A DNA stretch of 64,000 nt from Yarrowia lipolytica (Eukaryota; Ascomycota; Dipodascomycetes; Dipodascales): NCBI RefSeq assembly GCF_001761485.1, contig NC_090772.1, positions 2,912,501 to 2,976,500 on the forward strand, given 5' to 3'. The position numbers and the translations under genes are program-made. Of the stretch, positions 1-64,000 are shown in pieces; the stretch's first letter is position 1, and every line of letters begins with the position of its first letter. The notes beneath the pieces are model-generated. The model was not told where the DNA came from. It saw nothing but the letters and a program-made list of their open reading frames with translations, and did not search any database.

Positions 1-498
1 GCTGGTGTTATGCGCCGGTTCACCGTTTAGACGGGACTCGCACCGTACTTGCAGTAACTTCCTGGTCGAGATCCAAGACATAAAAGATCACGCAATGGAC
101 CATGCTACCAATATGGACGTCGATTGAGCTTGAACCATCGTTGCAAGTTCGATTCATGAGTAACCTACCCATCTTACCCAATCAGTGGAAGATTTGTCTA
201 CATACTGTACTGCACTGGGTACAGATGTTCCAATGCCCAGTGACTCATGTACCGGTACTTGTACGGATGAGAACTGTCATCACTAATACACCATATCTCC
301 TCCAGTCACGCGTGTATCGTGTCTAGAATGTCGATCCACCTGTCAATCGATCCAGTAACCCTCGCCATCCTCGTATTCAATGTTGCATATCCACCCTCTT
401 CCGCCACCTACTTAACGGCCTCTCCATAACACCAAATAAATTCACTATTAGCAAACAAGCTACCTAAAATATTACATTACCACACATCATGATTCGTC
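1..498. other. Intergenic, 3' flank of CDC10
   Basis: No coding region, RNA gene or repeat that I can support. The open frames here are short and have no protein-like composition. The last part is AT-rich and probably holds the CDC10 3' UTR and terminator. Confidence 0.5.
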
Positions 499-1611
499 CT
501 ACCGCTTGTAGTAGCCACTGGGCACTGGGGGAGCCCCAACGGGCTGCTGGATACCATTGGTGTTAGGACCTGCGGATCCTGCACTGCCAGGCACACCGGC
601 GGTGGAAGCAAAGGGATGCTGGGAATGGGGCTGGGGCTGGGGCTGAGGCTTGGGGACACCAGCGGGCGAAATGCCAGCACTCTGACCACTGCTGGTGTTC
701 TCCTTCAGAGCAAGAAGCTGCTTGGATCGGAACGCCTCGTAGTGCACATGGGCGGTAGTCTCAATGAGATCCTGCAGATGGGAGCAAATGAGGAAGTTTC
801 GCAGGTAGGGGAACTCGCAGTGAGTCTCGTCCTCCACGTTAACAACACCCCACCGGGTCTTTCGTCCTCGCACAGTCTTGCCCTTCACAACAACGTTCTT
901 GTCGGAGCCAACCACAGCAAAGGGGATAAACTGCTTGATCTGTGCGTTTTGATACTGTTCGTCCTCGTCGTAGTCGGCCGAGTCCAGAGGGTACAGCTTG
1001 AGTCTGTGGTGGGCAAATTCCATCTGCACGGTCTCCTTGAAGGCCTGTCGTTCGGCCAGGGTTAGCGAGTCGCTCTTGGCGATGACGGGCACCACGTTGG
1101 CAATCTCAGTCAGCTTTTTGAGCACGACTATGTCGATGGGCTTGAGACCGTGGCCGGTGGGCTGGATGAAGAAGAGCACACAATGCACCCGGGTGTCGGG
1201 AAGATGCTTCTCTCGCTGCGCAGTCAGCTCCTTTCGAAGGTACTGGCTGTGCTGGTCCTTGATGTACTTGGTGATGGGGTCCCAGCACTTTTCGTTGTTG
1301 ACCTGGTCACCGTAACCAGGGGTATCGATGATGTTGAGCTTGAGACGCACGCCGTTCTCCTCAACCACATGACTGACGCACTTGATGTCGGGGGTCTTAG
1401 TGATGGGTTCGCCGGCCTCAGTTCGTCCAGAAGAAGATGCCAACTGCGACGCAAACAGAGTGTTGATGAGCGTGGTCTTTCCGAGACCAGACTGGCCCAC
1501 AACCATCAGGTTGAACTGGAACCCTCGCTTCAGAAGCCGTCGCTCAATCTGCTGGGTGATGGAGTCGAACCCGACCTTGCTGCCGGGCGTGATGGTTTCG
1601 GTGGACATCAT
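499..1611 (-). CDS. CDC10: Septin Cdc10
   Basis: A 370-residue GTP-binding septin, a core subunit of the filaments that form the bud-neck ring and scaffold cytokinesis. The P-loop GQSGLGKT lies at residues 39-46, followed by the DTPG switch II motif, the AKSD base-recognition motif and the septin unique element. The opening block (VGFDSITQQIERRLLKRGFQ) and the strings KYIKDQHSQYLRKELTAQRE and FRGRKTRW-like VRGRKTRW match yeast Cdc10 as I recall it. As in Cdc10, and unlike Cdc3, Cdc11 and Cdc12, there is no C-terminal coiled coil; instead there is a Pro/Gln/Gly-rich tail of about 65 residues. The ATG at 1611 is used; a second ATG follows at once. It diverges from MRPL32 across about 0.7 kb. 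Confidence 0.95.
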   Translation of the reverse strand: MMSTETITPGSKVGFDSITQQIERRLLKRGFQFNLMVVGQSGLGKTTLINTLFASQLASSSGRTEAGEPITKTPDIKCVSHVVEENGVRLKLNIIDTPGYGDQVNNEKCWDPITKYIKDQHSQYLRKELTAQREKHLPDTRVHCVLFFIQPTGHGLKPIDIVVLKKLTEIANVVPVIAKSDSLTLAERQAFKETVQMEFAHHRLKLYPLDSADYDEDEQYQNAQIKQFIPFAVVGSDKNVVVKGKTVRGRKTRWGVVNVEDETHCEFPYLRNFLICSHLQDLIETTAHVHYEAFRSKQLLALKENTSSGQSAGISPAGVPKPQPQPQPHSQHPFASTAGVPGSAGSAGPNTNGIQQPVGAPPVPSGYYKR

Positions 1612-2323
1612 TTATGAGTGGTTGTGTGGTGGTACAGATGTGTGTTGGTGATACGTACAATAGGGTGTATGTAATGCGTGTCGCGTTTCCCCTGAACTTT
1701 AATTTTCAAGTTGGAGGCCGGGTAACGGGAGGGAATGTGTGAGATTAGCCAAATGTGCCAGACATGGGTGATTTGGAGGGGGCTGAGGATAATATTTGAT
1801 CAATGACTCGATCACGTGATGTTTATGAGATTAGGAATGATTTCAATTTATATTATTAAGCAATTGGCGAGAATCAGTCTTGTTTGTTGCGACTGACGAG
1901 GTCGTAGCTAATCTCAAGACAAGACACAGTAATACAACCAGAAATAAGTGTAATGAACGACCTAAAGTCCCCAGGTGATAAAAATGGGGTTTATATAGGG
2001 ATCTCACCTTTTTTGATCTTGTTTTTGTGTCCCTGGAGGCCTTTCAGACGCGAACTTGCGGTTGAGCGACTATTTTTATTTTATTATGGTCTCTTACTGA
2101 TGACCAATAGATTCTTGAGATCATCTACTTCTCAACGACAACAAACAAGCGTTATATATCACGAGAATCGGCTCATCGACATATATTCTCCATTCTCTTC
2201 GTCCTCCAAATTTAAACCCTAACCCAGTAACCACAGTGTTCCCATCACGTGACTCTGAAAAATCCTCCCAACCATATTCACCACCTCGAGTCTGAGATCA
2301 TCACACAACACACACGATCCAAA
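1612..2323. promoter_or_regulatory. Divergent CDC10/MRPL32 promoter region
   Basis: The 712 bases between two divergent genes contain two exact TCACGTGA palindromes, at 1812-1819 and 2245-2252. The second lies about 75 bases before the MRPL32 start. CACGTG is the core bound by bHLH factors of the Cbf1 type. The regulator is inferred; only the sites are seen. Confidence 0.45.
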
Positions 2324-2884
2324 ATGGCTCTACAACTGACCAAGCCGTTTGTGGCTGCTCTCAGCGCCCAGATTCCCGTGGCCGTGAGCGTCACTCTTGC
2401 CCCCGGTCTTCTGGGAGGTCTTTTCGGAGGAGCCCAGCATGATCTGGATCTGGAGACCCCCAGCCGAGAGGTGGATCTGGAACAGCATAAGCATGAGGAC
2501 TGCGACCACGGCATTGTGTACGCCGTGCCCAAAAAGAAGGTGTCGTACGGCCAAAAACGAAAGCGATTCCTCGCTGACACAAAGGCCCTCAAGCCCTTGA
2601 CTAACCTCAACCGATGTCCTGCCTGTGGACATGTCAAGCGAATGCACACTCTGTGTATGCACTGCTTCTACGAGCTGCGATCCTTCTTTGCCAAGAAGAC
2701 TCGAGACGCTGAGTCGCTGGTGGACAAGAAGCAGCCTCCCACTCTGCCTGCTCACGACGAGGCCTTTATCTACAAGAACAAGATTGACCGACCTCATTAC
2801 GACAAGCTCAAGGATACCGCCTCCTATGTGCTCAAGTATCCCCGGTCTCAGGTGTACAAGAAGAAGGACAAGTCGAGAGACTAA
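2324..2884 (+). CDS. MRPL32: Mitochondrial large-subunit ribosomal protein bL32m
   Basis: A 186-residue precursor of the mitochondrial 54S subunit protein bL32m. The signature VPKKKVSYGQKRKR begins the mature, bacterial L32-like part, and a zinc ribbon follows with C98, C101, C111 and C114 (CPAC then CMHC). Residues 1 to about 65 form a presequence; in budding yeast the m-AAA protease cleaves it, and the zinc-bound fold is what limits processing. The frame stays open upstream to 2249, but the ATG at 2324 starts the natural targeting peptide (MALQLTKPFVAALSAQ) and has the favourable CAAAATGG context. It shares a promoter region with CDC10. Confidence 0.93.
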   Translation: MALQLTKPFVAALSAQIPVAVSVTLAPGLLGGLFGGAQHDLDLETPSREVDLEQHKHEDCDHGIVYAVPKKKVSYGQKRKRFLADTKALKPLTNLNRCPACGHVKRMHTLCMHCFYELRSFFAKKTRDAESLVDKKQPPTLPAHDEAFIYKNKIDRPHYDKLKDTASYVLKYPRSQVYKKKDKSRD

Positions 2885-3356
2885 TGAAAACCCATATGTA
2901 TATAGTTAAACGATGAACTCGATAATTGAGGGTGTGGGGGAGAGGGTGTAGGGGACAATTTGAGAGTGTGTGATCACTGGATGACATTGAAGGAGTTAAC
3001 CTGGGGACGTCTGTGACAAACAATGTACCGCAAACACAACCACCCTACTGTAGATACTGTACTTTACTCGTACTGCTCTCTGTCCCATTACTCAGCTCTT
3101 TTTCCCAGCGGGTAGTGTAGTTATCAGTACGAAAATATCTGTGGATCATAATAGCAAAGATACGACAATAAAAACACACCTCATTCATCTGAACAGCTTT
3201 TGTTTGCTCGTGTTCTTTTCTCTTCTTTTTTTTTTTTTTTTTTTTTTTTTTTCACGTATCACTCCCATATTAAAACCGCTCCACAACAAAGTTCAACCAC
3301 CAGAGAACATCACCAACCTGATCAGAACCTGCATACACACACGCAACCACAACACG
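2885..3356. other. MRPL32-HPR1 intergenic region with T27 tract
   Basis: This holds the MRPL32 3' end and the HPR1 promoter and leader. A run of 27 T occupies 3226-3252, ending about 105 bases before the HPR1 ATG. A TTCACGTATC half-site follows it. No gene is seen. Confidence 0.6.
3226..3252. repeat. Poly(dT) tract, 27 T
   Basis: An uninterrupted T27 homopolymer in the HPR1 promoter or leader. Long poly(dA:dT) tracts keep nucleosomes off promoters in yeasts, so a promoter role is plausible. Its length makes it unstable and error-prone in sequencing. Confidence 0.9.
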
Positions 3357-5531
3357 ATGGAAAAAAAGCTGGTGACGATCCTGGATAAGGTCAGTGGCCA
3401 CTACAAGACCGATTACACCCGTCTAGAGTCAAAAACGATCGAAAAAAGCGGATTCCGACAATGGTGCGAAAAATACATGGACGCCAACCCCACCGACAAC
3501 CTTGATAACATCTTCCGACAAGTTATGTTTGAGAAGATCATGCTACAACCAGAGGACAAGAGAGGACGATCTCTAGCTGCTCTACTCGACTGCATCACCT
3601 ATGAGTCTCAAACAACTTCATCCGACGAGAAGCCGCTTCTAGAATCAACTTTGACACTTGCTCTGGTCGAAGACATTTTCGACATTCACACAGTCGACTG
3701 GTGCCGCCACTTTTGGACCCACTACCTGGTATCACGTGAGGAACAGCTGATGAACGTGTCACGAAACCAGGCGTCATCGAACTCGGTGACACGGCTTAGT
3801 GGCCGCAAGGCACCAGGCACCACCCTGATTCGACTGGCCAATGCTCTGCTGCGACGAGTGAGTAAGTCACGTGATGCCGTTTTTGCCGGCGAGATTCTTA
3901 TTTTTCTGTCACGTGCTTTCCCGCTGAGTGAGCGATCTGGCTTGAATCAGAAGGGCGAGTTCAATGTGGAGAACATCACTGTGTTTGAAGGATACGAGGG
4001 AGCCAAGGAGCACAAGGAGGTTGATGAAGATGAAGATGAAGATGACGATGAAGATGACAATGACGATGACGATGAAGATGAAAATGAAAATGAAGACAAG
4101 GATGTCGATATGGGCGTGGATGAAATGAAGGAAAAGGTGAAGGAGAAAACTGCTACTCCTGCCACCTCCAAGGAACATACACAGGAGCCGTCTGACTCGC
4201 CATATGCACTGTTTTGGGGTTTACAAAAGTATTTTGCCGATCCTACAATTTTGCTCAATTCCAAGGAGCCAGAAGTTGAGATGAACAAGCTTCAAACGTG
4301 TCTAAAAGCGACTGTCAAGACTCTGAGAAGTCATGATGGATCTACGGAGATTGCCCAAGGAGGAGGAACAAGATGGGCGAAACGGGACTCTCGAGAAGGA
4401 GGAAACCGAGGCGGAAACACATCAGCTGCGGGAGGGGGAAGTGGAGGTTCACGTGACTTTGGAAACTCGCGAGGGCATTCTGCTAACAATCATTCGTCTC
4501 GAACATTGAATGCCAAGTGGTTGACTAATCCGGACTTATTCACACTGCAGTTGTCCGACACCAACTTCCGACGAGCTATCTGGACCCAGATTCTTATCTT
4601 TTCCGAGTTTATGCTTTCGCTGACCGAGAAGAACAAGGCAAAAATCCCTGCCACAGCTACAAACAGAAGCGTCCAGTACCAATACACGCTTTCTGCTGCA
4701 GATGAGATATACTTTGAATCTGTTGTCGCTCATTTCGAGTCATCGGGCAAGAACAAGCCCCCCTATAAGCCTGGTCACAGTCCTGATTTCAACGCAGTGT
4801 TGTCTCGCATCATTCCTCATGTCTTCAAGTTTGACGAAAAGTGGGTCGAGTGGAAGCTAGAGAACTGTCCTGCCTACGAGAAGCCCGTCATGAACAACAT
4901 TGACGAGGTTGAAGGTGTTGAGGAGCTCATTACAAAGCTGGGCCATGTTCGACCTCGATGGAGATACGAGATGGGTACCGAAGCTCTCACAAAAATCATG
5001 GCTGTTGAGTGCGGTCTTTCTCTACTGGAAAAGAAGCCGGATCTCCCCTCTATTGGCACTCCTCAGGTATATATTGACAAGCTGAGTGAGCTTGATAAGG
5101 TCAAGAAGCTGGACTGGGACTTCCTGGATGAGGCGGAGCAGGCCAAGTGTCTGGAAGATATCTCTGCTGCTGACTGGCTCGGCTGGCGAGCAGCACGTGT
5201 GGGTGGTCTTTGGAGCAAGCTGGGTGAGGCTACTGTTCTTAACGAGGTTGTCAACGGAGCCAAGGACCAGAAGGATACACGGGAGAGCGTGGATATTGAG
5301 GAGGGAGGGGCGGTTGAAGTGGAAGAGGAGGCTGATGAGGAGGCTGAGGCTGAGAACGCTGATACCGAGTGTATTAAGCGACCGTTGGAAGAGTCTGAGG
5401 GGGATGACGAGGGCACTCCTAGCAAGAAGATCAAGAAGGATGAGGAAGCAGAGGTGGAGCCTGTGGCGGTCCAGGATTCTGACTCCAAGGCACTGAGCGT
5501 TGTCAAGGAAGAGGCCGAGGCGGATGCCTAG
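3357..5531 (+). CDS. HPR1: THO complex subunit 1 (Hpr1/THOC1)
   Basis: A 724-residue homologue of THOC1/Hpr1, the THO/TREX subunit that couples transcription elongation to mRNP assembly and export in the nucleus. Diagnostic blocks are TTLIRLANALLRRVSKSRDA and the following stretch with FPLSERSGLN and an F-x-V-E-N-I-T segment, a conserved THOC1 region. An unusually pure Asp/Glu run lies near residues 222-250, coded by GATGAAGAT-type repeats at 4021-4110. A Gly/Arg/Ser-rich insert covers about 340-375, and the C-terminus (from about 640) is acidic with KKIKKDEE-like basic patches, perhaps an NLS. The frame is open back to 3141, but only a GTG is available there. The ATG at 3357 begins the conserved N-terminus MEKKLVTILDKV. 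Confidence 0.88.
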   Translation: MEKKLVTILDKVSGHYKTDYTRLESKTIEKSGFRQWCEKYMDANPTDNLDNIFRQVMFEKIMLQPEDKRGRSLAALLDCITYESQTTSSDEKPLLESTLTLALVEDIFDIHTVDWCRHFWTHYLVSREEQLMNVSRNQASSNSVTRLSGRKAPGTTLIRLANALLRRVSKSRDAVFAGEILIFLSRAFPLSERSGLNQKGEFNVENITVFEGYEGAKEHKEVDEDEDEDDDEDDNDDDDEDENENEDKDVDMGVDEMKEKVKEKTATPATSKEHTQEPSDSPYALFWGLQKYFADPTILLNSKEPEVEMNKLQTCLKATVKTLRSHDGSTEIAQGGGTRWAKRDSREGGNRGGNTSAAGGGSGGSRDFGNSRGHSANNHSSRTLNAKWLTNPDLFTLQLSDTNFRRAIWTQILIFSEFMLSLTEKNKAKIPATATNRSVQYQYTLSAADEIYFESVVAHFESSGKNKPPYKPGHSPDFNAVLSRIIPHVFKFDEKWVEWKLENCPAYEKPVMNNIDEVEGVEELITKLGHVRPRWRYEMGTEALTKIMAVECGLSLLEKKPDLPSIGTPQVYIDKLSELDKVKKLDWDFLDEAEQAKCLEDISAADWLGWRAARVGGLWSKLGEATVLNEVVNGAKDQKDTRESVDIEEGGAVEVEEEADEEAEAENADTECIKRPLEESEGDDEGTPSKKIKKDEEAEVEPVAVQDSDSKALSVVKEEAEADA

Positions 5532-7767
5532 AGTATTGACGATATAAGCATTAATTTAATTGTAATATTGTATCCACCTGGGCAATCAAAGTACATACGA
5601 GTAGAAAAGTCATACTGCAGCACCCAGACCCAACGATCATGACATGTATGAGAAATACTCAGACCAAAGTAAATAGACACTTCAAGAGAGAAAAAAAAGA
5701 CAGTCAGTGGCAAAGCTACAATCTCCAACATTGATATTTTCAACTTCTCCCTTAAATTTGATACCCATAGTGACTGTCTTGTTGAATCCAGTACGAGTGG
5801 TACCAAAGTCTTTTGGCGCCGATTGGAATTTGTCTTAGCCGAACAATTGCCAACTTGTATCGCGATATTATGAGAGGAACACAGCAGTAGCGCTCTTGGT
5901 AGTTCAGAATGTATCAGTAGTGGCAATGATCCACTTTCAGTCGTATGCTAGTATTGCACTTGTGAGAGGTACTTTTTTCGTGATAGAAAGATCACATACT
6001 TGCCCTACAAAGGCGGTACTTGTACAAGTTCAATGTCGTATACAGCAGCCACTAAACATGGCCATTCTAATTAATGTCTTCTTCTGTATTCAACATTCCC
6101 TTGACTTGTGCCAGCAGTGTGCTAGTTTTGGCCGCATTGACACCTCCCTGCCCTTGACAATACACTGACTGAACACTTACCCATATAGACCTATTACTTC
6201 CGTGTACTTCCTTGTAGAGTCGTCATGACATATTCTTTGGATACATTCACTACCGATACGATTCCTATCTCTCTATCACTCACCAGTCACACAAGTTCTT
6301 GCGTTCCCCCAAATCGCAACATTAGCGCGCCTCTGATCGTGTGAATACTACTCGGGTTAAATATAACCGAGCTACAGTGCTACTTTTTTTCTTTCGCACC
6401 AACTAGTCTTCAACTAGTCTTGTCATGATACACCTCTTTATACCCTCGAAACATGATCTTCTCTACTAAAATGACGTTATACACAACGGTATCGCTGCTG
6501 GAACCTGCAACGGTAATTCACTACGCCACGGTTTCAGGTGTGTTCATCAATGGCCTGTCAAGGATACTTTTGTACTCCTGTATCATTGACTCCTCTTTTT
6601 GGACTGACACTAACCCCCGACTACAATTTGTAGTGCGAAAACCGGAGTTGTTAGTGCCGGACAAGAACCATTCTCATCTTGGATTACAGAGGCAGCAGGG
6701 TATGATGATTAAACACTTGAAAAGCCCTTGTCGTATGTAAAGAGTATCTTTACATTTCAGTCCAATGCTTTTCGTCACCAGTGTATTCATGATATGGCTT
6801 CTCTCTACCACGCTGGTCAAGAGTACCACTTTTGATGAGCGGACTGCCCAAACCAGTGGACTATTATAGATAGATTGTTAGCGGGCTGTATTCAGGAGCT
6901 GTAGGGGATGCAACGAGCAGTGACGCGTTTACTTTAGCGTCATTCTACCCAATTTCACTGTAGAAATGGTTTCAAATATCCCATTCCCTGCGCGCCGGTG
7001 GGATCTCCAAACAATCGTGCAATCCTGTGATTCGAGTAGCCGATATCTCCTCATGTAGTCGAGTGCAATTGAACGTGAATGACATTACAGTCAACTTCCA
7101 GCTAATAACGCTCCGCTCACACGCCGCTAACGCAAGCACAATGTGGTTTTCTTCTAGAATATCTCGAGATGTCGCATAAATGTAGTGGTATGGCTATCCA
7201 GAAAGTATTAAAACGACTGCTACAGTACTTGCACTCGACGTGAGTGGTTCTAAGCTACCAACTGTAGTGGACGCATCGTGGGTAGTCGATATTTTACTCT
7301 ACCGGTGCAGTACCTGTTTCGCCATTACTCTGAATATCAGAACTGGAACATCTTCGCAGTTTTCGTCTTCAAATATTCAGAACCTGATGTCTCGATATGC
7401 ATCATCTCATCTCAACTTCCCTCATCATGGACTCCAAGGACTTTTCCTGCTCTGTGAAGCAGGCGCCAGATATCACACTCAGCCAAAGGATTCTAATGTG
7501 ACTACTTATCAGATCCATTCGTGAACTGGTACACAAATCCTCTCCGTGGAGCAAGTGTCCCCAAATGAAACTGCTGCTGTCAAGTGTGCACAGCAGAAGT
7601 TGGCAGTGTTATACCTAGGGACCATCTCTAGTCAACATCTAAAGTACTGTATACGGAAAGAAAAACAAAACGGAAGACAGGCGTTGAACCCCTAATGGCT
7701 TTATATTCAGCTCCACATCCACTACCCGGAAACACCTTCCTCAACTTCCTCATCCCAATGTCTATCT
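5532..7767. other. Long gene-free interval
   Basis: The 2.2 kb after HPR1 has only short, unconvincing frames. GTAC-type palindromic words occur (for example 6015-6028), and a TATA-like AAATATAACC lies near 6360. I see no RNA gene and no mobile element ends. The size is unusual for a yeast with compact neighbours, so an unrecognised ncRNA or decayed gene cannot be excluded. Confidence 0.4.
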
Positions 7768-8548
7768 ATGCAGCACCCTAAACCCCACGCTCTCGTTACG
7801 ACTGCTCTCGCTTTTGTCGTCGAGTCCAACACCGTTTATCCCACCTCTGTCGCCGTTTATCCCACCTCCGTCGAAGCCATGGTCAACTCCTACCTGTTGA
7901 TGCCCCCTTTAACAGTGCCACCTCTGGTGTTAACGGTAGTGATATTGTGATCACTTTCTACGAGACTGACAGCCCCGTTATCACCACCAATTATGCTGGC
8001 TCCACCGTTGTCGTCTACACCAAGTCGACCGTGACCTCCACTGTCTGTCCCAAGTGCACCAAAACCTCTTGGTCCCCGCAGAGGAGAAGATCCCAGGCAC
8101 AAGGTCCGTCGAGGCCACTCCCACCGTGGAGGACAAGGATGATGTTGTCGCCGTCTTTGTCACCAACTGTCCCGTTAACACCAACGCTGCTGGTGCCACG
8201 ATCGTCTCTCACACCCAGTCCACCGTCACTTCTATTGTCTGCACCAAATGTGGCAAGAAGGCTGCTGAGACCCCCCAAGCTGACACTCCCAAGACTTCCT
8301 CCAAGATGGAGACTCCCAAGGCTTCCTCCCAGACTGAAATCCCCAAGGCCTCTCCTAAGGTCGAGTCCCCCGAGACTGATGAGACCATCCGACTCACCCA
8401 GACTCTGACCCACACCCTCAACCGCCAGCCCACTGCTCCTGCACAGGTCCACGATGAGAGCATCCCTGCTCAAGCCAACAGTGCTTCCAAGGCTGCCGCA
8501 GGTGCTGCTGTCGTTGTCCTGCCAATGGTCCTTGCTGCTCTCCTCTAA
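7768..8548 (+). pseudogene. Frame-broken GPI-type cell wall protein gene
   Basis: The remains of a secreted, GPI-anchored wall protein spread over three frames. Frame A (7768 to about 7885) gives a start and VYPTSVAVYPTSV. Frame B (about 7880-8070) reads PVDAPFNSATSGVNGSDIV and a first repeat with STVTSTVCPKC. Frame C (about 8060-8548) reads a second repeat with STVTSIVCTKCGKK, a Pro/Ser/Thr/Lys stalk (KTSSKMETPKASSQTEIPKA) and a hydrophobic GPI signal (AAAGAAVVVLPMVLAALL). The two repeats are clearly homologous to each other yet lie in different frames, so at least two frameshifts are implied. No GTGAGT/CTAAC intron signals explain them. The alternative is assembly error. The VTSxVCxKC motif is common in fungal wall proteins. 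Confidence 0.6.
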
Positions 8549-9348
8549 GCATTTTTTCGTTAAATACGTGAACAAATAGTATCTAGTGAACAAATGGTAT
8601 CTCTGGTTGTTGCACCTGTAGTTGGATGAACTCAACCCCCCCTCCACCTTTGTAGCGAATAAGTATGTAACCAATTGAATCCGTATGTACTGAAATCACG
8701 CTGGAATAGTAGTGGTAACTTCTGGAAGATGTAATTTCAATAAAACCAAAGTAGTTGGTTGTATTGAGCAATCTTAGAATCCATCTGTCGTCGTAACATT
8801 GTCGTGTCAGACAGCTTCAACTGTCAGGTAGATTCAACGTCGATCTGTTTTTCCACCGTAAAAATGATACAACCGTCAGTCACTCGCAGTCAGTGAAAAG
8901 ATATTCGCAGCATGAAGCTGTTTGTGTCATCAATCACCCTTTGGTATCTAGTTTGTTATCACGTCTAGTGCATTATCGACGTCCGATTGAACATACTTGA
9001 ACCGAAGGAAAGTAGGTCAGATAGAAGCAAAGAATACATATCAAAGCAAAAACATCGTCTGGGAAATGCATTCAGTTGGAAATTTCCATTCGGAAAACCG
9101 GTCGAATACAGCCTGAAGCTCCCCAACATCGCAGAGAATCAAGCACGCGCCCTGATGTTCCTTTATAAAAGAGTCTAAAGAGAGTCTCTTCCACCTGACT
9201 GCTCTCACATTACTCGAGCTATGACAACAACTTTCTTGTTCAACTATGCCATGACGCAGCGTTGTCTATAGAGTATGTGTACTATGTTGTTCTCTGTTGA
9301 CCCACGGCCTCGCACCCCCGTTAATAAGCATACAATAAATTAATTAAA
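8549..9348. other. Intergenic, convergent 3' ends
   Basis: This lies between the GPI-type pseudogene and the 3' end of the Rho GEF. It is AT-rich, with AATAAA-like signals on both strands (such as ACAATAAATTAATTAA near 9330, or its complement). No gene is seen. Confidence 0.5.
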
Positions 9349-12300
9349 CTAACTGGTGGTAAAGATTTCAAACACTCTATCAACCTCCTTTTCACCCTTC
9401 AACTGGAGGTAGTAAACGTTAGACGACAGGTCTCGTTGAGACATGGCGTCGTGGCCGAGCTGCTGATAGTCAGCGTACACCCGGATGCCATTGCCGTCCT
9501 TGGCAAAGGCCTGGGCGGGGAGAGAGCCCGAAAACACGGCTTCTCCAAAACCCTGCTGCTTCATAGTCACCGTCTTGGCATTGGTCATCAGATCCTCGGT
9601 GGACACGTTAACGGTGACCAGCCCCACGCCCAGACCAAGCCAGAGCTTGGACATTCGAGGAGACAGGAAAAGTCTAGCCTTGAGATTCTGCAGAAGCAGA
9701 AGTCCATCGTCCTGGGCCAGCAGAGACAGCTTGTTTCGGGGCTTGAGACTCAAGGGGCCAGATCCAGAACCCACGGTACCCAAAGAGCTATCTGAGCAGA
9801 TGGAGGCCGTGTAGGAAGACCGGTTGGAGACGAGGGGTCGCTCCACAAGGTCCTTTTTGGCCGAGTTGCATGCCGACAGCAGTGCGTCGGCTTCCCGGGA
9901 GTTTCGCAGTCGGAACGAGTAAATATCCGTCGACTGGCGGAGCTGCACATCGACAGCGGTTCCTCGTCGCAGAGCAGACTGCTTGTTGAGCAGAATGGAG
10001 TTGGCACCAACTTCTAGACGACCGCCCTCAGAGCCAATACACACCTTGAGAGCAATCATCGAATCAGACAGTGTCTCCCAAGAGTTGCCCTTCCACCGAG
10101 AAGTGAAGGCGTTGACAGTGAAGATGGTAGTACCGTCATTGACAGAGGTGACCACCGCAGGAGCTGCCAGACACTCGGCAGGAGAACCCACTCGTGACAC
10201 TCGCTGCTTGACCTTGATCAGGGGAGCAAGAGTATCAGACTCCTCAGATTCCTCGGACGAAGAAGACGAGGTGGACGCGGCCTTGTTGAAGGACGAAGGG
10301 CCAGACTTGAGCAGCATCTCTTCGGACTTTGCGTTTCTCAGTGGAGTGAATCGGATGGAGTTCTTGGAGGAGGAGGCCGAGGTGACCGACGTAGACGATG
10401 TACCAGACGCAATGGATCGCTTGGACGAAATGGACGAGTCCGAGGGCTCTGAGGGGAGCTTGGAGGTGACCATCACGGCCTTTGCCTTGACTTGCGTCAT
10501 TTCCAGCTGCTCGATCTCAGGAGTATCAAGCAGATGGACAGAGTCAGCGTCGGAGTCAGAGTCAGAGTTGTGCTCATGGTCCTGTTCCTGTTGCTCACTG
10601 TTGCCGAAGAAACCAGGTTCAAGGAAACTGAATCCGGAATCCTCCCGTCCCATGCTGGCAATGCTCTTGGAAGAGATGGAAGAGGGTAGAGAGTCCATGG
10701 ATTTGGCCGACCGGAGGTGGTGCGAGAGAGAGGGCGATCGAGAGGGGGCCTCGAGCTGTTTCACAACAGTGGCAGCAACATCAGCTGAGCTGTGGATGCT
10801 GCCACTTCGCATCAACTCCTTCTCTTCATTAGCAAGGGAGGCGATTGTGGAAGTCGAAGTGGAAGTGCTCATTGACTGGGAGGCAGAACGAGACAGAGAC
10901 TCGTTGAGCGACCGGGACATGGCCTGCAGATCGGACTTGATGGACGACGACGAGGCGGTGGAAGAAGCACTGTTCTTTCGTCGAGAAGGAGGAGGAGGGG
11001 GAGCAAGCTTCTTAGGAGGGGAGACAGAGGGGGCAGTTACGAAGCTGGATGTGGACGCAGAAGCTTCGGTGGCAATGTCAGCTGTGGAAATGTTCGTGGC
11101 AGTGATGGTGGCCACAGAAGAGTTGTCCATGTTGTAGGGCATGGTAGAAGCAGTCTGAGGAACGGGTGGTGCCGAAACAGGTGCAGCAGGAACAGGAGGT
11201 GCTGCCACAGGAACCTTGGCCGCCTTGGTGCTCGCAAAGGCGGCAGCAATGGTAGGCACAACAGGAATAGACGCAACGACAGGAGTGGGAGCCTCAACCT
11301 TGACTGTGGGCACAGGAGGTACGTCCTGAGTAGACTGCATAACCGGCACCTGAGGAAGGGGGGCAGTCATGGCATTCTGAGTGGGAGACACCATCTCAAA
11401 GCCGTCCACTCGCTCAACAGGAACAGCGTCAAATCCAGTGTTGTTTTGCTCAACAGTAGCAGGCTGATTTCGAGCGGGGTTCTGTAGCACCAGAGGGGAG
11501 GGCAGAAGAGCAGACATTCGGGGAGTGTCAATGGAACAAGACGACAGAGATGAAGGACTGGCAGAGTAATCGGACTTGGGCTGGATCATCTGGAAAGTGG
11601 GCTCGAAAGTGGGAGGCTTGGACTTGACCAGCTGAGAGACGGTCTTGAGAGCAGCAAAGGCGTTGCGGCTCTTGGTGGCAGGAGTATGCTCACTCACGGC
11701 TTCCTCGGCCACCACAGTCTTCTCCTTCTCACGTCGCATCTCCCGCAGTCTATCCTCCTTCTCCTTCTTGTTGTTCTCGTACCAGAGTCGCTCGCGCTCC
11801 TTCACAGCCTCTTTCTCCAGCCGCTTCGTTTCCTTCTCCTGCCGCTTGGCCTCCTTGGTCTTCCCGCTTCGCGACCACCACTTTTTGCCAAACTTGAAGC
11901 CACTGTCCTCCTCAAGCTCGGGGGAAAACTTGCTCTGGGCGCCGTCCGGAGGCAGAGGCACGAACCTGTTTGATCGCAGCATTGCCGAGGATTTCCAGGG
12001 CAGAGGCTTCAAGCCGCTTGGGGTGGTATTGGCGGTGAACGACGTCATGGTCTCGTACTGGTTGCCGCCAATCACAGAAGAAGACTTGTTAAAGGCATCT
12101 CTGTTGGCTGCCGGAACCCGGGCCTCGACCAGAGAAGTGGCTGCAGCACATCGGCGGGTAGCAATGGCGGCAGAGTTGTCTCTAGGCCGAGGAGGGAAGT
12201 TAGGAGAGGCGGGGGTCTGCTCGGAGGCGGTCTCATAGGCCGACATGGGTCGCAGAGTGGATGCAGGTGAGGAGCACTCTTTGGGCTCGATGATGGGCAA

Positions 12301-14255
12301 ATCAACGGAGCCACGCGACTCATCTCGGACGAGAGGCTTGGTTTCCTCCTCCTCGACTTCCTCCTCAACATCTTCCTCCTCCAACTCGCTCCAGCTGGAA
12401 TCGCTGCTTCCTCGATCCATAATTTCGCTGGTGAACGATTCCATAGATGTGGACTGAGATGGTGCCTCAGTGACGAGCTTGATAACGTCAACGGGCTTGA
12501 CAGAATCACCCTTGGTCACGTCACTGGCAACAAGGGCTGCTGCTGCAAACGAGGGCTTGGAAGGAGGAGCAGGAGCGGCCACAGTGGGAGCAGGAGGAGG
12601 AGGGGGGGCAGTAGTTGGTGCAGGCTTGATCTGCTCTTTCTCTTCCTTTTTGTTCTTGACAACGTTCAGAGCCTCAACGGGCTTGTCGTACTTGAACTTG
12701 TCGAGAGACTCTCCAAACAGAGAGTCACCCAGAGACAAGGACGATTCCAATTGGGGAACGTTCTTGATGTCTCGAGGTAGGGGCTTGTCCACAAGCTTCT
12801 CCTTTTTGTTTACTTCCTCCTGTTTCTCCTCCTTGATCTCAATTCCGAGACCGCCGCCTCCAGCAAGAATGCGAGAAGACTCAATGCCGAAGGAATACTC
12901 ACGGCCAAAAGTGAGTTTTAGCAGATCGGAAGACGCCTTGGAAGCAGAATAATCGGTCACATGGCCAAACAGGTGGCCCAGAACTCGTGACCACAGCTTC
13001 ACCTGGTCCAACTCTGGGCAGTATAACACCACTGTGCTGTGGTTGGATGCTTGCAGCACGATTTCGTACTTGGCCTGTCGACTGGAAAGACGGGACTTGG
13101 GCTGCTCAACCAGCACAAAGTCGCCTCTCTTGAACCGAGGGAAAAGAAGACTTCGGCCGGGGTCTTCAAGAGCACAAATAGCTAAGCCCTGGAAGGTGTC
13201 TGTGAATGCATCGGCCGAAATCTTGTTGCTTGGCATACCCTTGTTGGGGGTGACTGTGTCTGTGACCAGAAACACCTCGACCATTTTCTTCTCAAAGGAC
13301 TTTCCACTTCGGTGTTTGACACACATTTCAAAGTAGTCTCGATGCAGGGTGGTGGTGTAGTCAAAGTCGTCGTACGTCTCCTGGAGGTTGTCAAAGTGAA
13401 CAACCCGGTCAAAGTTGAAGGTGGTGAGATCGACCCGCTCTCGCTCAGACTCGGCTCGGTCACGTGCCAGACGTGTGAGGTCTCTGAACTTGATAGCGGT
13501 CTGGCGTCTGCTCTCAAACTCAGGCGAGTTTTCTGCCAGCTTCTTCATCACCTTAGCGAGGTACCGGATTCGCACAAGGGGGCGCTTGAGAAGATAGAGC
13601 ATGTGTGTTGATGTGGTGGCGTCGATGGTGTATTCGGAAATATAAGAGGCGTATAGGGGAGTAACGTCTCGGGCCTGAGTTAGTACGTGGTGGTAATGGT
13701 CGTAGAGCCAGAGTATGGCAGACGACAGGCTATGCATCGGTACCACAATCGGACGCAACATTTTTGTATTGTTCCACTGCATGGTGGTTGTCACGTTGCC
13801 ATGTAGTGTTTGCTACAACTTATCTGCGTAGCTTGCTCCTCCAGCAACATCTCTCGCACTTTTCCGTAGATACTCACCCAATTGAAAAAGCCATCTGTGG
13901 GCATGTTATCGTGCAGCAACTTGAGCTTTCTGACAACCGAGGTCATTCGCGGGCTCAGATCGCTCTGGATCAGTAGCTGGAGCTCCTCCAGATAGTTGAC
14001 CTCGCTCTTGCGTAGGTCCTGGAAAATCACGTCCGCCGACACGGACGAGATGGACGCCAGCGAGTCCATCGACGTCGAGGTCGCCAGCGTCTTGGATGCG
14101 ACTCCCTGCTTGTTGTGGGAGGGGTGTTTGTGTCCGTCTCGTCGGTAGTTGCTGAGTCGTTTGCTTCGAGGACTGTTGCCGCTGCGTCGGTAGGGCGAGA
14201 AGCGCAGCGGGGTGAGGCCCTGAAGCTGTGGCAGTCGTGGCGGGGTGGTTGACAT
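9349..14255 (-). CDS. Large Dbl-type Rho guanine-nucleotide exchange factor, two exons
   Basis: Exon 1 is 14255-13878 (126 codons) and exon 2 is 13674-9349, giving 1567 residues. The 203-nt intron has a GTGAGT donor and TACTAAC then TCAG acceptor, and keeps phase 0 (GFFNW joined to ARDVTPLYASY). Residues from about 74 (ADVIFQDLRKSEVNYLEEL) resemble the first helix of a DH domain, the catalytic part of Rho GEFs. A conserved segment that may be PH-like runs on to about 480. The middle is low-complexity with polyproline stretches and a basic charged helix near 735-800. A second conserved region occupies about 1290-1567. The layout recalls an uncharacterised GEF family of filamentous ascomycetes, from memory. 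It does not look like S. cerevisiae Bud3 or Cdc24. A role in polarity or wall signalling through a Rho GTPase is inferred. Confidence 0.75.
13675..13877 (-). other. Spliceosomal intron of the Rho GEF gene
   Basis: The donor GTGAGT is at 13877-13872, the branch TACTAAC at 13685-13679 and the acceptor TCAG ends at 13675. It is 203 nt and phase 0. An in-frame stop (the end of the 154-codon frame from 14255) lies inside, so splicing is needed for the full protein. Confidence 0.88.
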
Positions 14256-15935
14256 GGCTTTTGTGTGGGTGACAACAGCGGTTGTCGTTAGTGATCACGT
14301 CGAGAGATGTGTGGTGAGAAGAGATGTGGTGTAGTTCTAAAGAGCTCTATTCAAAGGTGTCCATGCAAGGGGGTTCCTAGAAATCTGAATGCACGAATGC
14401 ATTGGGTTAAGGTTTCCAGAAACTCTATTACGCGTATTGAATGGGACTCTGACCGTGTTTAGCCTCAAGGTTCAGATTGACGAGTTTTTTGCGAAGCGCC
14501 CGCACAAAGTCAACCAGTAGTAACTGATAATACAGGCAAGGCATTTTTTTGACCATTTTGATGGAAACACAAAGTCAAGTGTGCAAAGGGTGAGTTCAAG
14601 GCGTGCAATAAGTGTTAAAACACCTCGTTTTATCGATCATGTGACTCGGACCACCGCCATTAGTATAGCCCCTTGTTGCGCTCACCAGCCCAAAACCTGT
14701 GGGCCTGTAGACCTAATTAAAAGTCCGTACAGTACCAGTGCTACAATATGAACAGACACTAAATCGGTACCCTTTGAGAGAACAATGCAGATGAGACGAG
14801 ATTCGTTCTGATGCAGAAGCAATAATTAAATACTTGTATATACTGCTGTATAATATCAGCGAGAATATTTGTTGGAAAATAAAATCTTCAGGGACGAAAA
14901 CGGTACAGAGGACTACAGACACTTGGAGTGTACAAGCACATGGTACCATCAACGCTCATATTGATCGGCTTGTACGAGCACTTGTAATAGTCTATAAAAC
15001 CTCAGTCTCTGAGACTACTGTACGTACAATACTGGTACAAATATCTGTACACCAGTGACCCTGTCATGCATTTCTATCGTATTACAAGTGGCCCATATTT
15101 ATCTCCATCGTGTCTACAGTAGTTGTAGTTGCCCGTTTGTCTCAACGTCAGAAATATTATCTTGTGCCTGATTGACATTGACACGACAAACGACAACAGC
15201 GACAAACAGCGACAACATGTCTACCAGCACTTGTACCGGTATTACTACAGAGTTGGATTTTCGGCCACTGATTCGAGTGTGTATTTTACCGGATGTACCT
15301 CATCCTGTGTTCTTGGTGTTTTTTTTTTTTTCCCGTTTTTTTTTTTTTTTTCATATCCACCACATGTACCAAATCCACCAAGGCGACAGCACTAACGGTT
15401 TTAGCTCTAATTAATTAATACTGGGCGGGCCCCTACTGTCACGTGACCCAGACAACCTCTGTGGGGGCGCGTGTTTCTTTTTCCTTCTCTCGTGCCAGTT
15501 TCAACTACAAGTTCTACTCCACTTCTCACCTTCCTGTTTTTCACTTACGCGAAATATACTTTTTCAGTGCCGATCCTGACGCGTCGACCACATGACAGAC
15601 GTGGATCCGATGTTTCTAGTGCGGCAGAATATAATATCTGTGTGTATAGGTGTGCGGAGTATGTAAGAGAAGCAATCTGGCTACATTGGCCCCATGGTCG
15701 TCACATTCCTTTTCTTGCCATGTAAACACATTCGACTGGTGCGACGCTGCTTGTAGTAGTCGTGCATCTCGAAATCACGACTCGTGAATTTCTTGTTAAT
15801 CCCTCAGCCAATATATGCACGTAGTTTTTCACCACACGCCAATCGCACAATCTAATTTTGGCGCCGACCAAATCGACGTAAATTCGAAAAAAATCAACCA
15901 AAGAAAACAAGAAAATTTGGAGAAATTGATAGACC
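14256..15935. other. Gene-poor intergenic DNA
   Basis: This holds the Rho GEF promoter and 1.6 kb without a credible gene. Noted items are GTAC-rich words around 14995-15055, T13 (15319-15331) and T16 (15336-15351) tracts, and a TCACGTGA palindrome at 15439-15446 with no gene downstream. Confidence 0.45.
15319..15351. repeat. Double poly(dT) tract
   Basis: Thirteen T, then CCCG, then sixteen T. A short open frame through it gives poly-Phe and is not a gene. It may be a nucleosome-poor element. Confidence 0.85.
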
Positions 15936-16131
15936 ATGGGGAATAATTTTGATAGCCCGGTAAGCTACTAATTGTTGTACAAACGGTGCCCCAATACTGA
16001 AACCTCTCCCTCTAACGCCCCCAAAACAGCAGGGCTCAGACCACGAAAAATTGAGCGCTGAGCAACCTCAACTGAACTTTGTTTTATGCACAACTCTATC
16101 AGGCGCCGAAATGGGATTCACTGAAGCCTAA
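15936..16131 (+). CDS. Doubtful two-exon micro-gene (41 residues)
   Basis: Candidate only. ATG at 15936 gives MGNNFDSP, then a GTAAGC donor at 15960. A CTCTAAC branch-like site and an ACAG acceptor end at 16029, and the frame continues in phase 0 as QGSDHEKLSAEQPQLNFVLC to a TAA at 16131. The 70-nt intron is short, the donor is not the usual GTGAGT, and the branch-to-acceptor distance is longer than in the other introns here. No homologue is recognised. It may be chance. Confidence 0.15.
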
Positions 16132-16233
16132 AGGGGAAGTGCAACCATGCGCGTATGCGTAGAGACCGGCCAAGATATACCCCAAGTCGCGTAGACCAGA
16201 CAGGACGTGTTAGGGGAGGGAGGGGAGGAGCAG

Positions 16234-16254
16234 TCACGTGATTCTATATAGACG
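16234..16254 (+). promoter_or_regulatory. CACGTG box plus TATA box without a clear gene
   Basis: TCACGTGA and TATATA are seven bases apart, upstream of a 17-codon frame starting at 16265. The arrangement resembles a real promoter, so a non-coding transcript or a lost gene is possible. Confidence 0.3.
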
Positions 16255-16470
16255 CTGAGCCAGTATGGCTGATCGTGCTCAAAAGCCGTGTTCTTTTGGG
16301 GCGGCTGGACGCGTCTGAAACATGTTCGCAGGGATGAAACGAGAGACGGGCAGTGTTAACAGTGTTGCTGGTACATAGGTGATTTTTAGTGGAAAGACAT
16401 GATGTGTGCGGGCGGCATGTTCGAGGGCGTTTGATGTTTACTTGATATTGTCTGATGTGGATGCGATTTT

Positions 16471-16539
16471 CCAGCTTTTCCTGATTTCCCTGATTCTCCT
16501 GGTTTTCCTGGTTTTCCTGATTTTCCTGGTTTTCCTGGA
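16471..16539. repeat. 9-bp tandem repeat (TTTTCCTGG type)
   Basis: Around seven imperfect copies of TTTTCCTG(G/A). The opposite strand reads as a collagen-like Gly-Lys-Pro/Ser frame, which is a by-product of the 9-bp period rather than evidence of a gene. Confidence 0.8.
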
Positions 16540-17730
16540 ATTAATTTATTTTTATGAAAATTCTGAATAATCCAATTGATAACAGAACAACGGGTGATAT
16601 TGTACTCATATCGTATCACCACGATACCCCCCTCCCCCCGTCCTAACTGACGCCATTCACGTGCCCACAAACATTGACACATTGACACATTGTACCTTAC
16701 ACGACGGTAGATTGGTGCAGAGATGGTAGCTAGTCGTACTTTAACAGTGTGCAAATTGAGACATGGGCGGGAGAGGCGAAAATCAGGAACTTGATTGGCG
16801 CATTCAAGCATCTTCTGGGGTCTGAAATGTCGATGCAGCAACGTATAGTACCGCTGCTACAGTCTGTACAGCCAGTACATACCGGTACAGTACCGTGTCC
16901 ATATCCAGAAGCACTTGGAATGAGTTATACGCTACCAGCTAGCCTTGCCCTACAACTAAGATCACCACTCGCGAATCCTCGCCAAGTGAGTGAAGATCTT
17001 CGAGCTCCTTCACCGACGATCTATTGTTGCCCCTGCAGGAGATGGGATATTACGAGACGTGGTCGAGAGGTGGTCGAGAGGTGGTGGAAAGGTCACGTGT
17101 AGTGTGTTCTAGAACGCGGAGTCTTGATGGCGGCAATTCAGGCAGTATTCAGAACACTGGCGGTCGATGCGCTTTCTGCAACATTACCGTGAATCTTTAT
17201 GCGAACTCCAGTTCTGGCTCAAATGCAGCGTAATTGGGCTCAAAATGATGGTAAAAACGACACGATTTCAATTATGTCACTTTTGAACCTGTGCCATTGG
17301 TATTTAATGCGTTGTGGGCAATTCAGTATCAACGTGAAAATAAGGTGGGACCAAATCCCAATTAGGAACACGTTGCCTAAATAGTCAAGTAACTTGGTCC
17401 CAAAGTAGACAAATTAGATAAAGATGGATTTCTGACAGAGCTCGGATTTGGGGGGTGGTTACACCGCCCAATAGTGGTTCTATTGAGATGGTTGAAATGT
17501 TGCCAGACTCCTTGCACTGTCACGGTTAGATTTCACTTTTCCAGAGTCCGAACGGGGCATTTTGACGATATCTATATGGACATTTGCCGCACTGTCCAAA
17601 TACTCCCCACAGATGCCCCCAAAGTCTATTTTAAGATGAAATATCGACAGAGAAACAACCGGATCGACTACTTATGAGATGGAAGAAGTACACTTGTTTA
17701 CTACTCCTTTTCACCCACATCGACATTGCC

Positions 17731-17970
17731 ATGGATTGCCCGCCCGACATTATAGAACAAACTCAAAACCTGCTTTTCTCAGTCATAACGAGCATCATCC
17801 AGTCCAAAGACCGAATCAAAGAAAAGAGAAAGGCGCTGGTGGCGGCTGAAAAGGAGGTTTTTGAGTGCCGAAAGGCGCTCAAGAAGGAGCTCTTGATGCT
17901 CAAGAGAGCTGAAACGCACATGCTGGAGTTGGAAGACGAGCTGAGAATCCTGGATGTGATGAAGACATGA
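17731..17970 (+). CDS. Small coiled-coil protein, unknown
   Basis: A 79-residue frame from the ATG at 17731. It could start at 17674, which adds 19 hydrophobic residues. From about residue 20 it is a highly charged helix with heptad-like Leu/Ile/Val spacing (KDRIKEKRKALVAAEKEVFE), typical of a short coiled-coil subunit of a larger complex. I do not recognise the family. Composition and codon choice look coding, unlike other short frames nearby. It may also be the last exon of a longer gene, though no clear acceptor is seen upstream. Confidence 0.5.
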   Translation: MDCPPDIIEQTQNLLFSVITSIIQSKDRIKEKRKALVAAEKEVFECRKALKKELLMLKRAETHMLELEDELRILDVMKT

Positions 17971-18883
17971 GGACTTGAGCTACTGTGCTGCACTTTTGGT
18001 ATGTGCTCTATGGTTTACTATTACTTTTCACTCGTTGTCCGTTCTTTCTTCTTATGGTATTTATGTGTGAATTTATTTATTTGAATCGAGTAAATCTACA
18101 GTATGTACGAGTACGGTATGTACGAGTACGGTATGTACGTGTACGAGTACAGCATGTCCAAGATGAGCAACTATGGCTTTTTCAAGACCCTGTTGTTCTT
18201 GGCTGTCAAATTGATGACTCTTCTTACAGTATCTAGCATGTCTTACCTCCCTTAGCCGCTCTCGTATTTCTGGTTGGTCTGGTATTAAGTAGTAGTTAGA
18301 GCAAGTGCTAGACTGCCGGGCCAGGCTAGTTTCACTCTTCCAAGTTGTTTTCATTCACTATTGGCGCCCAAGTTTTTACTGCATTGTTCTGTCGACCTAT
18401 TTATCAACCCGACTATACACCCCCATGATCCATGTCCCACACTCATAGACCCCAGTACAGTACCCCACATACCCCATATTATGACAGCATAGCATCGTAC
18501 TAAGATTACAAGTAGAGACAGCTGCAATGTAGAGGTCTTGAAGATGTTGTTCATTATTGTTGAAATTGTGAGCACTCATACGCCTTGAGTAAAGCCTTCT
18601 GAAGACTCTGTTATTGTTTTTCAAATTTGTGCTATCTCAACAACTGTTTTGTAGCCTATTGACCACTCTACACCAGAGACTACTGTTAGAGTGATTATAA
18701 CCAGCTAACAAAACCAAGAGTGGATCCCTTGGTCCTCATTTATTTTCAACTGACTTCTAGACCTGAACAGCTATTTTTGAATACTCATTGCCTTGTCTTT
18801 GCTGATACATATATCCCTATTGTACATACTGTACTGTACTGTACTCCGCCCGACTTCCCTCAAGATCCCTTCTCTCTACCAAG
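17971..18883. other. Intergenic, GTAC-rich
   Basis: No gene is seen. It carries a 15-bp tandem repeat at 18101-18145 and a run of TACTG repeats at 18825-18843 just before the decayed secreted-protein gene. Confidence 0.5.
18101..18145. repeat. 15-bp tandem repeat (GTATGTACGAGTACG)
   Basis: Three head-to-tail copies; the third has a one-base change. Each contains the GTACGAGTAC-type word found singly across the intergenic DNA of this window. Confidence 0.85.
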
Positions 18884-19408
18884 ATGCTCATCAAAACACT
18901 CACCTTTCTCGCTGCTGTGACCTGTTCCTTCGCTATTTCTGTGGCCTGTGATCTGCCCAAGACTACGATGCAGCCCAACCCAAGTGCACCCTTCTTCAGA
19001 TTACCCCTTGCAAGAATGTTCACGAAATGCAGACTCTTCAGGTTCGAGGTAATGATGTGGTCTCCGGCCACACACAGGGCTTCTACCACTTCAAGGTCCA
19101 GGATGTAGGGGCAGTCATGGTCAATGTTGTTGCTGACGGCGCTGACTCTCGACTGTCAACGTGCACGCTGGCAAACTCGAGGCCATGGACCACCCAGCGC
19201 TCCTCCTGTGGAAGTGGAAAGAAACACCGGCGGCTGGGCTTTCAAGGACGACGGCTCCCTCAAGAATGTCTCTTCTTACGGCACCAACGAGTTTACTCTT
19301 GCCTCTTCCGAGACGGACCCTCTTCATGGAGGCCAGGTTCTTTATGTCTTCAGCGGAGGATATCAGTGCGAAGACCCCGTCAAGTTTTCCATTGGTACTA
19401 CTCTGTAA
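18884..19408 (+). pseudogene. Decayed copy of the small secreted protein family
   Basis: The signal peptide MLIKTLTFLAAVTCSFAISV is in frame at 18884. The homologous body then continues in a second frame from about 18965 (QPKCTLLQITPCKNVHEMQT, then LQVRGNDVVSGHTQGFYHFK), and the C-terminus is back in the first frame from about 19200 (GGWAFKDDGSLKNVSSYGTN, then DPLHGGQVLYVF). Alignment by eye to the intact members at 21463-21996 and 23045-23566 is continuous across these jumps, so at least two frameshifts break the gene. The middle (around residues 75-105) has also diverged strongly. Confidence 0.8.
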
Positions 19409-21462
19409 AGAGAAGTTGCCATTGACTATTATTTTCTAGTGTAATTCTAATGTGATCAACAGGATCTGGTAATAAAAATACGAGGTAGTTGTACAGCATT
19501 GCTTCAAATAGATTTTTCTCTCCCACTGTTGTGAACAATGCATTGGTGGTAGTAATCTAGATGTACTGGACTTCAACTAACATGGATTGTGTCTTAATTT
19601 TCACCATACGATTACTGACTGGCCAATATCACAAGTTACCTATATGCATTACGTGCATGTATCGTGCGTATTATCTGCGTCGTGTGCGTCATATCTGCAT
19701 AATCAGGTCCATCAGAAACACTAAACATTCTCTTAATTTGTGATTAATATTATGGTAATATTATGGTGTAGATTTTCGCTATTATACAATCTTGGAACAC
19801 ATAAAGACGCATACTATGGCAACGAAAACATTGATATTTATATCTCGTGATCGTTATTTAGCCCCCGAGCAAAAATTTACTACATCACTCGACTCGACAG
19901 GCCTTGGAGTGAAAAACAAAATCAATTGCACGGATTATCTTCACAGAGTGCTTTTCATTATTCTCAATAAAATTTATTTCTATATATTATTCAAAGGTTA
20001 CTGGAGTTGGAATTCAGCTGCACACGGAAGTTGCCTAGATATATATCACTGTGGGACATAAGTTGAAATAAATCGCCATTTAATTCAAAAAGAATCCCAG
20101 ATATTAGGTCGTCATTAATTCACAACATTCAAAGATTGTAAATATTAATAAAACACAGATATTTGGTCTATGTAGGCTGTTTGCAACATCCGCATGTCAC
20201 AGTAAACCACCCCGATTACACTATGTACTCGTACTTCGATGATATGCAAACATAGGTCGATAACTTATCTAATGGTCAGGCATGCTGATATAGTAAAAAT
20301 GTCCTTCAAACGTCTATGAAAAACACATTATTTGTACTGTACTTGTAGCACATCTACGCATACATCCAGTACAGAAACTAATAGTTTTATTGTATTGTAT
20401 TGGGTTGGGTTGGGTTGGGTTGTGTTGTATTGTGTTTTGATGTGTATGAGATATTCAGACTCAAAGTCGCGGTCATCCTCTTATTCCCTCATCCTCCCAT
20501 AATTGCATCTTCAGCATTGGTACTGGTGATCCCAAGATTAATTATGATTACGAGGGGTCCACCACGTTTTTCTCTATAATGTCGTCCATCAAGTCTTATC
20601 GTTGTATTGCAAGTCTCAGCAGACTCGTAGACTGTGGTCCCTTGATACTTACACAGTAGTGCAAGATTCCCTCTTTTTTCAGGGTGACACGAGCTCTCAC
20701 ATGACATCCGGTCCCTGCGCAGTCTGCCTCCTTTTACCAGTGTGGACAGGTTACTTGAGGACAAATCCACGAGGGGCGGCCCACCCGTTCAACATCTTCC
20801 ACAGCGCTACTTGTAGCTCTGAGCTAACTTTTCTTGTTGGGAGTCATGTCTTCGTCTTCGGCTTGGCAGTCTTTTGTCTTCTGTTTCTTTGAACCGTTCG
20901 AAGACGTCAGTAGTCACTCCAAATCCGTCGGTAGCGTGTAGATGTTGCTTCATGACCACTGGCTTTCAATGTAGTTGAATTGTCATAGCGACGAAAGCCA
21001 AGTAGATATACTCTCACTTATTACGACAACAGCGCATCAGGTGTCGCGCGAACTTCTGGTAATCTTCCTGACTTCGACGGGTTCTGAGGGGGCGGAACGC
21101 AAATCCCTGAGATTCTGGGAAGCGATTGAGGGCCTACCACCTATTATCCCTTGTGACATCATCTGGATTATCGTTTAGTCCTCCAACCTCCACCAGAGTG
21201 CCGGGCCTTTCCTGGTTGAGTTCTATCAAAACTTGGAAGGTGTTCTAAATTATACCGTCTCTGGATACAATAGCAGGAGAAGGACTTTGCATACTCAGTA
21301 TTTATGATACTTGATATAATGCGTATATGCTAGCTTGCCTTCAGCCAAAATACTGTATACCATACAGAAGCAGAGGCCCAGAATTACCTCTAAGACAATT
21401 TTGAGTCGACGAGTTCAAAATTCAAACAATAAACATAACATTAAATATATAAATGAGCGAGC
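19409..21462. other. Long AT-rich intergenic interval
   Basis: Two kb without a supported gene. 19450-20400 is very AT-rich. A (GGGTT)4 run lies at 20402-20419. A 48-codon frame on the minus strand (20953-20807) looks somewhat protein-like but has no recognised relative. Confidence 0.4.
20402..20419 (+). repeat. Four GGG runs with TT spacers
   Basis: GGGTT repeated so that four G3 runs are separated by two-base loops, a classic potential G-quadruplex. It is flanked by degenerate TGTATTG/TTGTG repeats. It is not the Y. lipolytica telomere repeat, which I recall as a 10-base TTAGTCAGGG unit. Confidence 0.8.
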
Positions 21463-21996
21463 CTACTCCTTGGTGGCGGCAACGGTGAAGTGGATGGGGT
21501 CCTTGCAGGCGTAGTTATCGCCCTTCTTGATGTAGACCACCTGGCCACCGTGCAGAGGATCATCCTTGGAGGTACAAGAGTACCACTCGTTGGCTCCATA
21601 GTAAGTGACAGACTTGACAGGTCCATCACCCTCAAACTTCCATCCTCCGTCGTAGCCCTTTCCAACCTGAGCAGGATGCTCGTTGATCACCAGCTCTCCG
21701 TTATCAGCAGCATAGAGCTCTCTGGGACCCTGGCCAGGAGATTCGACGTTGACGAGGTTGTCACCAACGGCCTCGAGCTTGAAGTAAGAGTAACCTTGGG
21801 TGAGTCCGTATACAATGTCGTCCCCTCGGATCTGGAGTCCCTTCATGCCAGAGGCGCCCTGGCCAGGGAGAATGGCGTTCAGAGAGTACTTGGGGTTGGA
21901 GTTGGAGTTGGCTTCAACGTGCTCCTGGGGCTGCTCGCAAGCAATGGGGGCAGCAAGAACGGCAGTGGCAGAAATGAGAAGAGTCTTGAAGAGCAT
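21463..21996 (-). CDS. Small secreted wall-type protein, copy 1
   Basis: 177 residues: a cleavable signal peptide (MLFKTLLISATAVLAAPIA), then a compact, probably all-beta domain. Characteristic strings are LNAILPGQGASGMK, RELYAADNGELVINEHPAQV and SKDDPLHGGQVVYIKKGD. There are three cysteines outside the signal (about 20, 146 and 166). It has no GPI signal and no Ser/Thr stalk. The spacing of the GxLY/aspartate and late Cys elements recalls small fungal wall proteins of the PhiA kind, but this is a weak resemblance. A TATATATA box lies at 22073-22080, about 80 bases before the start. It pairs head-to-head with copy 2. Confidence 0.85.
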   Translation of the reverse strand: MLFKTLLISATAVLAAPIACEQPQEHVEANSNSNPKYSLNAILPGQGASGMKGLQIRGDDIVYGLTQGYSYFKLEAVGDNLVNVESPGQGPRELYAADNGELVINEHPAQVGKGYDGGWKFEGDGPVKSVTYYGANEWYSCTSKDDPLHGGQVVYIKKGDNYACKDPIHFTVAATKE

Positions 21997-23044
21997 TGTG
22001 TGTATGGGTGTGTTGTTGTTGTAGTTGTACTGGATGTGTTTGATGAGGAGATAACGAGGGAGAAGGAGGGACTATATATACTGTTTGGATCTGTGGTATG
22101 CACCTTACTAGCACCTATAACTAGCTTCGAAATGACGACAAATCGAAGGCTTGTTTCTTTGCCAATGTAACATTGTGTAGATGATGACGTCAGTTGAGTC
22201 AGTTTTCTTCAGAGCCGTGCGTCTGAGAAGTGATGGTCGATGCCGTTTGATTTAAGCGAGTGTGGGGGTAAGACAGCTGAAAAGACGTTTTGAGGCGTTG
22301 ATAACACGGTACGAGACAAATAATTTCTGTAAATTATTCTAAAAGTGCTTATGTACTACTTATTCTGACATGAATTCTTCTTACCACTTCTAGTAAGTCC
22401 AACCCTTGAAAATCATCCGAATTCTTCGAGGCAAATAAGGTTGGCTATTAATAGAACATTTGAAATAACCATGCATAAATGATGGCCATGACGTCATCCC
22501 TCTCCCCCCACGAAAGACTTGTATCCTAGAATAGGTCCTAGTCAGCTGAGAGAGTTGCTTGATATTAAGCGAGATAGGTATCGGTATGTTTATGTCATCA
22601 TTATTTATTTATTTCGCTCGAATTCCCATTATCAGCAATCATTCTTCCCCCAACTAGACTGACACATCCCACCTTTCAGACCAATACCATTGTACAAGTA
22701 TTTTTACGACTCGGTACATACACTACATAGATGTACTGTACCTACAGTAGCCAGGAACAGGAAGATGGACGCAGGTCAAATCCGCGCTTATCCCCGAACG
22801 TTCTATGCAATGCTAAATGGCTGTCATGCACAGACGATGTCACCCTAGCAGGGGAGGTGTTCTATTTACAGAGCATGCCAGAATGCTATCTATTTATGGT
22901 AATTGCAGCGTTTTTACCATCGGTAGACGTGCCAGATATTGCTCACAATGCGACCCAAAAAGAATATATAAACAGTAGCAAATCTTCATTCCATCAGTAT
23001 CAAACACACATTCACACTACACCACCACTACCATCCCAATCACA
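21997..23044. promoter_or_regulatory. Shared promoter region of the secreted-protein pair
   Basis: 1.05 kb between two divergent paralogues. Each side has a TATA box near -80 (22073-22080 for the minus gene; TATATAAA at 22965-22972 for the plus gene). The middle carries GTAC-type words around 22692-22745. A shared upstream region suggests, but does not prove, co-regulation. Confidence 0.55.
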
Positions 23045-23566
23045 ATGCTCTTCAAAACTCTTCTCATCTCTGCCACTGCTGCTCTGGCTGCTCCTGTCGC
23101 TTGCGACACCCAGGTTGACACTCAGTCAAACACCCAGAAGTACTCCCTGAATGCCATCCTGCCTGGTCAGGGAGCCTCTGGTATGAAGCCTCTGCAGGTC
23201 CGAGAAGACTCTATCGTCTACGGTCTCACTCAGGGCTACTCTTACTTCAAGCTTGATGCTGTTGGGGACAATCTCGTCAATGTGGAGTCTCCCGGCCAGG
23301 GTCCCAGAGAGCTCTATGCTGCTGATGATGGCGAGCTTGTCGTCAACGAGCACCCTGCCCAGGTTGGAAAAGGATACAACGGAGGTTGGGAGTTCAAGGG
23401 TGACGGATCTGTCCAGGACGTGACCTACTACGGAGCCAACGAGTGGTACTCTTGTACCTCCAAGGATGATCCTCTCCACGGCGGCCAGGTTGTCCACATC
23501 AAGAAGGGCGACAAGTACGCCTGTGAAAACCCCATCAAGCTTACCATTGTTGCTGCCAAGGACTAG
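23045..23566 (+). CDS. Small secreted wall-type protein, copy 2
   Basis: 173 residues, nearly identical to copy 1 over the body; the main differences lie in residues 20-32 just after the signal peptide. It has the signal MLFKTLLISATAALAAPVA, the shared GLTQGYSYFKLDAVGDNLVN core and the SKDDPLHGGQVVHIKKGD end, with the same three cysteines and no GPI tail. The high identity despite inverted orientation suggests a recent duplication or gene conversion. The function is unknown; an extracellular or wall location is inferred from the signal peptide. Confidence 0.85.
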   Translation: MLFKTLLISATAALAAPVACDTQVDTQSNTQKYSLNAILPGQGASGMKPLQVREDSIVYGLTQGYSYFKLDAVGDNLVNVESPGQGPRELYAADDGELVVNEHPAQVGKGYNGGWEFKGDGSVQDVTYYGANEWYSCTSKDDPLHGGQVVHIKKGDKYACENPIKLTIVAAKD

Positions 23567-23904
23567 AACAAGTGGTTGTAACTATTTATTTGAATTGATG
23601 ACTTAAGTGGAGCTGTCGTAATCGTAGTTCGATGATGTATACTTCTCAATGTGTTCATCCTTCATGATAGACCAAAGAAGTCTCACTTTCCATAATCGTC
23701 GGGTCGCCAGCTGTATGTTATCATACGGAACAATACACAGTACATCAACTTGTATACTGTTGCTTCTACAAACTACTCGTTCGCTAAAGTAAGGTGGTAT
23801 CATAATTCATTTGGTTAGGTGATGCAGATGCAGCAGGGTATGTATGCGGTTGTGAGGTCTGGTGGCGTTGGAGCTCAACTTGTTATTGTCCGTCGAAGTC
23901 GAGA
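23567..23904. other. Short convergent intergenic region
   Basis: This separates the 3' ends of copy 2 and of the KEN-box gene. No feature is seen beyond AT-rich 3' UTR sequence. Confidence 0.5.
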
Positions 23905-24487
23905 TTATCGCATCAGAACGAGCTTTCGCTTGGCAGGGTCGTTGGCCATGAGTTTTCGAGGCATTTTGGCCTGGTTCGCAGCGCTTCCAAGCGGCTTTCT
24001 ATGCGGTGCTAATTCGGACTTACGTTAGAAACAGAAGAGGAAAGGTGATACGATTGCACAACAAGACGGCTTCTGACTGTAGCACGGCTCAGGCTGATTC
24101 CATGTGATGCAAACACAAACAGAGACTATTCAGACTCTTGAAATCAACTCCCGAAACCTAGTCATTCCAGCTTTTCAGTCTTGATCGTTTGCTCTTCCAT
24201 GATCTCATACTCACAGTGTAGTAAACATAATCGTTTGGTTTGGGACCAGGAGAATCAATCAAACCAAGTGGTTTTCTTTTGGGAGTGGCGGGCGATGCGG
24301 GGCAAAAGGCTGACGAGCCAGACACAAAAGCCTTGCCCTCCGGCGCCCGGTTTTCCTTGTCGGCTGTGTTGTTAATGTTCAGAGCAGCTACCTTGCGGGT
24401 GATTTGGCCGACATCGTCGACTTGAGCATGCTGGGGGACCTGATTGGTTTTGTTGGCGGTATCTCGAAAGGGCTTGAGTTTTAGCAT
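23905..24487 (-). CDS. Small KEN-box/D-box protein, two exons
   Basis: Exon 1 is 24487-24215 (91 codons) and exon 2 is 24018-23905 (37 codons plus stop), giving 128 residues. The donor GTGAGT and a TTTCTAAC branch are clear. The first AG after the branch is a TAAG, which is non-consensus but keeps phase 0. Exon 1 carries DKENRAP (KEN box), a full CDK site (TPKR) and RKPLGLID. Exon 2 carries RKPLGSAAN, an exact RxxLxxxxN D-box, and a basic tail. KEN plus D-box is the degron set read by the APC/C with Cdh1 or Cdc20, so a cell-cycle substrate or inhibitor is inferred. Securin- or Acm1-like roles are possible but not shown. Confidence 0.6.
24019..24214 (-). other. Predicted intron of the small KEN-box gene
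   Basis: A 196-nt intron with the GTGAGT donor at 24214-24209. A pyrimidine-rich stretch leads to TTTCTAAC, and the acceptor GTAAG ends at 24019. The AAG acceptor is unusual. The next AG (ATTAG, ten bases on) would shift the downstream frame and lose the D-box. Confidence 0.6.
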
Positions 24488-25728
24488 TTGTGCAGGGTCG
24501 TCTTATGGGTCGAATTCAGGTCGTCAACCTCCTTGTGGTTAGTGTAGATGTGTAAGAAGAAAGGAGGCTCAAAACAAGCTGCATGACCTACAGTGTATAC
24601 AGTGCAGGGCAGGTACGAGGGGACTGAAGAACTTGGGGGTGTCATAGGTAGTGGTAAAGAAGTTATACTTCATTGTTTGTATCAAATATTTGTGTCTTTT
24701 CGTTGGAATTGTCTGTAAAACCCCGATATTTGTAGTCTGATAAGTCACTTACCCATCCTCGAAAGACGAGCTTGTTTCAAACGCTGCAAAAACATTCAAG
24801 TACTTACAATGTAAGGGTTAGACGTACATGATTCCATCTAGTCGCATTTGGCCTTGTACTTGTAGATGATAGAATCAACTTCGACGGTTCACTCTGGTGT
24901 TTGGTCGTTTGAACGAGCTCCTATTCTCGTCGTCATACTAGCTCTAGAGTATACCCTTGCTAAACAGCATGTACTTGTACTTGTATACAGCCAAACACGA
25001 CTCTCGAACAACCATCAAAAGCCCAAACTCAATCGAAATTGACTAGAAACAACTCCCGATTCACTCAGGTCGCATGTAACACAAGCACACGACTTTTCTC
25101 TCTACAAAATATCCCGTTCTGGTGCCTAAAATGACTGCTCAGTTCATTTTACTTTCCCGCACAATTGCATTGTGTTTAGGTTCTGTTTAATTAAGTCCTC
25201 TTTGGGCGATGCGGTGAGACATGTTTAGTACGAGATGTTGACCATATCTCGCCATCGGAGAGCTATGTGGACCAAGGCGATAATTTGCGGGTCTTCTTGG
25301 AGGTGAATTCCACTTATTTCCGCCTCAAAATTTCAAAAATCTCTACTCTAGCTCATTTTGTAGGGCTCTATAAGGCTCTTTGCTTTTTCTCCAATCTCAA
25401 CAGTCCCTAGCTACACTGTAGTTTCCAAGATTCATAGGAATGACATCAAACAAGAAATTTCGGGGCAGATTTTTTCACTAAGTCTCTACACCATCTATAA
25501 AAGCCCATTCAGCTTGTCCCGCCCCTCCCTCATGGACACAAAATCCCCTATATCATCACGTTCCAGCTCCCTGCCGAAACTCTGTTTGTTTACCCCGTTC
25601 CCAAAACGGCAAGACACAATCAGTGCATGGAGTTGTAAATTATGCAGGCCTGATGGCATAACCAACAACCGCTACTGCAACTTTCATCCTGATCGTGAAC
25701 TTGTCCACATCCACAACCCAGACCGAAA
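24488..25728. promoter_or_regulatory. Divergent region between two KEN-box genes
   Basis: 1.24 kb between two divergent genes with similar degron motifs. GTAC-type words occur at about 24855 and 24967-24985. TCTATAAAAGCCC, a TATA-like element, lies near 25493-25505 ahead of the plus-strand gene. No RNA gene is seen. Confidence 0.4.
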
Positions 25729-26781
25729 ATGGACACTCCGACCCGTCCCCGAGCCGATCTGGGCTCCATCAACCTGCTCAAGGGCTCAATTCGCAACTCG
25801 ATCCGAAAGAACGCCGACAAGAGTGCAAACAAGGAGAACCGACCGGTGGATGTCGACACAAAGTCGCACGAACACAAGCAGTACGAACACAAGCAGTACG
25901 AAATCAGCTCACCCAGAGCCGACATACAAACGGTCAAGACTTCGGTGGACGTAAACAGCCCCTCCGTGATGGCCACGTTCGATTCCAATGGCCAGCGAAT
26001 CTTCCAATATGGACGTCCTGCCAGTCCCACAAAACAGCTGCGAAAGTCGCGATCGAATGCCTCCATTTCTGGACCAGCAGCAGCCGACTCGTCATTCAGC
26101 ATGCCTTCACCCCAAATCGCACACTTGTCGCCCAAGTTCAAGCGAGAAAACGACTCGTGGAGCACCCCCAGAATCCAGGCCAACAACCGAACCAAAAGAC
26201 CCCCTAGCACACCGCTGACTCCCGGACAGTTCCAGCAAAACGTGCGACGTGTCAAACTGGGCACACCCGCTACAGTGAGCACATGCAACCTCTTTTACCC
26301 TCCTTCTCATGGACTGGCTGATGATGGAGATGACGAAGACGACAAGGAAGACTCGGAAAACCACACGGCCCCTTTCCCAACGATACCCGCTTTCAGCATT
26401 GACACACCGGTCATTTGCAAGCCCCTGCCTTCATTCAACCCCAACTGGGACTCTCCTGATTGCCATCTCAGTGACTCTACGCCCATGGGAACCCCCGACA
26501 CGGTGCTGAAGATGAGACAATACATCACCAAGCTCAAGAGCAAGCCGCGCTTTGTGTCTTTGGCTGACGAAGATGCTGCGAATGTGTCTCTGTCGCAGTC
26601 GCAGGACACGTCCCAGGACTCTTCTTTCGGTCCTGTTTCTCCTGTCAAGTCTCGAAAGCAGCCTCTCATTGATCTTGCGGATCTCGAGTCGCAGCTTGTG
26701 ACCCAGAGATACGATCTGGAGATTGAACAGATGACCGACGTGTTGGATTTTATGAAGCTTGAGGCCAAACTGAAGGTGTAG
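25729..26781 (+). CDS. KEN-box, CDK-site-rich protein of unknown family
   Basis: 350 residues, mostly low-complexity and Ser/Pro/Lys-rich. The N-terminus holds RADLGSINLL (RxxL, D-box-like, residues 8-17) and ANKENRP (KEN box, about 33-39). Full CDK sites SPTK (near 102) and SPVK (near 302) and several minimal SP/TP sites follow. An acidic patch lies near 200-215, and the last 40 residues (LADLESQLVTQRYDLEIEQM) look helical. The order of KEN box, SPTK and acidic part recalls yeast securin in general layout, but I cannot align it with confidence. It diverges from the smaller KEN-box gene. A mitotic regulator degraded by APC/C is the working inference. Confidence 0.7.
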   Translation: MDTPTRPRADLGSINLLKGSIRNSIRKNADKSANKENRPVDVDTKSHEHKQYEHKQYEISSPRADIQTVKTSVDVNSPSVMATFDSNGQRIFQYGRPASPTKQLRKSRSNASISGPAAADSSFSMPSPQIAHLSPKFKRENDSWSTPRIQANNRTKRPPSTPLTPGQFQQNVRRVKLGTPATVSTCNLFYPPSHGLADDGDDEDDKEDSENHTAPFPTIPAFSIDTPVICKPLPSFNPNWDSPDCHLSDSTPMGTPDTVLKMRQYITKLKSKPRFVSLADEDAANVSLSQSQDTSQDSSFGPVSPVKSRKQPLIDLADLESQLVTQRYDLEIEQMTDVLDFMKLEAKLKV

Positions 26782-27786
26782 AGGAGGAGAGACCGATAAC
26801 GATGTGCTAACGAAATGTTGTATTATAGATAATGTTATGAGATACCATGATAGAAAAGGAATATTGAATGTAGGTATGTTGTTGGTATAGATTCACATGA
26901 GCCTTGTATATTGATTCTCATTTAGTGATCTACGATCTACTAATGAGTCTTTCATATGGTTTTTGGGCTAGCAAGTAGACCTACAAGTAGCCAAATCTGA
27001 TGCAACCTTTTACTTGTACCGTATGTACTTGTAGATACACGTATTTAATCCGAAATACATGTATTAATTGGCTTGACGTTTATACTGAAGAAACACCAAT
27101 TAGCCGTACGTAATTAACACTGGTATAGCCCCTATTAAGTCATTTAGCTGCTCCCTAAAGATTGCATTAGTCCGTCGACTAGCGCAACCCCTAAACGGAT
27201 CCTTACAAAGGTGAATAACGGAATTGTTATTGAGAAGGGGTAGTCGTACCTTCTGGTGACATTTTCAACAGGCTCATGTCTTTAATAGACAAGTTATGGC
27301 TCCTTGAAGGTTCAAGTTGAATAAGCTAAGTGCATGGAGATGAAAGAGAGAAAAGTGGACTGTGGTGATTTTCTTAAATGGGAGAAAATGGGAACAAATA
27401 ACGGAGCATTTTGTAACACATATTTCCAGTTTTTTACTGAATAAAATCACAAGAGCAGGACACAGAAGGGAATCTCATTTTTACCATGCTCAATGTTACC
27501 CTTTCCCTCCCCCTCCCCCCCATACACACAGATTATGAACAAAACATAAGGTTTGGCTTGCCACAGCACATAGAGCCTCAAATGTCTAAATGTTTTACTC
27601 CACACCTCTTTTTTTCTGCCCAACGACAACGCGACTCTTCATAGCAGCAACTTGCTAGCGACATAAAGAACACATTTCCAGCGACACAGACACGCGCAGA
27701 CGCGATTGAGCGAAAAGTTGGCCGTTTAATAAGTCCCGAAACTCGATTTTGCACGATTTCCTTTTTCTAACACAGAACAAGTAAGT
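26782..27786. other. Intergenic with an intron-acceptor-like site
   Basis: No gene is seen. Just before the next ATG, TTTTTCTAACACAG (ending at 27775) is an excellent branch-plus-acceptor. I find no matching GTGAGT donor within the interval, so a leader intron is possible but unproven. Confidence 0.45.
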
Positions 27787-30081
27787 ATGGGAGACAACAT
27801 GGATGACGCCATGGAGATTGTGGGGGACAGCGATTTTGCCACGGACGTGGAGGGGATGATGGATGGTGCTGTGGAAACCAATGACGCCACTCCCGAGCTG
27901 GATTACCCGATGGATGGAGACATGAGTGATGTAGAGGACATGCTGGAGTACGAGGAGGATGAGGCTGCTGGAGGTGGCGACACAAACCGAGAGAAGAACG
28001 ACACGGAGGATGCTGGAAGAGATATTGCGGGGACAGAGACGGAGACAGAGGCGGATGTGGGGGATCGAGAGGGCATCGACTCGACCGAGTTTGTGGGTGA
28101 TGACTCAGCCGCTGACTCAGCCGGCGTTTCAGGAACCGATGCTGGTGGACTTGGGTTTGTAGAACCGACTTCTGCCGCAAACCCAAACCCAACCTCGGTT
28201 CCCAGCGCTCCCAATATGGATGATGCGACAGCCCATGCAAAGTCTATTTCGGACGGTCATATTCATATGCAACAGGGAAGCCCACAACAAAAAAAAGATA
28301 AGCTCCCCAACCAACAGCAAAATGAGATATCGTCTGGACTCGGAGCAGTGGCACAAGCGGGGGACCATGCGGTGGAGCGAGAGACGCAAGAAGGAACAAC
28401 ACAAGCAACAGAAGGAACACAAGGAGCACGGGCTCTCAGCGGGTTGGAAGACGTACCTCCCTCAGGACATGCCGCAGACCAAACGGTACCCTTTACCGTC
28501 CATGCCGACCATGCAAATGCCATCGATGGTGCCTCTGTTGCTACCGGGACTGCCTCTGCCGCTGAGACTGTTGACGTGGACCCTACTGGTGATGACAGTG
28601 CTGGCAATGGTATTCACACTGCTGGTGGTGCAGATGGTTTTCGTGGCATCAACCATGGGTCTGCTGCTCATGGTGGCAATGCTGCTGGCGACGCTGGTGC
28701 TGGCTCTTCTGTTGGCACGAGCGGCAACACTGCCGAAACAGGCGTTCAGCAAGATACAGCGGACGTGCCAACAGACGTTCATGACATTGGTGCTGCCGCT
28801 GGTGCACCCAATGCTGTACATGCGACACATTATGACGCGGAGGCTGGTGGATATGAACAAGCTGCCCCAGATTCTGTGGCGCATGAGCATGCGGCTGCTG
28901 CGGTACACGGTGCGCATGAGCCTGATGCCAGTCAAGCTGACGGTGCGCCTGACTCTGCTGCCGGTCAAGCTGACGGTTCACGTTACCATGTTCCCGGTCA
29001 GAGTATCAATGCGCATGTGGAGCCGGCTGCGAGTCAAGATGCAGCAGGTCTACGAGGCCAGGCTGATCAGGGGCATGAACGTGCTGCGCCTGAAGATGGT
29101 GGGTTAGGCGGCGACAGCGAGTTTGTGGCCGAAATGAATGACCTGGAGGACGCAACGACATCCTCCGCGGCTGCAGTTTCCGCGGCTGACGGCGGACCGG
29201 GCGCTCTAGCTGCTGGCGGGGCCGCCGAGGAGCTGCCTCTCGATGAGGCAGCGTCGGAGGCTTTGCAAGGGCATGAAGATGCTGCGGCTGCCGAGCTCGC
29301 CGACAACACGGCTGAGTACTACGACCAGTCGCTCGATCTGGATCTATCTGTGCCTGTTTTGGTGCATTTTGCAGAGACTGGCAAGACCTATCTTGTTTCT
29401 GGCGAGCACGCCGACTATCCGCCGCTGTTTGAAGATATCCGAGGCTCGGAGCTACAGGAGTATTCTATGGAGGACGTGTTTGGGCTCATGCGACGGTCTC
29501 TGGAGGGTTTTTGCTCCATGGATGAGGAGCTGGTGCTCACCTGTGCTCAATTGGGTCTTGTGTTGGGCGAAGACAATGTGTGCAGCAAGGATGCGACATT
29601 GATGGATCTTGTGCGCCTTTTCCAGACATTTGCGGCCAACACGGTCGATTACCAGCGGCCCGCCACGTTTGACATGCGTCTCAGCCTGTCCCAACGGTTC
29701 ATCTCAAACTATAATCGGCTCTACAGTTTGGCTCAACAGGGCCATAGTTTGGTGGATTTGAGTGATTTGTCCCGCCACGTGCAACAAGGTTCGGTTGAAG
29801 ATGTCGCGGAGGTGGTTGGAGGAGGTAACCTGGGCAAGGAGATTCTGGGCAGCAATTCCGCTGCTCTAGAGGACGAGGCTCAGGTTGCGGAGGAAACTTC
29901 GCGAGCCCAGGAGGCCAGTCTGGAGTTTGCCAAACAGGCGTTCAGCGGGTCTAAACCTAATGAGGATCCCGAAGATGAGTTGGATCCGGTTTTGGAAACC
30001 AACTATTTGCCTCTGAAGCGAGGCGCAGAGGACGGCGAGGTTGAAGAAGGCTCGGATGTCAAGAAGGCCAAGGAGGAGTGA
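27787..30081 (+). CDS. Large acidic Ala/Gly-rich protein with conserved C-terminal domain
   Basis: 764 residues. Residues 1-120 are very acidic. About 120-470 is a low-complexity Ala/Gly/His/Asp stretch rich in GAxxA-type repeats. About 515-660 (VPVLVHFAETGKTYLVSGEH and on) is ordered and looks conserved; it recalls an uncharacterised ascomycete family with a related 'short sequence, acidic residues, E-L-V-L' domain, from memory only. The end (KRGAEDGEVEEGSDVKKAKE) resembles a nuclear localisation signal. A nuclear role is therefore inferred. The first ATG is used; a strong acceptor-like site 11 bases upstream leaves room for a leader intron or a short upstream exon. Confidence 0.75.
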   Translation: MGDNMDDAMEIVGDSDFATDVEGMMDGAVETNDATPELDYPMDGDMSDVEDMLEYEEDEAAGGGDTNREKNDTEDAGRDIAGTETETEADVGDREGIDSTEFVGDDSAADSAGVSGTDAGGLGFVEPTSAANPNPTSVPSAPNMDDATAHAKSISDGHIHMQQGSPQQKKDKLPNQQQNEISSGLGAVAQAGDHAVERETQEGTTQATEGTQGARALSGLEDVPPSGHAADQTVPFTVHADHANAIDGASVATGTASAAETVDVDPTGDDSAGNGIHTAGGADGFRGINHGSAAHGGNAAGDAGAGSSVGTSGNTAETGVQQDTADVPTDVHDIGAAAGAPNAVHATHYDAEAGGYEQAAPDSVAHEHAAAAVHGAHEPDASQADGAPDSAAGQADGSRYHVPGQSINAHVEPAASQDAAGLRGQADQGHERAAPEDGGLGGDSEFVAEMNDLEDATTSSAAAVSAADGGPGALAAGGAAEELPLDEAASEALQGHEDAAAAELADNTAEYYDQSLDLDLSVPVLVHFAETGKTYLVSGEHADYPPLFEDIRGSELQEYSMEDVFGLMRRSLEGFCSMDEELVLTCAQLGLVLGEDNVCSKDATLMDLVRLFQTFAANTVDYQRPATFDMRLSLSQRFISNYNRLYSLAQQGHSLVDLSDLSRHVQQGSVEDVAEVVGGGNLGKEILGSNSAALEDEAQVAEETSRAQEASLEFAKQAFSGSKPNEDPEDELDPVLETNYLPLKRGAEDGEVEEGSDVKKAKEE

Positions 30082-32523
30082 GAGGGGTAGCGCGGGGGGG
30101 GTAGAAATGTAATCCTTATCTTCTATATAGACTATAGAACGCGATACAAGTGTTTCAAGTAGATGGTGGCAAAGTGTTTATGGACCGTGTAGTACGAATG
30201 TATCGTACAATTTCTTTGCTGCTATAGTGTTACAGTCTATTGTGACTACTTTTGCTCTTGTTAGTGACGCTAGAGGCTAGAAATGAAAGAGATACCAGCC
30301 ACTATGCGACGCTACGTGCAGTGGTGCCCACGACGCCCTCACTCCCGATGCGGCATTACCATGTTGACGGCCCACATTTGCAATCTTTGTTATTATCGTA
30401 TTTATTTACAGATTGTAATCACCGTATAGTTTGAGACACCCATCTGCCGCCGCCTTGCCGTACTTTAGGGAGTTTAGTGACGTCATGCGTGATGGATTAT
30501 TCTGCTGCTAGTGGTGGAGGGGCTCCAAAATAGAGCGGATGGCGTCCTTCGGAGTGCTAGGGCGTATTGGGGTTGTTCTTGCGGCTCCGTAGATGCCACC
30601 GTGTGCTTTCTGTGTCCTTGTATTGGTTGTTGTCGGTGCAGAGATCTGAGATTTTGCTGATAATCTATTTACGGGCAGTACATATGACGGCAAAAAAACG
30701 TGGTTAAAAAACGAGCTCAATGTGGATATGTGCCGTTACTGTGTACAGACGATTAGACGATAAGGAGGACAGATTGCGGTGCGATCACAGTGGCCGATCA
30801 GACGGGCGGGATGTTTTATCTGCGGAAATTAAATAGCGGTTTTTGTTTGTTTTTGTTTTTCTTGTTTTTCTTGTTTTTCTTGTTTTTCTTGTTTTTTTAT
30901 TCTAACACATGCAATGTATTGCGCTAGCAGCCAGCAACAAATTATGGATAATCGAGTTAGCGCGGCCGAGTGGCTGACACAGTGTCTCATTGGGTGTTTC
31001 ACTTGTGTCTGACTACGAGCGCATCCGGGTATGAGTACAAATGCGAGTGCCATTGGCTGGGATTGCAACAAGAAGACTATCAGTTGTTACGGCTCTTTCC
31101 ATAGATGGTGGAGACTATGTACTGTGTATGTATAGTAGTACATATTGTAGTAAAATTGTCTTGTACGCGTTGGATGACAGTTAGGGCGGTCCATTAGCAC
31201 ACTTTGAAGCGGGGATGTCTTCGTATTTTTGTAATATCCGATGGCAGGATGTTTAACTGGAGAGAGACACCTTGGCTTGGTGAAAAGATGGGCAAGCTGA
31301 GACAGGGTGGATACGTTGGTTGTTGACTATGATTGGATGACTTTACGGTGGTGTGATACCATCAAAGCGAGACGCCCGAACAGTCTTTCTGATCCAGTTG
31401 TACGGTGATCATACTGTCCAGCCTATCCTGACGAAGGTCGACATAACACTGCCTCGGGCTTAATGCGACGGATGGTAGTTGCGCTAAGAGCTGTCCGAAC
31501 GTTCACAGTTAGTTTATGTCTACAACCAAGGGTCTTTCAACAGGACAGTACATACGTACAGTACATACTATAAGTGATATCTCCTCGGTCAACATTTTCC
31601 ACAGTAGACAATAAAAATTGAGAGTGGTATATGACAAATGGAGGATCTCGGTGGCTTCAGAGATGTATCTTTGTACAAGCATGATACTCATGCCATAACT
31701 TCTGTATCTAAAGCATGCATCCACAAAGTGCACATCTCTCCCCCCACCCCACCCTGCCGTTGCAGAGTCGGCCCGGCTTCGCGATGTTTAATGGATGGTC
31801 CTGAACCTTGTCCCTATTGGGGTAGATGAAGATGGGCGACAAAAGTCACGTTGGAGAGTCCGGAAGGAAAATAATTTTACAAAGATTGACAGCGAATACT
31901 CACGGTTTCACGTGATTCAAATCTCCACCAGGTTTTTTCTTCTAATCTGCCGATTTCATGTGCTTCGTCAAGATCAGCACTCTCTAACGGTTACTGTATA
32001 TTAATGTCGTGTGGCTGATATAGATTGGCAAAATTAAGTACGGGATTAGCAAGTATTGTGCAGGCAACAAAAATACAAATAAAGACATAAATACCATTAT
32101 TAATGCTTCTATGATAATCTCAATCTATCATCCAGTTGATATCCTCGTTATTACACACACTACAGTCCCCATCTTACGTCTTACCAACTAACTTTAACAT
32201 ATACTTACCGCTCTAGTTGAATGTCTCCAAGTAACACACATCACAGCAATATCCCTCTCAGAAACACCTGGTGTAAAATTCCTTTTTCAAAATTGCATCG
32301 TCTTCCTGTGCCGATACAAATTCCACTCCTTGTTTTCTTATCATGTGGCCACGTCGCTCCACAGCGTTCACACATCCATCTCATCTCTCATCCGCTTGTC
32401 GGAGGTAGGCAAACTCTATTACCAGCATGCATTCACCCTTTTTTACTGCTGTCAAAAACAGCCTACAAGTACACCAAACCGCACACGTTCAACCGCCTGT
32501 TCATCTCTGCAGGTTTCGCGAAG
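30082..32523. other. Long gene-free interval
   Basis: 2.4 kb without a supported gene. It holds a 9-bp TTTTTCTTG repeat (30850-30897), GTAC-type words (31545-31570) and a CACGTG element (about 31910). A tRNA-like A-box (GGCCGAGTGG, 30964-30973) lacks a matching B-box. The frame of the next gene is open back to 32221. Confidence 0.45.
30841..30897. repeat. 9-bp T-rich tandem repeat (TTTTTCTTG type)
   Basis: About five copies of a nine-base unit after two shorter TTTTTGTTTG units. The other strand reads as a repeated Gln-Glu-Lys frame, which is not a gene. Confidence 0.8.
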
Positions 32524-35500
32524 ATGAAGTTCCGCATTTCGCTGAAATGGCAGCTGTCCTTTGCGGTGTCGTTCACGGCCTTCTGCTGCCTAGGTCTGTT
32601 GAGTATCATCACGTACTTCAACAACCAGGGCACAGTTTTGGACCTGCGACGAAACCGACTGACGGTCATTGCCCAGCTGAAAAGCTCACAGATCAGTTAC
32701 TACTTGAAATCGCTCCAGACAGGGACGGTGTCTCTGGGGTCACGTGAGTTCCTACAGACGCTACTGATGGACTCGTATAACGGAGCAAGCATCAACATCA
32801 CGGCCCAGGTGGATCCGTTTGTGACGGCTCTGGAGAGCTCCGACGGGCTCGGAGGCGTGGTTTACGACTACGAGTTCAACCAGATTGCTGCCGTGCTGTT
32901 GGATGACCCCGTCACACAGAACGTAACCGAGTGGCCCATGAGTATGCTTCCTGTGACTCTTTCGCCGTTCCAAAAGCAGATTCTCCGCACAAACTCGTGG
33001 ATGTTGCAGGGGCCAGAAATCATAAACAGCAGAAACGACTTTGTGTTCACCATGACAACAGCTGTCGGCAAAAACGGGTTTGAGTTCCCACAGGTCAACG
33101 GCTCCATTGTGGGATATATTACGGTACTAGTCAAGGCCAACGGACTCATGAGCATTCTCAACATGAATGACGCCGTTACTGAGGCGTCGAAATCCGACCT
33201 GTCACTTATCTCTCTCACCGACGACACCTCGGAAGCAATCTACAAACAATTTTCGCTCAAGAACGACACTTTTATGGACTCTATAGGTAGAGAGGGTATC
33301 CGTTCGCCACTCATCGACGACATGAAATACACCTACGCGCTGCCAACAAACTCGTGCATGACCTGCTACACGTACGAGTTCCCTCTCAATGCAAACGAGG
33401 GTGCATATGAAGCCTACCTGGGGTACTACTTCAACGACAATGTACCCTATGGGTCCATATTGAACGTTCAGTATGCGCGCACAAATGTGGCAGTGGGATA
33501 CGCCAAGGTTACGACCAACTCAGCAAACACGTATCCTCGATGGGCCGTTATCGCTGCTCAAAGTCACTCCGATGTCTACAAGCCATTGTATACACTGCGG
33601 AACATTCTGCTGATTTCCGTCTTCTCACTAGGAGCTGGAGTGTGTCTTGTGACGTTGGTGTTGGCGTCGTGGGCTGTGGGACCCATTCTGAGGCTTCAGG
33701 CAGCCACTGATCGGTCTACAGGCCGAGCACACAAACTGGCCTGGTGGCGGAACTTGAGTTGGAAAAAGAACGGAGGAAAGGGAGGAAAGGGAGGAAAGGG
33801 AGGTGATGATGGCAAAAAGCCAGCGACAAAGACGTCCATAAACACGCTGGATACGGTTCATTCGGAAAAGGGTGCTCGATCAGATGGGGTACCTGAAAGC
33901 ACGTCTTCGGAGGATACTCGTATCGACAGCCAGACCAAGGGCGCTACCACGGCCTTCCACCGACGACACGAGTCTCAAGAGCTTAGAAAAATTGTTTCCA
34001 ACCCCAACATGGAGTTCAAGGTGCCTGCCAAGGTGGAAAACCGAAAGCGGTTTGTGATTGACGAGCTGTCCGAGTTGACGGACACGTTCAACATTATGGC
34101 CGAGGAGCTGCGCAAGCAGTACGACACATTGGACCAACAGGTCAAGCAGCGAACCAAGGAAATTGAGAGTGCCAAGGAGCTGGCCGAGACGGCCAACGAG
34201 GCAAAGACGCTGTTTATTGCAAACATTACACACGAGCTACAGACTCCTCTGAACGCCATTCTAGGTCTAACTGCTGTGTGTATGGGTGAGAAGGATGTCG
34301 TCAAGGTGAAGAGAAACCTCAAAGTCATTTACCAGAGTGGAGAGCTGCTATTGCATCTTTTGACTGATCTGTTGACGTTCAGTAAGAACCAGCTGGGCAA
34401 GTTGACGCTCTACGAAGTCGATTTCACCGTCTCCGAGGTGGTCATGCAGCTGGAGAGTATTTTCCAGCAGCCCTGCCAGGATCTGAACATCAGTTTCAGT
34501 ATTGCGTCGTCTGACCATGCCCTGGTTCTTCATGGAGATATGAACCGAATGTTGCAAGTTGCCATCAACCTCATTTCGTCGTCTTTGAAGTCTCTGACAG
34601 GAGGTGACTCGGTTGAAGTTGTTGTTAAGGTCGATATTGAAAAGCTGACATCTGGTCTAGCTAATAAGCATCATTCGTTGGTCACATCATCTACCCGTGG
34701 CCGAGGCAATTCCTTGACGTTGGCTACTACCCAGAACTCTCCCTGCGGCTCCTTTACTTCAACCACTAACCGAGAGTCAGTGAGTTCAATCTCCGGTACT
34801 GGCTTCCTGTCTCTGGTTGTCAACACTACACACACGGAGCACGATCTCAACGAAGGCAAGGACATTTCCAACGCAATTCAAAACTCCGGAACCGAGCTTG
34901 GCTTATCCATTTGTCGTCAGCTTGCGGAGTTGATGGACGGAGAAGTTCATCTTGAGAACCCCTTCTGGTTCCGATTGCCTGTCAAGATTGGCGATCGAAG
35001 CAACTCCGGAATTGAGGAGGTGATCCAGCCCAAGGCCAAGAAGAAGAACAACGTCAGCAGTGGTCTAGTGATCCAAGCACCTGCTGCCAACACATGTGTG
35101 GAGTCAGCTACCAGTCCTCCTGTGCCTGCCACCCCCACTGTGGCTCATCCTACTCCTTCTCCAGTGCCTATACACCCGCCCTTGCGTCCCTCACTGAGCA
35201 AGGTCACTGCCGCCACATGTAAGGTGCTTATTGTGGAGGACAACCACGTGAACAAGGAGGTGATGACACGAATGCTCAATCTGGAGGGTATTCGAGACGT
35301 GTCTGTTGCTGTGGACGGTCTCAAGGCGGTTGAAGCCGTGGAGGCCATTCTTGCTCAGGGCCAGATGTTTGACGTTATCTTCATGGACGTTCAGATGCCT
35401 GTGATGGATGGAAGAGAGGCCACTCGGATCATTCGAACAAAGTTGGGTTATACAAACCCCATTATTGCCGTGTCTGCGTATGCTGATCAGTCCAACATCA

Positions 35501-35610
35501 ACGACTGTCTTGCCACTGGTATGGAGACCTTCCTGGCCAAGCCTCTCAAGCGGCCTCAGTTGAGAGAGGTTTTGATTAACTTGGGTATTCAAGTGAAGGA
35601 GAGAAAGTAG
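32524..35610 (+). CDS. Sln1-like hybrid histidine kinase with degenerate ATP-binding domain
   Basis: 1028 residues from the ATG at 32524 (the frame is open to 32221, but MKFRISLKWQLSFAVSF is the natural membrane start). Order: TM1 (about 8-30); an extracellular sensor domain (QLKSSQI as in Sln1); TM2 (about 360-390); a HAMP region with an inserted (GGK)n run near 416-430; coiled coil; HisKA with H570 in NITHELQTPLNAILGL; an ATPase region; and a receiver with D955 (FMDVQMPVMDG) and the late Lys (LAKPLK). The ATPase region is broken: the N-box reads NLISSSLKS (the second Asn is lost), the DxGxG box reads NTTHT, and GTGLGLS reads GTELGLS; the F-box and the GxGS loop are missing. So the phospho-His and receiver parts look sound while ATP binding should fail. 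Sln1 feeds the HOG pathway; this paralogue may be a pseudokinase. Confidence 0.85.
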   Translation: MKFRISLKWQLSFAVSFTAFCCLGLLSIITYFNNQGTVLDLRRNRLTVIAQLKSSQISYYLKSLQTGTVSLGSREFLQTLLMDSYNGASINITAQVDPFVTALESSDGLGGVVYDYEFNQIAAVLLDDPVTQNVTEWPMSMLPVTLSPFQKQILRTNSWMLQGPEIINSRNDFVFTMTTAVGKNGFEFPQVNGSIVGYITVLVKANGLMSILNMNDAVTEASKSDLSLISLTDDTSEAIYKQFSLKNDTFMDSIGREGIRSPLIDDMKYTYALPTNSCMTCYTYEFPLNANEGAYEAYLGYYFNDNVPYGSILNVQYARTNVAVGYAKVTTNSANTYPRWAVIAAQSHSDVYKPLYTLRNILLISVFSLGAGVCLVTLVLASWAVGPILRLQAATDRSTGRAHKLAWWRNLSWKKNGGKGGKGGKGGDDGKKPATKTSINTLDTVHSEKGARSDGVPESTSSEDTRIDSQTKGATTAFHRRHESQELRKIVSNPNMEFKVPAKVENRKRFVIDELSELTDTFNIMAEELRKQYDTLDQQVKQRTKEIESAKELAETANEAKTLFIANITHELQTPLNAILGLTAVCMGEKDVVKVKRNLKVIYQSGELLLHLLTDLLTFSKNQLGKLTLYEVDFTVSEVVMQLESIFQQPCQDLNISFSIASSDHALVLHGDMNRMLQVAINLISSSLKSLTGGDSVEVVVKVDIEKLTSGLANKHHSLVTSSTRGRGNSLTLATTQNSPCGSFTSTTNRESVSSISGTGFLSLVVNTTHTEHDLNEGKDISNAIQNSGTELGLSICRQLAELMDGEVHLENPFWFRLPVKIGDRSNSGIEEVIQPKAKKKNNVSSGLVIQAPAANTCVESATSPPVPATPTVAHPTPSPVPIHPPLRPSLSKVTAATCKVLIVEDNHVNKEVMTRMLNLEGIRDVSVAVDGLKAVEAVEAILAQGQMFDVIFMDVQMPVMDGREATRIIRTKLGYTNPIIAVSAYADQSNINDCLATGMETFLAKPLKRPQLREVLINLGIQVKERK

Positions 35611-38165
35611 ACCTGCCACAGCGAAAGGTCAGTTTTTATTTATTACTAATGCATATGATTTTATATCGACATTTGCCATACAACCCAGTATCGGTACAAG
35701 TGCTGGTACATACTGTACGAGTACTCGTGGTGGAAGAGGGAAGAGCAGGATGCGAGCAGACAAGGGGTTAACTTTTCTGAGCAAAATCCATACATTGCTA
35801 ATGCACGATTACCAATCAGCCCTGCTTTTACGGCTGTCGTAAACGTTACCTCTTGCAGCTCTTATTTTATGATGAATCATCCCGGAGCGTTCCGTACAGT
35901 ACATACGAGTACGACTCGTGATGGATGCGGTTAGAACAGCTATGCAGGATTCATTCCACTATTTCCGCGTTCCGAGATCCGCATAACCGCCGCGTTTATG
36001 CAACTCAGCTGGTCCGATTTCGTCACATAGGTCGGAGCTGAGTACATACGACTATCGTACACTTGTACGAGTCGGTGCATTTTTCCGATGCAACTTTTTT
36101 TAGTGCAGCCGAGCAGAAAAAAAAAGTGGAGACATAATATTGGAGAGTGCAAATGTGTGTATGGAAGTAGTTTGCACGGTTTCCAGAGCGAAGCTCGTTG
36201 TTTAGGCTGCTATTGGCCATGTTACAGTGGACACGGCGGTCCTACCACGCCCAAGTCTCATCACTGAGTCACTGTCAACTGACTTTTGGATCGGCAAAGT
36301 TTCGACTCCGGGCTGCGTCGACTGCGTCTTTCTTTTATTTACGGGTTGCTTCGAGTGTTTGAAGGCCATTCAGTATTCATTGGTCGGGTGGAGCTCTTCT
36401 GGAGCGCGAGTTTCGAGATTCCGGGTTCTTGTCAGTATTTTGCTCGTCGGAGACGGTTCTTGTGGATATACACAACAATGGCGACCGCGTGGCCAATACA
36501 GAATGAGCCATGTCCAGGTGTAGATGTGTAGAGTTAATACCAATAGGTTCAGTGCTGTTGTCAGTGTAGCACAGGGTTAGAGTTGGCTATAGCTTACTCG
36601 ATACCTTCCGGGGACATGGTGAAGTGAGTCGGTGACCTCGATTGAAAGAGCCCAATTCAGCGGTTTAAACGAGATATAGAGCAGACAGAGACGGATAGTG
36701 AGAGAAGAGATGGGCTGATTAACAGAGAGACAGGCGGAGACAGAGGCCACAGAGGCCACAGAGACACAGTGAGGGATATAACCAGAACAAGACAAGAAAA
36801 AAAGACAAACAAGACAAACAAGAAAGAGACACGGCGAAACAAAGACAGCTTCGACGACTCGAATGTTGATTATCATTCATTCTTAGTCCAAATGTAAGTT
36901 GTGATCTCACCAAATCCTCTTACTAATGGTCCTGCAAGTAGATCTCGTTCCCATCGCCTCCTCTAGACCCATCGGTTAGCTCGTAACGCTCTTCTGCAAT
37001 GGCAGCTAAAACTTTACAAGCCCTGGCGCTGTCGGACCATTGACCCGGAGGTTAGCCGCATTGGCCTGCATGTCAGGCGAGGCTTTTATTAACACCGTAG
37101 CGAAATGAAAGGGATGATCACTCGGCTTCTTTGGATGTAAATTGGCGGGGTTTTTTCGGTGGGTGTATTTCTGCGGCCCATGTTGGCCGATGAACGATAT
37201 CATTGGCCTTTTTTGCTTTTTTCCCGACTGCTTTCCGGCGATTTCCAGCGTGTTGTTCTTGTCGATATAATCTCCGTGTAGGCTGACCGATTTTTTTAAT
37301 CTTTACCTTTTAATTTTTGACTGTTTTGCATTCTCATTGCTCCTTCCCAAATTGCAGTGTACTGTACTTGTACATTGCACAACCTTTTCAAAGTCATTGT
37401 GCAACTCTATGGGCCATCGTCGAGGCTCCAGTAGGCGGCCCACCCAACGTATGGAGCTACCGGGCGAAGGGAGCCAACTTTGCGGCATTTACAGAAGCCA
37501 TCTCCGTGTCCTTAGCACCCTTGTGGCGCTCAACAATGGCCTCCAGATCCACTTGTGATGTGGAGACTTGTGCAGCACGATGCGTCTGTAAGACCCGTTG
37601 AATCCGAAACTCAGACCCTGTAAAAGTGTATTTTCGGGGAAAGGGCATCATGCGATTCGCAGACCAAGGGGGAAGCCAGACCGAGACTCGGTGCTTGTGC
37701 TCCTGTTCGTAGTGTTTTCTCACATTCGCGACAAGTGAGATATGCTTTAGGCTGGGATCGGAATGACACATGCAAATAGGAGACGACGGTTGGTGGGCCC
37801 GAGCCCCAAGCCAGGCCTCGTGAGCTCGGTAAACCCACCTCTGAGCGCGCGCGCCGTGGTATGAATCCAGTCCTTCCCTGGATGGGACATGCGCATGCAC
37901 TCGTTGTTGCACTGCACTATTACGTCGTATGGCCACTCAGGCCCGGTTGTCACCCGGTTGTACTCACCCATTGTAGTTGGCGTCGGTTCTTGGTCTGCTC
38001 GCAGGCCAATCAAAAACATCCCAAACCACACCATAATATGGCGTGTGAGATGCAGCACTTGCGTCTGTGAAAAAAGACTATCTGGCTGCCACCAGGGACT
38101 TATATAGACGTCGAAATACCGACAAAATAAAACAGACACCCATCACACAATCCCAGTAATCAACC
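35611..38165. other. Long gene-free interval before YHB1
   Basis: 2.55 kb. Many GTAC-type palindromic words (35692-35725, 35897-35915, 36055-36072, 37360-37376). An ACAGAGGCC/GACAAACAA simple repeat lies near 36725-36835. A TATATA box at 38101-38106 serves YHB1. No gene is supported; the frames here are short and weak. Confidence 0.45.
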
Positions 38166-39290
38166 ATGCTCACCGACGCCCAGATCAAAATCATCAAGGA
38201 CTCTGCCCCCTTCCTGGCAGAAAATGGCACTGACTTTGCTGCCAAGATGTACAAGTACATGTTCGCCACCTACCCCGAGGTGATCCGATTCTTCAACCAG
38301 AGCGACCAGAAGAACCTGGCCCAGCCCAAGATTCTGGCCCACGCTCTGGTTGCCTACGCCTCCAACATTGACAACCTTGGCGTGCTGTCCGACTTTGTCG
38401 AGCAGATTGTCGTCAAGCACGTTGGCCTGCAGATCCAGCCCGAGCAGTACCCCATTGTGGCCGCTTCCATCATCCACACCCTCAAGGAGATGCTCGGCGA
38501 GGCTGCCACCCCCGAGTTCATCGAGGCCTGGACCGTGGCTTACACCCAGCTGGCCAACATTCTCATCGACGCCGAGAAGAAGCTGTACGAGAAGCAGGCT
38601 TCTCTGGCCGGCGGCTGGGAGGGCTTCCGAGACTTTGTCGTGACCAAGGTCGAGGACGAGTCTTCCAACGTCAAGTCCGTCTACTTCAAGTCTGCCGACG
38701 GCAAGCCCGTTTCCACTCCCATCCCCGGCCAGTACGTGACTTTCCTCTTCACCTTCAACGGCCAGGAGACCATGCGATCCTATACCGTTTCCCAGAAGGT
38801 GACTGGAGACGAGTACCGAATCTCCGTGCGAAAGGTCAAGGGCGGCCTCGTTTCCACTTACATCCACACCGAGGTCAAGCCCGGCACTCAGCTCAAGGTT
38901 GCTCCTCCTACCGGCCGATTCACCTACACCGACGATGGCAAGAAGATTCTCTTTGTGGCCGGCGGCATTGGCATCACTCCTCTCATCTCCATCATTGAGG
39001 AGACCAAGGGTAAGGAGGGCAACGCGCTCATCTACTGTGACCGATCGCCCGAGACCCAGCCTTTCGGCAAGTGGCTGCAGGACGCTGGCGTCAAGACCAC
39101 CAACGTTTACTCCGAGACCGCCGACAAGCGACACATCAGCAAGGACGACTTTGCCGGTGTTGATCTCAGCAACGTCAACGTCTACCTTCTGGGCCCTCCC
39201 CCCTTCATGACCACTGTGCGAAAGCTGCTGAGCGAGCTTGGTTTCTCCGGCGAGATCAAGACCGAGTTTTTCGGCCCTGTCGAGGTTTAA
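38166..39290 (+). CDS. YHB1: Flavohaemoglobin, nitric oxide dioxygenase
   Basis: 374 residues. It converts NO and O2 to nitrate using NAD(P)H, protecting the cell from nitrosative stress in the cytosol and mitochondria. The globin part keeps Y29, Q53 and the proximal haem ligand H85 at the same numbers as E. coli Hmp. The FAD-binding RSYTVSQ, the NAD(P)H loop VAGGIGITPLIS and the C-terminal YLLGPPPFM and FFGP complete a ferredoxin-reductase-like module. The length matches the family. The TATA box is 60 bases upstream. The long open frame on the opposite strand is a codon-bias shadow. Confidence 0.97.
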   Translation: MLTDAQIKIIKDSAPFLAENGTDFAAKMYKYMFATYPEVIRFFNQSDQKNLAQPKILAHALVAYASNIDNLGVLSDFVEQIVVKHVGLQIQPEQYPIVAASIIHTLKEMLGEAATPEFIEAWTVAYTQLANILIDAEKKLYEKQASLAGGWEGFRDFVVTKVEDESSNVKSVYFKSADGKPVSTPIPGQYVTFLFTFNGQETMRSYTVSQKVTGDEYRISVRKVKGGLVSTYIHTEVKPGTQLKVAPPTGRFTYTDDGKKILFVAGGIGITPLISIIEETKGKEGNALIYCDRSPETQPFGKWLQDAGVKTTNVYSETADKRHISKDDFAGVDLSNVNVYLLGPPPFMTTVRKLLSELGFSGEIKTEFFGPVEV

Positions 39291-41308
39291 GACACCTCTT
39301 CTGCTAGCGGAAAATCTCTTGGCTCCCTTTACAGGCATTTGTATGCACTCCCGTCGCATTATTGCCCGTTTGGGGGTGTGGGGTAGATTTGAGATCACAC
39401 CATATGGGTGTCATCCAGGAACAGATGCACAGCCTCTTATTTAATTAATTCAACAATGACCATAGAACGTGTTTGACGATGGAAGATGAAATGATCAGGC
39501 AAAGACAGTGAGACAAGGAATAGATCGTGGAAGGCGTGGGTTGCGTAGCAGAGGGGAGGGTGTTGGGGGGGATGAGGGGATGAGTTGAGGTGACACAGCC
39601 TGGGTTCAACAAGAAGGAGGTTACTGTCTTGGGTTTCTGGTGGCTATTGGAAGAGGGCATGCTCTTATAGCTATACAGTAACCTGGTCGCTTAGGGTATG
39701 TATACGGTGTGGAGGTTTCCCCGGAGAAGCACCAGGGTTTATCGTACACGGAGTCCGTGGATTAAGAAAAAAATGCACATGCGGTTACTGATCACGAATT
39801 GTGGAGTGCAGGGACACCCTGGCACATGTGTTTATTCCTTCCACGGTCCACTGCTGTCTTGGTATACCAATAGTTCATGGTCTATGGTCTATACTTGATC
39901 ACTGGGCACGGAATAACTCGGAATATCACCCACAAGCCTGCTCAACAAGACAGCCACAACGCACAAGGAAGAGTCATTGTGGGTGGTGTAACAGGCCAGG
40001 GGTGTACACGGTGGCTGTTCTGCCAACACGTCAAAAATTTTCCCGTCTTCTTTCTTAGTCTCATTCACTTTCAGGCTAGTGAATCTACCCCGCATTCTGC
40101 ATCACGACTCTGACAGCTGAGGGAGATAGCTCTGGCCAATGACACGACACGGTACCAGCCTGCGGAACAACTCGCGAGTCCTACGATGTAGGTGCCACAT
40201 TCTTTGTCTGGTCCACGCGATCGTGTTGAGATATGTTTGAGCGTGGCCGACACGGCTGGGTATTGCGGTAACGGTGATCTCTCAGAACATGGCACCATCG
40301 CGGTGGTGTTTCGAGTAGAGAGTGGCTGTTAAAAGAGATGATGGAACTCACACACTCGCTGGGTGTTCTTGAACCGGTGATACCAATGCATGGAATACCA
40401 GCACTGGCAACATGGATCCCCACAAACACACACTTTCCCAACAAGGTGAGAGTTTCATTAGCGTGGTTTCCATGCGCGGCGGAGAAAATGGACGTGTGAG
40501 ACGCCAGAGACTGCTAGTGCAGAAAGGTTTTCGTCTTGGCACGGATTATCCGGTGGGACTCACGATCCTGGCTGGTGTATGGAGATACTGGCAAACTCAC
40601 ACGATGCTTCTTCATACTGCATTCTTGACACTGACATTTGTGGGGTGTCAGCTCAAAATCTGCTATAGTGCTGTATCAAAAGCCGGAGGTACTTGGTCCA
40701 CAGGTGGAATACCTACTGATCCATTCCAGTATCGCCTCTGCTATACTACACACTCTTGCCTTCGGACAGCCTTTCCCGATCAGTACATCCTAAAAGCAAC
40801 TGTTCAACGACCCTGTGGTTCCCCTCTGCGGCTACTTTCGGGTTCTAAAAACAAAAAAAAACCAACAATTTTCCGACTCTTCATTTCGCTCCGTTTTTTT
40901 CCTTTTTCTTCTCACAAGGTTGCTTGGCAAGTCAGCCAAGTGTGGAGTGGCATACAACACACGATGGGGAAACGAGCTGGTATTTCCCGGTGAGAAGGTG
41001 ATACCGTACCAAACAGATACTTTATGATACCAAAAGTTGTTGGAAAAAGTGCCGAGAACCGTTCGGTTTTGGGAATTTCAAGTCCCATCTATTCTCGACG
41101 ATGCTAACTATATCCCATACCAGTATCATCACGGACTGTTACACGTCCTCCTGTCTATGACATACCCTTGTTTGAATCCACCCAATGCCAAGATCTGGTG
41201 CAATCCAGCTGGGGTAAATGTCACCAGCTCGGGCCTGTTGGTCTTGCCCGAATATAAATACTCCATTCACCGCTGCTTCTACTTGCTCTATCTCCATCAG
41301 CTAACACC
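39291..41308. other. Intergenic, YHB1 3' end and permease promoter
   Basis: 2.0 kb with no supported gene. A TATAAATA box at 41253-41260 lies about 50 bases before the permease start. The length of the promoter region suits a regulated carbon-source gene. Confidence 0.5.
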
Positions 41309-42880
41309 ATGGATCTCGACAACTACCCTCCTCCCGATCTCTCATGGTCTAACATCAAGCACTACCTGGGCACTCGAATCTCCACCCTGAAGCCCCCGAA
41401 GCTCACTGAGGCTGAGAAGAAACACATGAACCCCATCCCTGCCCTGCGACTGCTCAACAAGAAGCAGTGGCTGTTCGTGGGTGTGGCTCTTGCCGGCTGG
41501 ACTTGGGACGCCTTTGACTTCTTCTCCGTCGGTGTGGTCGCTACGCAGATCGCCGAGGACCTGAATGTCACAGTCAAGGATGTCACCTGGGGTATCACTC
41601 TGGTGCTCATGCTGCGAGCTGTTGGTGCTGTTCTGTTTGGTGTGGCCTCGGACCGATATGGTCGAAAATGGCCCTTTATCTTCAACAACTTTCTCTTTGT
41701 CGTCCTGGAACTCGGAACCGGTTTCGTGCAGACCTACCAGCAGTTCCTGGGAGTCCGAGCTCTGTTTGGTATCGCTATGGGTGGTCTCTACGGTAACGCT
41801 GCTGCCACTGCTCTTGAAGACTGCCCTCCTGAAGCCCGAGGTTTTATTTCTGGTCTCTTCCAGAAGGGTTACGGTGTAGGATACTTGCTCTGTGTCGTTT
41901 TTGCTCGTGCTATTGCTGATACTTCTCCTTACGGCTGGAGAGCTCTGTTCTGGTTCGGAGCCTGTCCTCCCGTGCTCATCATGATCTTCCGATTCTTCCT
42001 TCCCGAAACCGACACTTACATCCAGTCAAAGAAGAACGCCGAGGCCGAAGGAGTTGAGAAACAATTCTGGCAGGGAGTCAAGACCACCTTTAAGTCGTAC
42101 TGGCTCATGTTCTTCTACCTGGTTCTCTTCATGACCGGCTTCAACTTCCTTTCCCATGGCTCTCAGGACCTCTACCCCACCATGCTGCGAGCTCAGCTGG
42201 GCTTCGACAAGGATCAGTTTACCATCACTAACTCTGTTGCTTCTCTGGGCTCCATCTTCGGTGGAATGGTCATTGGTCACGCGTCTTTTATTCTCGGCCG
42301 ACGTCTTACTATTCTTCTGGCTTGTATCCTCGGTGCTGCCTGCATCTACCCATGGGCCTTTGTCACTGGTCCCGGTATCAATGCCGGAGTCTTCTTCCTG
42401 CAGTTCTTTGCCCAGGGAGCTTGGGGAGTCGTTCCCATCCATCTCACCGAACTGTCTCCCCCTGCCCTTCGATCTTCCATGATTGGTATTGCCTACCAGC
42501 TCGGTAACCTGGCCTCTTCCGGTTCTTCTACCATCCAGGCCACTATCGGTACCCAGTTCCCTCTGAGAGACGAGAACGGAAAGATCCGACCCGGTGTCTA
42601 CAACTACTCGCTTGTCATGGCCATCTTCATTGCGTGTGTCTTTGTCTTCCTCTTTGTCGTCACCCTGCTTGGTCCTGAGCGACGACACGCTGAAATGATT
42701 GCTGGTGGTGCTGGACACCGATCCGAGTCTGACGAAAAGATCTACGACGAAGAGAAGGGAGCTGCTGTCAATGTTGAACAAGTGGAATCGCCTGCTAGCA
42801 CTCCTGAACGTTCTGCTAGCCCGTTGCCGACCACAGAGGTCAACCACACCTCTGAGACCCTCCCCGGATCCCAAAAGTGA
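41309..42880 (+). CDS. Jen-type monocarboxylate/dicarboxylate-proton symporter
   Basis: A 523-residue member of the major facilitator superfamily, in the Jen lactate/pyruvate/dicarboxylate permease family of the plasma membrane. The exact family signature NxxSHxSQDxxxT is present as NFLSHGSQDLYPT at residues 279-291. Other family marks are WTWDAFDFFSVGV in the first helix, the ASDRYGRKWP loop after helix 2 and a long cytosolic Ser/Thr/Glu-rich C-tail with Lys (possible ubiquitin sites). About 12 membrane helices are visible. Y. lipolytica is known to have several Jen paralogues, so I give no number. Glucose repression is inferred from the family only. Confidence 0.93.
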   Translation: MDLDNYPPPDLSWSNIKHYLGTRISTLKPPKLTEAEKKHMNPIPALRLLNKKQWLFVGVALAGWTWDAFDFFSVGVVATQIAEDLNVTVKDVTWGITLVLMLRAVGAVLFGVASDRYGRKWPFIFNNFLFVVLELGTGFVQTYQQFLGVRALFGIAMGGLYGNAAATALEDCPPEARGFISGLFQKGYGVGYLLCVVFARAIADTSPYGWRALFWFGACPPVLIMIFRFFLPETDTYIQSKKNAEAEGVEKQFWQGVKTTFKSYWLMFFYLVLFMTGFNFLSHGSQDLYPTMLRAQLGFDKDQFTITNSVASLGSIFGGMVIGHASFILGRRLTILLACILGAACIYPWAFVTGPGINAGVFFLQFFAQGAWGVVPIHLTELSPPALRSSMIGIAYQLGNLASSGSSTIQATIGTQFPLRDENGKIRPGVYNYSLVMAIFIACVFVFLFVVTLLGPERRHAEMIAGGAGHRSESDEKIYDEEKGAAVNVEQVESPASTPERSASPLPTTEVNHTSETLPGSQK

Positions 42881-43718
42881 TCATTCCATAAAACGTATTT
42901 AATAAATGAGAAGAATTTTTGAAACTGAAGGCTTGAAACCGAAGACTTGTATGACTTCTCTTCTGCTGATGCTTTGGACAACCGAGAAATAGACACCATA
43001 CTAAAATCACGCTAAACTCACGCCAAAATACGAACGACGCTAAAAACACGACGGCGCTAAAATGCTACAGCCGTACCAATCTTACAGTAACGGGAGGTAT
43101 ATGTCTGTACATACTGTAGGCGGTATACGTCAAGCTGGATCAGGCGATTGTTTTGACATTACTTTTGTACCTATAGCGCAATACTTTGCTGTGCAGCAGG
43201 TTCGAATCGCATCCCTCGACTATGACTTCAAAAAAAAAAAAAAAAAAGTGCCAAAGTAATGAAAAGACAGCTGGTATTGTTTCAACAAAGTGTAGCAGTA
43301 GATCCAACAGATAAGAAACTTCCGCTTCGAGATTTCCAGCCATTACCCCACCTGTCACTGTCAAACGTCTGTCGGTGTTTGGTCCAAACCTACACGGTTA
43401 ACACCCCGGATATCTACATGCCCCCCCCCTGTTAATGATAGGAGTTCTTTTCTCCTTGATATAACAGCCATGTGTCTCACATTTCAAGGTTAATAGTCAT
43501 AAAAGGAGATTAACCCTGCACCCGAGACCTGTTGATCCTACAAGTACTGTACGAACGACTCCTATTGTACGTGGAATCACCAGCCAAGGTGCAAATTGGC
43601 GAACGTGTGCTGTTACAAGTCCTTGAGCAGTTATCAGTTCCTCCCGCAAAAGTAACTCTCTTCGTAATATACATTGTCTATGATTGTAAATGTACAGTCC
43701 AATATTCCTCTCATTTCA
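42881..43718. other. Convergent intergenic with B-box-like word and A18
   Basis: No gene is seen. GGTTCGAATCG at 43199-43209 matches a tRNA B-box almost exactly and is followed 20 bases later by A18 (43230-43247). A tRNA fold cannot be completed. Confidence 0.5.
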
Positions 43719-45179
43719 TCAACTACCGTGCTTCTCCACCTCTGAAAAGTCATACTCCTCCTTACCATGTCGCTTGTGATCAAAGACGTCCTTGATGTAT
43801 CCCCAATTGAATCTCCACACGTGGACCTCGTCATTAATAATTCCCACGAACCGGGACTCGTATCTGTGGTACGGAAGAATGATTGTCAGTCGCTCGGTGT
43901 CGAGATCTAACACGGCTTGACGTTCAGGCGTCCACGAGAACAGAAACCGCTTCGTTTGGTCGAGAGCCAGCTCTCCTTGATTGAATTGGGGGGTATCGTA
44001 CTTTCTGACAAGATGAGTGGGTCCGTCGGGAGACGTCTGGAGACGCAAAATGCAGCCATCAAGGGACACAAACAACTCCTCGCCATTAGCAACACAAGGA
44101 ATGTTAAGCAACCAATCATCCGTCTTGAAGAAATCCAAACTAATGTCTGCAATGTGATGTGTTTGCTCTTCCTCCCAGTCCACATAATACAGCCCATTGG
44201 CCTCCTCGTCTTCTCCACCGCCCATTATCACCAAAGGACACTTGCTTCCTACAAGCTTGATAATGGCGTTCTCCGAGGTGTCTTCTGAAAGTCGCACATG
44301 TGTGGTTGGAAGGTCCTGGCTCGGTTTTTCCTCCTCTCTGACCTCACTAACCGCCCACACCCCTTCCTTGTCGCCTTCTTCATTCTTGATAATACCGTAC
44401 ATGAACTGGTTCTTGTCGTCAGTCAGTTTGTATTCGCAGTAATTGTCGCCCGGAAAACTGAAGTTCCAGTCGATCTTGTCTCCTTTCTTGTCGTAGGACC
44501 AAAATCTGTGGATTTTTCGTCCCTTTGTGTCCTTGGACGGCTCCTGTCCAGACAAATTGTACCTGATTTCGCTCTGCATTCGAGTCTTGGACGATTTTGG
44601 CGTCGCACGTAATTTGATCATATCCAAACGCCAGCCCTTGTCGTCGCCCTTGGCGTACATGTTGATACATGGTGCATCTAGTTCCACCTCAATTGAGCCC
44701 TTACCTCCTCCGACAGTTGTAGAATAGTCGACTATACTGAAGAGATCAGCTTCGGGCGGAATGGGTTCGTTCAGATGCACTCGGTCGTCGTCGATCTCTT
44801 GCTGTCTCATGTCCTCTTCGGTTCTCGTTAGACCCATCGGCACATCTGCAAGCCATTCGGCGTCTATCGTGCCGATTTCCACTTTCTGAGGCTGCGGCGA
44901 AGGATTCAGGGCCGGAAAAGCCAGTACCAGATTCACCATATCCTGTCCATCCAGATGGGCGATTATCTCACGCAAAATAACCGGCGGGGTCGCTTCCAAA
45001 GACATGTCGAGGCGGTGTAGCGAAAAGATTTGAACCTTCGATTCTGCATTAGCGATATCCAAGCCATTTCCAAACCCAAATTGAGGTAGAATCGACCATG
45101 CGTTAGGGAAGCAACCCCGACAACAACCATGTCGCCGAATAATGGTGGAGAGAGTCATCGGATTTCTGCCAAAAGACAT
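43719..45179 (-). CDS. F-box-like protein, unknown substrate
   Basis: 486 residues from the ATG at 45179, or 428 from an ATG at 45005, which places the motif at the very N-terminus. From there, TPPVILREIIAHLDGQDMVN then LVLAFPAL has the pattern of an F-box, the Skp1-binding part of SCF ubiquitin ligases. The rest contains several short WxYDxK/WVxxxE-type beta repeats and no motif that I can name. The first 58 residues of the longer form are Cys/Arg-rich and not obviously natural, so I favour the shorter start. It is convergent with the permease and divergent from MHO1. Confidence 0.7.
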   Translation of the reverse strand: MSFGRNPMTLSTIIRRHGCCRGCFPNAWSILPQFGFGNGLDIANAESKVQIFSLHRLDMSLEATPPVILREIIAHLDGQDMVNLVLAFPALNPSPQPQKVEIGTIDAEWLADVPMGLTRTEEDMRQQEIDDDRVHLNEPIPPEADLFSIVDYSTTVGGGKGSIEVELDAPCINMYAKGDDKGWRLDMIKLRATPKSSKTRMQSEIRYNLSGQEPSKDTKGRKIHRFWSYDKKGDKIDWNFSFPGDNYCEYKLTDDKNQFMYGIIKNEEGDKEGVWAVSEVREEEKPSQDLPTTHVRLSEDTSENAIIKLVGSKCPLVIMGGGEDEEANGLYYVDWEEEQTHHIADISLDFFKTDDWLLNIPCVANGEELFVSLDGCILRLQTSPDGPTHLVRKYDTPQFNQGELALDQTKRFLFSWTPERQAVLDLDTERLTIILPYHRYESRFVGIINDEVHVWRFNWGYIKDVFDHKRHGKEEYDFSEVEKHGS

Positions 45180-45909
45180 ACATCTAACATAAAAGTCGAT
45201 ACAATCCGATTTCTACCTCGTCTAGTTCAGATTTCTCCATAAACATGCTTACTTGAGCTCTATCGTTGGTAGCCCTTGTGCCCATCCTACTCGGTGCGAG
45301 TTAGAGAATACGAGTACATGTACATACTGGGAACTTGTAGTTTGTACTTGTACTTAGTTTACAGTAGTTATTTCTGCAGTTCTTATCATTGTCTAGTATC
45401 ATTGGAGCAACCGGCTTTGATTCTTTTGAAGTCTGGTGAGAACTGATTGTACGGTACTTGCTCTAGGCTGTCTGTCTCCCTCTCTCCCGGACTCTCTGCT
45501 CGTGTTTTCTGTTCGGTTTTTTTTTTTTTCATCTCTCCTATTTTTTTCTTCTCCAATAGTGAAAAATTCCCATAAACCTAGCTAATGTCCCAACTAGAAA
45601 ATCACATGCCAACTAAAGTATCACTGATAGCGGAAAAAGAAGAAAAAAAAGCGAACTATTTACCGGCCTCCCAAACACAGTAAATGATTACAAAATCCAT
45701 CACTCATAACCTGTCAATTCGATCTCCAATACTACATCCGTACCTCTAGCTATCAAACATACAAGCGAATAGCCGCATATTTGTTTTTGCACCCTCCATT
45801 TCCCACCTGGTCACCCCACTTAGCTACCATACAGTAGCTTGTAGCTCGAGTCGATTAACTCCCAACTGCCTTATCTCAACTCTAAGTTGCTTCCTCTCCC
45901 TCACCCAAC
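45180..45909. promoter_or_regulatory. Divergent F-box gene/MHO1 promoter region
   Basis: 730 bases with GTAC-type words at 45308-45350, a T13 tract (45517-45529) and pyrimidine-rich leader sequence before the MHO1 ATG. No gene is seen. Confidence 0.45.
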
Positions 45910-46869
45910 ATGGCTCTCAAACGACCCGCCACTCACGCTGGATCGTGGTACTCGTCCAATGCGACCAAACTCGGCGCCGAAGTCGACCGACATCTTGCCA
46001 ATGGAGCCTCTGTGCTCGGAAAATCCGCTATTCCGGGCGCCAGAGTGCTCGTAGGACCCCATGCTGGCCTCGCCTATGCTGGGCCTCAACTAGGAGAAAC
46101 ATACGCTGCCTTCGACTTCAAGAACATCAAACGACTCTTCATTCTGGGACCCTCGCACCACGTCTACCTTGAGCACGCGGCCACTTCGGCCTTTCACAGC
46201 TACGAGACTCCGTTCGGAAACGTCAACGTAGACGTCGAAACCACTCAGAAGCTCAATGACTCGGGAGTCACAAAGTACATGAGCGCCACCACCGACAAAG
46301 ACGAACACAGCTTTGAAATGCACATGCCGTTTCTCAAGCGACTCGTAGGTGACCAGAACGTGAAAATTGTGCCAATCATGGTCGGTCAGACGTCGCAGGA
46401 GTACGAGAAGCGACTGGCCAAGCTGCTACTGCCCTACGTAGAAGACCCTACCAACGCCTTTGTTATCTCCACCGACTTTTGCCACTGGGGAAACAACTTC
46501 AGATATTGGGGTTATGCGGATTCAGAGAACTGCGACAATGTCAGCCAGAGCAGAGAAGAGCTCCGAAGAGCTCTCAAGAGATCAAACACCCCCATCTACA
46601 AATCAATCGAGTACCTCGACAAGAAGGGCATGGAAGTGGCTTCTCTGACATCCTATGACAAGTGGAAGGAGTACTGCAAGAAGACAGACAACACCATCTG
46701 TGGACGGAAACCCCTGGCTATTCTCATTTCCATGCTGGAGAACTATGCCATTGAAAAGGGAGACAAGCCCATCAGTCTTGAGTGGATCGGCTACTCCCAG
46801 TCCAATCAGGTCAGGGATATCTCCGAAGGTTCCGTTTCCTACGCCTCTGGCTTTGCTCTTTTGAGATAA
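45910..46869 (+). CDS. MHO1: MEMO1-family protein (yeast Mho1)
   Basis: 319 residues, full length for the MEMO family found from archaea to humans. It is related in fold to non-haem iron dioxygenases; human MEMO1 binds iron or copper through two His and a Cys. The start RPATHAGSWYSSNATKL, the HAGLAYAGPQLG block (H51), the GPSHHVY block (H83/H84), STDFCHWG and TICGRKPL (Cys near 263) are all family marks, so the metal site is preserved. The exact role in yeast is unsettled. Confidence 0.93.
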   Translation: MALKRPATHAGSWYSSNATKLGAEVDRHLANGASVLGKSAIPGARVLVGPHAGLAYAGPQLGETYAAFDFKNIKRLFILGPSHHVYLEHAATSAFHSYETPFGNVNVDVETTQKLNDSGVTKYMSATTDKDEHSFEMHMPFLKRLVGDQNVKIVPIMVGQTSQEYEKRLAKLLLPYVEDPTNAFVISTDFCHWGNNFRYWGYADSENCDNVSQSREELRRALKRSNTPIYKSIEYLDKKGMEVASLTSYDKWKEYCKKTDNTICGRKPLAILISMLENYAIEKGDKPISLEWIGYSQSNQVRDISEGSVSYASGFALLR

Positions 46870-47458
46870 TTACGCTGGTTCTTGAATAGTGTCTATAGTA
46901 TTAAAATCATGCCCCTCGTCAATCCGTATCACAGGGTCTACAGAGATCACCACACCCCATCGCACCAATTGTATACTACTAAAAACTACTTGATCTGAAT
47001 ACAGTCTGTTGTTCATTTAAAAAATCTATTCCCAGTCTATATGGCAGAGAAGTCTTAGTGAAAAGCACTCTGCAGATGTCTATCGTGGCCCATGCAAAAA
47101 ATAGTGTTGTAGTAGGTAGTGAAATGAAATAACGCCGTTAATTAACCCCAAGAAGAAAATGCAATAGTATACAGTATTTTTCCCATCATAAATAATCAAT
47201 CTCATCTTCTTCCTTCGGAGGTTTGAACCTCTCACAGACATCCAAAACAAGAGCAGGAATCCTGCAACAAAATATCAAAAACACAAGACAAGCAGACGAA
47301 AATAATCGGAAGCTTCCAAATCGAAGCCCAGATCATTCTCAATCCCTCGTCCTTTTTTCTCTCATTTTTCCCTCATAATAATCCTCCCAAAATGCACGTC
47401 CTGATAATTTTTCTCTAAGAAATGCATAATTTTGTGTAACAGTGGCTCAAGCCACCTC
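46870..47458. other. Convergent 3' intergenic
   Basis: This lies between the MHO1 and DED1 3' ends. It is very AT-rich; no gene or RNA is seen. Confidence 0.5.
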
Positions 47459-49315
<1,857 letters not shown>

Positions 49316-49689
49316 CTAATGTGTTAGTTTGTGTGGTTTGAGGGAAGGAGGATAAAACAAGACATATCGGAGCATATAAATCTTTGAGTGGCGATATGAC
49401 ATTTGTTCCGTCATGGGGTTTATCGATAGGGTGGCGACATATTACTGGGTTTTCTTCACGCTCTGTGACCCTGTGTCGCCGATAGCGGGTGGCGTTCACC
49501 ACCACTTGCCAAATGTTGTTGCGGAGGGTATGCGCACGCGTGACATCTCGTCTGTGACATTTCCACAGACATCACATCCAAATGGTGTCTGTGCACCAAA
49601 CTGAACGGATGATAGCACCGCCCGCAGTTGCCGTGGGGTTCTCCGGGTCGATGCCAGCCCAGTAGTCGCTGCCTCGTCTGGATACTCAC
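49316..49689 (-). other. Probable leader intron of DED1
   Basis: GTGAGTATC at 49689-49681 is a consensus donor, and ACTAACACATTAG ends one base before the ATG. The 374-nt interval would sit wholly in the 5' UTR. No ATG-containing coding exon is needed upstream. It is predicted from splice signals only. Confidence 0.6.
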
Positions 49690-52361
49690 AATTTTCTTTT
49701 CCTTTTTTGTTGGGTATAGATACGCCAGGTGAGTTGTAAGAAGAAGACTTGTGCGTGGGTCTGCAAAGTTTGTGGGTGAAAAAATTGTGCATAGAGTATT
49801 GTGCATGTCACGTGGAGTCAAAAGGAGAATTTTTCTTTGGCTTGCTTTGTTTGGTTGCAACCTTAATTTACGCCATGATGTAATGTGTGTCGAGCAACGA
49901 ATGGGAGAGGGTTGATATGGCCTTTTGGGGCGGGTATTTGGTGGGGCTGGGTCTTTGTGTTTGTCGGTATACATTTTTCGACCTTACAAGCCGTTTTTCG
50001 GCCCCAAAAGTCGCTTTTGACGCTTCTTTTCGCTCAGCTTCCGCGAGCCTCATATCGCATCTTTACTTCTTCTCTGCTCTCTCTTTCTCTCTCTCTCCCG
50101 TCAAACAACGTTGCCCCTAAATGCGCTTCCCCAATCACATGGCCGGCTAGTTTCAGCAACTCTGTTACTAAGCTCGTTAGATCGAGCAACCCATGTTGCA
50201 GCCATGAGAGTATGAGTCATGTGAAACTGTTGCAACCGCAATTGCGAGAGTCGCTACTGGCCGCGGACTTGTAGTCGTGCGGATGCTGTACGAAACTCCA
50301 TAGCCCACCTTATCTCACCTCATCAGAGAGCTGTCAAGTGACGCTAAGATGCTAAAGTGGCGTTTAGGCTAAGACTAAAGCTCGCCGTTGAGCTGATGAT
50401 AGTGAAGCTGGCTATTGTGGGAGCGCACTGGAGAGCGTGTACGACTACAAGTACGACTACAACAAGTGTGACAGTGGATGTTACGTCGGACTTACTGCCG
50501 TGCAATACTTGAACCTTTCAACTACAGTGGATAGTTGCAATACCATAGAGTATGCCGTCGTATCATCCATTACTGCACACCTCCACACTGCAGTCAGGGG
50601 AACGCAAGAGTGAGATATCCTACCTTGTACTCGTACAATGGCGTATGTTCCTCAAGTCCAAGTTTGAATGCAATCTGTTTGTGGTCACGTGACCGTGGTT
50701 TCTCTCGAGGCTGGGTCTATATATACCGCCGTCTCCTTCCAGATGATCCTTTCAATGCACCGGCGGTGTTGTGAAATTACTACTTGTAGTATTACGCCCG
50801 TCGTTTAATTAGAGTGTCCTTGTATTCTTAGTGGTGATAACGGTCCACGGAACAAGACACGTCTGTTACGAGTACTGTAGCGGGAGGTCGGGGGGATGTG
50901 GTATATATATGGCTGGTCTTATTGCGTGTTTAGTTGATTCCACAGGTTTTCTTTCATAAATGTGGCCCCGTTGGCTTTTTGAAGCGACTTGGCGCGACTT
51001 TGTAGCTGAAGGAAGACCATTGAAGACCTTTGAAAAGACGATAACGTACATCCTGCACACTGCACTTGTTCGTACAATGGTCATCCGCCTTAGGCTAACC
51101 AACTGGGACACCACTGAAATGCTCATCTGCACTTTTCAGATCGTGGTTAGCATTTTTCAACCACCCATGTTCACGCCTGGAAAAGTTGTTTGGGGTAAAT
51201 AAGCCGAGGTTCACACTACGGATCATGTACATGCTGTACTGTACGAGTAATCACGGTATGAGGGTACCAGTAGGACTTTTCTCGTGATACACCATCGACA
51301 GCTACGCCCTCGTGTCGCCACCAGAGTGTCGTATCTGTCTATGGTACAAACCCTCCATCAAACCACCTCTTCCCCTGCAAGACGCTCATTAATACCCACG
51401 TGAATTGTCTCCAACCTCGCCTACAGAGTTCAGGTGCAGGTGCAGCTAGAGAGAAAGAGAGAGTACAGTACGCGCGAAGTAGCTACTTGATAACAGACAG
51501 GTACCAGCTGGTGTTCAGTGACTCGTACAATTGTCACATTGACAAATAAATGGCAACGTATTCTTCCACCACCTCCCTTCCACCCCTCCATCTCTCCACC
51601 TCTCCGCCTCTCCATCACTTGTACTCGTAGTCCTGGTCTTGATTCAGAGCGATAATCTTGCAGGTGGTTATATGGCAATAGCAGTGGCTTTATTTTTCAC
51701 CCTGAGACACCCAAATGGGCCTTGTTCAGACGTGACGTGTCCTAAGTGAAGGAATATTTTTGGTCTTGGCCACGCGTTGTGCATCCAGATCAGGGTACGG
51801 GGAGAAGTGCAGGTGTCAGTGTGAAACCGACCTTCAGACGGCCGATCAACACAAACACACGTCTTCAATTGCCCTCCGCTGTCTATCTCACACGCGCTGT
51901 CTCCCTCTCTCTCTCTCTCTCTCGTTCTCCTTAACATCCCCTTGGATAGCCCATTAGAGCTTCTTTGGTGCTTGGGGTTTGGGGCTTGGGGTTTCTGGGG
52001 CTGAGAGGCTATTATGGTTTTTGGTGCAGATCGAGGAGCGGAATAGTGCGCATTTGGACGTGAGAGAAGTGGGTGTTAGGAGGGACAAGACGAGGGAAAA
52101 CGCGGTTTTTGCGACATATTTCGGGGTAGTTTAGCTCGCACAGTTGCTCCTAATCTGTCTCCGTCTTCCAAATGCCCCTCCTTACACACCCCTCTCGCAC
52201 CCCCCCCAGGGCCATTTTTCACACCCTCGCGTCCCTCGTACATTTACATAAAGTTAAGGTTTTGTTCCAACCACCAGCTCACTCCAAAGTGCTACTCATG
52301 TCTCGTCCAAAATCCATCTTGTGCAACTCCCCCGGTTCCCACAACAAGACATCCACACGCA
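49690..52361. other. Long gene-free interval
   Basis: 2.7 kb without a supported gene. It holds a perfect GGTCACGTGACC palindrome with a TATA box (50683-50725), a (CT)n tract near 51903-51922, GTAC-type words (50440-50460, 51225-51250) and pyrimidine-rich sequence leading to MTS1. Confidence 0.45.
50683..50725 (+). promoter_or_regulatory. Orphan promoter-like element
   Basis: The 12-bp palindrome GGTCACGTGACC (50683-50694) and TATATATA (50718-50725) lie upstream of an ATG near 50741 whose frame has only 22 codons. No gene is recognised downstream. Confidence 0.35.
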
Positions 52362-54158
52362 ATGGCCTCCCAAGAGTCCCATCTGGACACCATTGAGTTC
52401 ATCGAGACTCCTGCTGCCAAGCCTCAGCCTCCCGCCAGCACCGCTACTGGCGTGAGAACCACTGACGTGAGTATTGACCAAAGTGAATGAGTGGCTGTTG
52501 TAGGTCGCCAACGGACAACCTCCAGCAATCATCGCAAGGTAGAGATGGACAGGACACAGCCATGACGAGCACCCGTCTCATTAACTATGTGACGCGGTTA
52601 ATGCGCTACCCAAGATGTTCTCGTCAATGTGGTGCCACCACCAGACTTGGTGACGTGGATCACTTCCCCAACTTAGTGCCGCCTCCTCCAACTGCAACTA
52701 CCACCAATCCAAATCCTAACACAGTACCCCTGTATCAAGAACGCCCCTCTGCCCGCTGACGGCCCCGGCGCTCGACACTTCTCCAACGGCCTGCTCTTCT
52801 CCATCCTGCTGGGTGTTCCCTTCTTCATCAACTACAAGATCGGCGGCTCCATCTGGACCTACCTCTTCTTCTTCCTGATCACCGGCCTGCCCCTCCTCGT
52901 CTCCTTCTGGGCCGTCGTCTCCGCCATCTCCCCTCGAATCAACGATGACTGCAAGCTCCCCGGCCGACCCGTCGAGTACTACCTCGAGTTCCACGACCCC
53001 GCTCTCGCCAAGAAGTACTCCGGCAACAACAAGATCCCCTACGAGACCTTCCACGAGCTGTACTTTGACAACAAGGTCTCCATGCGAGGTGATGCTCTCG
53101 ACATTCTCGAGTACCGACATGACTTCATGACCTTCAACTTCACCTGGGGTCTGTTCAAGTTCTTCCTACTGTCCATGATTCCCGAGATCATCTTCCACAC
53201 CCAGTCCCAGGACGAGGAGCAGGTCCGAGAACACTACGACCGAGGAGATGACTTCTACGCCTGGTTCCTTGGCCCCCGAATGATCTACACCTCCGGTGTC
53301 ATCTCCGACATCAACAAGGCCGAGACCCTCGAACAGATGCAGGACAACAAGCTGCGAATCGTCTGTGAGAAGGCCGCTCTCAAGCAGGGCGAGGAGGTTC
53401 TCGATATTGGCTGTGGCTGGGGAACTCTCGCTCGATTTGCTTCCCAGGAGTACGGTGTCAACGTCACCGGTATTACCCTTGGAAAGAACCAGACTGCTTA
53501 CGGAAACAAGAACCTCGCCAAGGACGGTATTCCCACCACCCAGTCCCGAATTCTGTGCATGGACTACCGAGACATCCCCCTTGCCCAGGGCGGAAAAAAG
53601 AAGTACGACAAGATTATCTCTCTGGAGATGGTCGAGCACGTTGGTGTCAAGAACCTCGGCTCTTTCTGCTCCCAGGTCTACGACATGCTTGAGGATGACG
53701 GTACCTTTGTTCTGCAGTACTCCGGTCTGCGAAAGCACTGGCAGTACGAGGATCTCAACTGGGGTCTGTTCATGAACAAGTACATTTTCCCCGGAGCTGA
53801 CGCCTCTACCCCCCTGTCCTTCTTCCTCGACAAGATGGAGGGTGCTGGTTTCGAGACTGTTTCCATTGATAACATTGGTGTCCACTACTCCTCTACTCTG
53901 TGGAGCTGGTACCGAAACTGGATGGGCAACAAGGACAAGGTCATCAACAAGTACGGCGTTCGATGGTTCCGAATCTGGGAGTTCTTCCTGGCCTCTTCCG
54001 TCATCACCTCTCGACAGGGAGGTGCAGCTGCCCACCAGTACGTGTTCCGAAAGAACATCAACAAGCGACATGCTGTTGAGGATATCCCTACCCACTGGGG
54101 TCTCAAGGTTCCTCAGCCCAAGCACGGCAACAACTGGCTTCCTGAGGGTGCTTACTAA
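52362..54158 (+). CDS. MTS1: Sphingolipid C9-methyltransferase, two exons
   Basis: Exon 1 is 52362-52466 (35 codons) and exon 2 is 52725-54158 (477 codons plus stop), giving 512 residues. The join is in phase 0 (GVRTTD to YPCIKNAPLPADGPG). The enzyme adds the C9 methyl branch of fungal glucosylceramide, using S-adenosylmethionine, at an internal membrane. Two membrane helices follow residue 50 (LLFSILLGVPFFINY, then WTYLFFFLITGLPLLVSFWA). The SAM loop LDIGCGWGT is at 261-269 (D262), within a cyclopropane-fatty-acid-synthase-type domain with EMVEHVG. The length and the N-terminal helices fit fungal C9-methyltransferase better than soluble CFA synthase. C-terminal residues YRNWMGNK and RQGGAAAHQYVFRKN are family-like. 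Confidence 0.92.
52467..52724 (+). other. Intron of MTS1
   Basis: 258 nt. Donor GTGAGT at 52467; TCCTAAC branch followed directly by ACAG ending at 52724; phase 0. In-frame stops inside it confirm that it must be removed. Confidence 0.9.
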
Positions 54159-55195
54159 GTGTTTTTAGTGGGCCAACTTGTTAAAAATATGTAATAGAAT
54201 ATACGATAGGTATGACCAGCATGACGTGTGTTACAGAGAGTGACGTAGATGACGAGACTGTTTCTCAGCCTTGACAAGGACACTTCCGATACAACTCACC
54301 TATGGTTGGTTAAACCGCATTGGTGTTGTGCGGTACAAGTACTGTATGGACTTGTCGAGGCAAGCGGCAATGTACAGACTCGTCGGCCGCGTCTCACACA
54401 ACCCACCACGCGACCCTCGGATGTCTTGTATAGGGGAAAATCCAAAGGTGTCAAACAAGAGGGGAAGGTGTCGTTTCCACTATAATTAACCAAACAGTGG
54501 TCAAGGAGATGGGTGAAGAGGTCTGCAGGGGCACTAAATCAACTGTCTCACAAACTGTGTCGGCTTAGTAAGCTGTACAACCTGACAATGACTAGATGAG
54601 GAGTAGTTCAGAGTCCCATCTTGTCGCTTCACCCCGTGAGCCAACCCACTTATACCCGTTAAGACCGACGTCCCGAAGGTTGATGAGCATGAACTTAAAG
54701 GTGCGTGAAAAAAGTGGGGCTCTTAAGCGAGATTAAGCAAGAATCGGATTGCGCAAGAGGAAGAGGGTGCACTTAGAAGACGGGGAAATCACGATACCAA
54801 AGACAATTGGGCGGTCTCAAATCAACTGCCGTTGTTTTTTTAGTGTCGAATTCGATAGAGTTCCGGTTTTAGTGCCTTCGGTACCCCCTTGACTGTTTAG
54901 TGATACGATGCCTCCCCCGCATTAAGGCCTAAGCATGATTGTCTGGAGATAGACGTAGGAGGGAAATACACATTTTTGTGGTGGGAATTGTGGAGCAATT
55001 TTTATATTAGTCGAATTGTGTCATTCTGGAGATTCCCAAGGTACCATTTTCATCTTTTTGACCCTCCTATATCCCATTTTTCTCCCCTTCAGCACCCCGA
55101 CCCCGCCTGCATGTGCTTGAAGTCTAACTCATTGGGCTCCTGAGGGACAGATCTTCCTATATACTGGCTTCTGTCTTCCTTCTCCACACTCAACC
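54159..55195. other. Intergenic before the paraoxonase-like gene
   Basis: No gene is seen. A TATATA box at 55158-55163 lies 33 bases before the next start. GTAC-type words occur near 54330-54345. Confidence 0.5.
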
Positions 55196-56461
55196 ATGTT
55201 CAGACTTTTGCTCAATTCGATTCTGCTGATCGCGGCCGTCATCATCGGGGTGGCCAACTACAATGGCTTGCCCACCTCTGCTCTGGACGTGCGAGATTCT
55301 CTACTTCCCATGATGTGGAGATACTCGGGAATCGAGCCCGTCAACAACAACTGTCACGTGGTGGAGGGCGTGGAGGCGTGTGAGGACGCCAAGTACGACG
55401 AGGAGAGTGGACTGGTGTTCATGGCGTGCGGTAACGCCGAGGCTCGAAAAAAGTGGTTCCCTGGAACCGGATTCTTCATGGACCCCGAGACTGCTCGACA
55501 CCAGGTGGACCAGATCTTTGTGTTCGATCCCAAGACTGAGAAGATCCAGAACGTGCACGTCAAGGACTTTGAGGGTCATACTTTTACCTCCCACGGTCTC
55601 GACGTGTTCACTCTCAAGGATGGAACCAAGATCATTGCCGCTGTCAACCACAAGGCTGACGCTTCGGTCATCTCCTTCTTCAAGGTCAACCACCCTGGAG
55701 AAGTTGCTTACATTGGCGAAATCAAGGATGACCTTCTCAAGATCCCCAACTCCGTTGCTCTGTTCTACACCCCCGAGGGCCAGCTGGGCTTTGTGGCTAC
55801 CAATGACCATGTGGAGCGTGAGGGACCCAAGCGTCAGGTGGCTGAGATTCTTGGTCTCAAGGCTACCTATCTCGTCTATTGCGCTGTTGACATTGACAAT
55901 GGAGTCACTGGAAAGTGCCACAAGGTCGCCGATCATCTTGTCTATCCCAACGGTATTGCTCATATCCCCGGCACTCACGACTTTGTGCAGTCCGACTCTC
56001 GAGACGCCAAAATCAAGCACTGGAGCTGGAACTCCACGTCGCAGAAGCTGGATCTCAACTCGGCTACCATGGTCGGAGCACCCATGGATAACGTGCGTGT
56101 AATTCCCGGCACCAAGGACGTCATGGTGGCAGCCTTCCCCAATGTGCTCCAGGTGATGCACAAGTACAAAAACATGGATGACAAGAACTCTCGGGTCAAG
56201 ACTGTTGGTCTGCGACTCAATCACAACGAGGGCTACAAGATCCCCCACGTGATCCACAAGTCCAACGACGACTATGGCGTCTTTGTCAACACTGTCTACA
56301 ACTACTTCCCCAAGGAGAACAAGATTCTGGCTGGTTCGTGTTTCGCCAAAGGTCTAGTTGTCTGTAACGGTCCTGATGGAGCCCAGGCCCAGAAGATTGT
56401 CGAGGAGGAGGTCAACAAGAACGTTGATATTGACGAGGATGAGGAGGAGGATGAGGACTAA
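55196..56461 (+). CDS. Paraoxonase/arylesterase-family lactonase-like enzyme
   Basis: 421 residues: an N-terminal hydrophobic signal-anchor (MFRLLLNSILLIAAVIIGVA) and a six-bladed beta-propeller. Compared with human PON1 from memory, the calcium ligands are matched by N203-D204 in ATNDHV, N252 in YPNGI and D298-N299 in MDNV, with E60 or E63 as the first ligand. The catalytic His pair is matched by H133 (TSHGLD) and H152 (AVNHKA). An intact hydrolase, probably a lactonase, is therefore expected, anchored in the secretory route. The very acidic tail (DIDEDEEEDED) is not typical of PON. The substrate is unknown. Confidence 0.85.
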   Translation: MFRLLLNSILLIAAVIIGVANYNGLPTSALDVRDSLLPMMWRYSGIEPVNNNCHVVEGVEACEDAKYDEESGLVFMACGNAEARKKWFPGTGFFMDPETARHQVDQIFVFDPKTEKIQNVHVKDFEGHTFTSHGLDVFTLKDGTKIIAAVNHKADASVISFFKVNHPGEVAYIGEIKDDLLKIPNSVALFYTPEGQLGFVATNDHVEREGPKRQVAEILGLKATYLVYCAVDIDNGVTGKCHKVADHLVYPNGIAHIPGTHDFVQSDSRDAKIKHWSWNSTSQKLDLNSATMVGAPMDNVRVIPGTKDVMVAAFPNVLQVMHKYKNMDDKNSRVKTVGLRLNHNEGYKIPHVIHKSNDDYGVFVNTVYNYFPKENKILAGSCFAKGLVVCNGPDGAQAQKIVEEEVNKNVDIDEDEEEDED

Positions 56462-56801
56462 TGTATTTGTTGAATGTATTATGGTTGTAAAACAGTGTTG
56501 ATGTGTATGTACTGTATATACTCTACTGGATGTACTATAATGAAATATTGTATTACAATAAATGTACAGTAAAGTCTCTACGAATAATCAAGACAATAAC
56601 CAGTTTGGAGATGTAATTCCATGATATTCATGTGGTTTGCAAGTGACCATGATAACACATTAAAACCACTTGAACTATACACTAGCTACAACTACTCTCG
56701 CTACAAATACACACAATATGAACAATAATTCCATTAATCATCAATAGTAACATACACAAAATCCTTCCCAAAATAAAAATCCTCCCTCTTCATTCCTCCA
56801 C
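56462..56801. other. Convergent 3' intergenic
   Basis: AT-rich 3' UTR sequence of both neighbours, with ACAATAAATG near 56555. Nothing else is seen. Confidence 0.5.
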
Positions 56802-59800
56802 CTACTGAGCCTTCTTGGTGTTAGGCACAGCAGGATGCCGTCGTCTCTTGAGAATCACGTCAACAGTCTGAATGTCCACTCTGGGCGGCTGGCCACCTCG
56901 TGGAGAAAGACTGAAGACAATATCCTTGACGTTCTCGGAACCGCCCTCGGCAGCCAACAGAGCCTTTCGCAGCTGGTATCGCGATCGCTTGTCGGTGATG
57001 ACCTCGGGGGAGTCAAACTGGCTGAAAATGAAGTCAGTCAGGCGAGATACAAACAGGTACTGGTGCTCGGCGTACAGAACAGCAGCAAGAACAAACCAAG
57101 GGGCAACTGTGACCACTCCCAGAGAGGTACCATCAATACCAAGAGTCTGGGAGACGGACACGTATCTCACATTGGTGAATGCCACAGCAGCATCATTGTC
57201 GTAGTGAACAGATCTCAGCATAACGACAAGAGCAGTGGTGGACAGAGAACCCAGCCAGGTGATGAAGGTGAGGATATCGTCCCAAGGCTGGATGTTTTCC
57301 ACTCGTCGAGGAGTGGGTCTCTGGAAGTCGACCGAGATTTTGAGGAACTCGGATCGCAAAGACAAAAAGTTGTGGATGAGAGCACACAGAGGCCCCAGAG
57401 CCCAAACGGGGCCAAAGAGAGCCACAAATCCAAACTGGGTGATGGTGCTTCGGTAGTCGTTAGTGACGTCGTATACTGACTTGCTTCGCTCGCCTCGAAC
57501 AATGTCCATGTAGTGCTCTTCCTGGGGAGCAAGTTCAACAGGGGCAGCAACGACAACACCTCGAATCTTGCTGATGACAGGCAGAGCAAACCGAATAACA
57601 ATGGGAAGAGCTCGAGAAAGGACAAAGTTGATCACCTGAGCAGTTCCAAGGAAGTAGATCATCTGATCATAGAGTCGAGAGCTGTCAACAGTGAAAGGCT
57701 TAACGACGGTGTCACCGACCAGGAAGTTGATCAGCTCCTGGAACACATTCAAATATCCAACCAGGTTCTGTCCAAACGGCAAGTAGATGAAGCCCGTGAG
57801 GAAGAGACCAAAGTAGGATGACAGGAAGTCAACCACAAACAACTTGATGGTCAGAGATCGAGTGTACACACCCTCGAACTCGTGGTTCTCCCAGTCGGTC
57901 ATCTTCTTGGCAATGATGCCGTAGATGACCTTGAAGACACCGAGGAACACGACGAGAAGAGCCGTGGGGACGAGAGGGGCGTAGTCGGAGAAAGGACCAT
58001 GGTAGATCTGTCTGGTGTAGATCTCAAAAGCAAAGATTATTGTGTGACCAACAACCAGCAGAGCAGCAAGGGTAAACGCAACCGGGATGAATGCCAGCTC
58101 CTTGGCAACTCGCTTGGAGGGAGAGTACCAGGGTCGCTTGATGTCAGAGATCATGTCAATCTTGGCACCCTCGGCAATGAAAGCTCGTCGCTCACCAACG
58201 GCAGATGCGTTGGTTGCTCCAAATCGGATGGCCAGGTTGGTCTCCCGCTTTCTCCAAGCCCGAACAAACACAATGGACCAGATCTGGATTACCAAAGTGT
58301 AGAAGAAGGAGTAGCTGGGGAGCAGGAAGTGGGCCAGAACACCGACAATGGAAGGCACAATCAGCCACTGCAGGTAGAACTGGGAGAAACCAAAGTAGAA
58401 GGCCACCTGCTCTCCGTAGAGGTCGTTGATGGCGTCCAGGTCCTCGTCATCCACCACCCACTTGGAGCCCAGAAGAGCGGCGTACTGCTTGTTCTTCTTT
58501 CGGTCCTGAAGAGGGAATATCTCGTCAATGTAGGCAAACTTGGGGTTAGAAGGGTCAATTCCCAGACCGCCGTCAATCTCTGGAGCGGACAGGTAGTGGT
58601 GCACCAGCCGAAGTCGCTCACTGGACTTGTACTCTTTGGAGTGCTCTCGCAGCTGCTCGAACGAGTCCTTCTTCAGGTTTCGAGGATTGTCGGATCGCAG
58701 GTGGTACAGGAAGTCGTTGACGTGGGAGTGGGAGGCGGCTCGGTCAATGATAATGTCGGAGAACTTGAGGAAGACCAGCAGCTCATTGCCGAGACCGTCT
58801 CGGACCTTGGTGTCAATGTGGTTCGCGGCAAGGAGTCCAGTGAGCTGCTCAATGTGGTGCAGATCCTTCTCGGCGCCCTGCGGCTTGACGACAATGACGT
58901 AGTCGGCGTCAAAGTACTGGATCTGGTCCTGGGGGGCAAGGTGAGGCAGAGGAGGAGGAGGAGGGGTCTCCTTGATGACACTGGTCTTGGTCACCTCCAC
59001 GTGGTCCACTCGCTTTCGCAGCCCGGAAGAGTCGACTCCAGACACGGCGGTGGTCTTGTGAGCGTCCACTGACGAGCCCAGAGACGTGACTTGGGCGTGA
59101 GCGTCAGCAATGACTCCATCAGTAGGAGGCACTCCCTTGACGGCGGCCGTGGTCGATCCAGAGCCAATTATCGGTTCACGGGTCTCGGTGTAGATCTCTC
59201 GGTGCACAGGGGTCTGTCCGGCTACTCCAGGACCCTCCTGGGTGCTCTCGTAGGGGGCGCTGATGTTTCTGGCGTTCTCCTCCGGCATTCCAATCGTCTG
59301 GTTCTGATGCTGGGGATAGGGGGAAGTAGAGTTTAGATTATGACTATCTCCGGTGTAGTCCGAACCATAATTCTGGCCCAGAGGAGTGGATCCCGTGAAG
59401 CCGTCAAACTGGTTGGAGGGAGCGTACCGGGGAGTCTCCTCGGTGGGGAAGCCGTCAGCTCGCAGCTTGGTGTGCACCTCGCCGGTAGGGTTGACGGCGG
59501 GGTTCTCGGGGCTACCAAGCTCCTTGAGGTGCTGGCCAGCTGCCTCGGTCTGAGGAATCTCGTTAGTCACCACGTCGACTGCGGTGTCGGCGGCAGCCAC
59601 GGCTCCACCAGAGGGAATTCCGGTCACCCCCGAGTTGACGCCAGCGGGACTCTCTCCAATGTTTGTAGTCACGCCTCGAGTGGTACCAGAAGAGTAGGGG
59701 TCGGAGGAGGCGGAGGAAGAACCAACTCCAGCACCAACTCCAGAACCAACTCCAGAAGTGTCCTTGTTGTAGCCAGTAGCGTCGATGTGAACACCTCGCT

Positions 59801-62800
59801 CACCGCCGTGGGTGGCCGTGGACACGGGTCCGTACTTGGCTCGCTCAAGCTCGCCCTCGGTGGGGGCTCGAGAACCAGGAACGACGCCAACACCCGCCTG
59901 GCCAGACCGAATAGACCGCTCAAAGTTCTTGGCCATGGAGGGCGAAGGAGGAGAGTTGGCAGAGGTGGTAGATCTTTGCACAGGTGAAGAGGGCTGGGCG
60001 GGAAGTCCGTTAGCTCCAGTCTGGCCAGAAAGAGGGATGCCAGAGGCTGGATCGTGAGTCACGGGGGTGTTTCCAGGCAGGCCAGACGCAGCTCCGATGC
60101 CAGGGACAGTAGATGAACCGGGCTGAACCGAAGATCCAGTCTGAGGAACAGCGCCACTCTGGTAAGAAGAGCCAGTCTGGGGAGCAGTACCGCTCTGGTA
60201 AGAAGAGCCAGTCTGGGGAGCAGCACCGCTCTGATAAGAACCAGAGACAGGTCGTTCCTTGTCACCGAGAACTCCGACGCCAGCAAAGTGCTTGTGGCCT
60301 CCAGACTCAGCCTGTTCTCGCTCCTGTCGGACAGAATCAAAGCCGTGGGACTGGGTGGGGCTCTTGTTGTGGTGGTGGTGGTTCTTGCCTAGACCAATAG
60401 CGCCGACCACGGACGCCAGACCGGCCTTGGTCTTGCCAGAAAAGGTGTGGTGGTCGAACTCCTCGGGTCGACCGTCCATTATATGGGCGTGGCCAGGCTG
60501 AATCTCGGAACCGGCAGCAGCGTCCTCTCGGAAGCCACCGAGGTTGGGGGAGCCAGTGGAGGAGACGCCAGTTCCAGTGGCAGAAGTGCCAACACCAGGA
60601 GCACCAGTGCCAGTGACACCAGATCCAGCAACTCCGGAAGTACCGGTAGCACCAGTTCCATGGGCACCAGGGCCAACGCCCGATCCAGTGATTCCAGCAG
60701 TCTGAGCTCCATGAGAGCCGACTCCGGAACCGACACCAGAGCCAACACCTCCCAGACCTGTACCGCCAAGGGCTGCTCCTCCGAGAGCCTCACCTCGAAG
60801 ACCCTGAGCCTTGCCATCGAGGTCACCCTTGAAACCATCGACCTTTCCAACCGTGTTCTTCTCGGCATCGGACCTGAAACCATCGACCTTGCCGAGAGCG
60901 TCAGACTTGTAGCCGTCAACGCGGCCGACAGTCTGGTTCTGGGCCTCATTTCGAAGGCCGTCCTTGACTCCGGCGCCAGAAATACCACCGGCTCCAAGAG
61001 CTCCGGCGCCAAGAGCTGCGCCTCCGGGAATATCCTTGCCTCCCAGAGCGTTGTTCAAAGCCTGCTTCTCGGCGTGGTGCTCAGCCTTACGCTCGAGTCC
61101 GTGGGGAGAGAAGTCGTTCTTAACGTTGGAGAAGTCTGACTTGAGACCCTGTTCTCCTCGAGAGAAATCAGAACTGATACCGTGCTCTCCTCGAGACAGG
61201 CCGGAGGTGAGGCCGTGCTCGCCCTTGGAGAAATCAGAGGCGATGCCATGCTCGCCTCGAGATAGACCAGACTCAATACCATGGCCGCCTCGGGACAGCT
61301 CGTGCTCGCCCTTTCCGAACTCGGAGCCCAGACCATGCTCCCCCTTCTGGAGCTCGGATCTTAGGCCGTGAGTGTCCTTAGAAAAGCCGTGCTCCAGCTC
61401 CTCGGCCTTCCTCTCAGCAGTCTTCTCGAAACCCTCGACCTTGGAATGCAGGTTGTGGGTGCCGTGAGACTGGGGAAGATGTCCACCAGCAGACGAAGCG
61501 CCTAAGCCAGCAGCTCCGGCAGCACCAGCTCCGATGCCAGCAGCTCCGACTCCGTGAGAGTGGCCAGTTTGGCCATGTCCAGTCTCACCGTCAAAAGCAC
61601 TACCAGGAAGAGTGGAACCAGGGTCGAAAGAAGACACAGGGTTGGAGTGCTCTTTGTTGATGCCTCCAGCAACTCCAGCAATGGAGGGCTGGCCGCCAGA
61701 TTTGGGGCCAAACGATCCAGAGGGGGAGATGGTGCCGAGGTGACGTTCGCCAGACTCAGAGAGAGGGGCCTTGGCAGAGGCAGAGTAACCGGAGCCAGTC
61801 ACGTGGTCGTTACCGTAACCAGGCTGGCCGTTGGCGTAGCCAGGGTGAGTGTCATTGTACTCTGAAGAAGTGGTCTTCTGGTTGGGGGAGTGGGACGCGT
61901 AACCAGTGGAAGCAGAGGGAGAAGAGGAGTAACCAGTTCCAGTGGCGCCAGAAGTTCCAGTGGCACCAGAAGTTCCGGCAGAAGGAGAGTAGCCGGTTCC
62001 AGTGGACGCGGAAGGAGAATATGACGAGCCAGTAGTGGTAGTACCAGCACCGACAACTCCTGCACCAGCAGCTCCAGCTCCATTTCCAGTAGACTGGGTA
62101 GGAGATGATTGGTGGTGATGGTGGTTTTGGTGGTTGTGGCCGGAACCAGCAAGACCAGCGGCACCAGCGGCACCAGCAAGACCAGCGGCACCAGCTCCAG
62201 CACCAGAAGATCCAACACCAGACGAGCCCTGGCCTGCTCCAGAACCAAGGTTAGGCAAGGTTGAACCTCCAGGAACAGAGCCAGAGCCAGAACCGACACC
62301 GGGGATGTTGGAGGTGCCGGAAGAGGCTCCCAAACCAGGCACGTTGTTGCCAGGAATGTGGGAGGCGGCAGAGTTGGTGAGGTCGGACTCCGCTCCCTGA
62401 ACTCGGGACTTGGCGGCAGACTCGAGGTTGGAGGGGGCGTTCTGAGCCTGAGACTGAAGTCCCTGGGCCTGAGACTGAAGTCCCTGGGCCTGATGCTCGA
62501 CACCCTGAGCCTTGTTAAGGGCAGAGCCGGCCTGGGTGTTTCCAAGGGCAGCAGATGCTCCAGCAGCTCCGAGGCCGGAAGAGCCGACGCCAGAGGAGCC
62601 AGTGAGACCGGAAGCAGCGGTGCTCGATCCGAGACCGGAGGTGGGAGCACCAGTGGAACCAAGGCCACCGGCAGCACCGGCGACTCCCGCAGCTCCAGCA
62701 CTGCCGGCTCCGAGGCCAGCTCCATTCACCTCATTAGGATGAAGATCGCCAGAGAGAACGTTACCAACATCGTTCTGTCCAGCCAAGGGAGAAGCTCTCT

Positions 62801-63751
62801 CCGAGGCCAGAGGAGACGACTTGCTCAATCGCTTGGACTCGTTGTCGAGCTTGTCCTTGGACTTCTTTCCGGTGAGGCCAGAGAAGAAGCCCTTGAGAGA
62901 CTTGGACTTTTCGGGCTTTTCCTCGGCGTCGGCCTTTTTGAAACTGTTGAACTTACCACCCCAGGACTCTCTCTTGGACGTGGAGGGCGAGGCGCCCACC
63001 GAGGTGGTGGGTGTAGTTCCAGTAGCGGCAGAGGTGGCAGGGACTGTTCCGGTGGTACCAGCAGAAGGAACAGTTCCAGCAGCAGCACTGGGAGAGGGGA
63101 TGACACCAGTGGCGTTGGTGGCAGGGGCAGCAGAAGCAGAAGTACCAGCAACTCCGGCTCCAGTGGCTCCGGGAGGAATGTCATAGTGATGGTGGTGATG
63201 GTCCACGGTCTCGACTATAACAGCATCTCGATTGGAGTTCTTGTTAGCAGGGGTTCCGACAGCAGAGGCGTGGGAAGCACTCAGAGGCATGTTCACCTCC
63301 TGCATGTTTCCGGGAAGCTGCTGAGAAGGCACAGATTGGGCGGTCTGGGCAGTCTGAGCGCTCTGGGCAGGAGCTCGAGCAGTGTGAGACTGGGCGAGTC
63401 TCGAAGGCGAGCTGGGCGAGTGAGGCGAGTTGTTGGAGTAGCCAGTCTGCTGCTGGGCATATCCTGACTGCTGCTGGGCATATCCTGACTGCTGTTGGGG
63501 CTGCGAGTAGTTGGTGGATCCAACCAGAGTGTCATTGAATCGGTCCTTGCCAATCTGCTGCACGTCCGAGGCGTATCCTCCATACGTCGCGGTGGGCTCT
63601 TGGGCAGGAGTGGGCGAGTAGGACTTGGAAGAGCCCTTGATTGCGGGGTCCACATACCGCACATTGTCGGTGACAACCGTCTCTTCCTCCACATATACTG
63701 GTTCGGGCCGGAACGATGTACCTTGGGGAGAGGGGGGGTTGGGTAGTGGTG
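56802..63751 (-). CDS. IST2: Ist2-like anoctamin (TMEM16) with giant N-terminus; 5' exon outside window
   Basis: The last exon of a very large protein, about 2316 residues here. Residues from about 1610 to the end form a TMEM16 fold: an N-terminal ferredoxin-like part (DADYVIVVKPQGAEKDLHHI), then FYFGFSQFYLQWLIVP, about eight to ten membrane helices and the anoctamin block WENHEFEGVYTRSLTIKLFV. Ist2 tethers cortical ER to the plasma membrane; other members scramble lipids. The tail after the last helix is short, unlike S. cerevisiae Ist2. Residues 1-1600 are low-complexity Ala/Gly/Ser/Thr with Gln/Tyr-rich SGYAQQQ units (85-100), His runs, 11-residue repeats (about 800-878) and VDGFKSD-type repeats (about 940-985). 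The only upstream in-frame ATG (63860) meets a stop at once, so the start lies in an exon past 64000. Confidence 0.85.
61115..61350 (-). repeat. 33-bp coding repeats (11-residue units)
   Basis: About seven units of the pattern S-R/K-G-E-H-G-I/L-x-S-D/G-F/L inside the anoctamin gene, for example SRGEHGISSDF and SKGEHGLTSGL. One unit is shortened. An 11-residue period is typical of amphipathic helices in LEA proteins, synuclein and perilipins, so membrane-surface binding is a reasonable guess. Confidence 0.85.
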
Positions 63752-64000
63752 CTGGGTTAGTAGGGAAAATGGAAACGAATGGCACGGAAACGATTCTCTC
63801 CGGGAACGAACGGCGCTATGAGCAACTGGCGATAGGAGAATTGAACGTCTCAGGACTCATATGATCGGAGTTGGGCAGGGAGACCAGAGTAGGGACAAGT
63901 CAGGCTCTCATTGGTCAGAATCGCATTCCTTAGCTAGACAAAAATGCGAGTAACGGTTGAAAAACTGGCCATCTGACATGATACAAGAGTCCAAAATTGT
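63752..64000 (-). other. 3' part of the first IST2 intron (partial)
   Basis: TACTAAC (63762-63756) and CCAG ending at 63752 form a consensus branch and acceptor. No GTGAGT, GTAAGT or GTATGT donor is found between here and the window end on the minus strand, so the intron is longer than about 249 nt and exon 1 lies outside. The acceptor joins in phase 1. Confidence 0.7.

Follow-up and report, generated by a model that had tools for sequence, protein, structure and literature searches.

The question raised by this locus is whether a gene of the Sln1 family with a badly altered ATP-binding (CA) domain is a dying copy or a pseudokinase kept for some purpose, and, in the latter case, how it could act. 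Sln1 is the textbook osmosensor and is treated as a homodimeric kinase. The gene, termed Sln1B here, lies in a stretch of 64,000 nucleotides of Yarrowia lipolytica (contig NC_090772.1, positions 2,912,501–2,976,500), referred to as the window; all positions given are those of the window unless a contig is named.

The reading frame covers positions 32221–35610 of the plus strand with 1129 open codons, 1028 of them counted from the ATG at 32524. The Sln1B gene is placed at 32524–35610 (+; 1028 codons and a stop), as this second ATG (MKFRIS) is the start in four of the five orthologue models; the P0006 model begins further in. The preliminary description of the locus as open throughout 1028 codons is thus correct. 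Positions 32221–32523 hold 101 further open codons 5′ of the common start, and the protein P0002 begins at the earlier ATG. P0002 represents the P0001 locus with a longer start and was left out of the surveys. Elsewhere in the window, neighbouring frames have matches to DUF2420 (27787–30081) and to a major facilitator sugar transporter (41309–42880).

Pfam searches of the window protein show HisKA at residues 560–623 (2.6e-13) and Response_reg (4e-23), with HATPase_c at 1.9e-6 only (score 28.7 bits, cut-off 26.4). The AlphaFold2 model displays two long membrane-type helices (residues 7–72 and 353–399) flanking an alpha/beta sensor domain, all within residues 1–399 (32524–33720, +). A signalling helix and the DHp follow at residues 513–632 (34060–34419, +). 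The phospho-acceptor H570 (CAC, 34231–34233, +) and the receiver phospho-acceptor D955 (GAC, 35386–35388, +) are both intact, as had been described; this was seen in the codons and in the protein survey. D955 lies in a Sln1-type receiver at residues 899–1021 (35218–35586, +). The third residue after the acceptor histidine, R573 (34240–34242), is Gln in all six Sln1B proteins (HELQTP), and none of the 229 others among the matches listed has this change.

The CA domain is made up of two conserved parts separated by an insert. Part 1 (residues 633–708, 34420–34647, +) carries the N-box, N682–S686 (34567–34581, +), with N682 encoded by AAC at 34567 and the second Asn replaced by Ser (S686, TCG at 34579). 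The insert (residues 709–761, 34648–34806, +) is variable, and its pLDDT is mostly below 50. Part 2 (residues 762–823, 34807–34992, +) holds a rebuilt G1–G2 region and the last strand. Within it are the sequence NTTHT (residues 767–771, 34822–34836, +), a shortened ATP-lid region (residues 771–789, 34834–34890, +; pLDDT below 50) in which the F-box Phe is absent, and an altered G2 box, GTELGLS (residues 789–795, 34888–34908, +), with E791 encoded by GAG at 34894. The GxGS loop and the G1 Asp are also absent. The Ser in the N-box, the Glu in the G2 box and the missing F-box and GxGS loop had all been noted previously and are borne out, Ser, Glu and the lack of the GxGS Gly being common to all six members of the clade. 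The statement that every key motif is lost is too strong, as the protein still has the first N-box Asn, K689 and the final GLS of the G2 box. The G1 box had been read as NTTHT. The loss of the Asp stands, while sequence does not settle the exact position of G1: MAFFT aligns SGTGF (residues 757–761) with the G1 box, and the predicted strand starting at 756 or 758 and ending at 769 stops inside NTT. The structure models favour NTTHT over SGTGF as the probable G1 place; judged from the protein sequence, the G1 Asp is gone whichever alignment is taken.

Two other origins of these lesions are unlikely. Rescue of the N and G boxes by splicing finds no alternative reading, as neither D.G.G nor G[TA]GLG restoring the boxes is present in the six frames of 34300–35100; the region has a lone internal GTGAGT at 34780, and the next branch-like site ([TC]TAAC) occurs only at 35576. 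A sequence error is unlikely because five orthologue models carry the same CA state.

The altered state was compared with 236 Sln1-type proteins, taken from the best 120 of 3151, the best 120 of 7572 and the best 120 of 7668 matches, with overlaps counted once and P0002 dropped. Among the matches listed it is confined to six proteins, each a member of the clade to which the window gene belongs. At the second N-box Asn, 229 proteins have N, 6 have S and 1 has E; at the G1 Asp, 229 have D and 1 has N, while 6 lack the residue; the second Gly of GTGLG is kept in 230 and replaced by E in 6; and the GxGS Gly is present in 230 and absent in 6, again among the matches listed, where the first N-box Asn is found in all 236. 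The acceptor His is lost in only one of these 236, P0008 from Nadsonia. A few other rows are odd. P0027 (named Aspergillus viridinutans) has Asn for the G1 Asp and P0058 (named Tuber aestivum) has Glu for the second N-box Asn, either of which may be real or a model error; P0197 has Ser in G2, and P0155 is without the receiver Lys.

By Sln1 descent, a membrane sensor, a DHp with the acceptor His and a C-terminal receiver with Asp, Lys and the Sln1 receiver fold, Sln1B belongs with the Sln1-type (group VI) hybrid histidine kinases; its CA domain lacks the full complement of N, G1, F and G2 boxes. Judged on its CA domain it is thus not a Sln1-type kinase, though it is a Sln1 by descent. It has the architecture of a histidine kinase with catalytic residues missing, and the missing state is conserved in six of six orthologues. 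On these features the window gene is classed as a genuine pseudo-histidine kinase from the Sln1 family, and a conserved one.

Evidence on constraint was taken at the protein level, from invariant columns, gaps and branch lengths. In the six Sln1B orthologues, 82 of 83 columns of the DHp are invariant, 61/76 of CA part 1, 51/62 of CA part 2 (27/31 in its G1–G2 core) and 112/123 of the receiver, and there are no gap columns in any of these segments. The gap-rich regions show 35/123 and 17/91 invariant columns in the linkers and 19/125 in the CA insert. The CA segments are therefore 80–82% invariant and gap-free, compared with 15–28% in the linkers and insert, and neutral decay in these relatives is judged unlikely. 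Eight Sln1A proteins of the active paralogue, used for comparison, have 70/78 and 76/79 invariant columns in their CA parts. On a fixed tree, the stem branch length of the CA domain is 1.38 for Sln1B against 0.39 for Sln1A, and the branch length inside the clade is 0.30 against 0.07, while the DHp stems are alike (0.21 and 0.22). The pattern suggests that the CA domain went through a burst of change, after which constraint probably returned in a looser form. The changes specific to the Sln1B clade, relative to 229 others among the matches listed, number 24 in the CA parts and 1 in the receiver.

The structure predictions for Sln1B, from model alignments of 68 rows (A1) and 90 rows (A2), keep the CA core fold. 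A fold search with the whole model was dominated by the receiver, and residues 501–825 were folded and searched separately. Foldseek whole-chain TM-scores for this segment are low (0.32–0.44 by query length; rmsd 7.8–25.2, 50 rows) because the placements of DHp and CA differ; the useful rows are those that match the CA domain, not the whole-chain scores. Structures of RetS and DivL are among the fold matches. With lesions common to six proteins, a gap-free CA domain and a kept core fold, the proposal of selection for a pseudokinase instead of decay stands as to constraint, with the refinement that the CA domain is held more loosely than in the active paralogue.

The genome has a second, motif-complete Sln1, for which the preliminary description had proposed a search. 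This gene, Sln1A, lies on contig C6, displays the usual motifs and has a DHp 69% identical to that of Sln1B. Its locus (L016, C6:1219500–1227500, minus strand) has a frame change in a G-rich run at about 2735–2760 of that segment, which in this assembly falls between the CA domain and the receiver. As a full-length Sln1A relative of 1218 aa exists under the name Y. lipolytica (P0122), the frame change is likely an assembly or strain difference. A phosphorelay is present in the genome, as HisKA is found in three genes (on C5, C6 and C3), one recognisable Ypd1 gene is present (L017) and receivers occur at six places. A second HPt match at C6:1340065–1340217 (L018), which at 24.1 bits is barely above the cut-off with its neighbours, shows no obvious HPt-like His motif and was judged a probable chance frame.

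The gene pair is already in print. A review, in the part of it available, lists C21340g and F08789g alike as Sln1p (PMC9151528); the chromosome letters are our sole basis for equating these with the window and C6 genes. A study that found Nik1 and Chk1 mutations, likewise available in part, worked with five Sln1-like kinases of the species (PMC6282006). The available parts of both texts make no mention of a degenerate domain. Going by titles and abstract openings in the open-licence literature, we found no report of a Sln1 pseudokinase, and this state of Sln1B is apparently unreported.

A tree was built from 51 of the 236 Sln1 proteins after removal of every CA column and of the H column. The six Sln1B proteins and Nadsonia P0008 form one group (support 98/96), which joins 13 rows including Trichomonascus, Blastobotrys and Sugiyamaella (100/100). 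No lost motif was flagged among these 13 sister rows. Yarrowia Sln1A groups with two further Nadsonia copies (97/91), in the half that holds the Saccharomyces and Candida-type Sln1 (100/99). In this tree Sln1B is an old paralogue, apparently sister to the motif-complete Sln1 of Trichomonascaceae. A forced grouping of Yarrowia Sln1A and Sln1B, as expected from duplication within Yarrowia, is rejected (p-AU 1.8e-48), as are one group of these two with all three Nadsonia copies (p 0.0004) and one group of the three Nadsonia copies (p 1.8e-6); for all these values the groups were chosen after the tree was known, and long branches are subject to the same model pull. Since the Yarrowia grouping is rejected, the pair would stem from an old duplication or something equivalent to one. 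The best 120 of 7572 matches include no A-type protein from a named species of Trichomonascaceae, and loss of Sln1A in that family is likely on this evidence. A strict rule that possession of two copies leads to loss in one fails, as Lipomyces tetrasporus has two (P0093 and P0191, the latter absent from the tree) with no flagged loss.

The Sln1B of Nadsonia fulvescens (P0008) shares with Yarrowia Sln1B one branch of the tree, the change E537D, which occurs in P0008 and the six Sln1B and in 0 of 229 others among the matches listed, and the loss of G578, which is Gly in all 229 of these others. It differs in having complete N, G1 and G2 boxes and NELRTP instead of HELRTP, i.e. the acceptor His is Asn. 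At 31 DHp columns fixed in at least 97% of the 229 others among the matches listed, P0008 shows changes at three (H570N, G578S, G581A), the six Sln1B at two (G578A, M582L). The number of changes in P0008 is not in itself exceptional by this count, as Pachysolen P0166 also differs at three; three other proteins differ at two. The more striking point is that G578 is altered in both Sln1B lineages. None of 26 receiver columns fixed at the same level is changed in Sln1B or P0008. The CA end branch is 0.78 in P0008 and 0.13 in Nadsonia A1. The His change is seen in one Nadsonia genome and might be an assembly error. P0008 and P0131, a partial Nadsonia model without receiver, each come from a contig with a listed length of 2480304 and may be linked, which would put the His-less Sln1B on one contig with a Sln1A copy. 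The CA loss in Yarrowia and the His loss in Nadsonia should both abolish self-phosphorylation, by complementary routes.

If, as we infer from the missing residues, a Sln1B homodimer is unable to phosphorylate itself, Sln1B would have to act through Sln1A. The preferred reading, held tentatively and with somewhat less than even confidence, is that Sln1B is the trans-phosphorylated half of a Sln1A:Sln1B heterodimer feeding Ypd1. The heterodimer would be built by the conserved DHp helices, the Sln1A CA domain would phosphorylate Sln1B H570 in trans, and the phosphate would pass from H570 to D955 and on to Ypd1. The Sln1B sensor, though it has no kinase itself, could in this way gate some of the osmotic relay. 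The Nadsonia Sln1B, with complete CA motifs and Asn for His, would play the converse role and serve as donor only, so that one scheme accounts for both lesions. Consistent with this are H570 with the HExxT pattern in six of six Sln1B, the near-invariant DHp and its similarity to that of Sln1A, the single clade-specific receiver change against 24 in the CA parts, and the long CA stem beside an ordinary DHp stem. Heterodimers formed by a lab-evolved ChrS pseudokinase that acts with its paralogue HrrS (PMC9491836, in part), and by poplar HK1 paralogues in yeast two-hybrid assays (PMC5187861, in part), count in its favour. Against it, R573Q may mean that the H-box itself is altered, the Nadsonia side is one genome, and the C6 Sln1A changes frame ahead of the receiver in the assembly, though full-length P0122 exists. 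Sln1 acts as a dimer, but the S. cerevisiae protein is described as an obligate homodimer in the available part of PMC4377207.

A wider version of the heterodimer scheme is doubtful: in Yarrowia and Nadsonia the Sln1 osmosensor would now be a two-gene heterodimer, of which only the mixed dimer moves phosphate via Sln1B. This may perhaps have begun before the lineages split, given the shared E537D and the loss of the otherwise fixed G578. If true, it would be a natural counterpart of complementing kinase alleles.

A phosphate sink is a rather unlikely rival. D955 would take phosphate back from Ypd1~P and lose it by hydrolysis, which would lower Ssk1~P and set the threshold of Hog1 activation; in whatever way self-phosphorylation is lost, a source would become a sink. 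Sln1–Ypd1 transfer is reversible (PMC4377207, in the part available), the receiver is the least altered domain (one clade-specific change, none of the 26 fixed columns changed), and sensor and receiver are the parts that both lineages keep. The sink explains the two lesions more simply but leaves unexplained the near-unchanged H570 and DHp of the six orthologues and the kept CA fold.

Less likely again is an inhibitor of the RetS type, in which Sln1B would pair with Sln1A and block its autophosphorylation without using phosphate sites of its own. The kept dimerisation helices and CA fold suit this, as does the control of partners by bacterial kinases, RetS pairing with and inhibiting GacS and the inactive histidine kinase DivL controlling CckA (PMC12189002, in part). 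A pure inhibitor, however, has no need of H570 and D955, which are kept in six of six.

The two remaining readings are the least likely. In HATPase_c proteins the G1 Asp contacts the adenine base. An active Sln1B that is no pseudokinase, its rebuilt CA domain still binding nucleotide by some unusual mode, is very improbable: the core fold persists along with the first N-box Asn and K689, and the rebuilt segment is conserved, but the G1 Asp is missing in six of six, as are the second Asn of the N-box and the GxGS loop. A redundant copy that decays slowly and is constrained in its other domains only would suit a CA domain that is faster and more variable than in Sln1A, but is hardly credible with CA segments that are gap-free and far less variable than the linkers and insert, and with a frame open in all models.

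Pairing with Sln1A is preferred over these rivals for the kept H570, the near-unchanged receiver and the rebuilt but folded CA domain taken together. That Sln1B is kept kinase-dead in close relatives suggests a working partner or phosphate acceptor and not a dying gene. With a conserved kinase-dead paralogue in this industrial model yeast, input to its HOG pathway is probably not sensed by the simple S. cerevisiae scheme, and the converse lesion in Nadsonia provides a natural test between trans transfer, phosphate sink and inhibitor.

Several known systems resemble Sln1B in part. ETR2-group plant ethylene receptors are eukaryotic, have lost kinase motifs and act in mixed receptor complexes. 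With Sln1 and other group VI hybrids (S. cerevisiae Sln1, Yarrowia Sln1A, P0122) Sln1B shares the domain order, the DHp His, the receiver fold and Asp, and descent in the tree; it is unlike them in lacking the second N-box Asn, the G1 Asp, the second Gly of G2, the F-box Phe and the GxGS loop. The ChrS/HrrS pair of C. glutamicum is likewise a CA-dead histidine kinase beside an active paralogue, and heterodimers form there, but ChrS is bacterial, was evolved in the laboratory by a frameshift and, in the available part of the report, is a kinase apparently without a phosphorelay receiver (PMC9491836). RetS and DivL, whose structures match Sln1B in fold, control their partners by DHp contacts or complex formation (PMC12189002, in the part available); they are bacterial and have no Sln1 sensor.
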